In this document: positions 1 through 64,000 of the stretch, in pieces | Position numbering within the stretch: the stretch's first letter is position 1 | Layout of the letters: each line of letters opens with the position of its first letter | Assembly: GCA_963978545.1 (NCBI GenBank) | Contig: OZ021727.1 | Location: 17,496,743-17,560,742, forward strand | Origin: Linyphia triangularis | Taxonomy: Eukaryota > Arthropoda > Arachnida > Araneae > Linyphiidae | DNA: 64,000 nt | Direction: 5' to 3' | Made by a program: the position numbers and the translations under genes | The notes under the pieces: model-generated | What the model saw: only the letters and a program-made list of their open reading frames with translations | The model's database searches: none | Told to the model about the DNA's origin: nothing

Positions 1-1748
1 ATAATTTTACTGTTGGTACATAAATGATGAATAATTTATGATTTTATTCTAGGCAAACGTTTTATTGTCTAACAGAGAACTTAAACTTTAGCAGAAAAAC
101 GAAAAAATACAATTTTTAAATCCTATCATGCTTGTTGAAAATTGAGTTTATTAGCTGTTGTAATAAATTTTTATTGTCCAAATTTCTATAGTTTTTCTTC
201 CCAGTGCAATAAAATTAAGTTCATGTGTAATGAGTAGGTTTTTTTGATGAATCTTAAAAATTTAATGAAATTATTATGACCTAAGAGATTGAGTGAACTG
301 AATAAATCAATGATGTAAATTTAAACAGTGACTTGAACTGATACATACTATAACCGTAAAGAAGTATGACAAAGTGATAGATGAAGTGAAAATAGAAGTT
401 GAGTGAAATGTGTTGAAAAAAAGTTGAAGACGACAAGAAATTCGTAAATGAATCATTCACTTATATTAACATTCATTGACTTATATTAACTTCATTTTTC
501 TTGCTTATGACAAGAAAATACACTCTTTCTTATTAAGAACCAACTTGATATCTTATCATAGAATGACAATGATGAAATATCTATACATTAAAAAAAAAAT
601 ACCAAACTTAGACATAGCACATTTCTTGAAATTCATGTATAATGTGAGAAGTTTTACTGGAAATATAGAAAATACAACATTGAAAGATGTGAATGTTTCG
701 AAGTACTTTATCAGAAAAAAAAGGAAAAAAAAAATGCGCTGAGGTCCGCTACAAAAATTTTTAGGAGAAAGTTTAAACAAAATTTAAAATCAAACATGCT
801 TTTAAGTGGGAACACATATATTAAAACTATAGCACATTAAACAATTTATATTATGTCATCTCGGTATCAAACTGAATAACATGAAAAACAACGATAAACT
901 GAATAAACATGATAATTATCAATATATGTGGAAAAGTTTCCTTTTTTCACATATAAAAAAAATAACACATTGACATACGTTAAGATCACGAAACATGCGT
1001 AATCATATGCCGATAAGAGCAACCAATGTTGCGGGGAGATATTCACTTGATGGTCAATATCCCATGAATAAATTGATTGATTGAATTTCTAATGCTAATT
1101 CCAATAGTATTCCATGTAACTTCAACTTGATATGTTACACTATAGATATATTTATTTTTCAAAGATATTGACTTTCAAAAAATCATCCTTCAATATAAGA
1201 ATGATCATAGTAAGAATAAAAGAAAAGATACTAAGCATTGATTTAAAGTGTATTTATTTCGACTTAGCAACAAATCATATGCTTGAAACGAAAATTGTTT
1301 CGAACCAAAGTATAACTATCCAATTTCATTGATTCCTACAAGAAAATTTTTCTCATCTAGTAATTGAATTTTTTTTTTCTCATACACATTATAAGTGTTG
1401 TCCAATCAGGTGTAGAATAGTTGAAGATATCCGACCTCTTTCTAAATATTAATAAGTCACTGTTGAAAAATTTATAAAAATTTCAATTTAAACTTAAAGT
1501 TTTTTTTTTTTACATATATATATCAAAGAATGTTTTCAAGTCAATATATATATTTAAATACGAAAATTTATTCACTTCAATAAATGTATGTTTAAGTTAT
1601 AAAACTTGTCGTATGTATTGAAAAATTGTAACTTTTCGTCTTATTCGTATAAATCGATAACTTATACCACTAGTTCTTCATCAATTAATCTCCTAAGTAA
1701 ATCTTTCAAAGGTAAAAACATACTTATAGCTTTGTCTTTGTAACATGT
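1..1748 (+). repeat. Left arm of a giant near-perfect palindrome
   Basis: This stretch is the reverse complement of 1757-3504, with position 1 pairing with 3504 and position 1748 with 1757. Differences seen by eye are few: an A-rich tract near 719-734 differs from its partner near 2772-2790, a T-run near 1500-1511 is one base shorter than the partner A-run near 1994-2006, and there is one substitution near 1470 against about 2034. The arm reaches the first base of the window, so its outer end is not defined. No convincing gene lies in it: the short open frames are mirror images of those in the other arm, low-complexity, and match no family I recognise. Confidence 0.95.
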
Positions 1749-1756
1749 TAAATTTT
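1749..1756. other. 8-bp spacer at the palindrome centre
   Basis: The bases TAAATTTT separate the innermost arm sequences GTAACATGT and ACATGTTAC. Such a short spacer would let single-stranded DNA snap back into one long hairpin. Confidence 0.9.
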
Positions 1757-3504
1757 ACATGTTACAAAGACAAAGCTATAAGTATGTTTTTACCTTTGAA
1801 AGATTTACTTAGGAGATTAATTGATGAAGAACTAGTGGTATAAGTTATCGATTTATACGAATAAGACGAAAAGTTACAATTTTTCAATACATACGACAAG
1901 TTTTATAACTTAAACATACATTTATTGAAGTGAATAAATTTTCGTATTTAAATATATATATTGACTTGAAAACATTCTTTGATATATATATGTAAAAAAA
2001 AAAAAACTTTAAGTTTAAATTGAAATTTTTATAAGTTTTTCAACAGTGACTTATTAATATTTAGAAAGAGGTCGGATATCTTCAACTATTCTACACCTGA
2101 TTGGACAACACTTATAATGTGTATGAGAAAAAAAAAATTCAATTACTAGATGAGAAAAATTTTCTTGTAGGAATCAATGAAATTGGATAGTTATACTTTG
2201 GTTCGAAACAATTTTCGTTTCAAGCATATGATTTGTTGCTAAGTCGAAATAAATACACTTTAAATCAATGCTTAGTATCTTTTCTTTTATTCTTACTATG
2301 ATCATTCTTATATTGAAGGATGATTTTTTGAAAGTCAATATCTTTGAAAAATAAATATATCTATAGTGTAACATATCAAGTTGAAGTTACATGGAATACT
2401 ATTGGAATTAGCATTAGAAATTCAATCAATCAATTTATTCATGGGATATTGACCATCAAGTGAATATCTCCCCGCAACATTGGTTGCTCTTATCGGCATA
2501 TGATTACGCATGTTTCGTGATCTTAACGTATGTCAATGTGTTATTTTTTTTATATGTGAAAAAAGGAAACTTTTCCACATATATTGATAATTATCATGTT
2601 TATTCAGTTTGTCGTTGTTTTTCATGTTATTCAGTTTGATACCGAGATGACATAATATAAATTGTTTAATGTGCTATAGTTTTAATATATGTGTTCCCAC
2701 TTAAAAGCATGTTTGATTTTAAATTTTGTTTAAACTTTCTCCTAAAAATTTTTGTAGCGGACCTCAGCGCATTTTTTTCTTCTTTTTTTTCTGATAAAGT
2801 ACTTCGAAACATTCACATCTTTCAATGTTGTATTTTCTATATTTCCAGTAAAACTTCTCACATTATACATGAATTTCAAGAAATGTGCTATGTCTAAGTT
2901 TGGTATTTTTTTTTTAATGTATAGATATTTCATCATTGTCATTCTATGATAAGATATCAAGTTGGTTCTTAATAAGAAAGAGTGTATTTTCTTGTCATAA
3001 GCAAGAAAAATGAAGTTAATATAAGTCAATGAATGTTAATATAAGTGAATGATTCATTTACGAATTTCTTGTCGTCTTCAACTTTTTTTCAACACATTTC
3101 ACTCAACTTCTATTTTCACTTCATCTATCACTTTGTCATACTTCTTTACGGTTATAGTATGTATCAGTTCAAGTCACTGTTTAAATTTACATCATTGATT
3201 TATTCAGTTCACTCAATCTCTTAGGTCATAATAATTTCATTAAATTTTTAAGATTCATCAAAAAAACCTACTCATTACACATGAACTTAATTTTATTGCA
3301 CTGGGAAGAAAAACTATAGAAATTTGGACAATAAAAATTTATTACAACAGCTAATAAACTCAATTTTCAACAAGCATGATAGGATTTAAAAATTGTATTT
3401 TTTCGTTTTTCTGCTAAAGTTTAAGTTCTCTGTTAGACAATAAAACGTTTGCCTAGAATAAAATCATAAATTATTCATCATTTATGTACCAACAGTAAAA
3501 TTAT
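1757..3504 (-). repeat. Right arm of the giant palindrome
   Basis: Reverse complement of 1-1748. The match stops at the window's first base, not at a visible sequence boundary: sequence from 3505 onward has no partner only because the window begins there. The near-identity of the arms means either a very recent or gene-converted inverted duplication, or an assembly fold-back from a read in which both strands were read in series. Differences concentrated in homopolymers would fit sequencing error in the second case. Confidence 0.95.
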
Positions 3505-5430
3505 CATTTACATTTTTGTAGATTTTTCTTTTTAACATGACAATGTTTTACATGTAAAGTTTATTTAATAGTAATTTCCGACTTGAAAATGTAGATAGCA
3601 TTTATTTTCGATGAGTTTGATTTCAACTGACAAATATATTTCAACATTCGAAGCATATGCGAGTTATGTGAATAAACCATATGCAACTTAGCTAAATTTC
3701 AGTATTAAGTTGTGAAGTTTTATCTTTGCCCTAGAAAATATATTTATTTTTACTGATTTTTGTTAAGTGCTACGAGGATCTTTTACAAAGTATGTCTTCT
3801 TGCAACATGAGAAAAGATGCGAAATGATAAGGACTTTTCTGGTATGCTTTCAATTCCTTGAGAAATAAATTTAGCTTAACTAGAAGACTTGTTCCGATTC
3901 TGAAGTGTGCTATTTCCTATCGTAATTTATAATTTTACATGATACTTGGTTTAAAAGTTGAAAAAGTTTGCACAAATTTCCTATTCTACTTCACTTAAAA
4001 GTTATCGGTCACAAGCAATAAAAATTCCACTTTGTTTGACTAATGTTATGCATGTGTTAATTATCATGTGTAATATCAGTTTTATTTGTGTCTTTCGAAA
4101 GCGAGCATTCATAAATTTGAAAGGATATTTCAAACTATTTTCAAAATATAAGTATCTTTTACATGTTTTTTCCGGAATGAACTTTGCTCAGTTATATTAA
4201 TATTGAATATTCATCTTACAAAATAAGCGTCTTGTAAAACACATTCCGTTTCAGTTTTCTGAAATTTATGTATAAGTTATTTAGAAATTATGGGTGGAAG
4301 TTAAAAATCTCTATATTAATGATATATTGTCAGCACCTCTCAAATAAAAAAAAAATTCATGTATAATTTAGTTTGTCCAGATGGTGTTCAATTTTACGTA
4401 GTAACAAACTCTACATTTTCCAAATTTATGCTAGTTTTTCACAAGAAAAAAAAAATATTCTTTAAGTTTGCCTAGCAAACTTTTTTCAGTATTTAAATTT
4501 TCTAAGTATATTCCATCACATGAGTAGTTAACTATTTCCTCTAAGGAAAATATCTTATTATTTTAGTTTGTTTGATTGATGTTAGATTTTTATGTTTCTG
4601 ATTGGTGATTTGCATATACAGTTTTAAAAACTTTACACAATTCGTAACATATATGTTAGAAATAATAGTATATCGCATCTGAGATTGAAAAAAATTTATA
4701 ACTATTATCATGTAAAGAAGGTTAAATTTTAAAAACATGTCGTTGAATATGAGTGTTACCATGAAAAAAGTTAACAAAATTACTTGCGATTTCCTTTCAG
4801 AGTATAAAAAGTTATATAGTTTACATATAATTCGCAAGTTCCTTTCAATTTATCTTAAGATGTTTTAAAAGTCTTGCAGGTGATTTTCAAAACTTAAATG
4901 CATATCTACAATGTATTTAATATCTACAATTTATTTAATATTTTCCCCCAATTCACCTTTCTTAGATAAGTAAAATAAACCTTAGTTAGATAAGTAAAAT
5001 AAACCTTAGTCAGCATGTATTGCACGAAATAATACGACACCTTAACGTATATTATTACAAAGTAAATTGTCTAAGTCTTTCTTGAAGTAACATAAATTTC
5101 CAACTTGCATTGATTTTCCGATTGAAAAGTAGAGGTGAATTTTTTTCCTTGGAGTGTCTATAACTAGTATTTATTTTAAATCTCTTACTATTTTTCTTCT
5201 ATGTAACAACTTTGTTAAGTTTTACCCGTATTGTAGCATATAATCTCACTGAGTTTGAACAATATTCAATGTTTTAGACAATAGAAAAGTTTTCAAGTAG
5301 AAATGATCTTAAATTCTCCAAGTGAATCATACTTTTTGGAAGAAAGTCCATGCGAATTCTACCTTCACTTACTAATGTGTCTTTGAAATCCACTTAATTC
5401 ATTCCAAGTTTTCACAAACATTTCATTATG
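3505..5430. other. AT-rich gene-free stretch
   Basis: No exon, RNA gene or transposon end could be supported on either strand. Open frames are short, AT-driven and rich in F, I, L, K and Y. The only structure noted is a pair of short direct duplications at 4903-5009. Confidence 0.6.
4903..5009. repeat. Two adjacent short tandem duplications
   Basis: An 18-bp unit (ATCTACAATGTATTTAAT type) occurs twice at about 4903-4938, and a 24-bp unit beginning TTAGATAAGTAAAATAAACC occurs twice at 4962-5009. Both look like replication-slippage duplications. Confidence 0.8.
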
Positions 5431-5660
5431 AAAAAGGAAAAGTAGGAAAACGATAATCTCGAAGACCTGCTGACACACCGCAGCATCACCCGCTGCTTGC
5501 GCGTCGATGCTGTTGTTCTTGCTGTACAAGTCTCCCGACCTGTTTGAACAAGTTTTAGCGTGACTCATCCTCCGGTCTAAAAATGCCGGCAAGTGGCGTA
5601 TCACCTACCGCTAACCTGATTGGCTAATTACCGTCACATGCTTATCATCCCGTTTAAAGA
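5430..5660. other. GC-richer island with AP-1 and CCAAT-like motifs
   Basis: This segment is clearly richer in G and C than the surrounding AT-rich DNA. It contains a TGACTCA AP-1 motif at 5561-5567 and an ATTGG (inverted CCAAT) just downstream. A 79-codon open frame runs on the minus strand (5604 to 5365), but it matches no family I know. It could be a promoter or first exon of a minus-strand gene, or a transposon remnant; the sequence does not decide. Confidence 0.35.
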
Positions 5661-7070
5661 CGTGAATTTTATATGTAAAGTAAATTTTTACGCTAACGCT
5701 TAAATTCTTTGCTATAGAAAGTTCAAGTATGTTATTTTTTTTTCTCTTATATGTTACATTTTAAACACATGATATGAAATTTTTACGTTATGCTTATCTT
5801 AGAAATTTTTGAGTATGTTACTTTTTCTTTTATTTAACATTAACCTAAGAGTTTAATTGTATATGAGAAGTAAATTGTCACGTTAAAGTTTAAAGACATG
5901 ATATTTATATGTGAAGTAAATTTTCGTGTAAAGGTTAAAATTCTTTATCTTTGAAATTTTTATTCTGTTAAATTTCCCATTATTTAACATTAACCTAAGA
6001 AAATAATTGTGTATGAAATTTTCGCGTATTGTTTAAATTGTTGTCGAAGAAAGTTTAAGTATGTTATTTTTTTTTCTTCTCTAATTTAGCATTATTCTTA
6101 CACATTTTAAAGATAAAAATGTTATGTGTGAAATAAATTTTCGCGTATTGTTTCAATTCCTTACCTTATAAATTTTTAATATTTCTTTTTCTCTAATTTA
6201 GCGTTATTCTTACACATTTGAAAGACATAATTTTTATATGTGAGGTAAATTTTCGCGTATTATTTGAATTCTTTGCCTTATAAATTTTTAGAGTTTCTTT
6301 TTTTATCTTATTTATCGTTGATATAAGAGTATGATAGTACATGTAAAGTTAATTTTAACATTCAATTTTAAATTCTTTGCCTTGTAAATTTTTAGTGTTT
6401 CATTTTTTCTAAAAGTTAGAGTTGTCATTATACATTTTAAAGACATGAACGGCAATGTTTGAATTCTTTGTCGTAGAAATTATAGGTATGTTATACTTTC
6501 ATCCTACATTTCAAATTTAAAGTCGTGATTTTTATATGTGAAGAACATTTTTTACGTTAATGTCAAAGTTATTTGTCGTACAAAGTTTAAGTGTGTTACT
6601 TTTTTTCTTTTATTTAGCGATATTTCTACATATTTTAATATCGGGATTTTTATGTGTAAAGTAAAATTTTACGTTAATGTTAAAGTTATTTGTCGTAGAA
6701 AGTTTAAGTACGTTACTTTTCTCTTGCATGTTATATTTTAAAGTCGTGATTTTTATACATGAAGGGAATTTTCGCGTAAAGGTTAAATATTTATCTTAGA
6801 AATTTTAAGTAAGTTACTTTTTTTCTCTTATTTAGCGATATTTTTACACATTTTAAAGTGATTTTTATGTGTAAAGTAAGTTTTTTTCGTTAATTTTAAA
6901 GTTATTCGTCGTAAAGAGTTTAAGTATGTTACTTTTTTCTCTTATTTAGTGATATTCGTACACATTTTAAAGACATGATTTTTATTCGTAAAGTAAATTT
7001 TCACGTTCACTTTTGAATTCTTAGTTGTAAGATGTTCAAGTATGTTACTTTTTCTCTCTTATTTAGGCAT
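5650..7070. repeat. Decayed tandem array, about 110-bp unit, about 13 copies
   Basis: A motif of the form AAAGACATGATTTTTATATG, then GTAAAGTAAATTTTCGCG, then a TTTAAGTATGTTACTTTTT block and CTTATTTAGCGATATT, recurs at about 5656, 5765, 5891, 6000, 6109, 6222, 6330, 6440, 6520, 6637, 6740, 6856 and 6969. Spacing is mostly 103-126 bp. Copies are strongly diverged, with substitutions and small indels, so this is an old satellite or minisatellite. A further degenerate copy may sit near 7805-7885. Confidence 0.8.
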
Positions 7071-8150
7071 TAGAGTATCCAAAATCAGTTATCACATCTC
7101 TATTCAGCATTAGCAGCTAGTTCTGTGTTGCCATTCATCAACTCATGTAAGTATCATCGTACAATAAAAACTATCTTGATTAATATAACTAACATAAACA
7201 TATTAATTTCTAACAAGTTTATTGGTAATATAAATTTTAACATAGACTGTAAGTAGCTAAGATATATAATATCGCTCGCATAGTACAGTATAGCTTTAAA
7301 TTACAACCGATTGTAACAAATAGAATCAATTTCAAAGTATTTGAAGGTTGATATATCGAAAAGTTATGTATTTCCATCTCTTTGAAAACATTGTTCTGAC
7401 TAAAAAGAAATGTTTTTCCTAAACCATTCTGGAAGAAGAAGAAAAAAATTATAGATTCCTCAATAAAATATGGATAATACATTTAAAATTTACAAAATTG
7501 AGAATAATACTTATATAAATAAAAAAAAATCGTCATTTTTCTATTCAAAGTGATAAATATTTCTTTTTGGAAATGTATATTACTAATATTGTATTGCAAA
7601 GTCACGTGTGAACACACTACAACTACTAATTCCCTTCAACAGGGTCAGACAAACTCAACCTAAAAATAATTGAAAAATCATTGCTTTAACTTCCATAATG
7701 GGTTTCAGTTGCTGAATATTAAAAATTAATTCTAGTCTAAGTTCTTTTTATTGTGTATTCAATCCCTCAAAAACTATGACAATAAAAGAAAGAAAAAACT
7801 ACTTAATGACATGTTAAGCTCTGTAAAAGAAATTTTTACGTTAAGATTGCAAAGTTTAAATTTTTTATCTCATAAATTTTAATTTATATTTACATTTCAT
7901 ACTGTTATTGAGAAAATAATGAGACTTTATGTGTCTAACATTGATTAAACCTGATTCCTTAAAAGTGTCTTTGATTATATCTCTCAACATTAGTTTAAAT
8001 GTGTTAAGCACTTATAAAAAAAAAAAAAAAAAAAAATCAACTCAATCCGAAACTTTACGCATTTGGGTTAATATATTATCTTTGCATGTATTTGAAGTTT
8101 TTAATGGTGAAGCATGAAAAGTTATAAACTGTGTAATTTATGTTCCTTCC
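7070..8150. other. AT-rich gene-free stretch
   Basis: No gene or clear element is visible. A possible orphan copy of the upstream 110-bp unit lies near 7805-7885, and a long A-run lies near 8017-8036. Open frames here are low-complexity. Confidence 0.5.
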
Positions 8151-8151
8151 T

Positions 8152-8167
8152 ACCACTAGATGGCGCC
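8152..8167 (+). promoter_or_regulatory. CTCF-type binding motif
   Basis: The bases ACCACTAGATGGCGCC match the conserved core of the CTCF insulator site, CCAC-N-AG-R-K-GGC, without mismatch in the core. The site sits at the edge between a gene-poor AT-rich region and the E-box/CRE block, which is where a boundary site would be expected. A motif match alone does not prove binding. Confidence 0.5.
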
Positions 8168-8221
8168 GCAATTACATTTAACTTAGTAGAAAACTATCTT
8201 ACTAAGCTGTATAGCCAGTGA

Positions 8222-8246
8222 AATCACGTGACACATTTCAACCAAT
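8222..8246. promoter_or_regulatory. E-box (TCACGTGA) followed by CCAAT
   Basis: A palindromic CACGTG at 8225-8230, within TCACGTGA, is followed by CCAAT at 8242-8246. E-boxes of this type bind bHLH-zip factors of the USF/MITF/Myc class. A second TCACGTGA-type site lies at 8894-8901, so the two bracket the CRE array. Confidence 0.4.
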
Positions 8247-8321
8247 GAGAAGAGAGTATTTGGTGATGTGTCTAAAACTGACCAATTGCAAGCAAGTATT
8301 TTGTCGACTCCTAACATCTAG

Positions 8322-8835
8322 CAAGTTATGACGTCATTCCCATTCTGTGACGTCACACAATAAAAGCCTACAACTCTAAGTTATTCGTTTAGAAGCAGCC
8401 CTAAAACAACTCAACTCCACCTGAAAGGTAATTCGAAACTAAAAAGTGTTGCCACCGCTCAAAACTTTTAATGTTAAGCAAGTTATGACGTCATACTCAC
8501 TGTGACGTCACTAGTACAAATATCTATAACTCTAACTTATTCACTTAGAAGCAGCCCTAGAACAACTCAACCCCATTTAACTGGAAGCAAAAACTAAAAT
8601 GTGTTGCCACCGCTCAAAAACTTTGATATAAAACAAATTATGACGTCATACCCACTGTGACGTCACTAGTAAAAAAGCCTATCACTCTAACTTATTCACT
8701 AAGAAGCAGTCCTAGAACAACTCAACTCCGTCTGCTAGATAAACCGAAACTAAAAAAGTGTTGCCACCACTCAAAACTTTGATATAAAACACATCATGAC
8801 GTCATTCCCACTGTGACGTCATACACAAACAGCTT
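8322..8835. repeat. Four-unit tandem repeat (about 156 bp), each with two CREs
   Basis: Units start at about 8322, 8479, 8634 and 8790, spaced 157, 155 and 156 bp. Each opens with a pair of exact TGACGTCA palindromes: 8329 and 8348, 8486 and 8503, 8641 and 8658, 8797 and 8814. The pair spacing is 19 bp in the first unit and 17 bp in the others. The rest of the unit (a GAAGCAGYCCTAGAACAACT-like block, then GTGTTGCCACCRCTCAAA) is also repeated, with about 10-20% divergence. The CRE octamers are kept exactly while the rest drifts, which suggests selection on CREB/ATF-type sites. A transposon with internal repeats is the alternative. Confidence 0.85.
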
Positions 8836-8874
8836 ATAACGAAACCGAAACTAAAACAGCAGCAGGAGGGGAAC

Positions 8875-8977
8875 AACTCAACTCCACTTCCGATCACGTG
8901 ACTTCCAGTGACGTCATATCCGGTCACGCCCCATACCATACCTGCTCCGCTGCTCCGCCATGGCCCCGGACTGTCCT
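8875..8977 (+). promoter_or_regulatory. GC-rich segment with CRE, E-box and Kozak-like ATG
   Basis: After the CRE array the sequence becomes locally GC-rich. It holds a TCACGTGA E-box (8894-8901), a ninth exact TGACGTCA (8909-8916), and a Kozak-like CCGCCATGG with its ATG at 8960-8962. The frame from that ATG runs only 18 codons to a stop at 9014-9016. This looks like a core promoter plus 5' exon, but no TATA box, transcript start or splice donor can be assigned with confidence. It may serve the downstream RasGEF gene or a gene now decayed. Confidence 0.35.
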
Positions 8978-9039
8978 TTTCTAACTACTGTCGCATATCA
9001 CATACATGTCACATAATGATTTATTTGTGATTTTCATTG

Positions 9040-9260
9040 TCAAATTATTTTGGGATATCACTGGATGTCGCTGCGATATCACAAAGTAACATCATGACAT
9101 CGTCACAATGTGATGTGGCTGCGATATCACAGGCAAGTCGTAAGTGACGTGAACTTTTGCGACATCGCTGTGATATCCTATACGAGTCACATTGTGACTG
9201 TGATCTTTGCGACGAAAAACTTCGTTGCAGTGACGTAACTGTGACAAAGATGGTTAGTAG
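9040..9260. repeat. Degenerate repeat rich in GATATC and TGACGT motifs
   Basis: GATATC occurs at 9054, 9075, 9123 and 9172, mostly as GCGATATCAC, with about 48-49 bp between the last three. TGACGT half-CREs occur at 9145 and 9231. The segment resembles a short degenerate tandem repeat or the internal part of a small DNA transposon. No terminal repeats or target-site duplication could be paired, so the class is open. Confidence 0.4.
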
Positions 9261-9321
9261 GATACTTTTTAAAAATTTCCATCAAAAATATTAAACGGTT
9301 TATTCAGAATCGTGCGAACAA

Positions 9322-9366
9322 GATTATATATATATTAAAAACAAAAAAAAAAAAAAAAAAAAAAAC
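9322..9366 (+). repeat. AT microsatellite and poly(A) tract
   Basis: A short (TA)n stretch runs into a poly(A) of about 22 bases. It could be a retroelement tail, but the sequence upstream shows no recognisable element body. Confidence 0.6.
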
Positions 9367-9921
9367 TAGTATTGTGGCCCCTAGAGACCTTTTTGGTTTC
9401 TTAAATATCCTTTTCAAATCTTTTACGGATCACCACTTATCTATTAAAAAAAACCTTGATTGATCCTTTTTGATCTCCTTTACATCTTAATAAGAACATT
9501 TTCAGTACACATTAGTATGCCAAAATATTGCTTCAAAGTCTTTGAAATTCTGTGTTATGAAAAAAAAACAAAAAAAAAACGATAATAGCGAAGGCAAACC
9601 AACAAATGGCATTTTAAATACTGATATTTCAGAATTTCTTCACAGTCAAAAGAATAGCGACCTGCTAAATTTAATTATTCATTTTTTTTTAATTTTTTTT
9701 TAAACTTAACTTTTATTTTATATTAAACTGAATGGGGCTCCACCTAAGCTGCTGTAGGTGATAAAAAGTTTTAATGTTGAGGTAATGTCAAGTAACCAAC
9801 TAATAATAACCATTCTTAGTAGTTAGGTATTATATTTTGTATGTGGTCTGATTATTTTTCTCACTTCGTCTTTTGAAGAAAAATCTTAAATGATTAAAAA
9901 CTGGTATTCCCTCTATTTCAG

Positions 9922-10641
9922 ATGGTATCCACCTTAGAAAAATTGATGACAAAGACAAGAAAACTACGATTTCTAAAGAAGAGTTCTATGCCAATTTCTC
10001 TAAAAACATTCGCGAGTATCTTGAATTCTACCCCTGGAAGAGACGGCAGCCCATTAGAAGCAAATATTCGACGTTCGAAAGACATACTCTTCCGTGATCA
10101 CCATGAAGTCAAAAGTTTCTACAGGCATCGACATTTCACTTATCATAAAGTGTGCGATTTGTTTGATGATGTTGAGGGAAAGTGGCTATCTCATATTGAG
10201 ATCAACAAGGAAAATGCCCTGCAGAAATCCAAGAAGAAAGTCGACAAAGGAAAACCTCTTGGCTAGCTACCATCACTAGAGGTGAAAAACGGCATTAGCG
10301 GCATGACTATGAATCGCAGTTCAACAAGGGTACGAAGAAAGCCAGGTTGTATTGAGAAGTTAATCTGCGATAGAAGCAATAGAAGAAAGGCTGTATCCGT
10401 AGAATGGGTGTAGTAATCAGTGATATAAGCTTTGCCTGTAATGGAACTGGGACATGTTTTATTCACCAGTAATATATTTATTTGTTTTGCTATCTTCTTG
10501 TATCAAACATTTGCACTATTAGCTGAGGTTTTTTTTTATTGGGGGGAGGTGGGAGGATTTGGAAAAACCAACTGATTAGCTTTATTTTTTTAGCATGTAA
10601 ATAAAACAGTAATAATTCTTGTAGTCTAAAAAAAAAAAAAA
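9922..10641 (+). pseudogene. Frameshifted coding relic with AATAAA and poly(A) tail
   Basis: Two coding-like frames follow each other. Frame one, 9924-10097, runs 57 codons and begins with an EF-hand-like loop (D-K-D-K-K-T-T-I-S-K-E-E-F), with Lys at the fifth ligand position. From about 10090 the coding character passes to another frame, which continues to a TAG at 10264-10266. That frame then stays open for 48 more codons to a second TAG at 10411-10413. AATAAA follows at 10600-10605 and 14 A's at 10628-10641, the normal cleavage distance. This is the anatomy of a reverse-transcribed mRNA copy that has since decayed. An AG just before 9922 could instead be a splice acceptor. I do not recognise the parent protein; the last part (ending AVSVEWV) faintly recalls the N-terminal domain of kinesin-13, with very low confidence. 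Confidence 0.5.
10600..10605 (+). terminator. Polyadenylation signal AATAAA of the coding relic
   Basis: A canonical AATAAA lies 23 bp before a 14-base A-run (10628-10641). A tail encoded in the DNA points to a retrocopy instead of an active 3' end. Confidence 0.5.
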
Positions 10642-12181
10642 GTGTGTGTTTGAACTTAAGTTGAAGACCAAAAGAAAATTTTATTATCTATTATTTGTAT
10701 TTTTTATTTTAATGTGAGATGGGATAAAGTAGGTGTAGAAAAGGTTTATTAAATTTGGAAATACTTTACTTGTTAATATGAAGGGGAATGAGGTTGTATA
10801 TTTAGCTTAGCTATTAATTAGAATAGTTTATTTACTAAAGAAACTTTTTGACTCAGCAAGAGTTAATATAAGTTGAAAATAAACCCATAGGAGAATTTTG
10901 AGCAGAAAATTGATCACCTAGTGTTTACACACGGATGCTCAACAAGAAAATGAAATTGAAAATAATAGAAAGAATACAAAAAATGGTAAAAAATACCAAA
11001 TTATAACGAAGACTTCAATTACTAATTATAAATGACTGTGAATTGATTAAAACATTTTATTAAATGTGACTTGATCTTTTGATTATAGTTGAATAAATAG
11101 TTTGACATTCATTCATAAGAGGGTATATACATAGACATAAAGAGGGTAACTTACATTGTTCTCATGTAAGTTACCCTCTATAAGTTACATGTAACCTACA
11201 TGTAAACACTTTGTTTTATCAATCTTGATATTACTCAACATTTTACAGGATATAGTAATTACTGAACATTCCTAAATAGAGTATTGATTTATATGCATTA
11301 AATTTGAGCGAAAGCCCTATAAACTTTGCTCAAAATGTCCATCTACTTCTGTATGTTTAATGCTTTCTAATAAAAAAAAATATAAAATAATGGACAGATT
11401 ACAAGTAAATGACCTACAAATAATCATTATTTGTAGATGAAAAAAATGCTCTTTCTGTTTTTATAGTTTCACTGATTCAACGTGTGAAAAAGCGACGGCG
11501 AGTGATTCTAATAATAATCCATCTTGTTTTATACTTAATTAAAAAAAATAAATTATCCAAAGATTCATTTTTCTCAAACATATTCATGGTGACCCTTTAC
11601 CTTATGATTTCAAAAACTATCCTTCAAAAAATCAAAACTATGTATTTTTGTGATTATTTCACAATTTTTGTACAAATTCAATGAATTTTATGTGTATTTT
11701 TTACAGAATGCGTTAAATGATATGAAATTGCTTGAATACTGTCTGTGAAAAGGTTTAATAGATTCTAAAGAAATGGACGATAAAAAAGGTATTTTTACAT
11801 GGGCTGAAATAGGCCTGATTTTTCATTAATCTGTGTAAGTAATACAAGTATTGTTGTTTGATTGTTTAAGACAAGACAAAAATGAAACTTCTTTTACAAC
11901 AATATACTGTGCATTTTATATTTTTATATTAGAATATTTTTTTATCAAAGTTAACTTAACAATGAAATATAAAAGTTTTGATTGTATTGTTATAAATTAA
12001 AATCGTCCCATTTGAACAGTTTCTCTGATATATGTAGCATCATGGTATATTTTATGAAATATGAGTTTGCGTAAATAATATCCTGCAAATAAAAGTTATT
12101 AAAAATCGTGATTTATATGAGAAAATAATTCCCCGCAATTAAACAAATTTCTTAAATACGTGATTTTCCAACATATTTGCA
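10642..12181. other. AT-rich region upstream of the RasGEF gene
   Basis: No exon is supported here. A perfect hairpin lies at 11142-11178. A possible splice donor (GTAAGT at about 11834) follows a short open stretch beginning ATGGACGAT at about 11773, but that frame hits a stop before the donor; it could at most be an untranslated exon. Confidence 0.45.
11142..11178. repeat. Perfect 15-bp stem hairpin
   Basis: GAGGGTAACTTACAT (11142-11156) and its exact reverse complement (11164-11178) flank a 7-base loop. Related fragments (AGAGGGTATATAC upstream, AAGTTACATGTAACC downstream) suggest the stem grew from local duplications. It is too short for a typical microRNA precursor. Confidence 0.9.
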
Positions 12182-12219
12182 ATGGCGAAAAGGGCTATTA
12201 CTCAGTTAATGAGGAAAAT
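12182..12219 (+). CDS. RalGPS-like gene, coding exon 1
   Basis: ATG followed by AKRAITQLMRK, then a GTAAGT donor at 12220. The exon ends two bases into a codon, and exon 2 supplies the third. It is the least certain exon because the N-terminal residues are not a conserved motif; more upstream 5' exons may exist. Confidence 0.6.
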
Positions 12220-15200
12220 GTAAGTTACTTATCTAATTTCAAAACTAACTTATTAAAAACTTGTAATATTTCGTTTCATTTTTAGTAGGCAGATATAATT
12301 ATAAAAGGAAAAAAAAATTCTGTGCCGGAACAAGTGACTGTTTAACGGAGATTTAACAATTTTTAATATTGCTCTTTTTCGTTATGGAATAGGTGTAATA
12401 CAGAATTGACTTTCTCCAACATAAGTATAAGAAGATTGTGGGGAAGGAAAACTTGATTTATAATTTCAAAATTTAGTAAATTTGTTTAAGCTGCTCAAAG
12501 AAATGATAAATTTTTTAAGCATTTTGTTAAAATGTACTAATTTTTTTAATACCTATATTGTAAATCAGTAGTAATAATCAATCAGTTAACCTTGACAATG
12601 AGTATTTTTCGAAACACATAATGATGTTTTTGAAATAAAACTTAAACATGACAGAAAGTTAAACAACGCTATACTTCAAATTCAAAAATGACTCCAAATC
12701 ACTAAAAAAAAAAGACTTGAAATTTAATTAAAATACTCGAGTCCTTACTTTGTAGTAGACTAGTGCCGGAAAAAACTGATGCCACCAGTGTTAAAGTTTT
12801 CTGTTAAATTAAACTAAATTGTGTACTAAACTGAATTAACTGTGAAAAAACTAAACTGTGTATGATTTATTGGAATTAAGCAAAATCACTCCAACTAATT
12901 AACACTGGCAATATTCCATGAATAACAAAAATCCGCACAAGTTCACAAATGCTGTTTGAGACTTTCCAAAAATAACCTAAAGTTAAATTTGTAAGATTTC
13001 TATTATAAAGTATTGTTTAAAAGTAAATAAATTATTCAATCATATACCAAATTCTTTTCAGGATTCCTGCTCCACGAATTAAAGTTGTTGATGCAGCAGT
13101 GTTTTTGAAGGTCTCAGCTAAGATTTACGCTGTAAGTATACTCTAAACTAATATATATCCACGCATATATATTTAAAAATAATCGCAAATCACGCCTTCT
13201 TGCTACTACGTTAATATAAAAATCTTTTTTGATGTCAGATACCAAAATTGCAGGGGAAAATGTTTTCTTTTACGGCGTTTAAATGAATTTGTAAAAAGAA
13301 ATACAAGTATTATGGAAAATCAATTACATTTAAATTAAAGTCAGCTGTCTAAATTTAAAAAAATTAAATATGATTTGCTTTTTTTAAATAGTCCAAAATT
13401 ATTATTTTTTTTTTTAAATGCGTACCTGACATATTTGTAGAGTAAAAAAAGTATGGTATATACAATTAATACCTTCCTTTTAAAATACTGAATTTTTAAA
13501 TGATGAATTTTTAAAAATTTCAAAATTTCTTCTCAACTAATTTTGAGAATATATACCCATTAAATATACAAATCGCATTTTGGGAAAAGGGAATTTAAAA
13601 TTACAATTATAATTTATTTATTATTATTGATATTGAAAAAATTCAGAGTGTTTATTTTAAAAATAAGTCAAAATGTGACAACTTTTCCGGTGGATTAATT
13701 TGTAGGTACAGAGCCCATTTTGAATTTAGTTTTGAATGTTAAATTACATTTATAACAATCATATTTTTTTCTAGTTGTTTTTCAATTTGTCACTTTAATT
13801 TTTTCAAAAATTGACACATGTCCAGAAAAAAAAGGGGGGAGAGGGGGGGGGGGGAATGGTATGCAAATTATTTTCAAAAACTCATTTTAATGTATCTTTA
13901 TGCATATGGAATTTGCATACAAATTTTTAGATTAAAACACGTATAAGTTTCTAGTAAAAGATACATCAAACACAGAAAAACATATTCTGATAAAGAAAAA
14001 CTAATCTTTATACTAAAACACCAGCTCCCTTTACACTATTTTTTTTCTCCTTTTTTTTATTAAAATCACATTTTTCTTAAACTTCTATTAGATAACAAGA
14101 AAAACCAAAACATGATTTGAACTGGAAATTGAAGGTTCAAAATACGTAAGAATCTCATAATTGGTTTTTAAAAAAATTTCGAACATCTAGTGATGTTCGG
14201 TTTTATTTAAAGATATTTCAAAATATAACTAATCATCTTTATTTTTATTTAGGACCAATTGACTATAATGGATTATGAAGTATTTAAAAATATCACTTAT
14301 GATGTAAGTTCTTCTTTTACTCGTGCATGTTTAAAATGATACCTTAGCGACAAAATTGCATGTTTACAGTTAACTTTTTAAGCACAAATACTAAACTTTT
14401 TATTTTTATGAAATTTTTTTTTAAAAATTTACAAAACTGATCGGAAAAACTAATGGAAACTAATAACGTTTGAAAGTAGTGAATGCGAAATTAATTAACA
14501 ATTAAATTAAATTTGCAGCATTAACTGTCAGAAATAATAACCACAAAATTGCGAATATTTTTTCTGTCTAAAATATAAAGTCTAAATTAATAGAAAATGA
14601 AAACTTTATAATTTGAATGAATGTCTTTTGACAAAACATATGGCAGGCAATAAAATGTACTAGAAGTAAATGAATTAAAAGTAGTATTAATTCAAATTAA
14701 ATGTTGGCTTCTAACATTGATAAAAATGATAAAGTAAAGCCAACTTTAAATGCTTGAACGTGTCTTTAAATTACAAAACTGGATCTGATAAATGCAATAG
14801 TCAAACCCCGTTCCCCGGAATAGATTTAACATGAAATCTCGTTTAACGCGAACTTAAAGCGTACTTATAACTTAACGTTAATTCAATCGTTTAACACGAA
14901 ATTTGATTAATGCGAAGTTAAAGAAGTTCTCCTTTATTAAAACTTATCTATAATTCAATTGTTTAAAACGAAATTTGGTTAATGCGAACAATTTCCCATC
15001 GACTTCGCGCTAACAGGGTTTTATAATATTGATGTATATAATCTACAATTAAGAACTTATAAGAATACTTTCCATCAAGCAATACTAATATTATATTAAT
15101 TGGAATAATTTTTTATAGGAATTGACTTCAAAACCTTATGATCCGTACGATGAAGATCAAGCTCCAAACATAATTGAGATGACAAATCGCTTTAATTACG

Positions 15201-18200
15201 TAAGTAGAATACAATTATTACTGGATTGATTCCCGTGCAGATAAAATTAAAGAACAACTAAGCTTCTAACTATGTGTTTAGCTTTCATGTATCAAATATA
15301 ACTCAATCTTACTTTTAAATCAACATATAAGAAAATGCTATCACATCATTGCAGATTTTTTATGTATACAAAATACTGAAAAATGTATTTAATCAGCAGA
15401 TGGAATTTTAGAGAGTGCCAATGCACATACACATTGAGTAACGCGCTATAAAAGACTAAAATAAGCATCTAACTGTACTTAAGTATTATCCCACAAACAG
15501 TGGCTACATTTTTTGTTGGCGACAAAAAGTTTGAACCACCTGGCCTCCTCGGAGGTACGGTTTGGCTAGGTTGGTTGGTTGGTTGTTTTCAGATTATCTG
15601 GCGCCGTCAGCAACACGAGGGCTATAATGCGCCGAAACATTCGTCATTAGACAAGCCAACATACATTTATAGACTTCCATGCCAAACACGGGACTCGGAA
15701 CCCGCAACCTCGCGGTCTAGAAGCTAGCACGCTAACCACTATACCGTCGGTTTGGCTAGGACCAGATTCGGGGTCTTCTTGAGGAATGTCTCAGTTTGCT
15801 GGAGGATTGAGAATCCGTCCGGAGAGAAACTTTTCAACCGACTAAGAAAATCCATTTGGCGAACTTTTTGTTTCGCCAACAATCGACGGGATAATATGCA
15901 AGTACCGATCGAAATTTGATAGTCCAAAAATAAATGCTTTTAAATCAAAAAGTTAAAATTTGAAAAATTATTTTATTTAGATATGTAACGAGAATGTATC
16001 TAAGTTTATATTTAGAAATTGGTTTAACTGACTTCTGTTCAGCAGCATTGTAAAAAAAAAGTAATGCATCAGAACGTTCAGGTTTATGTACCAGGAACGG
16101 CCAGTTTAATTTTAGAATATTTATTATAAAGTTTTTTGTAACTATGAATTAAAATTTTCATCCCATATATTTAGTAAACGTTATATTTAGTATACATTAA
16201 GAAAAGCGAAAACAACTAAAACATTTAATTACATTTATTGTATTATTAGAAACCATACTAAAGCAGATATAAAACATTTGGGTCAAATATGCTCGACTGA
16301 AAATTGAAACTCTTTGCGAAAAGAATTGTTTAAATTCCAGTTATAATATCGGAAGAGAAATCCATCGGGTGAAACGTAGCACTAATTTAAACAATATTTG
16401 CCTATTTTGTGATTTTTTTCCCCTTCAATTTGGTACCAATAATTAATTGTCTTACTTTTCAGGTCGTCTATTGGGTTTATCGAAAAATATTTTGCGAATT
16501 TACTCCTGAAACCCGAGCTAAAGTGATCGTTCATTTTATCCGTATTGCCAAAGAGCTCGAGAAATTGAACAATTTCAGTTCTCTATTTGCTGTACTCTCC
16601 GCTCTCAACTCGGCAACAATTTCCAGAATGAAGGAAACTTGGAAGGTAGGATACAAATGCATTCGATATCGACATTTGTGAGAGGCTTAAAATACATAAA
16701 AAGTTTGGTTTTTAAATTACAAGAACGTTTTTAATTTTATTATTTATGTATCAGAGTATTCTATGTAAACAGCCGCAACTCAACAAATAAAGATTAACTC
16801 ATTATCACAGATGTCATCGAAGTCATCGAAACTAACTATGAATGAATGAATGAATGAATGAAGATTAGTAGTGCAAGATTATAATAGTATTATTTTAACA
16901 CTGCATGATCACCCAAAAACATATTCTATATAACTTTAAGCATTTTAGTTTTATATTACAGCTTATGTTTTAAGTGTTAAGTGCATATTTAAAGGTGTAT
17001 TTGAATTAATAATGAATTAATTTTGGTAGTGACAATACTTTAACACTAGACTGAAAAAGCTGTTGTATATTAAAAACCATGTTTAAACTTTAAAACAGAG
17101 TACATATTTGTCCCCAAAGCAAATCTTGTTAAAATATCGTAGCTGAAAATATTACTTTTAGAGAAAACTTAAACATCACCTAAAGCTCTTGTATTTGGTA
17201 AATTTAATAACATTTTACACTACGATCTGTAAGAAGGTAATTTCATCCCGTTACTAAAAGAACTCAAAATAATCTCTTAGTTGATTACACGTGGATCTGG
17301 ATTAGGTTCTGAACATCTCGAGAAATAGCTCTCAATTCGAAATTCTTAAGTTTATTGCTTGAGCAAAACTATTAATTCTACATACAGTGTGGCAGTTTAA
17401 ATTAGTGTCGTAATTTTAGGTGTTTGATGCAAAATGGTGAGTTTGAGAGCATACAACTGGAATTTGCAATTACTTGAAATGCTGTGTCTTTTGTATTATG
17501 ACAGTCTTTCTGCAAACATATATATGCTGTGAAATTTATTCTAAACAAGTGAATCAAGAAACGTTTGAACAAAATGATCTTTTATACATCACGTGCTAGA
17601 CTAACAGTGGTAATTTATTATACTAAAAGAACTAATGCAGAGAAACATATTGTTAGTTCTTTGAAAGTAACTTATAGTAAGAACATGTGAATTACCTACT
17701 TATAAATATTCTTTACAGAATAGAATTTTTTTTCAGTATTGGATTCAATTATTGAAATAATGTTTTAAATATTTATTATATTATATTAAAAACACATTTT
17801 ATGCTTTAATTTATTTTTAATTATCCTTTCAATGAGTTTATCTTCATAACTGACACTAACCAATTATTCCAAATAAAATTTTACGAAAGCGATGCGTAAG
17901 ACCCAAATGACTCTAAATAAATGCAACAAATATATTAGGATATTTTTCCAAACGGCATTAAAAGCTTGTTTTGTAAAATATGACAAGGAACTAAAAATAT
18001 ATTTTTTTTAATTTTCTAAGTTACAGATTTTCGTTTCATGATGTTTTTCCAAGTGATTATATAGATTTCAATATTTAAAAAAAAAAAAAAAAAATTGCCA
18101 AGATATGTACTTCCGAACAGAGCTCATTTATAACAATATATTTTTTTTATAATCAAGTATGCTCTTTCTTTTCCAGTATGTACCTAACCAAATGAAAAGG

Positions 18201-21200
18201 AAATTTGAAAAAATGAATGATCTTCTTTCCTTTGAAAATAATTTTGGAGTTTTAAGAAATAGAATGTTCAATACAAAATCGCAATGTATTCCATATATAG
18301 GTAAGATGCCTTGTATTAATATGCTTTATAAATCCTGTATATTAACTTCGCTTTTGTAGGTATGAAAGCAAGTTTCTTTTTTGGTTGTTTTGTCGATGGG
18401 AACGTAATCCGCGGAGGCCTGATAAACCCCCTTGCCGTCATCGTATCAAACTGAAACTGGGTAGATAGGTTCGATGTCGATCACAATGCATTCTATCAAA
18501 TTTTGGGGCTTTTACTGTAACTAGAAGGTCGTTTTTACGGAATACTAATAAACAAACTTGCCGCCATTCAATCGCATTAAAAAAGCATTGAACCTACCTT
18601 TGTTGAAACTCTTTCCTGTTGCCAATTTTTTTTTAATAAATAAATAATAAAATTGTTTTAATCAGAATAAATCAATGATATTTGGATGACGTTCACGTTC
18701 ATTTTTAATAAATAAATTTTGAAAGGTAGTTTGCCGCACATTTTGCTGATAGAAATGTTTTTGATATCGGCGCTGTGTTAATGGATATAAAAGTTGACAA
18801 TGCATATAAAGAAAATTTTAAAACTCTGATTTTATTTGTTGTATTATTTTTCACATTTAATACTTGACTTTTGTAATATTAGTTTTTAATTTCTTAACAA
18901 TTATCAATAAATTATGTTTAATTGTTCATTGAACTCCCATTTCGTGCATTGTTTGTCATGCGGATTACGCTGTGTAGGAAGAAAAAATTATAACATACGT
19001 GCGCATGCGCCACTAAATCTGTGTTGAACGAAGTAATTCTTGTCAGATTCCCAAAAATTACACAAAAATAATTTATAATTAATTTGGCATACTTTGAAAT
19101 AAATATTCATACAACTATCTGACTGTTGTTTAAACAGGATTATACCAAAAAGATGTGATTGCAATTGACGCGGCACAATCCTTAAGCAGGGGTGATGTTA
19201 CTGATGTTCAAGACAAAGAAATACAACTGAGAAAGTTATGGAGCAGCTTAGCTGAGTATCAGAAATACAACTATGGTGAGTGGGCTTTAAATTGCTGAAA
19301 ATTATAATTTACATAATATGTGTATCTTAAATGTTCTCAAAGCATGTCTCGCATTTTAAAACAATTTAAATCTGTGTTTTATCCTGAAGAAAAAAAAAAG
19401 AAGAAAAAAAAGCTTCTATTTAAATCATTAAAAAAAATATATATATATATATATATATTTAGTATATTAGCCAGAATTGGTTTTTATATAAATCAAAAAA
19501 AAAATTTCATTTGTTTCATAGTAATTTATTGTATAAAGTATCTTATTTCTACTTTAAAAAAAATAAAAGGATTTTGTTCCTAGTTTTCTTCCCTCTTTTC
19601 TTAGTTTCAAAATAATATTTATTGGGCACTCCTCCATTATAAAGCATGAAATTTTTCTAGAAAAGCTAAGTCACGTGAACAAACGATTAATTATCATGTA
19701 TTAAGGAACGTTAAAAGTGATATTTAATAAATATTTAGAATAATTACAAAATATAACAATCTGATATTATTAGAACAGTTTCGTGTGTCATAAATTTAAC
19801 TGAAGTTATAAATTTAATGTAGTTTAAAAAAAAAGTGATTGAAGAACAAAACCAATTTTAAAACCTCAACTTTAAAACTTTTTAAATGTAGTTGCCATCT
19901 TAAAATCCTAAGTAATAAGGAATACCGTATTTTGAATAAGAAGTGGTTTAGGAATGAAAAATGCATTGCAAATTTCATACCAAATCGTTAATTTGAGTTA
20001 TTTTGGTTTTTATAGACAATTTGAAAAATCATATTATGATTCAATTGTATTTGGAACCAGAGAATTATTCCAAGGCAATGCAGAAGGCCCTTGACAATGA
20101 ATATTATATGTAAGTTTTTTTTTTAAATAATTTAATTACTTTTTAACCATTAATTGTTAAGTGTTTTACATAATATTTATTAAATGTGAATTAATTAACT
20201 GAAGCAGTCATTTAACTACTTTCTGCTTCAGTTTTTGAAATGGAGAAACACTTTATACATAGTACAATTAAAATAATTTAACTACAAAATGTCATGTCTG
20301 TTTATGCAATTATCTAAATATCTAACTTATATTTTAATAGGACTAATTGCGGATTATCTGTTATTAGAAATCTGTATTTTCAAAATAATATTTTTTTTTA
20401 AATATTCATTAAGATTACTACTAAATTATTAATTAAAATATTTATAAAGTAGCAACTAAAATGTGAATGACTTTCTAATTATATTTAAAGCGTACTTAAT
20501 TTATCTAAAATTTGAAAAACTAATTACGAGTAACTTTAAATTCAATCCATTTAAAAATTATTGACAAAAAAAAATTCTATTTATTTTAATTCGATATTAA
20601 ACAACCAAATGTATTTTTATTATTATTTTCAAGTATAACACCATTATTGCATAAAATAACCATAAAGTAACTAAACAATATGTACACTTGCAAAGTATAA
20701 TAAAAATATAGGCGATAATTTAATATCAGATTGAAGTTAAATAGAAGTAGACTGAATATAAAGTTATTTCCAATTTAAAATAACTACTATTGCTTTTAAT
20801 TAAAACTATTACCAAAAATAATACTATTATTATTTTTACTATTTTTAAACTATTACTTAAAATAATGACAAAGTAACAACTAGAATTTGAATTCCTTACT
20901 ACCTAGCCGACCAAACGGTATAGTGGTTAGCGTGCTAGCTTCTAGACAGCGAGGTTGCTGGTTCGAGTCCCGTGTAAGGAATGGGTGTTTGTAAATGTAT
21001 GTTGGCTTGTCAAATGACGAATGTTTCGGCGCATTACAGCCCTTGTGTTGCTGACAGTGCCAGATAATCTGAAAACAACCAACCTTACTACCTATATTTT
21101 AAGCAAACATTTATTTAATTTATCTAATATATGAAGAGCTAATTGGGAATAACTTTACGTTAAATATACAAAAAAAAAAATTATGTATGAAAAAAATTAT

Positions 21201-21420
21201 ATTCAACTTCAATTCGATATTTAATTATCAAATAATTGCAATTATCAAAATTGCAATTTAAATACTTATTCTAATATTTAATGATTCTGAACATTTGAAA
21301 GTGTATTTTACGTTGCATTTAGGTAACAAATTCGAAAGAGAATATTCGATCAAAAAATAACGAAAAATTATCATTCCATATCTATTTATTTTCAGGTGGT
21401 CAAAAGTGGTTGAACCTTAA
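12182..21420 (+). CDS. RasGEF (CDC25-homology) protein, RalGPS-like; 9 coding exons, 267 aa
   Basis: Nine exons joined at GT-AG boundaries, all phase-compatible, give an 804-nt frame. Coding segments are 12182-12219, 13062-13131, 14253-14303, 15119-15199, 16463-16645, 18177-18300, 19138-19275, 20016-20109 and 21396-21420. RasGEF hallmarks are visible: ADQLTIMD (about residues 36-43), APN then FNYVVYWV (about 70-85), KLNNFSSL (114-121), SALNSATISRMKETW (126-140), ENNFGVLR in the helical hairpin region, and CIPYIG (178-183). The family loads GTP onto Ras-like GTPases at the membrane. The order and wording fit RalGPS (Ral GEF with PH domain and SH3-binding motif) better than C3G, Epac or Sos. 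RalGPS proteins are near 550-600 aa, with a proline motif and PH domain after the catalytic part; here TAA follows the family's usual catalytic-domain end (VVEP). The gene is thus a domain-only form, an isoform with an unseen alternative 3' exon, or a partial duplicate. The ATG is chosen because its exon ends in AT before GTAAGT and the next begins with G, restoring Met-13. Confidence 0.85.
12220..14252 (+). other. Introns 1 and 2 of the RalGPS-like gene
   Basis: AT-rich introns (12220-13061 and 13132-14252) with no additional exon seen. Intron 2 holds two neighbouring G-runs (6 bases at 13834-13839 and 12 at 13843-13854). Confidence 0.7.
13062..13131 (+). CDS. RalGPS-like gene, coding exon 2
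   Basis: Acceptor TTTTCAG, donor GTAAGT. Encodes residues 13-36, from IPAPRIKVV to KVSAKIYA. The DAAVFLKVSAKIYADQLTIMD stretch made with exon 3 is the start of the RasGEF fold. Confidence 0.85.
14253..14303 (+). CDS. RalGPS-like gene, coding exon 3
   Basis: A 51-nt exon encoding DQLTIMDYEVFKNITYD (residues 37-53), with acceptor TTTATTTAG and donor GTAAGT, both in phase 0. QLT-x-MD-x-x-x-F is the conserved first helix of RasGEF catalytic domains. Confidence 0.9.
14802..15022. mobile_element. Small MITE-like element in intron 3
   Basis: The left end CAAACCCCGTT and right end AACAGGGTTTTA are imperfect inverted copies, about 220 bp apart. Inside are several diverged direct copies of a motif like GTTTAACACGAAATTTGATT followed by AATGCGAA. 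GTTTAACGCGAA-type termini are typical of short pogo/Tigger-like (Tc1/mariner superfamily) MITEs. The target duplication is unclear. Confidence 0.55.
15119..15199 (+). CDS. RalGPS-like gene, coding exon 4
   Basis: An 81-nt phase-0 exon, residues 54-80. It contains APNIIEMTNRFNY, matching the family pattern (S/A)PN-x-x-x-(F/M)T-x-x-FN. The stretch before it, with YDPYDEDQ, is acidic and variable in the family. Confidence 0.9.
15484..15896. mobile_element. Inverted-repeat DNA transposon (MITE) carrying a nested SINE
   Basis: The left end TATTATCCC (15484-15492) and right end GGGATAATA (15888-15896) are perfect inverse complements. The similarity goes on inward: both ends carry a TTGTTGGCGA(AA)CAAAAAGTT-like block. 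If the outermost TA is the target duplication and TTATCCC the terminus, it fits the Tc1/mariner superfamily. A SINE with its own target duplication sits inside (15571-15747). No transposase frame is present. Confidence 0.7.
15571..15747 (-). mobile_element. tRNA-derived SINE, 177 bp, flanked by 13-bp target duplication
   Basis: Read on the minus strand it begins with a tRNA-like head: A box TAGTGGTTAGCGTG and B box GGTTCCGAGTCC (one extra base against the consensus). It then has a body shared with 20906-21082 and a (CAAC)n tail. CGGTTTGGCTAGG at 15558-15570 and 15748-15760 is a perfect 13-bp target-site duplication, made inside an older MITE. The head resembles Asp/Glu-type tRNAs, and a SINE of this kind relies on a LINE's reverse transcriptase. 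Confidence 0.88.
16463..16645 (+). CDS. RalGPS-like gene, coding exon 5 (catalytic core)
   Basis: The largest exon, 183 nt, residues 81-141. It has the WV...R-x-x-VI-x-HFI-x-IA-x-x-L-x-x-LNNF block and the SALNSATISRMKETW block, the two most conserved motifs of RasGEF domains. The conserved Asn pair of LNNF and the Arg and Trp of the second motif are present, so the catalytic core is intact. Confidence 0.95.
16646..18176 (+). other. Intron 5 of the RalGPS-like gene
   Basis: The largest intron, AT-rich, with a (TGAA)n microsatellite at 16839-16863 and a 9-bp tandem (GTCATCGAA twice) just before it. No other feature could be supported. Confidence 0.7.
16839..16863. repeat. (TGAA)6 microsatellite
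   Basis: Six uninterrupted TGAA units in intron 5. Confidence 0.95.
18177..18300 (+). CDS. RalGPS-like gene, coding exon 6
   Basis: Residues 142-182 plus the first base of Gly-183. It spans the region around the helical hairpin that, in Sos, pries open the GTPase nucleotide site, with FEKMNDLLSFENNFGVLR, and the start of CIPYIG. Acceptor TTTTCCAG, donor GTAAGA. Confidence 0.92.
18301..19137 (+). other. Intron 6 of the RalGPS-like gene
   Basis: The first half (about 18390-18560) is locally GC-richer and could be part of an unidentified transposon. A 10-bp inverted match (CGTAATCCGC at 18405-18414, GCGGATTACG at 18960-18969) is the only hint of ends. An NRF1-like motif lies at 19000-19011. 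Confidence 0.45.
19000..19011. promoter_or_regulatory. NRF1-like motif TGCGCATGCGCC
   Basis: Matches the NRF1 (insect ewg) consensus TGCGCATGCGCA at 11 of 12 positions, in very AT-rich DNA where such a CpG-containing palindrome is unlikely by chance. It is intronic, so an alternative promoter or a transposon-borne site are both possible. Confidence 0.3.
19138..19275 (+). CDS. RalGPS-like gene, coding exon 7
   Basis: Residues 183-228 plus the first base of Asp-229. It begins GLYQKDVIAIDAA, corresponding to the family's G-x-x-x-x-DL-x-x-I-D segment, here with Val for Leu. Acceptor TTTAAACAG, donor GTGAGT. Confidence 0.9.
19276..20905 (+). other. Introns 7 and 8 (first part) of the RalGPS-like gene
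   Basis: AT-rich, apart from coding exon 8 (20016-20109). An (AT)n microsatellite lies at about 19438-19458, and there are several A-runs. Nothing else was seen before the SINE at 20906. Confidence 0.6.
20016..20109 (+). CDS. RalGPS-like gene, coding exon 8
   Basis: Residues 229-259 plus two bases of Met-260: the C-terminal helices of the RasGEF domain, with LYLEPENYSKAMQKALDNEYY. The position and spacing of the helix before the final EP match RalGPS. Confidence 0.88.
20906..21082 (+). mobile_element. tRNA-derived SINE, 177 bp, flanked by 12-bp target duplication
   Basis: Same family and length as the minus-strand copy at 15571-15747. The A box TAGTGGTTAGCG is at 20921-20932 and a perfect B box GGTTCGAGTCC at 20960-20970. 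The body then shares GGCTTGTCAAATGACGAATG and TTTCGGCGCATTA blocks with the other copy. CCTTACTACCTA at 20894-20905 and 21083-21094 is an exact target-site duplication, so the insertion is fairly young. It lies in the last intron, sense to the host gene. Confidence 0.93.
21396..21420 (+). CDS. RalGPS-like gene, terminal coding exon 9
   Basis: Acceptor ATTTTCAG, then G completing Met-260, then WSKVVEP and TAA at 21418-21420. The last residues align with the end of the catalytic domain in the family, yet the frame stops. Whether an alternative splice here leads to a PH-domain part elsewhere cannot be seen in this window. Confidence 0.75.
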
Positions 21421-21711
21421 ACAGCGCAATATGCGTCAGGGAAAAATAGCTCAACATGACATTTCATATGGAACAGAAGAAAGAACTTGTGAGTTATGCA
21501 ACCACTTGTTTCAACAGTCTCATAGAAATTACCTGCAATGCACATATTATACGAGAAGTTCAATGGAAATTATAACCATACATCAAGACGATATTCCGCA
21601 ATTATTTGTTTTTTAAATATACTGTTTATTTTTTGTGAATTGTTGTTCAATGTACTAGATGGAACCATCTGGAAACATTTTTTAGTTCAATTGCAATGAT
21701 TACTTAAGGAT

Positions 21712-22870
21712 TTACAGACTCGATATTCCAAACTGGGAATGCAGCAAGTGACCCTATGGTGCTACACCAGAATGGCAAGCGTGAATTAAAACAAAACTCG
21801 CAGACCTTTTGAAATGTCACGAGCGATGATAAACCGGTGGTCAGAATTGAACCACCGTTTGATTTGAGGAAGAATGGATGTAATCGATATTACAGACTGG
21901 AAATTCAGCCAGCTACCCTGCGTGCTGCGCCAAAATGATGTGCATTTGCCGTCTCATCAACAAATGAGGATATGCAGTCCTCGTTTAAATGCCAGGTGAG
22001 GGTGACATGCCCCTGGTCTACAAGTCAACCGACTTCCGTGGAAGTACGGAGCAAATTGATATTCCAGACTGGAAAACTGCCAGCTACCCTGTGTGCTGCA
22101 CCAAGAGGAATTGCATTTGCCGTCTCATAAACAAATGAGGATACGCAGTCCTCGTTTAAATGCCAGGTGAGGTGACATACCCCTGGTCTACAAGTCAACC
22201 GACTTCCGTGGAAGTACGGAGCAAATTGATATTCCAGACTGGAAAACTGCCAGCTACCCTGTGTGCTGCACCAAGAGGAATTGCATTTGCCGTCTCATAA
22301 ACAAATGAGGATACGCAGTCCTCGTTTAAATGCCAGGTGAGGTGACATCCCTGGTCTACAAGTCAACCGACTTCCGTGGAAGTACGGAGCAAATTGATAT
22401 TCCAGACTGGAAAACTGCCAGCTACCCTGTGTGCTGCACCAAGAGGAATTGCATTTGCCGTCTCATAAACAAATGAGGATACGCAGTCCTCGTTTAAATG
22501 CCAGGTGAGGTGACATACCCCTGGTCTACAAGTCAACCGACTTCCGTGGAAGTACGGAGCAAATTGATATTCCAGACTGGAAAACTGCCAGCTACCCTGT
22601 GTGCTACACCAAGAGGAATTGCATTTGCCGTCTCATAAACAAATGAGGATACGCAGTCCTCGTTTAAATGCCAGGTGAGGTGACATACCCCTGGTCTACA
22701 AGTCAACCGACTTCCGTGGAAGTACGGAGCAAATTGATATTCCAGAATGGAAATTCTGCCAGCTACCCTGTGTGCTGCGCCAAGATGACGTGCATTTGCC
22801 GTCTCATCGACAAATGAGGATATGCAGTCCTCGATGCCAGGTGAGGTGACATACCCCTGGTCAACAAGTG
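21712..22870 (+). repeat. 170-bp tandem repeat, about seven units, downstream of the RalGPS-like stop
   Basis: GCAAATTGATATTCCAGA marks unit starts at 22051, 22221, 22389, 22559 and 22729 (spacings 170, 168, 170, 170). Two diverged units precede (marked near 21716 and 21885), and the last unit is diverged too; the central units are nearly identical. GC content is well above that of the flanks. One frame per unit stays open for about 45 codons, and each unit has a donor-like CAGGTGAGG, but 170 is not a multiple of three and one unit lacks 2 bp, so no continuous protein is encoded. It may be transcribed as part of the gene's 3' UTR. Confidence 0.9.
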
Positions 22871-23486
22871 AACCATCTTCTGCGAAAGTGCCGAGGGAAA
22901 TGGACGAGAAAGTGGCGTTCCAGTTTGAAAATGGAGCCTTCTATATTCGCTGCATTGTACATTTTTACGTAACAACACATTTGCCGAATATTAGTAAATC
23001 CAAAGTAAAATCTATCATTGTGATTGAATTGTTGTTTGAATTTAAACTAATTAATGTATTTTTGTAGTATTCGTTTTATCTACCAATAAAAATTTTGAGT
23101 TCCCCATGTCTTCATGCTTCAGTCTTGTTTGTCTTTATGTGTCTTCAGAGTGGTCTTTTAAAAGTATTTTATGTTAAACAGCATATATGACTAGCCCACC
23201 AGCAAAATCAACTGTGTGTACGTAAAAGTTAAAATAAATAAAGTCTACCATCATCTTGAAGCATCAAACATCCATAAAATGTAATAGAAGAGAAATTTGT
23301 TTTATTTTTTTAAATTAAAATAAAGTTGATGAAGATGTTTTTGCAATTGGGCTATAATTTTATAAACTTCTTTTTTGATTTGTTTACAAATAGCTTCTGG
23401 AAATTTAAAAATTTCGCTTGATGTTACACAACTTTTACACAAAGTTTTTTTTTTTTTTAATTTTTTTTTTATTGCATGCTTTACTT
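22870..23486 (+). other. Possible 3' flank with AATAAA, otherwise featureless
   Basis: The diverged end of the 170-bp array passes into AT-rich DNA. AATAAA at 23085-23090 could end transcripts of the RalGPS-like gene, giving a 3' UTR of about 1.7 kb that includes the repeat. This is a guess from motif and position only. Confidence 0.35.
23085..23090 (+). terminator. Candidate polyadenylation signal AATAAA
   Basis: A canonical hexamer about 1.67 kb after the stop codon. Other AT-rich candidates exist, so the assignment is weak. Confidence 0.3.
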
Positions 23487-23489
23487 TTA

Positions 23490-24571
23490 GGGGCCGTTCA
23501 AGTATTACGTAAGCACCTAGGGGGGGGGGAGGGGGTTAGCGATTTGCTTATTTTTGCTGACGGGGGGGGGGAGGGGGTATGAGTGATGCTTACGTAAGCA
23601 TTTAATAATCCCTTTATTTCTAAAAAAAACTGTGATATGAATTGGTATTCGAAGCACGTGCAAGAGAGTCAATACTTTCTACAAATTGTAAAATGCGAAG
23701 AAAAATAGTGTTGCTCTCCTGCTCGTAGTGGATTATTTCGCATTTTAAAAGAACGCTTTATACCTCCACCTATCAAAATGGCCCAAACACCACACGATTT
23801 AATAACAAGTGAGGAGGGGGAATTCCTGGAATTAAGTCTCCGGCTAAGCTTGAACCTGCATGTCCCCCTGGGTGGATTTTTAAAAATGCCCTATGACTAT
23901 TTTTGTCCGTCCATCAAATCACAATTGTCTGCAAGGACTTGTGGGAAATGTGGTTGGTACCACGCTTCACTAAAATCGACAATTCGTCATAAGAAAATTG
24001 TTCATGGCGAAAATAGCCAGCCTAGTTCGGCCTATGAGAATTGCTGCTCGTCGAGCAAATGAACTGATGTGCGTCATCAATTATGTAGAAGGCATGGAAG
24101 ATACCGAGTGGATAAGCTAAGAGGAAGTTTGCCCAGATTCCTTGTGCGAAACAAGTGATGAAGCAATAACATCAGATGCCAGAAACCCTATAATTTCAGA
24201 CATTAAAAACTGGCTAGAGCAACCCTGGATAACATCTGACTAGATAGACTTAATTGATTATGAAAATTACATTTATGTGCCATTAAAATTGTGATAAACT
24301 TAAGATTTAAAAAAAATTAAAAATATTTTTTTTTTCCTTTTAAGGCGAGTTAAAGTTTATTATTTGCATTGAATCCTAACTTTTTTTTAGATTATTAACG
24401 TTACAAAGAAAAAAAAAAAAAAAAAAAAATCAGGAGCGGGGGGGGGTACCTAATTCTTACGTAATTATAGAGGGGGGGGGGGGTATGCGATTTGCTTATT
24501 TTTGCTGACAAGGGGGAGGGAGGGGGTCAAAAATTACCAAAAACATGCTTACGTAATATTTGAACGACCCC
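23490..24571. mobile_element. PIF/Harbinger-like DNA transposon with G-rich ends
   Basis: The left end GGGGCCGTTCAAGTATTACG and the right end (on the complement) GGGGTCGTTCAAATATTACG are inverted repeats of about 26 bp with two mismatches. A TTA duplication flanks the element (23487-23489, 24572-24574). A 3-bp TWA target and a GGG..GTT terminus are traits of PIF/Harbinger. Each end also carries a module with a TACGTAA motif, G-runs of about 5-12, and the block GCGATTTGCTTATTTTTGCT between G-runs; the block has the same orientation at both ends. The interior carries a broken C2H2-finger gene and no transposase. Confidence 0.75.
23778..24243 (+). pseudogene. Broken C2H2 zinc-finger reading frame inside the transposon
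   Basis: An open frame starts at ATG 23778 and ends at TGA 24060-24062 (94 codons). It holds one C2H2-like finger (about residues 55-76): C-x2-C-x12-H-x4-H, in CGKCGWYHASLKSTIRHKKI followed by VH. Coding character then continues in the next frame (VRPMRIAARRANELM, then EDTEWIS), meets an in-frame TAA, and goes on to KNWLEQPWITSD before TAG at 24241-24243. So one frameshift and one stop have broken what was probably a longer accessory or captured gene carried by the element. The function is not known; DNA binding is likely for the finger. Confidence 0.65.
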
Positions 24572-24818
24572 TTATTGCAATATTTGAAATGCACCACTTT
24601 ATCAAACACCTTTAAAACGCTATGTTAAGTAAGAATGAAAAATCTTATTCAATTAATTCTTGTGTATAATAAGGAATTATTATTTAGATTACGGAACCAA
24701 TCACGAAAGCTGTTTATACGAATAAATTGACTTGTAAAAGTAAAAAATATATGTATAATAGCAACAAGAGATATGATAAAGGGGGGAAAAATAATAATTG
24801 CAAACTTTATTTAGGTCA

Positions 24819-24833
24819 GTGGTCGGCAATTTC
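24819..24833. mobile_element. hAT-type terminal sequence (CAGTGGTCGGCAA)
   Basis: CAGTGGTCGGCAA followed by AGAACCACATATC resembles the end of many hAT elements (CAG-x-GGTCGGCAAC and AGAGCCACAT). The partner end was not found, so the element is likely truncated or split by later insertions and the satellite. Confidence 0.4.
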
Positions 24834-24834
24834 A

Positions 24835-25152
24835 TTAGTCAATAGAACCACATATCAGCATTAAAACAGTCATTACTTCTTTTAAGTGCCAATTTTTTAT
24901 TTTTTTTTCAATAACCATATTTTTATTAAAAAAATTATTGTAAATTAAGTAATGCGACTGATTTTTTCCAGTTTTTTTATTGAAATAAAATTGCAAATTC
25001 ACATTGTCTCCTTCAAAGTAACTACCTTGCGAAGCCACACAGCGATGGCGACGATTCTTCCATTCCTCAAAGCAGCGCTGGAACTCGGATACTGGAATAA
25101 CTTTCAGTTGGTCGGTTACGGCTGTTTGAATATTCTCCAATGCAAAGGCGGC
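24835..25152 (-). pseudogene. C-terminal fragment of a mariner-type transposase
   Basis: The minus strand reads ALENIQTAVTDQLKVIPVSE, then FQRCFEEWKNRRHRCVAS and GSYFEGD. This is the typical end of mariner (DD34D family) transposases: a short helical segment, a WK-x-R-x-x-RC motif, and a GxYFEGD close. Everything upstream, including the catalytic aspartates, is missing, because hAT-like sequence begins at about 25141-25158. The fragment is therefore an inactive relic, truncated when the neighbouring element inserted or by deletion. Confidence 0.8.
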
Positions 25153-26330
25153 CCTAGGTTCATTTTTCAGGGGGGGGCCATTTTAAACTTTAAGTTCGTA
25201 AAATGTATGCACTATGTAACCTAATTGTAATAAACTAATTGCTGATTAAATGCTTGATTGCAATGATGAGTGTAGAATTTTCTAAATTAGTAATTTTCAT
25301 TTGATGCAGAATTAAAAAAGTTAATTTAAGCTTGAATTGCTCTCCTGAAAAATAAGAAAAAAGTAAAACAAAGAAATTACAAAAAATAAAAATAGTTAAT
25401 AATTGTTTTACAATCACACTTCTTTATTCTTTGAAAGCCTAAAGAACAAAATCCAATTTTCTCTGCTTTGTTTTGGCAAATCTGTCTATGACACAGCTCA
25501 CATCAGTGTTTATTTCTCTGTGAGTATGCAACAAGCAAAGTCCTGCTAACCTTTCTTCCCCCATTCTAGCTCTTTGCCACTTTTTTCAAGCGTCGAAGGG
25601 TAGAGAAACTTCTTTCAGCAGAGGCAACGCTAACTGGTAGTGTTGCCAAAATTTTAAGTAACGCGTAAATAGTAGGATATACATCTTTGTCACAAGCTCT
25701 CATTGCATCTATGGCAGAAGTGGGGAGCTTTTCTTCTTTTTTCTATTTCTCTCTCCATAGTGCTAGCTCCCTTTCAATCAGAATAACACACATTTGTGTC
25801 AGTCTTAAAATTGGTATGAACTTCTTTAATAAGTTTTGAAGCTCATTGCTTTCTGATTCTGTTGGCTTTTCCATATCGGGGGTTAGAATCAGTAATCGAA
25901 GCCAAAACAATCCAAATTTTCTTTTGGAAATCTTCCTATTAGGTCTTCAATTATATTAACCAATAAAGGTATGTAAACCGAGATTCTAAAATACTCTTCT
26001 GGTATTTGAGTATTGTAGTTCTCCCGGTGTTTTTAACGTCTGGCTAAGCGTGAAAGATTCACATCAATTTCAAGCTCCGAACATATATCTTCAACCTCAT
26101 TGAATAGAATAGAAAAAGATTCCACGCAGTCTTGGCGCTTCTTCTGCAAAACCGAAATTGTATCTTCAACAATGGACGCAGCTTTTCGCAAATCGAGATC
26201 AGGAGCCTAAAGTTTTTTGCTTAGTGGTAGAGTTTTCTTCAAGACATCAATTAATGGTACTAAAGCTGAAACAAACTGGACACTGCAATCTGAGCATAGA
26301 AGAGAAGATGCATTAGAGGAAGTGGAAGTC
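25141..26330 (-). pseudogene. Decayed hAT transposase (ZMYM1-like), cut off by the satellite
   Basis: On the minus strand, successive frames give an N-proximal part (LRKAASIVEDTISVLQKKRQ, then FNEVEDICSELEIDVNLSRL) and a C-terminal hAT dimerisation domain (LPVSVASAERSFSTLRRLKK, about 25645-25580). The latter is followed by a frameshifted RMGEERLAGL-like stretch and DRFAKTKQRKLDFVL. ERSFS-x-LRR is the signature of that domain. There are several stops and frameshifts. CAAAGGCGGCCCTAGG at about 25143-25158 resembles the terminus of this hAT group (GGGGCGGCCCTAGG). The 5' part is missing: the 368-bp satellite starts abruptly at about 26331 within the coding remnant. Confidence 0.75.
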
Positions 26331-27402
26331 TCAATTTCTTCATAGTAAAAAAATTTAGAAAATTTTACATTTTGAACAATAATTCATTGAACATGGTCCC
26401 CCCGTGTATTTTCAATGAGGGAAATAGGCTCAAATACTTCCCTTTTCTTATTTAAAACTGCAAATATGTGACGATTTGACTGCGGAATTCGACTCAGGTT
26501 ATATTTTCAATAACCCTGGGTCAAAAAAAATTGAAAGAATTCGAAAATGTCGAAATTTGAAGTTTTTCGTACGATTAACATGTGGAAAATTAAAAACGAA
26601 AATTTTTTATTGTGCACTTTTTGGGACCAACTTTTCAACAACTTATTATTTTCTGAGTGTTATAAAATTGGAATTGGAGATTCTGCTATATACTAGCTTC
26701 AACTTCTTCATAGTAAAGAAATTTTGAAAATTTTACATTTTGAACAATAATTCATTGAACATCGTCCCCCCGTGTATTTTCAATGAGGGAAATAGGCTCA
26801 AATACTTCCCTTTTCTTATTTAAAATTGCAAATATGTGACGATTTGACTGCGGAATTCGACTCAGGTTATATTTTCAATAACCCTGGGTCAAAAAAAATT
26901 GAAAGAATTCGAAAATGTCGAAATTTGAAGTTTTTCGTACGATTAACATGTGGAAAATTAAAAACGAAAATTTTTTATTGTGCACTTTTTGGGACCAACT
27001 TTTCAACAACTTATTATTTTCTGAGTGTTATAAAATTGGAATTGGAGATTCTGCTATATACTAGCTTCAACTTCTTCATAGTAAAGAAATTTTGAAAATT
27101 TTACATTTTGAACAATAATTCATTGAACATGGTTCCCCCGTGTATTTTCAATGAGGGAAATAGGCTCAAATACTTTCCTTTTCTTATTTTTGGTTGCAAA
27201 TATGTGACGATTTGACTGCGGAATTCGACTCGGGTGATTTTTTCAATAACCCTGAGTCAAAAAAAAAATTGAAAGAATTCGAAAATGTAGAAATTTGAAG
27301 TTTTCCGTACGATTAACATGTGGAAATTTAAAAACGAAAAATTTTGATAGTGCACTTTTTGAAACCAACTTTTCAACCACTTATTATTTTCTGAGTGTTA
27401 TA

Positions 27403-29035
27403 AAATTGGAATTGGAGATTCTGTTATATAGTAGCGTCAACTTCTTCATAGTAAAGAAATTTTGAAAATTTTACTTTTTGATCAATAATTCATTGAACAT
27501 CGTCCTTCCGTGTATTTTCAATGAGGGAAATAGGCTCAAATACTTTCCTTTTCTTATTTAAAATTGCAAATATGTGACGATTTGACTGCTGAATTCGACT
27601 CAGGTGATATTTTCAATAACCTTGGGTAAAAAAAATTGAAAGAATTCGAAAATGTCGAAATTTGAAATTTTTCGTACGATTAACATGTGTAAAATTAAAA
27701 ACGAAATTTTTTGATAGTGCATTTATTGGGACCAACTTTTGAACCACTTAATATTTTCTGAGTGTTATAAAATTGAAATTTTAGATTCTGCTATATACTA
27801 GCCTCAATTTCTTCATAGTAAAACAATTTTGAAAATTTTACATTATGAACAATATTTCATTGAACATCGTCCCCCCGTGTATTTTCAATGAGGGAAATAG
27901 GCTCAAATACTTTCCTTTTCTTATTTAAAATTGCAAATATGTGACGATTTGACTGCGGAATTCGACTCAGGTTATATTTTCAATAACCCTGGGTCAAAAA
28001 AAATTGAAAGAATTCGAAAATGTCGAAATTTGAAGTTTTCCGTACGATTAACATGTGGAAAATTAAAAACGAAAATTTTTTATTGTGCACTTTTTGGGAC
28101 CAACTTTTCAACAACTTATTATTTTCTGAGTGTTATAAAATTGGAATTGGAGATTCTGCTATATACTAGCTTCAACTTCTTCATAGTAAAGAAATTTTGA
28201 AAATTTTACATTTTGAACAATAATTCATTGAACATGGTCCCCCCGTGTATTTTCAATGAGGGAAATAGGCTCAAATACTTTCCTTTTCTTATTTTTTGTT
28301 GCAAATATGTGACGATTTGACTGCGGAATTCGACTCGGGTGATTTTTTCAATAACCCTGGGTCAAAAAAAAAAATTGAAAGAATTCGAAAATGTAGAAAT
28401 TTGAAGTTTTCCGTACGATTAACATGTGGAAATTTAAAAACGAAAAATTTTGATAGTGCACTTTTTGAAACCAACTTTTCAACCACTTATTATTTTCTGA
28501 GTGTTATAAAATTGGAATTGGAGATTCTGCTATATACTAGCGTCAACTTCTTCATAGTAAAGAAATTTTGAAAATTTTACATTATGAACAATATTTCATT
28601 GAACATCGTCCCCCCGTGTATTTTCAATGAGGGAAATAGGCTCAAATACTTTCCTTTTCTTATTTAAAATTGCAAATATGTGACGATTTGACTGCGGAAT
28701 TCGACTCAGGTTATATTTTCAATAACCCTGGGTAAAAAAAAATTGAAAGAATTCGAAAATGTCGAAATTTGAAGTTTTTCGTACGATTAACATGTGGAAA
28801 ATTAAAAACGAAAATTTTTTATTGTGCACTTTTTGGGACCAACTTTTCAACAACTTATTATTTTCTGAGTGTTATAAAATTGGAATTGGAGATTCTGCTA
28901 TATACTAGCTTCAACTTCTCCATAGTAAAGAAATTTAGAAAATTTTACTTTTTGAACAATAATTCATTGAACATCGTCCCCCCGTGTATTTTCAATGAGG
29001 GAAATAGGCTCAAATACTTTCCTTTTCTTATTTAA
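27403..29035 (+). repeat. Satellite block repeated at 62359-63990
   Basis: About 4.4 monomers with the rare variants GTTATATAGTAGCGTC and TTTTTGATCAATAATTC. They are matched almost base for base 34,956 bp downstream (95 monomer lengths). The same rare variants also occur 12 monomers downstream, at about 31838. Confidence 0.85.
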
Positions 29036-32000
29036 AATTGCAAATATGTGACGATTTGACTGCGGAATTCGACTCAGGTGATTTTTTCAATAACCTTGGG
29101 TCAAAAAAAATTGAAAGAATTCGAAAATGTCGAAATTTGAAATTTTTCGTACGATTAACATGTGGAAAATTAAAAACGAAAATTTTTGATAGTGCATTTA
29201 TTGGGACCAACTTTTGAACCACTTAATATTTTCTGAGAGTTATAAAATTGAAATTTTAGATTCTGCTATATACTAGCTTCAATTTCTTCATAGTAAAACA
29301 ATTTTGAAAATTTTACATTATGAACAATATTTCATTGAACATCGTCAACCCGTTTATTTTCAATGAGGGAAATAGGCTCAAATACTTTCCTTTTCTTATT
29401 TAAAATTGAAAATATGTGACGATTTGACTGCGGAATTCGACTCAGGTGAATTTTTCAATAACCCTGGGTAAAAAAAAATTAAAAGAATTCGAAAATGTCG
29501 AAATTTGAAGTTTTCCGTACGATTAACATGTGGAAATATAAAAACTAAAAATTTTGATAGTGCACTTTTTGGGACCAACTTTTTAACCACTTAATATTTT
29601 CTGAGTGTTATAAAATTGAAATTTTAGATTCTGCTATATACTAGCTTCAATTTCTTCATAGTAAAACAATTTTGAAAATTTTACATTATGAACAATATTT
29701 CATTGAACATCGTCCCCCGTGTATTTTCAATGAGGGAAATAGGCTCAAATACTTTCCTTTTCTTATTTAAAATTGCAAATATGTGACGATTTGACTGCGG
29801 AATTCGACTCAGGTGATTTTTTCAATAACCCTGGGTCAAAAAAATTGAAAGAATTCGAAAATGTCGAAATTTGAAGTTTTCCGTACGATTAACATGTGGA
29901 AATATAAAAACTAAAAATTTTGATAGTGCACTTTTTGGGACCAACTTTTGAACCACTTAATATTTTCTGAGTGTTATAAAATTGAAATTTTAGATTCTGC
30001 TATATACTAGCTTAAATTTCTTCATAGTAAAACAATTTTGAAAATTTTACATTATGAACAATATTTCATTGAACATCGTCCCCCGTGTATTTTCAATGAG
30101 GGAAATAGGCTCAAATACTTTCCTTTTCTTATTTAAAATTGCAAATATGTGACGATTTGACTGCGGAATTCGACTCAGGTGATTTTTTCAATAACCCTGG
30201 GTCAAAAAAAATTGGAAGAATTCGAAAATGTCGAAATTTGAAGTTTTCCGTACGATTAACATGTGGAAATTTAAAAACGAGAAAATTTGATAGTGCACTT
30301 TTTGAAACCAACTTTTCAACCACTTATTATTTTCTGAGTGTTATAAAATTGGAATTGGAGATTCTGCTATATACTAGCTTCAACTTCTTCATAAAAAAGA
30401 AATTTTGAAAATTTTACTTTTTGAACAATAATTCATTGAACATCGTCCCCCAGTGTATTTTCAATGAGGGAAATAGGCTCAAATACTTTCCTTTTCTTAT
30501 TTAAAATTGCAAATATGTGACGATTTGATTGCGGAATTCAACTCAGGTGATTTTTTCAATAACCCTGGGTCAAAAAAAATTGAAAGAATTCGAAAATGTC
30601 GAAATTTGAAGTTTTTCGTACGATTAACATGTGGAAAATTAAAAACGAAATTTTTTTATTGTGCACTTTTTGGGACCAACTTTTCAAACACTTATTATTT
30701 TCTGAGTGTTATAAAATTGGAATTGGAGATTCTGCTATATACTAGCTTCAACTTCTTCATAGTAAAGAAATTTTGAAAATTTTACTTTTTGAACAATGAT
30801 TCATTTAGCATCGTCCCCCCGTGTGTTTTCAATGAGGGAAATTAGCTCAAATGCTTTCCTTTTCTGATTTTTTGTTGCGAATATGTGACGATTTGACTGC
30901 GGAATTCGACTCGGGTGATTTTTTCAATAACCCTGGGTCTAAAAAAATAGGAAGAATTCGAAAATTAATAAAATTTGAACTTTTCCGTACGATTAACATG
31001 TGGAAAATTAAAAACGAAAAATTTTTATCGTGTACTTTTTGGGATAAACTTTTGAACAACTTAATATTTTCTGAGTGTTATTAAATTGGAAATTGAGATT
31101 CTGCTATATACTAGCTTCCACTTCTTTATTGAAAAAAAATTTTGAAAATTTTATTTTTGAACAATAATTCATTTACCATCGTCCCCCCGTGTATTTTCAA
31201 TGAGGGAAATAGGCTCAAATGCTTGCCTTTTCTGATTTTTTGTTGCGAATAAGTGACGATTTGACTGCGGAATTCGACTCCTGTGACTTTTTCAATAACC
31301 CTGGGTCTAAAAAAATAGGAAGAATTCGAAAATGAAGAAATTTGAAGTTATCCGTACGATTAACATGTAAATTATTAAAAACGAAAAATTTTGATCGTGC
31401 ACTTTTTGGGACCATCTTTTGAACCACTTAATACTTTCTGAGTGTTATAAAATTGAAATTTTAGATTCTGCTATATACTAGCTTCAATTTCTTCATAGTA
31501 AAAAAATTTAGAAAATTTTACATGTTGAACAATAATTCATTGAACATGGTCCCCCCGTGTATTTTCAATGAGGGAAATAGGCTCAAATACTTTCCTTTTC
31601 TTATTTTTGGTTGCAAATATGTGACGTTTTGACTGCGGAATTCGACTCGGGTGATTTTTTCAATAACCCTGGATCAAAAAAAAAATTGAAAGAATTCGAA
31701 AATGTAGAAATTTGAAGTTTTCCGTACGATTAACATGTGGAAATTTAAAAACGAAAAATTTTGATAGTGCACTTTTTGAAACCAACTTTTCAACCACTTA
31801 TTATTTTCTGAGTGTTATAAAATTGGAATTGGAGATTCTGTTATATAGTAGCGTCAACTTCTTCATAGTAAAGAAATTTTGAAAATTTTACTTTTTGATC
31901 AATAATTCATTGAACATCGTTTTTCCGTGTATTTTCAATGAGGGAAATAGGCTCAAATAATTTCCTTTTCTTATTTAAAATTGCAAATATGTGACGATTT

Positions 32001-34029
32001 GACTGCGGAATTCGACTCAGGTGATTTTTTCAATAACCTTGGGTAAAAAAAAATTGAAAGAATTCGAAAATGTCGAAATTTGAAATTTTTCGTACGATTA
32101 ACATGTGGAAAATTAAAAACGAAATTTTTTGATAGTGCATTTATTGGGACCAACTTTTGAACCACTTAATATTTTCTGAGTGTTATAAAATTGAAATTTT
32201 AGATTCTGCTATATACTAGCCTCAATTTCTTCATAGTAAAACAATTTTGAAAATTTTACATTATGAACAATATTTCATTGAACATCGTCCCCCCGTGTAT
32301 TTTCAATGAGGGAAATAGGCTCAAATACTTTCCTTTTCTTATTTAAAATTGCAAATATGTGACGATTTGACTGCGGAATTCGACTCAGGTTATATTTTCA
32401 ATAACCCTGGGTCAAAAAAAAAAAATTGAAAGAATTCGAAAATGTAGAAATTTGAAGTTTTCCGTACGATTAACATGTGGAAATTTAAAAACGAAAAATT
32501 TTGATAGTGCACTTTTTGAAACCAACTTTTCAACCACTTATTATTTTCTGAGTGTTATAAAATTGGAATTGGAGATTCTGCTATATACTAGCTTCAACTT
32601 CTTCATAGTAAAGAAATTTTGAAAATTTTACATTTTGAACAATAATTCATTGAACATGGTCCCCCCGTGTATTTTCAATGAGGGAAATAGGCACAAATAC
32701 TTTCCTTTTCTTATTTTTGGTTGCAAATATGTGACGATTTGACTGCGGAATTCGACTCGGGTGATTTTTTCAATAACCCTGGGTCAAAAAAAAAAAATTG
32801 AAAGAATTCGAAAATGTAGAAATTTGAAGTTTTCCGTACGATTAACATGTTGAAAATTAAAAACGATTATTTTTTATTGTGCACTTTTTGGGACCAACTT
32901 TTCAACCACTTATTATTTTCTGAGTGTTATAAAATTGGAATTGGAGATTCTGCTATATACTAGCTTCAACTTCTTCATAGTAAAGAAATTTTGAAAATTT
33001 TACTTTTTGAACAATGATTCATTTAACATCGTCCCCCCGTGTATTTTCAATGAGGGAAATTAGCTCAAATGCTTTCCTTTTCTGATTTTTTGTTGCGAAT
33101 ATGTGACGATTTGACTGAGGAATTCGACTCGGGTGATTTTTTCAATAACCCTGGGTCTAAAAAAATAGGAAGAATTCGAAAATTAATAAAATTTGAACTT
33201 TTCCGTACGATTAACGTGTGGAAAATTAAAAACGAAAAATTTTTATCGTGTACTTTTTGGGATAAACTTTTGAACAACTTAATATTTTCTGAGTGTTATT
33301 AAATTGGAAATGGAGATTCTGCTATATACTAGCTTCCACTTCTTTATTGAAAAAAAATTTTGAAAATTTTACTTTTTGAACAATAATTCATTTACCATCG
33401 TCCCCCCGTGTATTTTCAATGAGGGAAATAGGCTCAAATACTTTCCTTTTCTTATTTAAAATTGCAAATATGTGACGATTTGACTGCGGAATTCGACTCA
33501 GGTGATTTTTTCAATAACCTTGGGTAAAAAAAAATTGAAAGAATTCGAAAATGTCGAAATTTGAAATTTTTCGTACGATTAACATGTGGAAAATTAAAAA
33601 CGAAAATTTTTGATAGTGCATTTATTGGGACCAACTTTTGAACCACTTAATATTTTCTGAGTGTTATAAAATTGAAATTTTAGATTCTGCTATATACTAG
33701 CTTCAATTTCTTCATAGTAAAACCATTTTGAAAATTTTACATTATGAACAATATTTCATTGAACATCGTCAACCCGTTTATTTTCAATGAGGGAAATAGG
33801 CTCAAATACTTTCCTTTTCTTATTTAAAATTGAAAATATGTGACGATTTGACTGCGGAATTCGACTCAGGTGAATTTTTCAATAACCCTGGGTAAAAAAA
33901 AATTGAAAGAATTCGAAAATGTCGAAATTTGAAGTTTTCCGTACGATTAACATGTGGAAATATAAAAACTAAAAATTTTGATAGTGCACTTTTTGGGACC
34001 AACTTTTTAACCACTTAATATTTTCTGAG

Positions 34030-37000
34030 TGTTATAAAATTGAAATTTTAGATTCTGCTATATACTAGCTTCAATTTCTTCATAGTAAAACAATTTTGAA
34101 AATTTTACATTATGAACAATAATTCATTTAACATCGTCCCCCCGTGTATTTTCAATGAGGGAAATTAGCTCAAATGCTTTCCTTTTCTGATTTTTTGTTG
34201 CGAATATGTGACGATTTGACTGCGGAATTCGACTCGGGTGATTTTTTCAATAACCCTGGGTCAAAAAAAATTGAAAGAATTCGAAAATGTCGAAATTTGA
34301 AGTTTTTCGTACGATTAACATGTGGAAAATTAAAAACGAAATTTTTTTATTGTGCACTTTTTGGGACCAACTTTTCAACCACTTATTATTTTCTGAGTGT
34401 TATAAAATTGGAATTGGAGATTCTGCTATATACTAGCTTCAACTCCTTCATAGTAAAGAAATTTTGAAAATTTTACTTTTTGAACAATAATTCATTTAAC
34501 ATCGTCCCCCCGTGTATTTTCAATGAGGGAAATTAGCTCAAATGCTTTCCTTTTCTGATTTTTTGTTGCGAATATGTGACGATTTGACTGCGGAATTCGA
34601 CTCGGGTGATTTTTTCAATAACCCTGGGTAAAAATAAATTGAAAGAATTCGAAAATGTCGAAATTTGAAGTTTTTCGTACGATTAACATGTGGAAATTTA
34701 AAAACGAAAAATTTTGATAGTGCACTTTTTGAAACCAACTTTTCAACCACTTATTATTTTCTGAGTGTTATAAAATTGGAATTGGAGATTCTGCTATATA
34801 CTAGCTTCAACTTTTTCATAGTAAAGAAATTTTGAAAATTTTACTTTTTGAACAATAATTCATTGAACATCGTCCCCCTGTGTATTTTAAATGAGGGAAA
34901 CAGGCTCAAATACTTTCCTTTTCTTATTTAAAATTGCAAATATGTGACGATTTGACTGCGGAATTCGACTCAGGTGATTTTTTCAATAACCCTGGGTCAA
35001 AAAAAATTGAAAGAATTCGAAAATGTCGAAATTTGAATTTTCCGTACGATTAACATGTGGGAATTTAAAAATGAAAAAATTTGATAGTGCACTTTTTGAA
35101 ACCAACTTTTCAACCACTTATTATTTTCTGAGTGTTATAAAATTGGAATTGGAGATTCTGCTATATACTAGTCTCAATTTCTTCATAGTAAAGATATTTT
35201 GAAAATTTTACTTTTTGAACAATAATTCATTTACCATCGTCCCCCCGTGTATTTTCAATGAGGGAAATAGGCTCAAATACTTTCCTTTTCTTATTTTTGG
35301 TTGCAAATATGTGACGATTTGACTGCGGAATTCGACTCAGGTGATTTTTTCAATAACCCTGGGTCAAAAAAAAATTGAAAGAATTCGAAAATGTCGAAAT
35401 TTGAAGTTTTTCGTACGATTAACAAGTGGAAAATTAAAAACGAAATTTATTTATTGTGCACTTTTTGGGACCAACTTTTCAACCACTTATTATTTTCTGA
35501 GTGTTATAAAATTGGAATTCTAGATTCTGCTATATACTAGTCTCAATTTCATCATAGTAAAGATATTTTGAAAATTTTACTTTTTGAACAATAATTCATT
35601 GAACATCGTCCCGCGTGTATTTTCAATGAGGTAAACAGGCTCAAATGCTTGCCTTTCTGATTTTTGGTTGCGAATATGTGACGATTTGACTGCGGATTCG
35701 ACTCGGGTGATTTTTTCAATAACCCTGGGTCTAAAAAAATAGGAAGAATTCGAAAATGAAGAAATTTGAAGTTTTCCGTACGATTAACACGTGGAAAATT
35801 AAACACGAAAAATTTTGATCGTGCACTTTTTGGGATAAACTTTTGAACAACTTAATATTTTCTGAGTGTTATTAAATTGGAAATGGAGATTCTGCTATAT
35901 ACTAGCTTCCACTTCTTTATTGAAAAAAAATTTTGAAAATTTTACTTTTTGAACAATAATTCATTTACCATCGTCCCCCCGTGTATTTTCAATGAGGGAA
36001 ATAGGCTCAAATGCTTGCCTTTTCTGATTTTTTGTTGCGAATAAGTGACGATTTGACTGCGGAATTCGACTCCTGTGACTTTTTCAATAACCCTGGTTCT
36101 AAAAAAATAGGAAGAATTCGAAAATGATGAAATTTGAAGTAATCCGTACGATTAACATGTAAATTATTAAAAACGAAAAATTTTGATCGTGCACTTTTTG
36201 GGACCATCTTTTGAACCACTTAACATTTTCTGAGTGTTATAAAATTGAAATTTTAGATTCTGCTATATACTAGCTTCAATTTCTTCATAGTAAAAAAATT
36301 TTGAAAATTTTACATTATGAACAATAATTCATTGAACATCGTCCCCCCGTGTATTTTCAATGAGGGAAATAGGCTCAAATACTTTCCTTTTCTTATTTAA
36401 AATTGCAAATATGTGACGATTTGACTGCGGAATTCGACTCAGGTGATTTTTTCAATAACCCTGGGTAAAAATAAATTGAAAGAATTCGAAAATGTCGAAA
36501 TTTGAAGTTTTCCGTACGATTAACATGTGGAAATTTAAAAACGAAAAATTTTGATAGTGCACTTTTTGAAACCAACTTTTCAACCACTTATTATTTTCTG
36601 AGTGTTATAAAATTATAATTGGAGATTCTGCTATATACTAGCTTCAACTTCTTCATAGTAAAGAAATTTTGAAATTTTTACTTTTTGAACAATAATTCAT
36701 TGAACATCGTCCCCCCGTGTATTTTCAATGAGGGAAATAGGCTCAAATACTTTCCTTTTCTTATTTAAAATTGCAAATATGTGACGATTTGACTGCGGAA
36801 TTCGACTCAGGTGATTTTTTCAATAACCCTGGGTAAAAATAAATTGAAAGAATTCGAAAATGTCGAAATTTGAAGTTTTCCGTACGATTAACATGTGGAA
36901 ATTTAAAAACGAAAAATTTTGATAGTGCACTTTTTGAAACCAACCTTTCAACCACTTATTATTTTCTGAGTGTTATAAAATTGTAATTGGAGATTCTGCT

Positions 37001-38330
37001 ATATACTCGCTTCAACTTCTTCATAGTAAAGAAATTTTGAAATTTTTTTTTTTTTGAACAATAATTCATTAAACATCGTCCCCCCGTGTATTTTCAATGA
37101 GGGAAATTAGCTCAAATGCTTGCCTTTTCTGATTTTTTGTTGCGAATATGTGACGATTTGACTGCGGAATTCGACTCGGGTGATTTTTTCAATAACCCTG
37201 GGTCTAAAAAAATAGGAAGAAATCGAAAATGTAGAAATTTGAAGTTTTTCGTACGATTAACATGTGGAAAATTAAAAACGAAATTTTTTTATTGTGCACT
37301 TTTTGAGACCAACTTTTCAACCACTTATTATTTTCTGAGTGTTATAAAATTGGAATTGGAGATTCTGCTATATACTAGCTTCAACTTCTTCATAGTAAAG
37401 AAATTTTGAAAATTTTACTTTTTGAACAATAATTCATTTAACATCGTCCCCCCGTGTATTTTCAATGAGGGAAATTAGCTCAAATGCTTGCCTTTTCTGA
37501 TTTTTTGTTGCAGATATGTGACGATTTGATTGCGGAATTCGACTCGGGTGATTTTTTCAATAACCCTGGGTCTAAAAAAATAGGAAGAATTCGAAAATGA
37601 AGAAATTTGAACTTTTCCGTACGATTAACATGTGGAAAATTAAAAACGAAAAATTTTGATCGTGCACTTTTTGGGACCATCTTTTGAACTACTTAATATT
37701 TTCGGAGTGTTATAAAATTGAAATTTTAGATTCTGCTATATACTATCTTCAATTTCTTCATAGTAAAAAAATTTAGAAAATTTTACATTTTGAACAATAA
37801 TTCATTGAACATGGTCCCCCCGTGTATTTTCAATGAGGGAAATAGGCTCAAATACTTTCCTTTTCTTATTTAAATTTGCAATTATGTGACGATTTGACTG
37901 CGGAATTCGACTCAGGTGATTTTTTCAATAACCCTGGGTAAAAAAAAATTGAAAGAATTCGAAAATGTCGAAATTTGAAGTTTTCCGTACGATTAACATG
38001 TGGAAATTTAAAAACGAAAATTTTGATAGTGCACTTTTTGAAACCAACTTTTCAACCACTTATTATTTTCTGAGTGTTATAAAATTTTAATTGGAGATTC
38101 TGCTATATACTAGCTTCAACTTCTTCATAGTAAAGAAATTTTGAAAATTTTACTTTTTGAACAATAATTCATTTAACATCGTCCCCCCGTGTATTTTCAA
38201 TGAGGGAAATTAGCTCAAATGCTTGCCTTTTCTGATTTTTTGTTGCAGATATGTGACGATTTGATTGCGGAATTCGACTCGGGTGATTTTTTCAATAACC
38301 CTGGGTCTAAAAAAATAGGAAGAATTCGAA
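34030..38330 (+). repeat. Higher-order duplication, copy 1 (16-monomer offset)
   Basis: This block and 39915-44215 are nearly identical monomer by monomer, at a constant offset of 5,884-5,885 bp (16 monomers). Shared rare marks include a frameshifted GCGGATTCGACTC monomer and the ACTCCTGTGAC monomer. Monomers within the block differ from one another far more than from their partners, which is the definition of higher-order structure. Confidence 0.88.
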
Positions 38331-38810
38331 AATGAAGAAATTTGAACTTTTCCGTACGATTAACATGTGGAAAATTAAAAACGAAAAATTTTGATCGTGC
38401 ACTTTTTGGGACCATCTTTTGAACTACTTAATATTTTCGGAGTGTTATAAAATTGAAATTTTAGATTCTGCTATATACTATCTTCAATTTCTTCATAGTA
38501 AAAAAATTTAGAAAATTTTACATTTTGAACAATAATTCATTGAACATGGTCCCCCCGTGTATTTTCAATGAGGGAAATAGGCTCAAATACTTTCCTTTTC
38601 TTATTTAAATTTGCAATTATGTGACGATTTGACTGCGGAATTCGACTCAGGTGATTTTTTCAATAACCCTGGGTAAAAAAAAATTGAAAGAATTCGAAAA
38701 TGTCGAAATTTGAAGTTTTCCGTACGATTAACATGTGGAAATTTAAAAACGAAAATTTTGATAGTGCACTTTTTGAAACCAACTTTTCAACCACTTATTA
38801 TTTTCTGAGT
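37355..38810 (+). repeat. Tandem two-monomer (735-bp) duplication
   Basis: 37355-38075 and 38090-38810 are essentially identical. They share private variants such as GCAATTATGTG, TATACTATCTTC and GAACTACTTAATATTTTCGG. This is a very recent duplication inside the array. Confidence 0.82.
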
Positions 38811-39914
38811 GTTATAAAATTGGAATTGGAGATTCTGCTATATACTAGCTTCAACTTCTTTATAGTAAAGAAATTTAGAAAATTTTACTTTTTAAACAAT
38901 AATTCATTAACATCGTCCCCCCGTGTATTTTCAATGAGGGAAATAGGCTCAAATACTTTCCTTTTCTTATTTAAAATTGCAAATATGTGACGATTTGACT
39001 GCGGAATTCTACTCAGGTGATTTTTTCAATTACCCTGGGTCAAAAAAAATTGAAAGAATTCGAAAATGTCGAAATTTGAAGTTTTTCGTACGATTAACAT
39101 GTGGAAAATTAAAAACGAAAATTTTTTATTGTGCACTTTTTGGGACCAACTTTTCAACAACTTATTATTTTCTGAGTGTTATAAAATTGGAATTGGAGAT
39201 TCTGCTATATACTAGCTTCAACTTCTTCATAGTAAAGAAATTTTGAAAATTTTACTTTTTGAACAATAATTCATTTAACATCGTCCCCCCGTGTATTTTC
39301 AATGAGGGAAATTAGCTCAAATGCTTGCCTTTTCTGATTTTTTGTTGCGAATATGTGACGATTTGACTGCGGAATTCGACTCGGGTGATTTTTTCAATAA
39401 CCCTGGGTCTAAAAAAATAGGAAGAATTCGAAAATGAAGAAATTTGAACTTTTCCGTATGATTAACATGTGGAAAATTAAAAACGAAAAATTTCGATCGT
39501 GCACTTTTTGGGACCATCTTTTGAACCACTTAATATTTTCTGAGTGTTATAAAATCGAAATTTTAGATTCTGCTATATACTAGCTTCAATTTCTTCATAG
39601 TAAAAAAATTTAGAAAATTTTACATTTTGAACAATAATTCATTGAACATGGTCCCCCCGCGTATTTTCAATGAAGGAAATAGGCTCAAATACTTTCCTTT
39701 TCTTATTTAAAATTGAAAATATGTGACGATTTGACTGCGGAATTCGACTCAGGTGAAGTTTTCAATAACCCTGGGTAAAAAAAAAATTGAAAGAATTCGA
39801 AAATGTAGAAATTTGAAGTTTTCCGTACGATTAACATGTGGAAATTTAAAAACTAAAAATTTTGATAGTGCACTTTTTGGGACCAACTTTTGAACCGCTT
39901 AATATTTTCTGAGT

Positions 39915-42900
39915 GTTATAAAATTGAAATTTTAGATTCTGCTATATACTAGCTTCAATTTCTTCATAGTAAAACAATTTTGAAAATTTTACATTATGAA
40001 CAATAATTCATTTAACATCGTCCCCCCGTGTATTTTCAATGAGGGAAATTAGCTCAAATGCTTTCCTTTTCTGATTTTTTGTTGCGAATATGTGACGATT
40101 TGACTGCGGAATTCGACTCGGGTGATTTTTTCAATAACCCTGGGTCAAAAAAAATTGAAAGAATTCGAAAATGTCGAAATTTGAAGTTTTTCGTACGATT
40201 AACATGTGGAAAATTAAAAACGAAATTTTTTTATTGTGCACTTTTTGGGACCAACTTTTCAACCACTTATTATTTTCTGAGTGTTATAAAATTGGAATTG
40301 GAGATTCTGCTATATACTAGCTTCAACTCCTTCATAGTAAAGAAATTTTGAAAATTTTACTTTTTGAACAATAATTCATTTAACATCGTCCCCCCGTGTA
40401 TTTTCAATGAGGGAAATTAGCTCAAATGCTTTCCTTTTCTGATTTTTTGTTGCGAATATGTGACGATTTGACTGCGGAATTCGACTCGGGTGATTTTTTC
40501 AATAACCCTGGGTAAAAATAAATTGAAAGAATTCGAAAATGTCGAAATTTGAAGTTTTTCGTACGATTAACATGTGGAAATTTAAAAACGAAAAATTTTG
40601 ATAGTGCACTTTTTGAAACCAACTTTTCAACCACTTATTATTTTCTGAGTGTTATAAAATTGGAATTGGAGATTCTGCTATATACTAGCTTCAACTTCTT
40701 CATAGTAAAGAAATTTTGAAAATTTTACTTTTTGAACAATAATTCATTGAACATCGTCCCCCTGTGTATTTTAAATGAGGGAAACAGGCTCAAATACTTT
40801 CCTTTTCTTATTTAAAATTGCAAATATGTGACGATTTGACTGCGGAATTCGACTCAGGTGATTTTTTCAATAACCCTGGGTCAAAAAAAATTGAAAGAAT
40901 TCGAAAATGTCGAAATTTGAAGTTTTCCGTACGATTAACATGTGGGAATTTAAAAATGAAAAAATTTGATAGTGCACTTTTTGAAACCAACTTTTCAACC
41001 ACTTATTATTTTCTGAGTGTTATAAAATTGGAATTGGAGATTCTGCTATATACTAGTCTCAATTTCTTCATAGTAAAGATATTTTGAAAATTTTACTTTT
41101 TGAACAATAATTCATTTACCATCGTCCCCCCGTGTATTTTCAATGAGGGAAATAGGCTCAAATACTTTCCTTTTCTTATTTTTGGTTGCAAATATGTGAC
41201 GATTTGACTGCGGAATTCGACTCAGGTGATTTTTTCAATAACCCTGGGTCAAAAAAAAATTGAAAGAATTCGAAAATGTCGAAATTTGAAGTTTTTCGTA
41301 CGATTAACAAGTGGAAAATTAAAAACGAAATTTATTTATTGTGCACTTTTTGGGACCAACTTTTCAACCACTTATTATTTTCTGAGTGTTATAAAATTGG
41401 AATTGGAGATTCTGCTATATACTAGTCTCAATTTCATCATAGTAAAGATATTTTGAAAATTTTACTTTTTGAACAATAATTCATTGAACATCGTCCCGCG
41501 TGTATTTTCAATGAGGTAAACAGGCTCAAATGCTTGCCTTTCTGATTTTTGGTTGCGAATATGTGACGATTTGACTGCGGATTCGACTCGGGTGATTTTT
41601 TCAATAACCCTGAATCTAAAAAAATAGGAAGAATTCGAAAATGAAGAAATTTGAAGTTTTCCGTACGATTAACACGTGGAAAATTAAACACGAAAAATTT
41701 TGATCGTGCACTTTTTGGGATAAACTTTTGAACAACTTAATATTTTCTGAGTGTTATTAAATTGGAAATGGAGATTCTGCTATATACTAGCTTCCACTTC
41801 TTTATTGAAAAAAATTTTTGAAAATTTTACTTTTTGAACAATAATTCATTTACCATCGTCCCCCCGTGTATTTTCAATGAGGGAAATAGGCTCAAATGCT
41901 TGCCTTTTCTGATTTTTTGTTGCGAATAAGTGACGATTTGACTGCGGAATTCGACTCCTGTGACTTTTTCAATAACCCTGGTTCTAAAAAAATAGGAAGA
42001 ATTCGAAAATGAAGAAATTTGAAGTAATCCGTACGATTAACATGTAAATTATTAAAAACGAAAAATTTTGATCGTGCACTTTTTGGGACCATCTTTTGAA
42101 CCACTTAACATTTTCTGAGTGTTATAAAATTGAAATTTTAGATTCTGCTATATACTAGCTTCAATTTCTTCATAGTAAAAAAATTTTGAAAATTTTACAT
42201 TATGAACAATAATTCATTGAACATCGTCCCCCCGTGTATTTTCAATGAGGGAAATAGGCTCAAATACTTTCCTTTTCTTATTTAAAATTGCAAATATGTG
42301 ACGATTTGACTGCGGAATTCGACTCAGGTGATTTTTTCAATAACCCTGGGTAAAAATAAATTGAAAGAATTCGAAAATGTCGAAATTTGAAGTTTTCCGT
42401 ACGATTAACATGTGGAAATTTAAAAACGAAAAATTTTGATAGTGCACTTTTTGAAACCAACTTTTCAACCACTTATTATTTTCTGAGTGTTATAAAATTG
42501 GAATTGGAGATTCTGCTATATACTAGCTTCAACTTCTTCATAGTAAAGAAATTTTGAAATTTTTACTTTTTGAACAATAATTCATTGAACATCGTCCCCC
42601 CGTGTATTTTCAATGAGGGAAATAGGCTCAAATACTTTCCTTTTCTTATTTAAAATTGCAAATATGTGACGATTTGACTGCGGAATTCGACTCAGGTGAT
42701 TTTTTCAATAACCCTGGGTAAAAATAAATTGAAAGAATTCGAAAATGTCGAAATTTGAAGTTTTCCGTACGATTAACATGTGGAAATTTAAAAACGAAAA
42801 ATTTTGATAGTGCACTTTTTGAAACCAACCTTTCAACCACTTATTATTTTCTGAGTGTTATAAAATTGTAATTGGAGATTCTGCTATATACTCGCTTCAA

Positions 42901-44215
42901 CTTCTTCATAGTAAAGAAATTTTGAAATTTTTTTTTTTTTGAACAATAATTCATTAAACATCGTCCCCCCGTGTATTTTCAATGAGGGAAATTAGCTCAA
43001 ATGCTTGCCTTTTCTGATTTTTTGTTGCGAATATGTGACGATTTGACTGCGGAATTCGACTCGGGTGATTTTTTCAATAACCCTGGGTCTAAAAAAATAG
43101 GAAGAAATCGAAAATGTAGAAATTTGAAGTTTTTCGTACGATTAACATGTGGAAAATTAAAAACGAAATTTTTTTATTGTGCACTTTTTGAGACCAACTT
43201 TTCAACCACTTATTATTTTCTGAGTGTTATAAAATTGGAATTGGAGATTCTGCTATATACTAGCTTCAACTTCTTCATAGTAAAGAAATTTTGAAAATTT
43301 TACTTTTTGAACAATAATTCATTTAACATCGTCCCCCCGTGTATTTTCAATGAGGGAAATTAGCTCAAATGCTTGCCTTTTCTGATTTTTTGTTGCAGAT
43401 ATGTGACGATTTGATTGCGGAATCGACTCGGGTGATTTTTTCAATAACCCTGGGTCTAAAAAAATAGGAAGAATTCGAAAATGAAGAAATTTGAACTTTT
43501 CCGTACGATTAACATGTGGAAAATTAAAAACGAAAAATTTTGATCGTGCACTTTTTGGGACCATCTTTTGAACTACTTAATATTTTCGGAGTGTTATAAA
43601 ATTGAAATTTTAGATTCTGCTATATACTATCTTCAATTTCTTCATAGTAAAAAAATTTAGAAAATTTTACATTTTGAACAATAATTCATTGAACATGGTC
43701 CCCCCGTGTATTTTCAATGAGGGAAATAGGCTCAAATACTTTCCTTTTCTTATTTAAATTTGCAATTATGTGACGATTTGACTGCGGAATTCGACTCAGG
43801 TGATTTTTTCAATAACCCTGGGTAAAAAAAAATTGAAAGAATTCGAAAATGTCGAAATTTGAAGTTTTCCGTACGATTAACATGTGGAAATTTAAAAACG
43901 AAAATTTTGATAGTGCACTTTTTGAAACCAACTTTTCAACCACTTATTATTTTCTGAGTGTTATAAAATTTTAATTGGAGATTCTGCTATATACTAGCTT
44001 CAACTTCTTCATAGTAAAGAAATTTTGAAAATTTTACTTTTTGAACAATAATTCATTTAACATCGTCCCCCCGTGTATTTTCAATGAGGGAAATTAGCTC
44101 AAATGCTTGCCTTTTCTGATTTTTTGTTGCAGATATGTGACGATTTGATTGCGGAATTCGACTCGGGTGATTTTTTCAATAACCCTGGGTCTAAAAAAAT
44201 AGGAAGAATTCGAAA
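39915..44215 (+). repeat. Higher-order duplication, copy 2 (16-monomer offset)
   Basis: Partner of 34030-38330. Few differences accumulated: one base missing near 43420 (GGAATCGACTCGG) and scattered substitutions. The match fades upstream of 39915 and past 44215. Confidence 0.88.
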
Positions 44216-47200
44216 ATTAAGACATTTGAACTTTTCCGTACGATTAACATGTGGAAAATTAAAAACGAAAAATTTTGATCGTGCACTTTTTGGGACCATC
44301 TTTTGAACCACTTAATATTTTCTGTGTGTTATAAAATTGAAATTTTAGATTCTGCTATATACTAGCTTCAATTTCTTCATAGTAAAAAAATTTAGAAAAT
44401 TTTACATTTTGAATAATAATTCATTGAACATGGTCCCCCCGTGTATTTTCAATGAGGGAAATAGGCTCAAATACTTTCCTTTTCTTATTTTTGGTTGCAA
44501 ATATGTGACGATTTGACTGCGGAATTCGACTCGGGTGATTTTTTCAATAACCCTGGGTCAAAAAAAAATTGAAAGAATTCGAAAATGTCGAAATTTGAAG
44601 TTTTTCGTACGATTAACATGTGGAAAATTAAAAACGAAAATTTTTTATTGTGCACTTTTTGAGACCAACTTTTCAACCACTTATTATTTTCTGAGTGTTA
44701 TAAAATTGGAATTGGAGATTCTGCTATATACTAGCTTCAACTTCTTCATAGTAAAGAAATTTTGAAAATTTTACTTTTTGAACAATAATTCATTTAACAT
44801 CGTCCCCCCGTGTATTTTCAATGAGGGAAATTAGCTCAAATGCTTGCCTTTTCTGATTTTTTGTTGCAAATATGTGACGATTTGACTGCGGAATTCGACT
44901 CGGGTGATTTTTTCAATAACCCTGGGTCTAAAAAAATAGGAAGAATTCGAAAATGAAGAAATTTGAACTTTTCCGTACGATTAACATGTGGAAAATTAAA
45001 AACGAAAAATTTTGATCGTGCACTTTTTGGGACCATCTTTTGAACTACTTAATATTTTCGGAGTGTTATAAAATTGAAATTTTAGATTCTGCTATATACT
45101 AGCTTCAATTTCTTCATAGTAAAAAAATTTAGAAAATTTTACATTTTGAACAATAATTCATTGAACATGGTCCCCCCGTGTATTTTCAATGAGGGAAATA
45201 GGCTCAAATACTTTCCTTTTCTTATTTAAATTTGCAATTATGTGACGATTTGACTGCGGAATTCGACTCAGGTGATTTTTTCAATAACCCTGGGTAAAAA
45301 AAAATTGAAAGAATTCGAAAATGTCGAAATTTGAAGTTTTCCGTACGATTAACATGTGGAAATTTAAAAACGAAAATTTTGATAGTGCACTTTTTGGAAC
45401 CAACTTTTCAACCACTTATTATTTTCTGAGTGTTATAAAATTGTAATTGGAGATTCTGCTATATACTAGCTTCAACTTCTTCATAGTAAAGAAATTTTGA
45501 AATTTTTACTTTTTGAACAATAATTCATTGAACATCGTCCCCCCGTGTATTTTCAATGAGGGAAATAGGCTCAAATACTTTCCTTTTCTTATTTAAAATT
45601 GCAAATATGTGACGATTTGACTGCGGAATTCGACTCAGGTGATTTTTTCAATAACCCTGGGTAAAAATAAATTGAAAGAATTCGAAAATGTCGAAATTTG
45701 AAGTTTTCCGTACGATTAACATGTGGAAATTTAAAAACGAAAATTTTGATAATGCACTTTTTTAAACCAACTTTTCAACCACTTATTATTTTCTGAGTGT
45801 TATAAAATTGGAATTGGAGATTCTGCTATATACTAGCTTCAACTTCTTCATAGTAAAGAAATTTAGAAAATTTTACATTTTAAACAACAATTCATTGAAC
45901 ATGGTTCCCCCGTGTATTTTCAATGAGGGAAATAGGCTCAAATACTTTCCTTTTCTTATTTTTGGTTGCAAATATGTGACGATTTGACTGCGGAATTCGA
46001 CTCGGGTGATTTTTTAATAACCCTGGGTCAAAAAAAAAATTGAAAGAATTCGAAAATGTCGAAATTTGAAGTTTTTCGTATGATTAACATGTGGAAATTT
46101 AAAAACGAAAAATTTTGATAGTGCACTTTTTGGGACCAACTTTTCAACCACTTATTATTTTCTGAGTGTTATAAAATTGGAATTGGAGATTCTGCTATAT
46201 ACTAGCTTCAACTTCTTCATAGTAAAGAAATTTTGAAAATTTTACTTTTTGAACAATAATTCATTGAACATCGTCCCCCCGTGTATTTTCAATGAAAGAA
46301 ATAGGCTCAAATACTTTCCTTTTCTTATTTAAAATTGAAAATATGTGACGATTTGACTGCGGAATTCGACTCAGGTGAATTTTTCAATGACCCTGGGTCA
46401 AAAAAAATTGAAAGAATTCGAAAATGTCGAAATTTGAAGTTTTCCGTACGATTAACATGTGGAAAATTAAAAACGAAAATTTTTGATAGTGCACTTTTTG
46501 GGACCAACTTTTCAACCACTTATTAATTTCTGAGAGTTATTAAATTGGAAATGGAGATTCTGCTATATACTAGCTTCCATTTCTTTAGTGAAAAAAATTT
46601 TTGAAAATTTTACTTTTTGAACAATAATTCATTTACCATCGTCCCCCCGTGTATTTTCAATGAGGGAAATAGGCTCAAATACTTTCCTTTTCTTATTTAA
46701 AATTGCAATTATGTGACGATTTGACTAGGGAATTCGACTCAGGTGATTTTTTTCAATAACCCTGGGTAAAAAAAAATTGAAAGAATTCGAAAATGTCGAA
46801 ATTTGAAGTTTTCCGTACGATTAACATGTGGAAAATTAAAAACGAAAAATTTCGATCGTGCACTTTTTGGGACCATCTTTTGAACCACTTAATATTTTCT
46901 GAGTGTTATAAAATCGAAATTTTAGATTCTGCTATATACTAGCTTCAATATCTTCCTATTAAAAAAATTTAGAAAATTTTACATTTTGAACAATAATTCA
47001 TTGAACATGGTCCCCCCGTGTATTTTCAATGAGGGAAATAGGCTCAAATACTTTCCTTTTCTTATTTTTGGTTGCAAATATGTGACGATTTGACTGCGGA
47101 ATTCGACTCGGGTGATTTTTTCAATAACCCTGGGTCAAAAAAAAATTGAAAGAATTCGAAAATGTAGAAATTTGAAGTTTTCCGTACGATTAACATGTGG

Positions 47201-50200
47201 AAATTTAAAAACGAAAAATTTTGATAGAGCACTTTTTGGGACCATTTTTTCAACCACTTATTATTTTCTGAGTGTTATAAAATTGGAATTGGAGATTCTG
47301 CTATATACTAGCTTCAACTTCTTCATAGTAAAGAAATTTTGAAAATTTTACTTTTTGAACAATAATTCATTGAACATCGTCTACCCGTGTATTTTCAATG
47401 AGGGAAATAGGCTCAAATACTTTCCTTTTCTTATCTAAAATTGCAAATATGTGACGATTTGACTGCGGAATTTGACTCGGGTGATTTTTTCAATAACCCT
47501 GGGTCTAAAAAAATAGGAAGAATTCGAAAATGAAGAAATTTGAACTTTTCCGTATGATTAACATGTGGAAAATTAAAAACGAAAAATTTTGATCGTGCAC
47601 TTTTTGGGACCATCTTTTGAACCACTTAATATTTTCTGAGTGTTATAAAATTGAAATTGGAGATTCTGCTATATACTAGCTTCAATTTGTTCATAGTAAA
47701 AAAATTTAGAAAATTTTACATTTTAAACAATAATTCATTGAACATGGTCCCCCCGTGTATTTTCAATGAGGGAAATAGGCTCAAATACTTTCATTTTCTT
47801 ATTTTTGGTTGCAAATATGTGACGATTTGACTGCGGAATTCGACTCGGGTGATTTTTTCAATAACCCTGGGTCTAAAAAAATAGGAAGAATTCGAAAATG
47901 AAGAAATTTGAACTTTTCCGTACGATTAACATGTGGAAAATTAAAAACGAAAAATTTTGATCGTGCACTTCTTGGGACCATCTTTTGAACCACTTAATAT
48001 TTTCTGAGTGTTATAAAATTGAAATTTTAAATTCTGCTATATACTAGCTTCAATTTCTTCATAGTAAAGAAATTTTGAAAATTTTACTTTTTGAACAATA
48101 ATTCATTGAACATCGTCACCCCGTGTATTATCAATGAGGGAAATAGGCTCAAATACTTTCCTTTTCTTATTTAAATTTGCAAATATGTGACGATTTGACT
48201 GCGGAAATCGACTCAGGTGATTGTTTCAATAACCCTGGGTCAAAATAAATTGAAAGAATTCGAAAATGTCGAAATTTGAAGTTTTCCGTACGATTAACAT
48301 GTGGAAATTTAAAAACGAAAAATTTTGATTGTGCACTTTTTGGGACCAACTTTTCAACCACTTATTATTTTCTGAGTGTTATAAAATTGGAATTGGAGAT
48401 TCTGTTATATACTAGCTTCAACTTCTTCATAGTAAAGAAATTTTGAAAATTTTACTTTTTGAACAATAATTCATTTACCATCGTCCCCCCGTGTATTTTC
48501 AATGAGGGAAATAGGCTCAAATGCTTGCCTTTTCTGATTTTTGGTTGCGAATATGTGACGATTTGACTGCGGAATTCGACTCGGGTGATTTTTTCAATAA
48601 CCCTGGGTCTAAAAAAATAGGAAGAATTCGAAAATGAAGAAATTTGAAGTTTTCCGTACGATTAACATGTGGAAAATTAAAAACGAAAAATTTTGATCGT
48701 GTACTTTTTGGGATAAACTTTTGAACAACTTAATATTTTCTGAGTGTTATTAAATTGGAAATGGAGATTCTGCTATATACTAGCTTCAACTTCTTCATAG
48801 TAAAGAAATTTTGAAAATTTTACTTTTTGAACAATAATTCATTGAACATCGTCCCCCCGTGTATTTTCAATGAGGGAAATAGGCTCAAATACTTTCCTTT
48901 TCTTATTTAAAATTGCAAATATGTGACGATTTGACTGCGGAATTCGACTCAGGTGATTTTTTCAATAACCCTGGGTAAAAAAAAATTGAAAGAATTCGAA
49001 AATGTCGAAATTTGAAGTTTTCCGTACGATTAACATGTGGAAATTTAAAAACGAAAATTTTGATAATGCACTTTTTTAAACCAACTTTTCAACCACTTAT
49101 TATTTTCTGAGTGTTATAAAATTGGAATTGGAGATTCTGTTATATACTAGCTTCAACTTCTTCATAGTAAAGAAATTTTGAAAATTTTACTTTTTGAACA
49201 ATAATTCATTTACCATCGTCCCCCCGTGTATTTTCAATGAGGGAAATAGGCTCAAATACTTTCCTTTTCTTATTTAAAATTGCAAATATGTGACGATTTG
49301 ACTGCGGAATTCGACTCGGGTGATTTTTTCAATAACCCTGGGTCTAAAAAAATAGGAAGAATTCGAAAATGAAGAAATTTGAAGTTTTCCGTACGATTAA
49401 CATGTGGAAAATTAAAAACGAAAAATTTTGATCGTGTACTTTTTGGGATAAACTTTTGAACAACTTAATATTTTCTGAGTGTTATTAAATTGGAAGTGGA
49501 GATTCTGCTATATACTAGCTTCCACTTCTTTATTGAAAAAAAATTTTGAAAATTTTACTTTTTGAACAATAATTCATTTACCATCGTCCCCCCGTGTATT
49601 TTCAATTAGGGAAATAGGCTAAATGCTTGCCTTTTATGATTTTTTGTTGCGTATAAGTGACGATTTGACTGCGGAATTCGACTCCTGTGACTTTTTCAAT
49701 AACCCTGGGTCTAAAAAAATACGAAGAATTCAAAAATGAAGAAATTTGAAGTAATCCGTACGATTAACATGTAAATTATTAAAAACGAAAAATTTTGATC
49801 GTGCACTTTTTGGGACCATCTTTTGAACCACTTAATATTTTCTGAGTGTTATAAAATTGAAATTTTAGATTCTGCTATATACTACCTTCCATTTCTTCAT
49901 AGTAAAAAAATTTTGAAAATTTTACATTATGAACAATAATTCATTGAACATCGTCCCCCCGTGTATTTTCAATGAGGGAAATAGGTTAAAATACTTTCCT
50001 TTTCTTATTTAAAATTGCAAATATGTGACGATTTGACTGCGGAATTCGACTCAGGTGATTTTTTCAATAACCCTGGGTAAAAAATAAATTGAAAGAATTC
50101 GAAAATGTCGAAATTTGAAGTTTTCCGTACGATTAACATGTGGAAATTTAAAAACGAAAAATTTTGATTGTGCACTTTTTGAAACCAACTTTTCAACCAC

Positions 50201-50214
50201 TTATTATTTTCTGA

Positions 50215-52125
50215 CTGTTAAAAAATTGGAATTGGAGATTCTGCTATATACTAGCTTCAACTTCTTCATAGTAAAGAAATTTTGAAAATTTTACTTTTTG
50301 AACAATAATTCATTGAACATCGTCCCCCTGTGTATTTTCAATGAGGGAAATAGGGTCAAATACTATCCTTTTCTTATTTAAAATTGCAAATATGTGACGA
50401 TTTGACTGCGGAATTCGACTCAGGTGATTTTTTCAATAACCCTGGGTCAAAAAAAATTGAAAGAATTCGAAAATGTCGAAATTTGAAGTTTTTCGTACGA
50501 TTAATATGTGGAAATTTAAAAACGAAAAATTTTGATAGTGCACTTTTTTGGACCAACTTTTCAACCACTTATTATTTTCTGAGTGTTATAAAATTGGAAT
50601 TGGAGATTCTGTTATATACTAGCTTCAACTTCTTCATAGTAAAGAAATTTTGAAAATTTTAATTTTTGAACAATAATTCATTGAACATCGTCCCCCAGTG
50701 TATTTTCAATGAGGGAAATAGGCTCAAATGCATGCCTTTTCTGATTCTTTGTTGCAAATATGTGACGATTTGACTGCGGAATTCGACTCGGGTGATTTTT
50801 TCAATAACCCTGGGTCTAAAAAAATATAAAGAATTCGAAAATGAAGAAATTTGAACTTTTCCGTACGATTAACATGTGGAAAATTAAAAACGAAAAATTT
50901 TGATCGTGCACTTTTTGGGACCATCTTTTGAACCACTTAATATTTTCTGAGTGTTATAAAATTTAAATTTTAGATTCTGCTATATACTAGCTTCAATTTC
51001 TTCATACTAAAAAATTTAGAAAATTTTACATTTTGAACAATAATTCATTGAACATGGTCCCCCCGTGTATTTTCAATGAGGGAAATAGGGTCAAATACTT
51101 TCCTTTTCTTATTTTTGGTTGCAAATATGTGACGATTTGACTGCGGAATTCGACTCGGGTGATTTTTTCAATAACCCTGGGTCAAAAAAAATAGGAAGAA
51201 TTCGAAAATGAAGAAATTTGAACTTTTCCGTACGATTAACATGTGGAAAATTAAAAACGAAAAATTTTGATCGTGCACTTTTTGGGACCATCTTTTGAAC
51301 CACTTAATATTTTCTGAGTGTTATAAAATTGAAATTTTAGATTCTGCTATATACTAGCTTCAATTTCTTCATAGTAAAAAAATTTAGAAAATTTTACATT
51401 TTGATCAATAATTCATTGAACATGGTCCCCCCGTGTATTTTCAATGAGGGAAATAGGCTCAAATACTTTCCTTTTCTTATTTTTGGTTGCAAATATGTGA
51501 CGATTTGACTGCGGAATTCGACTCGGGTGATTTTTTCAATAACCCTGGGTCAAAAAAAATTGAAAGAATTCGAAAATGTCGAAATTTGAAGTTTTTCGTA
51601 CGATTAACATGTGGAAAATTAAAAAGAAATTTTTTATTGTGCACTTTTTGGGACCAACTTTTCAACCACTTATTATTTTCTGAGTGTTATAAAATTGAAA
51701 TTGGAGATTCTGCTATATACTAGCTTCCACTTCTTCATAGTAAAGAAATTTTGAAAATTTTACTTTTTGAACAACAATTCATTGAACATCGTCCCCCTGC
51801 GTATTTTAAATGAGGGAAATAGGCTCAAATACTTTCCTTTTCTTATTTAAAATTGCAAATATGTAACGATTTGACTGCGGAATTCAACTCGGGTGATTTT
51901 TTCAATAAACCTGGGTCTAAAAAAATAGGAAGAATTCGAAAATGAAGAAATTTGAACTTTTCCGTACGATTAACATGTGGAAAATTAAAAACGAAAAATT
52001 TTGATAGTGCACTTTTTGAAACCAACTTTTCAACCACTTATTATTTTCTGAGTGTTATAAAATTGGAATTGGAGATTCTGCTATATACTAGCTTCAACTT
52101 CTTCATAGTAAAGAAATTTTGAAAA
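50215..52125 (+). repeat. Higher-order duplication, copy 1, matched at 54260-55802
   Basis: The first part (to about 51185) matches at an offset of 4,045 bp (11 monomers). The rest (from about 51477) matches at 3,677 bp (10 monomers). One monomer present here is therefore missing from the other copy. Confidence 0.82.
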
Positions 52126-54259
52126 TTTTACTTTTTGAATAATAATTCATTGAACATCGTCCCCCTGTGTATTTTCAATGAGGGAAATAGGGTCAAATAC
52201 TTTCCTTTTCTTATTTTTGGTTGCAAATATGTGACGATTTGACTGCGGAATTCGACTCGGGTGATTTTTTCAATAACCCTGGGTCTAAAAAAATAGGAAG
52301 AATTCGAAAATTAAGAAATTTGAACTTTTCCGAACGATTAACATGTGGAAAATTAAAAACGAAAAATTTTGATCGTGCACTTTTTGGGACCATCTTTTGA
52401 ACCACTTAATATTTTCTGAGTGTTATAAAATTGAAATTTTAGATTCTGCTATATACTAGCTTCAATTTCTTCATAGTAAAAAAATTTAGAAAATTTTACA
52501 TTTTAAACAATAATTCATTGAAAATGGTCCCCCGTGTATTTTCAATGAGGGAAATAGGCTCAAATACTTTCCTTTTCTTATTTTTGGTTGCAAATATGTG
52601 ACGATTTGACTGCGGAATTCGACTCGGGTGATTTTTTCAATAACCCTGGGTCTAAAAAAATAGGAAGAATTCGAAAATGAAGAAATTTGAACTTTTCCGT
52701 ACGATTAACATGTGGAAATTTAAAAACGAAAAATTTTGATAGTGCACTTTTTGGGACCAACTTTTCAACCACTTATTATTTTCTGAGTGTTATAAAATTG
52801 GAATTGGAGATTCTGCTATATACTAGCTTCCACTTCTTTATTGAAAAAAATTTTTGAAAATTTTACTTTTTGAACAATAATTCATTTACCATCGTCCCCC
52901 CGTGTATTTTCAATGAGGGAAATAGGCTAAATGCTTGCCTTTTATGATTTTTTGTTGCGAATAAGTGACGATTTGACTGCGGAATTCGACTCCTGTGACT
53001 TTTTCAATAACCCTGGGTCTAAAAAAATAGGAAGAATTCAAAAATGAAGAAATTTGAAGTAATCCGTACGATTAACATGTAAATTATTAAAAACGAAATA
53101 TTTTTATCGTGCACTTTTTGGGACCATCTTTTGAACCACTTAATATTTTCTGTGTGTTATAAAATTGAAATTTTAGATTCTGCTATATACTAGCTTCAAT
53201 TTCTTCATAGTAAAAAAATTTTGAAAATTTTACATTATGAATAATAATTCATTGAACATCGTCCCCCCGTGTATTTTCAATGAGGGAAATAGGCTCAAAT
53301 ACTTTCCTTTTCTTATTTAAAATTGCAAATATGTGACGATTTGACTGCGGATATCGACTCAGGTGATTTTTTCAATAAACCTGGGTCAAAAAAAATTGAA
53401 AGAATTCGAAAATGTCGAAATTTGAAGTTTTTCGTACGATTAACCTGTGGAAAATTAAAAACGAAAAATTTCGATCGTGCACTTTTTGGGACCATCTTTT
53501 GAACCACTTAATATTTTCTGAGTGTTATAAAATTGAAATTTTAGATTCTGCTATATACTAGCTTCAATTTCTTCATAGTAAAAAAATTTAGAAAATTTTA
53601 CATTTTGAACAATAATTCATTGAACATGGTCCCCCCGTGTATTTTCAATGAGGGAAATAGGCTCAAATACTTTCCTTTTCTTATTTTTAGTTGCAAATAT
53701 GTGACGATTTGACTGCGGAATTCGACTCGGGTGATTTTTTCAATAACCCTGGGTCAAAAAAAAATTGAAAGAATTCGAAAATGTCGAAATTTGAAGTTTT
53801 TCGTACGATTAACATGTGGAAAATTAAAAACGAAAATTTATTATTGTGCACTTTTTGGGACCAACTTTTCAACCACTTATTATTTTCTGAGTGTTATAAA
53901 ATTGGAATTGGAGATTCTGCTATATACTAGCTTCAACTTCTTCATAGTAAAGACATTTTGAAAATTTTACTTTTTGAACAATAATTCATTGAACATCGTC
54001 CCCATGTGTATTTTCAATGAGGGAAATAGGCTCAAATACTTTCCTTTTCTTATTTAAAATTGCAAATATGTGACGATTTGACTGCGGAATTCGACTCAGG
54101 TGATTTTTTCAATAACCCTGGGTCAAAAAAAAATTGAAAGAATTTGAAAATGTCGAAATTTGAAGTTTTTCGTACGATTAACAAGTGGAAAATTAAAAAC
54201 GAAAATTTTTTAGTGTGCTCTTTTTGGGAATAACTTTTCAACCACTTATTATTTTCTGA

Positions 54260-55802
54260 GTGTTAAAAAATTGGAATTGGAGATTCTGCTATATACTAGC
54301 TTCAACTTCTTCATAGTAAAGAAATTTTGAAAATTTTACTTTTTTAACAATAATTCATTGAACATCGTCCCCCTGTGTATTTTCAATGAGGGAAATAGGG
54401 TCAAATACTATCCTTTTCTTATTTAAAATTGCAAATATGTGACGATTTGACTGCGGAATTCGACTCAGGTGATTTTTTCAATAACCCTGGGTCAAAAAAA
54501 ATTGAAAGAATTCGAAAATGTCGAAATTTGAAGTTTTTCGTACGATTAATATGTGGAAATTTAAAAACGAAAAATTTTGATAGTGCACTTTTTTGGACCA
54601 ACTTTTCAACCACTTATTATTTTCTGAGTGTTATAAAATTGGAATTGGAGATTCTGTTATATACTAGCTTCAACTTCTTCATAGTAAAGAAATTTTGAAA
54701 ATTTTAATTTTTGAACAATAATTCATTGAACATCGTCCCCCAGTGTATTTTCAATGAGGGAAATAGGCTCAAATGCATGCCTTTTCTGATTTTTTGTTGC
54801 AAATATGTGACGATTTGACTGCGGAATTCGACTCGGGTGATTTTTTCAATAACCCTGGGTCTAAAAAAATAGGAAGAATTCGAAAATGAAGAAATTTGAA
54901 CTTTTCCGTACGATTAACATGTGGAAAATTAAAAACGAAAAATTTTGATCGTGCACTTTTTGGGACCATCTTTTGAACCACTTAATATTTTCTGAGTGTT
55001 ATAAAATTGAAATTTTAGATTCTGCTATATACTAGCTTCAATTTCTTCATACTAAAAAATTTAGAAAATTTTACATTTTGAACAATAATTCATTGAACAT
55101 GGTCCCCCCGTGTATTTTCAATGAGGGAAATAGGGTCAAATACTTTCCTTTTCTTATTTTTGGTTGCAAATATGTGACGATTTGACTGCGGAATTCGACT
55201 CGGGTGATTTTTTCAATAACCCTGGGTCAAAAAAAATTGAAAGAATTCGAAAATGTCGAAATTTGAAGTTTTTCGTACGATTAACATGTGGAAAATTAAA
55301 AAGAAATTTTTTATTGTGCACTTTTTGGGACCAACTTTTCAACCACTTATTATTTTCTGAGTGTTATAAAATTGAAATTGGAGATTCTGCTATATACTAG
55401 CTTCAACTTCTTCATAGTAAAGAAATTTTGAAAATTTTACTTTTTGAACAACAATTCATTGAACATCGTCCCCCTGCGTATTTTAAATGAGGGAAATAGG
55501 CTCAAATACTTTCCTTTTCTTATTTAAAATTGCAAATATGTAACGATTTGACTGCGGAATTCAACTCGGGTGATTTTTTCAATAACCCTGGGTCTAAAAA
55601 AATAGGAAGAATTCGAAAATGAAGAAATTTGAACTTTTCCGTACGATTAACATGTGGAAAATTAAAAACGAAAAATTTTGATAGTGCACTTTTTGAAACC
55701 AACTTTTCAACCACTTATTATTTTCTGAGTGTTATAAAATTGGAATTGGAGATTCTGCTATATACTAGCTTCAACTTCTTCATAGTAAAGAAATTTTGAA
55801 AA
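54260..55802 (+). repeat. Higher-order duplication, copy 2 lacking one monomer
   Basis: Near-identical to 50215-52125 except for the loss of exactly one 368-bp monomer around 55230. This is the product expected from unequal exchange within an array. Confidence 0.82.
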
Positions 55803-57430
55803 TTTTACTTTTTGAACAATAATTCATTTAACATCGTCTCCCCGTGTATTTTCAATGAGGGAAATTAGCACAAATGCTTGCCTTTTCTGATTTTTTGTTG
55901 CGAATATGTGACGATTTGACTGCGGAATTCGACTCGGGTGATTTTTTCAATAACTCTGGGTCTAAAAAAATAGGAAGAATTCGATAATTAAGAAATTTGA
56001 ACTTTTCCGAACGATTAACATGTGGAAATTTAAAAACGAAAAATTTTGATAGTGCACTTTTTGGGACCAACTTTTCAACCACTTATTATTTTCTGAGTGT
56101 TATAAAATTGGAATTGGAGATTCTGCTATATACTAGCTTCAACTTCTTCATAGTAAAGAAATTTTGAAAATTTTACTTTTTGAACAATAATTCTTTGAAC
56201 ATCGTCCCCCCGTGAATTTTCAATGAGGGAAATAGGCTCAAATACTTTCCTTTTCTTATTTAAAATTGCAAATATGTGACGATTTGACTGCGGAAATCGA
56301 CTCAGGTGATTGTTTCAATAACCCTGGGTCAAAAAAAATTTAAAGAATTCGAAAATGTCGAAATTTGAAGTTTTTCGTACGATTAACATGTGGAAAATTA
56401 AAAACGAAAAATTTTTATTGTGCACTTTTTGGGACCAACTTTTCAACCACTTATTATTTTCTGAGTGTTATAAAATTGGAATTGGTGATTCTGTTATATA
56501 CTAGCTTCAACTTCTTTATAGTAAAGAAATTTTGAAAATTTTACTTTTTGAACAATAATTCATTGAACATCGTCCCCCCGTGTATTTTCAATGAGGGAAA
56601 TAGGCTCAAATGCTTGCCTTTTCTGATTTTTGGTTGCGAATATGTGACGATTTGACTGCGGAATTCGACTCGGGTGATTTTTTCAATAACCCTGGGTCTA
56701 ATAAAATAGGAAGAATTCGAAAATGAAGAAATTTGAAGTTTTCCGTACGATTAACATGTGCAAAATTAAAAACGAAAAATTTTGATCGTGTACTTTTTGG
56801 GATAAACTTTTGAACAACTTAATATATTCTGAGTGTTATTAAATTGGAAATGGAGATTCTGCTATATACTAGCTTCCACTTCTTTATTGAAAAAAATTTT
56901 TGAAAATTTTACTTTTTGAACAATAATTCATTTACCATCGTCCCCCCCGTGTATTTTCAATGAGGGAAATAGGCTAAATGCTTGCCTTTTATGATTTTTT
57001 GTTGCGAATAAGTGACGATTTGACTGCGGAATTCGACTCCTGTGACTTTTTCAATAACCCTGGGTCTAAAAAAATAGGAAGAATTCAAAAATGAAGAAAT
57101 TTGAAGTAATCCGTACGATTAACATGTAAATTATTAAAAACGAAAAATTTTGATCGTGCACTTTTTGGGACCATCTTTTGAACCACTTAATATTTTCTGA
57201 GTGTTATAAAATTGAAATTTTAGATTCTGCTATATACTAGCTTCAATTTCTTCATAGTAAAAAAATTTTGAAAATTTTACATTATGAACAATAATTCATT
57301 GAACATCGTCCCCCCGTGTATTTTCAATGAGGGAAATAGGCTCAAATACTTTCCTTTTCTTATTTAAAATTGCAAATATGTGACGATTTGACTGCGGAAT
57401 TCGACTCAGGTGATTTTTTCAATAACCCTG
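55715..57430 (+). repeat. Five-monomer (1,840-bp) higher-order repeat, copy 1
   Basis: Repeated at 57555-59270 with almost no differences, including private changes such as TTCTTTGAACATCG, CCGTGAATTTTC, AATATATTCTG and a seven-C run near 56942. Confidence 0.88.
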
Positions 57431-57554
57431 GGTCAAAAAAAATTGAAAGAATTTGAAAATGTCGAAATTTGAAGTTTTTCGTACGATTAACAAGTGGAAA
57501 ATTAAAAACGAAAATTTTTTATTGTGCTCTTTTTGGGAATAACTTTTCAACCAC

Positions 57555-59270
57555 TTATTATTTTCTGAGTGTTATAAAATTAGAATTGGAGATTCTGCTA
57601 TATACTAGCTTCAACTTCTTCATAGTAAAGAAATTTTGAAAATTTTACTTTTTGAACAATAATTCATTTAACATCGTCTCCCCGTGTATTTTCAATGAGG
57701 GAAATTAGCACAAATGCTTGCCTTTTCTGATTTTTTGTTGCGAATATGTGACGATTTGACTGCGGAATTCGACTCGGGTGATTTTTTCAATAACTCTGGG
57801 TCTAAAAAAATAGGAAGAATTCGATAATTAAGAAATTTGAACTTTTCCGAACGATTAACATGTGGAAATTTAAAAACGAAAAATTTTGATAGTGCACTTT
57901 TTGGGACCAACTTTTCAACCACTTATTATTTTCTGAGTGTTATAAAATTGGAATCGGAGATTCTGCTATATACTAGCTTCAACTTCTTCATAGTAAAGAA
58001 ATTTTGAAAATTTTACTTTTTGAACAATAATTCTTTGAACATCGTCCCCCCGTGAATTTTCAATGAGGGAAATAGGCTCAAATACTTTCCTTTTCTTATT
58101 TAAAATTGCAAATATGTGACGATTTGACTGCGGAAATCGACTCAGGTGATTGTTTCAATAACCCTGGGTCAAAAAAAATTTAAAGAATTCGAAAATGTCG
58201 AAATTTGAAGTTTTTCGTACGATTAACATGTGGAAAATTAAAAACGAAAAATTTTTATTGTGCACTTTTTGGGACCAACTTTTCAACCACTTATTATTTT
58301 CTGAGTGTTATAAAATTGGAATTGGTGATTCTGTTATATACTAGCTTCAACTTCTTTATAGTAAAGAAATTTTGAAAATTTTACTTTTTGAACAATAATT
58401 CATTGAACATCGTCCCCCCGTGTATTTTCAATGAGGGAAATAGGCTCAAATGCTTGCCTTTTCTGATTTTTGGTTGCGAATATGTGACGATTTGACTGCG
58501 GAATTCGACTCGGGTGATTTTTTCAATAACCCTGGGTCTAATAAAATAGGAAGAATTCGAAAATGAAGAAATTTGAAGTTTTCCGTACGATTAACATGTG
58601 CAAAATTAAAAACGAAAAATTTTGATCGTGTACTTTTTGGGATAAACTTTTGAACAACTTAATATATTCTGAGTGTTATTAAATTGGAAATGGAGATTCT
58701 GCTATATACTAGCTTCCACTTCTTTATTGAAAAAAATTTTTGAAAATTTTACTTTTTGAACAATAATTCATTTACCATCGTCCCCCCCGTGTATTTTCAA
58801 TGAGGGAAATAGGCTAAATGCTTGCCTTTTATGATTTTTTGTTGCGAATAAGTGACGATTTGACTGCGGAATTCGACTCCTGTGACTTTTTCAATAACCC
58901 TGGGTCTAAAAAAATAGGAAGAATTCAAAAATGAAGAAATTTGAAGTAATCCGTACGATTAACATGTAAATTATTAAAAACGAAAAATTTTGATCGTGCA
59001 CTTTTTGGGACCATCTTTTGAACCACTTAATATTTTCTGAGTGTTATAAAATTGAAATTTTAGATTCTGCTATATACTAGCTTCAATTTCTTCATAGTAA
59101 AAAAATTTTGAAAATTTTACATTATGAACAATAATTCATTGAACATCGTCCCCCCGTGTATTTTCAATGAGGGAAATAGGCTCAAATACTTTCCTTTTCT
59201 TATTTAAAATTGCAAATATGTGACGATTTGACTGCGGAATTCGACTCAGGTGATTTTTTCAATAACCCTG
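57555..59270 (+). repeat. Five-monomer (1,840-bp) higher-order repeat, copy 2
   Basis: Partner of 55715-57430. Identity breaks at about 59272, where one copy has GGGTAAAAATAAATT and the other GGGTCAAAAAAAATT. Confidence 0.88.
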
Positions 59271-60930
59271 GGTAAAAATAAATTGAAAGAATTCGAAAAT
59301 GTCGAAATTATAAGTTTTCCGTACGATTAACATGTGGAAATTTAAAAACGAAAAATTTTGATTGTGCACTTTTTGAAACCAACTTTTCAACCACTTATTA
59401 TTTTCTGAGTGTTATAAAATTGGAATTGGAGATTCTGCTATATACTAGCTTCAACTTCTTCATAGTAAAGAAATTTTGAAAATTTTACTTTTTGAACAAT
59501 AATTCATTGAACATCGTCCCCCAGTGTATTTTCAATGAGGGAAATAGGCTCAAATACTTTCCTTTTCTTATTTAAAATTGCAAATATGTGACGATTTGAC
59601 TGCGGAATTCGACTCAGGTGATTTTTTCAATAAACCTGGGTCAAAAAAAAATTGAAAGAATTCGAAAATGTCGAAATTTGAAGTTTTTCGTACGATTAAC
59701 CTGTAGAAAATTAAAAACGAAAAATTTCGATCGTGCACTTTTTGGGACCATCTTTTGAACCACTTAATATTTTCTGAGTGTTATAAAATTGAAATTTTAG
59801 ATTCTGCTATATACTAGCTTCAATTTCTTCATAGTAAAAAAATTTAGAAAATTTTACATTTTGAACAATAATTCATTGAACATGGTCCCCCCGTGTATTT
59901 TCAATGAGGGAAATAGGCTCAAATACTTTCCTTTTCTTATTTTTAGTTGCAAATATGTGACGATTTGACTGCGGAATTCGACTCGGGTGATTTTTTCAAT
60001 AACCCTGGGTCAAAAAAAAATTGAAAGAATTCGAAAATGTCGAAATTTGAAGTTTTTCGTACGATTAACATGTGGAAAATTAAAAACGAAAATTTTTTAG
60101 TGTGCTCTTTTTGGGAATAACTTTTCAACCACTTATTATTTTCTGAGTGTTATAAAATTGGAATTGGAGATTCTGCTATATACTAGCTTCAACTTCTTCA
60201 TAGTAAAGAAATTTTGAAAATTTTACTTTTTGAACAATAATTCATTTAACATCGTCTCCCCGTGTATTTTCAATGAGGGAAATTAGCTCAAATGCTTGCC
60301 TTTTCTGATTTTTTGTTGCGAATATGTGACGATTTGACTGCGGAATTCGACTCGGGTGATTTTTTCAATAACCCTGGGTCTAAAAAAATAGGAAGAATTC
60401 GAAAATGAAGAAATTTGAAGTTTTCCGTACGATTAACATGTGGAAAATTAAAAACGAAAAATTTTGATCATGTACTTTTTGGGATAAACTTTTGAACAAC
60501 TTAATATTTTCTGAGTGTTATTAAATTGGAAATGGAGATTCTGCTATATACTAGCTTCCACTTCTTTATTGAAAAAAATTTTTGAAAATTTTACTTTTTG
60601 AACAATAATTCATGTACCATCGTCCCCCCGTGTATTTTCAATGAGGGAAATAGGCTCAAATGCTTGCCTTTTCTGATTTTTTGTTGCGAATAAGTGACGA
60701 TTTGACTGCGGAATTCGACTCCTGTGACTTTTTCAATAACCCTGGGTCTAAAAAAATAGGAAGAATTCAAAAATGAAGAAATTTGAAGTAATCCGTACGA
60801 TTAACATGTAAATTATTAAAAACGAAAAATTTTGATCGTGCACTTTTTGGGACCATCTTTTGAACCACTTAATATTTTCTGAGTGTTATAAAATTGAAAT
60901 TTTAGATTCTGCTATATACTAGCTTCAATT

Positions 60931-62355
60931 TCCCCATCAGGGAAAGAATTTAAATTTTTTTCTTTTTTAACAATAATTCATTGAATAGTCCCCCATGCGT
61001 TTTCAATGGGGGAATATTTCTTGCATTAACTGGATTTTAATTAGTAAAATTTCACTTCAATGATGATTTGAATGTGGAAATCGATTCGGGTGATGATTTC
61101 TGTTACCCTAGTTTTAAAAGGATACTAAAATTTTGAAAATTTCGAAATGTGAAATTTTCCATACAATTAAAATGGGGAAAATAAAAAATTTAATTTTTTG
61201 AAAAAGATCTACTCGGGATAAACTTTAGACACACTTCTTATTTAGTGAAAGTTATAAAATTGGAATTGAAGATTCTCCTATATAATAGCTTCAATTTCGC
61301 CGTCGGGAAAAAATTTTGATAATTTTTCTTGTTTAACAATAATTCATTGAATAGTCCCCCATGCGTTTTCAATGGGGGAATATTTCTTGCATTAACTGGA
61401 TTTTAAGTAGTAAAATTTCACTTCAATGACGATTTGAATGTGGAAATTGATTCGGGTGATGATTTCTGTTACCCTGGATGCAAAAAGATAGTAAAATTTT
61501 GAAAATTTCGAAATGTGAAATTTTGAATACGATTAACATGGGGAAAATAAAAAATTAAAATTTTGGAAAAAGAACTACTTGGGATAAACTTTAGAAACAC
61601 TTCTTATTTAGTGAGTGTTATAAAATTGGAATTGGCGATTCCGATATATAATAGCTTCAACTTCACCATCAGGAAAAAAATTTAAAAAAATTTCCTTTTT
61701 TAACAATAATTCATTGAATAGTCCCTCATGCGTTTTCAATGGGGGAATATTTTTTGCATTAACTGGATTTTAATTAGTAAATTTTCACTTCAATGATGAT
61801 TTGAATGTGGAAATCGATTCGGGTGATGATTTCTGTTACCTTAGATGCAAAAAGATAGTAAAATTTTGAAAATTTATTAATGTAAAAATTTCCTTACGAT
61901 TAACTTGGGGAAAATTTAAAATGAAAATTTTTGAAAGTGCACTTTTTGGGACCAATTTTAGACGCTCATCTTATTTAGTGAGTGTTATAAAATTGGAATT
62001 GGAGATTCTCCTATATAATAGCTTCAATTTCAACTTCGGGAAAAAATTTTGAAAATTTTTCTTGTTGAACAATAATTCATTGAATAGTCCCATATGCGTT
62101 TTCAATGGGAAATTTTTTTTTATACATTAACTGGAATTTAAGTAGTAAAATTTCACTTCAATGACGATTTGAATGTGGAAATCGATTCGAGTGATGATTT
62201 CTTTTAACCTAGTTGCAAAAAGATTTTAAAAATTTAAAAATTTCGAAATGTGAAATTTTCCATACGATTAACATGGGGAAAATATAAAATGAAAATTCTA
62301 GAAAGTGCACTTTTTGGGACCAATTTTAGACGCACTTCTTATTTAGTGATTGTTA
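60931..62355 (+). repeat. Satellite family B: four diverged monomers of about 366 bp
   Basis: Anchored on ATGCGTTTTCAATGGGGGAA-like sequence near 60995, 61361, 61728 and 62094 (spacings about 366, 367, 366). These monomers align with family A over their whole length, but with many changes: CAATGATGATTTGAATGTGG in place of the ATGTGACGATTTGACTGCGG block, no EcoRI pair, and CATTAACTGGATTTTAA where A has a different text. The four are also more diverged from each other than A monomers are. They join family A in register on both sides. Confidence 0.93.
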
Positions 62356-64000
62356 TAAAATTGGAATTGGAGATTCTGTTATATAGTAGCGTCAACTTCT
62401 TCATAGTAAAGAAATTTTGAAAATTTTACTTTTTGATCAATAATTCATTGAACATCGTCCTTCCGTGTATTTTCAATGAGGGAAATAGGCTCAAATACTT
62501 TCCTTTTCTTATTTAAAATTGCAAATATGTGACGATTTGACTGCTGAATTCGACTCAGGTGATATTTTCAATAACCTTGGGTAAAAAAAATTGAAAGAAT
62601 TCGAAAATGTCGAAATTTGAAATTTTTCGTACGATTAACATGTGTAAAATTAAAAACGAAATTTTTTGATAGTGCATTTATTGGGACCAACTTTTGAACC
62701 ACTTAATATTTTCTGAGTGTTATAAAATTGAAATTTTAGATTCTGCTATATACTAGCCTCAATTTCTTCATAGTAAAACAATTTTGAAAATTTTACATTA
62801 TGAACAATATTTCATTGAACATCGTCCCCCCGTGTATTTTCAATGAGGGAAATAGGCTCAAATACTTTCCTTTTCTTATTTAAAATTGCAAATATGTGAC
62901 GATTTGACTGCGGAATTCGACTCAGGTTATATTTTCAATAACCCTGGGTCAAAAAAAATTGAAAGAATTCGAAAATGTCGAAATTTGAAGTTTTTCGTAC
63001 GATTAACATGTGGAAAATTAAAAACGAAAATTTTTTATTGTGCACTTTTTGGGACCAACTTTTCAACAACTTATTATTTTCTGAGTGTTATAAAATTGGA
63101 ATTGGAGATTCTGCTATATACTATCTTCAACTTCTTCATAGTAAAGAAATTTTGAAAATTTTACATTTTGAAAAATAATTCATTGAACATGGTCCCCCCG
63201 TGTACTTTCAATGAGGGAAATAGGCTCAAATACTTTCCTTTTCTTATTTTTGGTTGCAAATATGTGACGATTTGACTGCGGAATTCGACTCGGGTGATTT
63301 TTTCAATAACCCTGGGTCAAAAAAAAAAAATTGAAAGAATTCGAAAATGTAGAAATTTGAAGTTTTCCGTACGATTAACATGTGGAAATTTAAAAACGAA
63401 AAATTTTGATAGTGCACTTTTTGAAACCAACTTTTCAACCACTTATTATTTTCTGAGTGTTATAAAATTGGAATTGGAGATTCTGCTATATACTAGCGTC
63501 AACTTCTTCATAGTAAAGAAATTTTGAAAATTTTACATTATGAACAATATTTCATTGAACATCGTCCCCCCGTGTATTTTCAATGAGGGAAATAGGCTCA
63601 AATACTTTCCTTTTCTTATTTAAAATTGCAAATATGTGACGATTTGACTGCGGAATTCGACTCAGGTTATATTTTCAATAACCCTGGGTAAAAAAAAAAT
63701 TGAAAGAATTCGAAAATGTCGAAATTTGAAGTTTTTCGTACGATTAACATGTGGAAAATTAAAAACGAAAATTTTTTATTGTGCACTTTTTGGGACCAAC
63801 TTTTCAACAACTTATTATTTTCTGAGTGTTATAAAATTGGAATTGGAGATTCTGCTATATACTAGCTTCAACTTCTCCATAGTAAAGAAATTTAGAAAAT
63901 TTTACTTTTTGAACAATAATTCATTGAACATCGTCCCCCCGTGTATTTTCAATGAGGGAAATAGGCTCAAATACTTTCCTTTTCTTATTTAAAATTGAAA
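62356..64000 (+). repeat. Satellite family A resumes to the window edge
   Basis: About 4.4 monomers, nearly identical to 27403-29035. The array runs off the end of the window, so its full length is unknown. Confidence 0.95.

What the first reader, a model, noticed from the sequence alone, without database searches (positions are those of the whole stretch)
8322..8835. Phased array of paired CREs: eight exact TGACGTCA sites in four 156-bp units
Each unit places two full CRE palindromes 17-19 bp apart, and the pairs recur every 155-157 bp, close to one nucleosome plus a short linker. All eight octamers are exact although the rest of the unit has drifted. This looks like a regulatory cassette amplified for CREB/ATF-type factors, and I know of no described element with this layout.
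Basis: partly seen in the sequence, partly recalled or inferred. Interest (0 to 1): 0.75.

Follow-up and report, generated by a model that had tools for sequence, protein, structure and literature searches.

The report
CRE-studded ends of giant palindromic transposons
The repeated CRE sites are not a local gene switch but the end of a 14.5-kb virus-like (Polinton/Maverick) transposon in a spider genome, present in hundreds of copies, many of which have lost their genes and become near-perfect giant palindromes that still keep these sites.

Summary
The array is real: eight exact TGACGTCA octamers in four ~156-bp units, plus a ninth at 8909. It is not a single-locus enhancer. It lies just inside the right end (window 8989) of a 14,505-bp transposon that starts 5.5 kb left of the window and is a near-perfect palindrome (99.4%). 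The genome holds 7,445 exact CRE pairs (reversed control 8) and 1,408 matches to the terminal pattern (control 0). Ends are 5'-AGTAGT...ACTACT-3' with 6-bp target duplications, as in Polintons/Mavericks. A coding relative with the same ends has a chromo-integrase, a packaging-type ATPase and PolB-like ORFs. In a position-ordered sample of nine elements, eight had palindrome-arm sequence (seven with the centre at the midpoint) and one was coding. Octamers diverge less than the rest of the unit (pi 0.037 against 0.145), as do four other blocks. So the array is probably a cis-acting signal of the element, perhaps like the ATF site in adenovirus terminal repeats; a packaging signal is a rival. Element genes point towards the ends, so it is no obvious promoter for them. 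Both ends of an element carry the same terminal 'word' (39 of 41 pairs), as if copied from one end.

The parts
1..8989 (.). The part of a 14,505-bp palindromic Polinton-derived element that lies in the window; the element starts 5.5 kb left of the window (G000:C6:17491227) and ends at 8989
   Evidence: self-complement alignment 99.4% over 14,540 columns; 6-bp duplication GTCGCA on both sides
1742..1763 (.). Centre of the palindrome (axis near 1752.5), short loop between the arms
   Evidence: three other copies (L049, L053, L054) keep a longer spacer between the arms at the same place
2781..2991 (-). Decayed relative of the first gene inside the left end of the coding Polinton (o228, L012:2148-2834), right arm; by the axis its mirror in the left arm is about 514-724
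   Evidence: tblastn, own arm E=2e-10; the mirrored ORF pair 470-742 and 2742-3035 is
6070..7066 (.). Tandem repeats of about 112-218 bp in the AT-rich arm
8156..8989 (+). Terminal inverted repeat shared with the coding Polinton (match 92.6-93.2% up to about 8924, outer part varies)
   Evidence: (L012, L013 matches)
8322..8478 (+). Array unit 1 (octamers 8329 and 8348)
8479..8633 (+). Array unit 2 (octamers 8486 and 8503)
8634..8789 (+). Array unit 3 (octamers 8641 and 8658)
8790..8884 (+). Array unit 4, partial (octamers 8797 and 8814)
8885..8940 (+). Outer block with E-box (TCACGTGA) and ETS-like motifs and the ninth octamer (8909-8916); motif names recalled
8943..8977 (+). Element-specific terminal 'words': TGCTCCGC twice (8943-8958), CCCC (8964-8967), CTGTCCT (8971-8977) between fixed anchors
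8978..8989 (+). Terminus TTTCTAACTACT, i.e. 5'-(AGT)2...(ACT)2-3' ends
   Evidence: same end motif in vertebrate Mavericks (PMC8097293, passages)
8990..8995 (.). Target site duplication GTCGCA, also present directly left of the other end

Best explanation
Shown: the array is part of the terminal inverted repeat of a Polinton/Maverick-like family in a spider genome. The window copy is a non-autonomous member whose inside is a 14.5-kb near-perfect palindrome without long ORFs. Inferred: it is mobilised in trans by coding Polintons that share its ends, and the octamers persist because the element needs them in cis. My preferred mechanism (about 0.45) is that host ATF/CREB-type factors, with E-box and ETS factors in the outer block, bind the ends and make them an open, active replication origin, as the ATF site in the adenovirus terminal repeat helps virus growth. 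Also inferred: the palindromes arose by fold-back copying during protein-primed strand-displacement replication, and both ends are renewed from one end in each cycle. The confidence below is for the identity, not for the mechanism.
For: Dispersal: 7,445 exact pairs against 8 for the reversed pattern; 1,408 terminal-pattern matches against 0. Ends: (AGT)2/(ACT)2; exact 6-bp duplications in 13 of 16 elements with both ends read. Palindrome: own copy 99.4% over 14,540 columns. Coding partner C14:114728193-114743665 (coordinates worked out) has the same ends, an rve+Chromo integrase and an Adeno_IVa2/Pox_A32-type ATPase, and three ORFs homologous to the two PF03175 loci compared, of 20 fetched. 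Position-ordered sample of 9 elements on C1: 7 with a palindrome centre at the midpoint, 1 with arm sequence only, 1 coding. Arms agree 97.6-99.9% within four elements; the own arm agrees 94-97% with five other copies. Same terminal word at both ends in 39 of 41 pairs, 2-3 expected by shuffling. Octamer constraint. Adenovirus parallel: PMC2794291, passages. Gene blocks of the coding element point towards the ends, so the array lies 3' of both.
Against: No protein-binding, transcription or replication data were available. Four other blocks in the unit (AACAACTCA, AGAAGCAG, TGTTGCCA, AACTAAAA) are as conserved as the octamers, and the test on arrays in register is only borderline (26 of 518 shifts). 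Lower divergence could partly reflect homogenisation between copies. Apart from the ends, one decayed gene and weak polymerase-like matches (E 0.007-0.07), the arms show no similarity to the coding element, so the origin of most of the arm is unknown. Capsid and protease genes were not identified. Three of the 16 elements lack an exact duplication: one matches 5 of 6 bases, two have mirror-image flanks. One of the four within-element comparisons (C6b, 97.6%) is hardly above the best between-element value (97.1%).
Confidence: 0.85

Rival explanations
1. The octamer pairs are a packaging signal of the Polinton particle, read by its own ATPase, as paired A-repeats with fixed spacing are in adenovirus.
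For: Adenovirus A-repeats act in pairs with fixed 21-bp spacing and bind IVa2 (PMC5033970, passages). Here the pair spacing is 17 bp in all 50 listed places of 7,445, the coding partner has an Adeno_IVa2-like ATPase, and elements have about the length of coding copies: 28 of 41 are 13.5-15.7 kb, median 14,668; the two coding copies are 15,022 and 15,473 bp (worked out).
Against: TGACGTCA is a host ATF/CREB site and sits beside E-box and ETS-like motifs, which points to host factors. Similar length may just be inherited from one founding palindrome; 13 of 41 elements fall outside that range. Unit 1 in the window has a 19-bp spacing.
Confidence: 0.2
2. The array is a promoter that drives element transcription.
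For: CRE, E-box and ETS-like motifs are typical of strong promoters (recalled); an ATG in CCATGG context lies near most ends read, reading outward.
Against: Both gene blocks of the coding element run towards the ends from a central 3.3-kb gap, so no long ORF starts next to the array.
Confidence: 0.2
3. A host enhancer cassette for CREB/ATF with nucleosome-phased units.
For: Exact octamers, period 155-157 bp.
Against: Hundreds of copies with transposon ends and target duplications; the number of exact pairs per end varies from one to five.
Confidence: 0.03
4. The palindromes are assembly or sequencing artefacts (hairpin reads).
For: Two copies (C1:51.39 Mb, C2:54.12 Mb) have mirror-image flanks, which such artefacts or true inverted duplications give.
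Against: The other 14 elements with both ends read have different flanks, 13 of them with exact 6-bp duplications; arms differ by 0.1-2.4%; seven loci of the C1 sample share the same centre.
Confidence: 0.04

Closest known systems
Polinton/Maverick (vertebrate Mavericks, PMC8097293)
   Same: 6-bp target duplications, 5'-(AGT)2//(ACT)2-3' ends, size about 15 kb, integrase, ATPase and PolB-like ORFs in the coding partner
   Different: Eight of nine sampled copies carry gene-less palindrome-arm sequence; the ends carry a tandem array of paired CREs; terminal words vary between elements
Adenovirus inverted terminal repeat and packaging domain (PMC2794291, PMC5033970)
   Same: ATF site TGACGT in the terminal repeat; paired repeats with fixed spacing near an end; protein-primed replication in the wider lineage
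   Different: A single ATF site instead of 8-14 octamers per end in the best copies; no integrated palindromic form known to me; analogy only
Foldback-like elements such as Galileo (PMC3573991)
   Same: Very long terminal repeats with internal tandem repeats; copies reduced to the repeats
   Different: Galileo is a P-superfamily element with 7-bp duplications; here duplications are 6 bp and the partner is a Polinton

Membership tests
Polinton/Maverick | 6-bp target site duplication | tested here: met
   17 pairs examined: 13 exact, 1 with 5 of 6 bases, 2 with mirror-image flanks and no direct duplication, 1 whose ends lay outside the fetched stretch
Polinton/Maverick | (AGT)2//(ACT)2 end motif | tested here: met
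   motif from PMC8097293, passages
Polinton/Maverick | Integrase, packaging ATPase, PolB | tested here: met
   Met for the coding partner L012/L050/L013; the window copy has no ORF of 150 aa or more, so it is a non-autonomous derivative
Polinton/Maverick | Capsid proteins and adenoviral-type protease | tested here: inconclusive
   Further ORFs without Pfam match; five of six sent to PHROGs without match; one sent to PDB without match
Polinton/Maverick | Terminal repeats of 46-1,447 bp (vertebrate range) | tested here: not met
   Met in the coding partner (837 bp aligned) but not in the palindromes, whose arms are about 7.25 kb
Foldback/Galileo (P superfamily) | 7-bp target duplications | tested here: not met
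   6-bp duplications
Foldback/Galileo (P superfamily) | P-type transposase | not tested
   no search for it was made
CREB/ATF-bound enhancer | Occupancy by CREB/ATF and effect on a host gene | not testable with these tools
   only the octamers themselves were seen

The most novel reading that the evidence does not exclude
The palindromes are a self-renewing satellite of a Polinton virus: each cycle rebuilds the whole element from one arm by fold-back, protein-primed replication, so both ends carry the same combinatorial terminal word, while the CRE-pair array is the cis signal (host-factor-activated origin or packaging site) that lets them compete with the coding virus at the same particle-fitting length of about 14.7 kb.
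Probability: 0.3. Interest if true: 0.85.

Novelty: new variant of a known kind. Interest (0 to 1): 0.6.

Why it matters
Whether animal Polintons make particles is open; PMC8097293 argues for it from constrained genome size (passages). A large family of gene-less copies that keep the ends, the array and roughly the length of coding copies is a natural test of what a Polinton needs in cis and whether length matters without genes. Long near-perfect palindromes, probably in hundreds of places judging from the sample, are also useful for studying how animal genomes tolerate palindromes.

Tried and rejected
Rejected: single-locus enhancer; tRNA or known RNA gene (no match); arm as carrier of intact long genes (no ORF of 150 aa or more in the window copy, or in the fetched middle stretches of five other copies, L049 and L051-L054; their outer 4-kb pieces were not scanned). 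An early octamer test against the window as reference gave 22 of 1,507 against 772 of 10,787 differences (24 arrays, both ends of some elements); I hold it biased because the reference itself has intact octamers, and rely.

Led nowhere: the CRE pair in IMG/VR gave 3 contigs, no more than chance by my own rough estimate; integrase relatives in IMG/VR: 2 and 85 stretches matched a pattern, none confirmed; one capsid-sized ORF against PDB gave nothing, and six ORFs against PHROGs gave one match, the ATPase to a terminase family. Papers on palindromic Polintons or CRE arrays in their ends were sought and none was seen in the listings; most subscription papers are not in that library. A mismatch count of the octamer pair over the genome was asked once and not answered; a count of an arm 20-mer (and repeats) did not complete, so palindromes were not counted over the whole genome.

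Rows dropped: from the 50 listed CRE-pair places two single places with another spacer, two clusters near 11.70 and 11.75 Mb that form no adjacent pair, and one cluster cut by the list end were not used as elements. From the 100 listed ends 18 formed no adjacent pair within 40 kb. From 82 matched units 17 were left out as too short.

Full report
Observation. The window holds nine exact TGACGTCA octamers, eight of them as four pairs in a tandem array 8322-8821 with period about 155. Units 1-3 are 80-84% identical to each other, and the partial unit 4 is 65-71% identical to them.

Where it lies. The window is G000:C6:17496743-17560742 of a 1.35-Gb genome. A 447-aa mitochondrial COX1 translation from that assembly is 100% identical to an entry named Linyphia triangularis, so the host is a Linyphia-like sheet-web spider; the species is not proven. 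Searching with the array returned 48 matches from 40 scored of 2,660 first-look candidates. Of eleven neighbouring minus/plus matches within 200 kb, six span 14.2-15.5 kb; the others span 1.5, 9.1, 29, 42 and 151 kb. The exact pair occurs 7,445 times (8 for the reversed pattern) and the terminal pattern, which has ten free positions, 1,408 times (697 + 711, control 0).

The element. The window copy runs from G000:C6:17491227 to window 8989, 14,505 bp, and aligns to its own reverse complement at 99.4% over 14,540 columns. It has 6-bp duplications GTCGCA. Of eight elements five have exact 6-bp duplications, one matches in 5 of 6 bases, and two have mirror-image flanks and no direct duplication. 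In the position-ordered C1 sample eight of nine pairs had both ends in the fetched stretches and all eight had exact duplications; the ninth pair's ends lie just outside. The ends read 5'-AGTAGT...ACTACT-3', the commonest end motif of vertebrate Mavericks, which also have 6-bp duplications (PMC8097293, passages).

Coding partner. C14:114728193-114743665 (15,473 bp, worked out) has terminal repeats of about 840 bp, 96% identical to each other. Its ORFs include an rve+Chromo integrase, an Adeno_IVa2/Pox_A32-type ATPase (short matches above the cut-offs) and a zinc-finger ORF with an Endonuclease_7 match below its cut-off. Three ORFs match L036 and L039, two of 20 loci fetched with PF03175 DNA_pol_B_2, at E down to 3e-82. 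The integrase has 2,973 relatives at E up to 0.001 among 4,623 candidates in a protein collection, the best hit 72% identical. The left gene block reads towards the left end and the right block towards the right end, with a central gap of 3.3 kb. A second coding copy (C1:29.76 Mb) was seen only in two short inner pieces and its ends.

Palindromes. Of six other paired copies three are palindromic through nearly the whole length (C6b, C3, C4), one (C2) is palindromic with a rearranged middle, one (C1:51.39 Mb) is inverted only in its outer 3.5 kb including flank with the middle in one orientation, and one is coding (middle of C1:51.39). In the C1 sample seven of nine have a palindrome centre at the midpoint, one (18,460 bp) has arm sequence but no centre there, and one is coding, 97-99% identical to the partner in the two pieces read. 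Arms are 99.9, 99.5, 99.2 and 97.6% identical within four elements, while the own arm is 94-97% identical to five other copies. [quoted passage not shown] The rest of the arm is AT-rich and of unknown origin; weak polymerase-like matches (E 0.007-0.07) are inconclusive.

Length. Forty-one adjacent end pairs on C1, from the first 100 of 1,408 ends, have median 14,668 bp, 28 of them within 13.5-15.7 kb, range 4.4-29.1 kb. Similar length may be inherited from one founder, so it supports but does not prove a packaging limit; PMC8097293 argues for such a limit in coding Mavericks (passages).

Octamers. In 65 near-full units from 23 terminal repeats, octamer columns have pi 0.037 and the rest 0.145; 1 of 154 circular shifts is as low; octamers are intact in 56 of 65 and 54 of 64. 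Four other blocks (AACAACTCA, AGAAGCAG, TGTTGCCA, AACTAAAA) are about equally conserved. With 14 arrays in register the contrast is weaker: 0.020 against 0.049, 26 of 518 shifts as low.

Mechanism. I infer a cis-acting role at the element's ends. The ATF motif TGACGT is present in adenovirus terminal repeats and matters for growth of HAdV-C5 (PMC2794291, passages). Paired, fixed-spacing A-repeats near one adenovirus end direct packaging (PMC5033970, passages). Both fit; I prefer the first because the octamer is a host-factor site and E-box and ETS-like motifs stand beside it (motif names recalled). Neither was tested.

Terminal words. Between fixed anchors the last 40 bp carry variable words. 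Both ends of an element share the inner words in 39 of 41 pairs, the other two differ by one base, and shuffling gives 2-3 on average and at most 10. The two inner words show no association (1,834 of 5,000 shuffles as high; 23 of 36 combinations seen). In an earlier comparison of 14 elements eleven had identical last 40 bases, two differed by two bases, and one, C3, was misread because the script picked a wrong site; one search shows the same inner words at both its ends. The between-element mean there (12 differences over 91 comparisons, none identical) includes the misread row.

Noticed in passing
window 8943-8977 and the ends of other copies: Combinatorial terminal words: a 7-8-bp word often written twice, then two short words from small sets, separated by fixed anchors. 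Both ends of an element match (39 of 41), the two inner words assort independently.
   Followed up: partly
window 8960-8989: An ATG in CCATGG context opens a frame of ten codons running outward to the last base of the element; read by eye in most of the ends seen; meaning unknown.
   Followed up: no
window 26331-63997: Satellite array of 368-bp units, about 102 copies, 90% matches.
   Followed up: no
window 21882-22874: Tandem array of 170-bp units, 5.9 copies, 95% matches.
   Followed up: no
window 16391-16678: Likely exon of a RasGEF-domain gene, Pfam E=1.9e-20, downstream of the element.
   Followed up: no
L015/L016 (C1:51.39 Mb) and L019/L020 (C2:54.12 Mb): Mirror-image flanks on both sides of the element: inverted duplication beyond the element, or assembly error.
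   Followed up: no
L010 1-636: A second array copy, 86% identical, just outside the C6b element.
   Followed up: no
L023 (C4:54.92 Mb): A 1.75-kb miniature made of two terminal repeats with about 93 bp between them, with a 6-bp duplication ATCACG.
   Followed up: no
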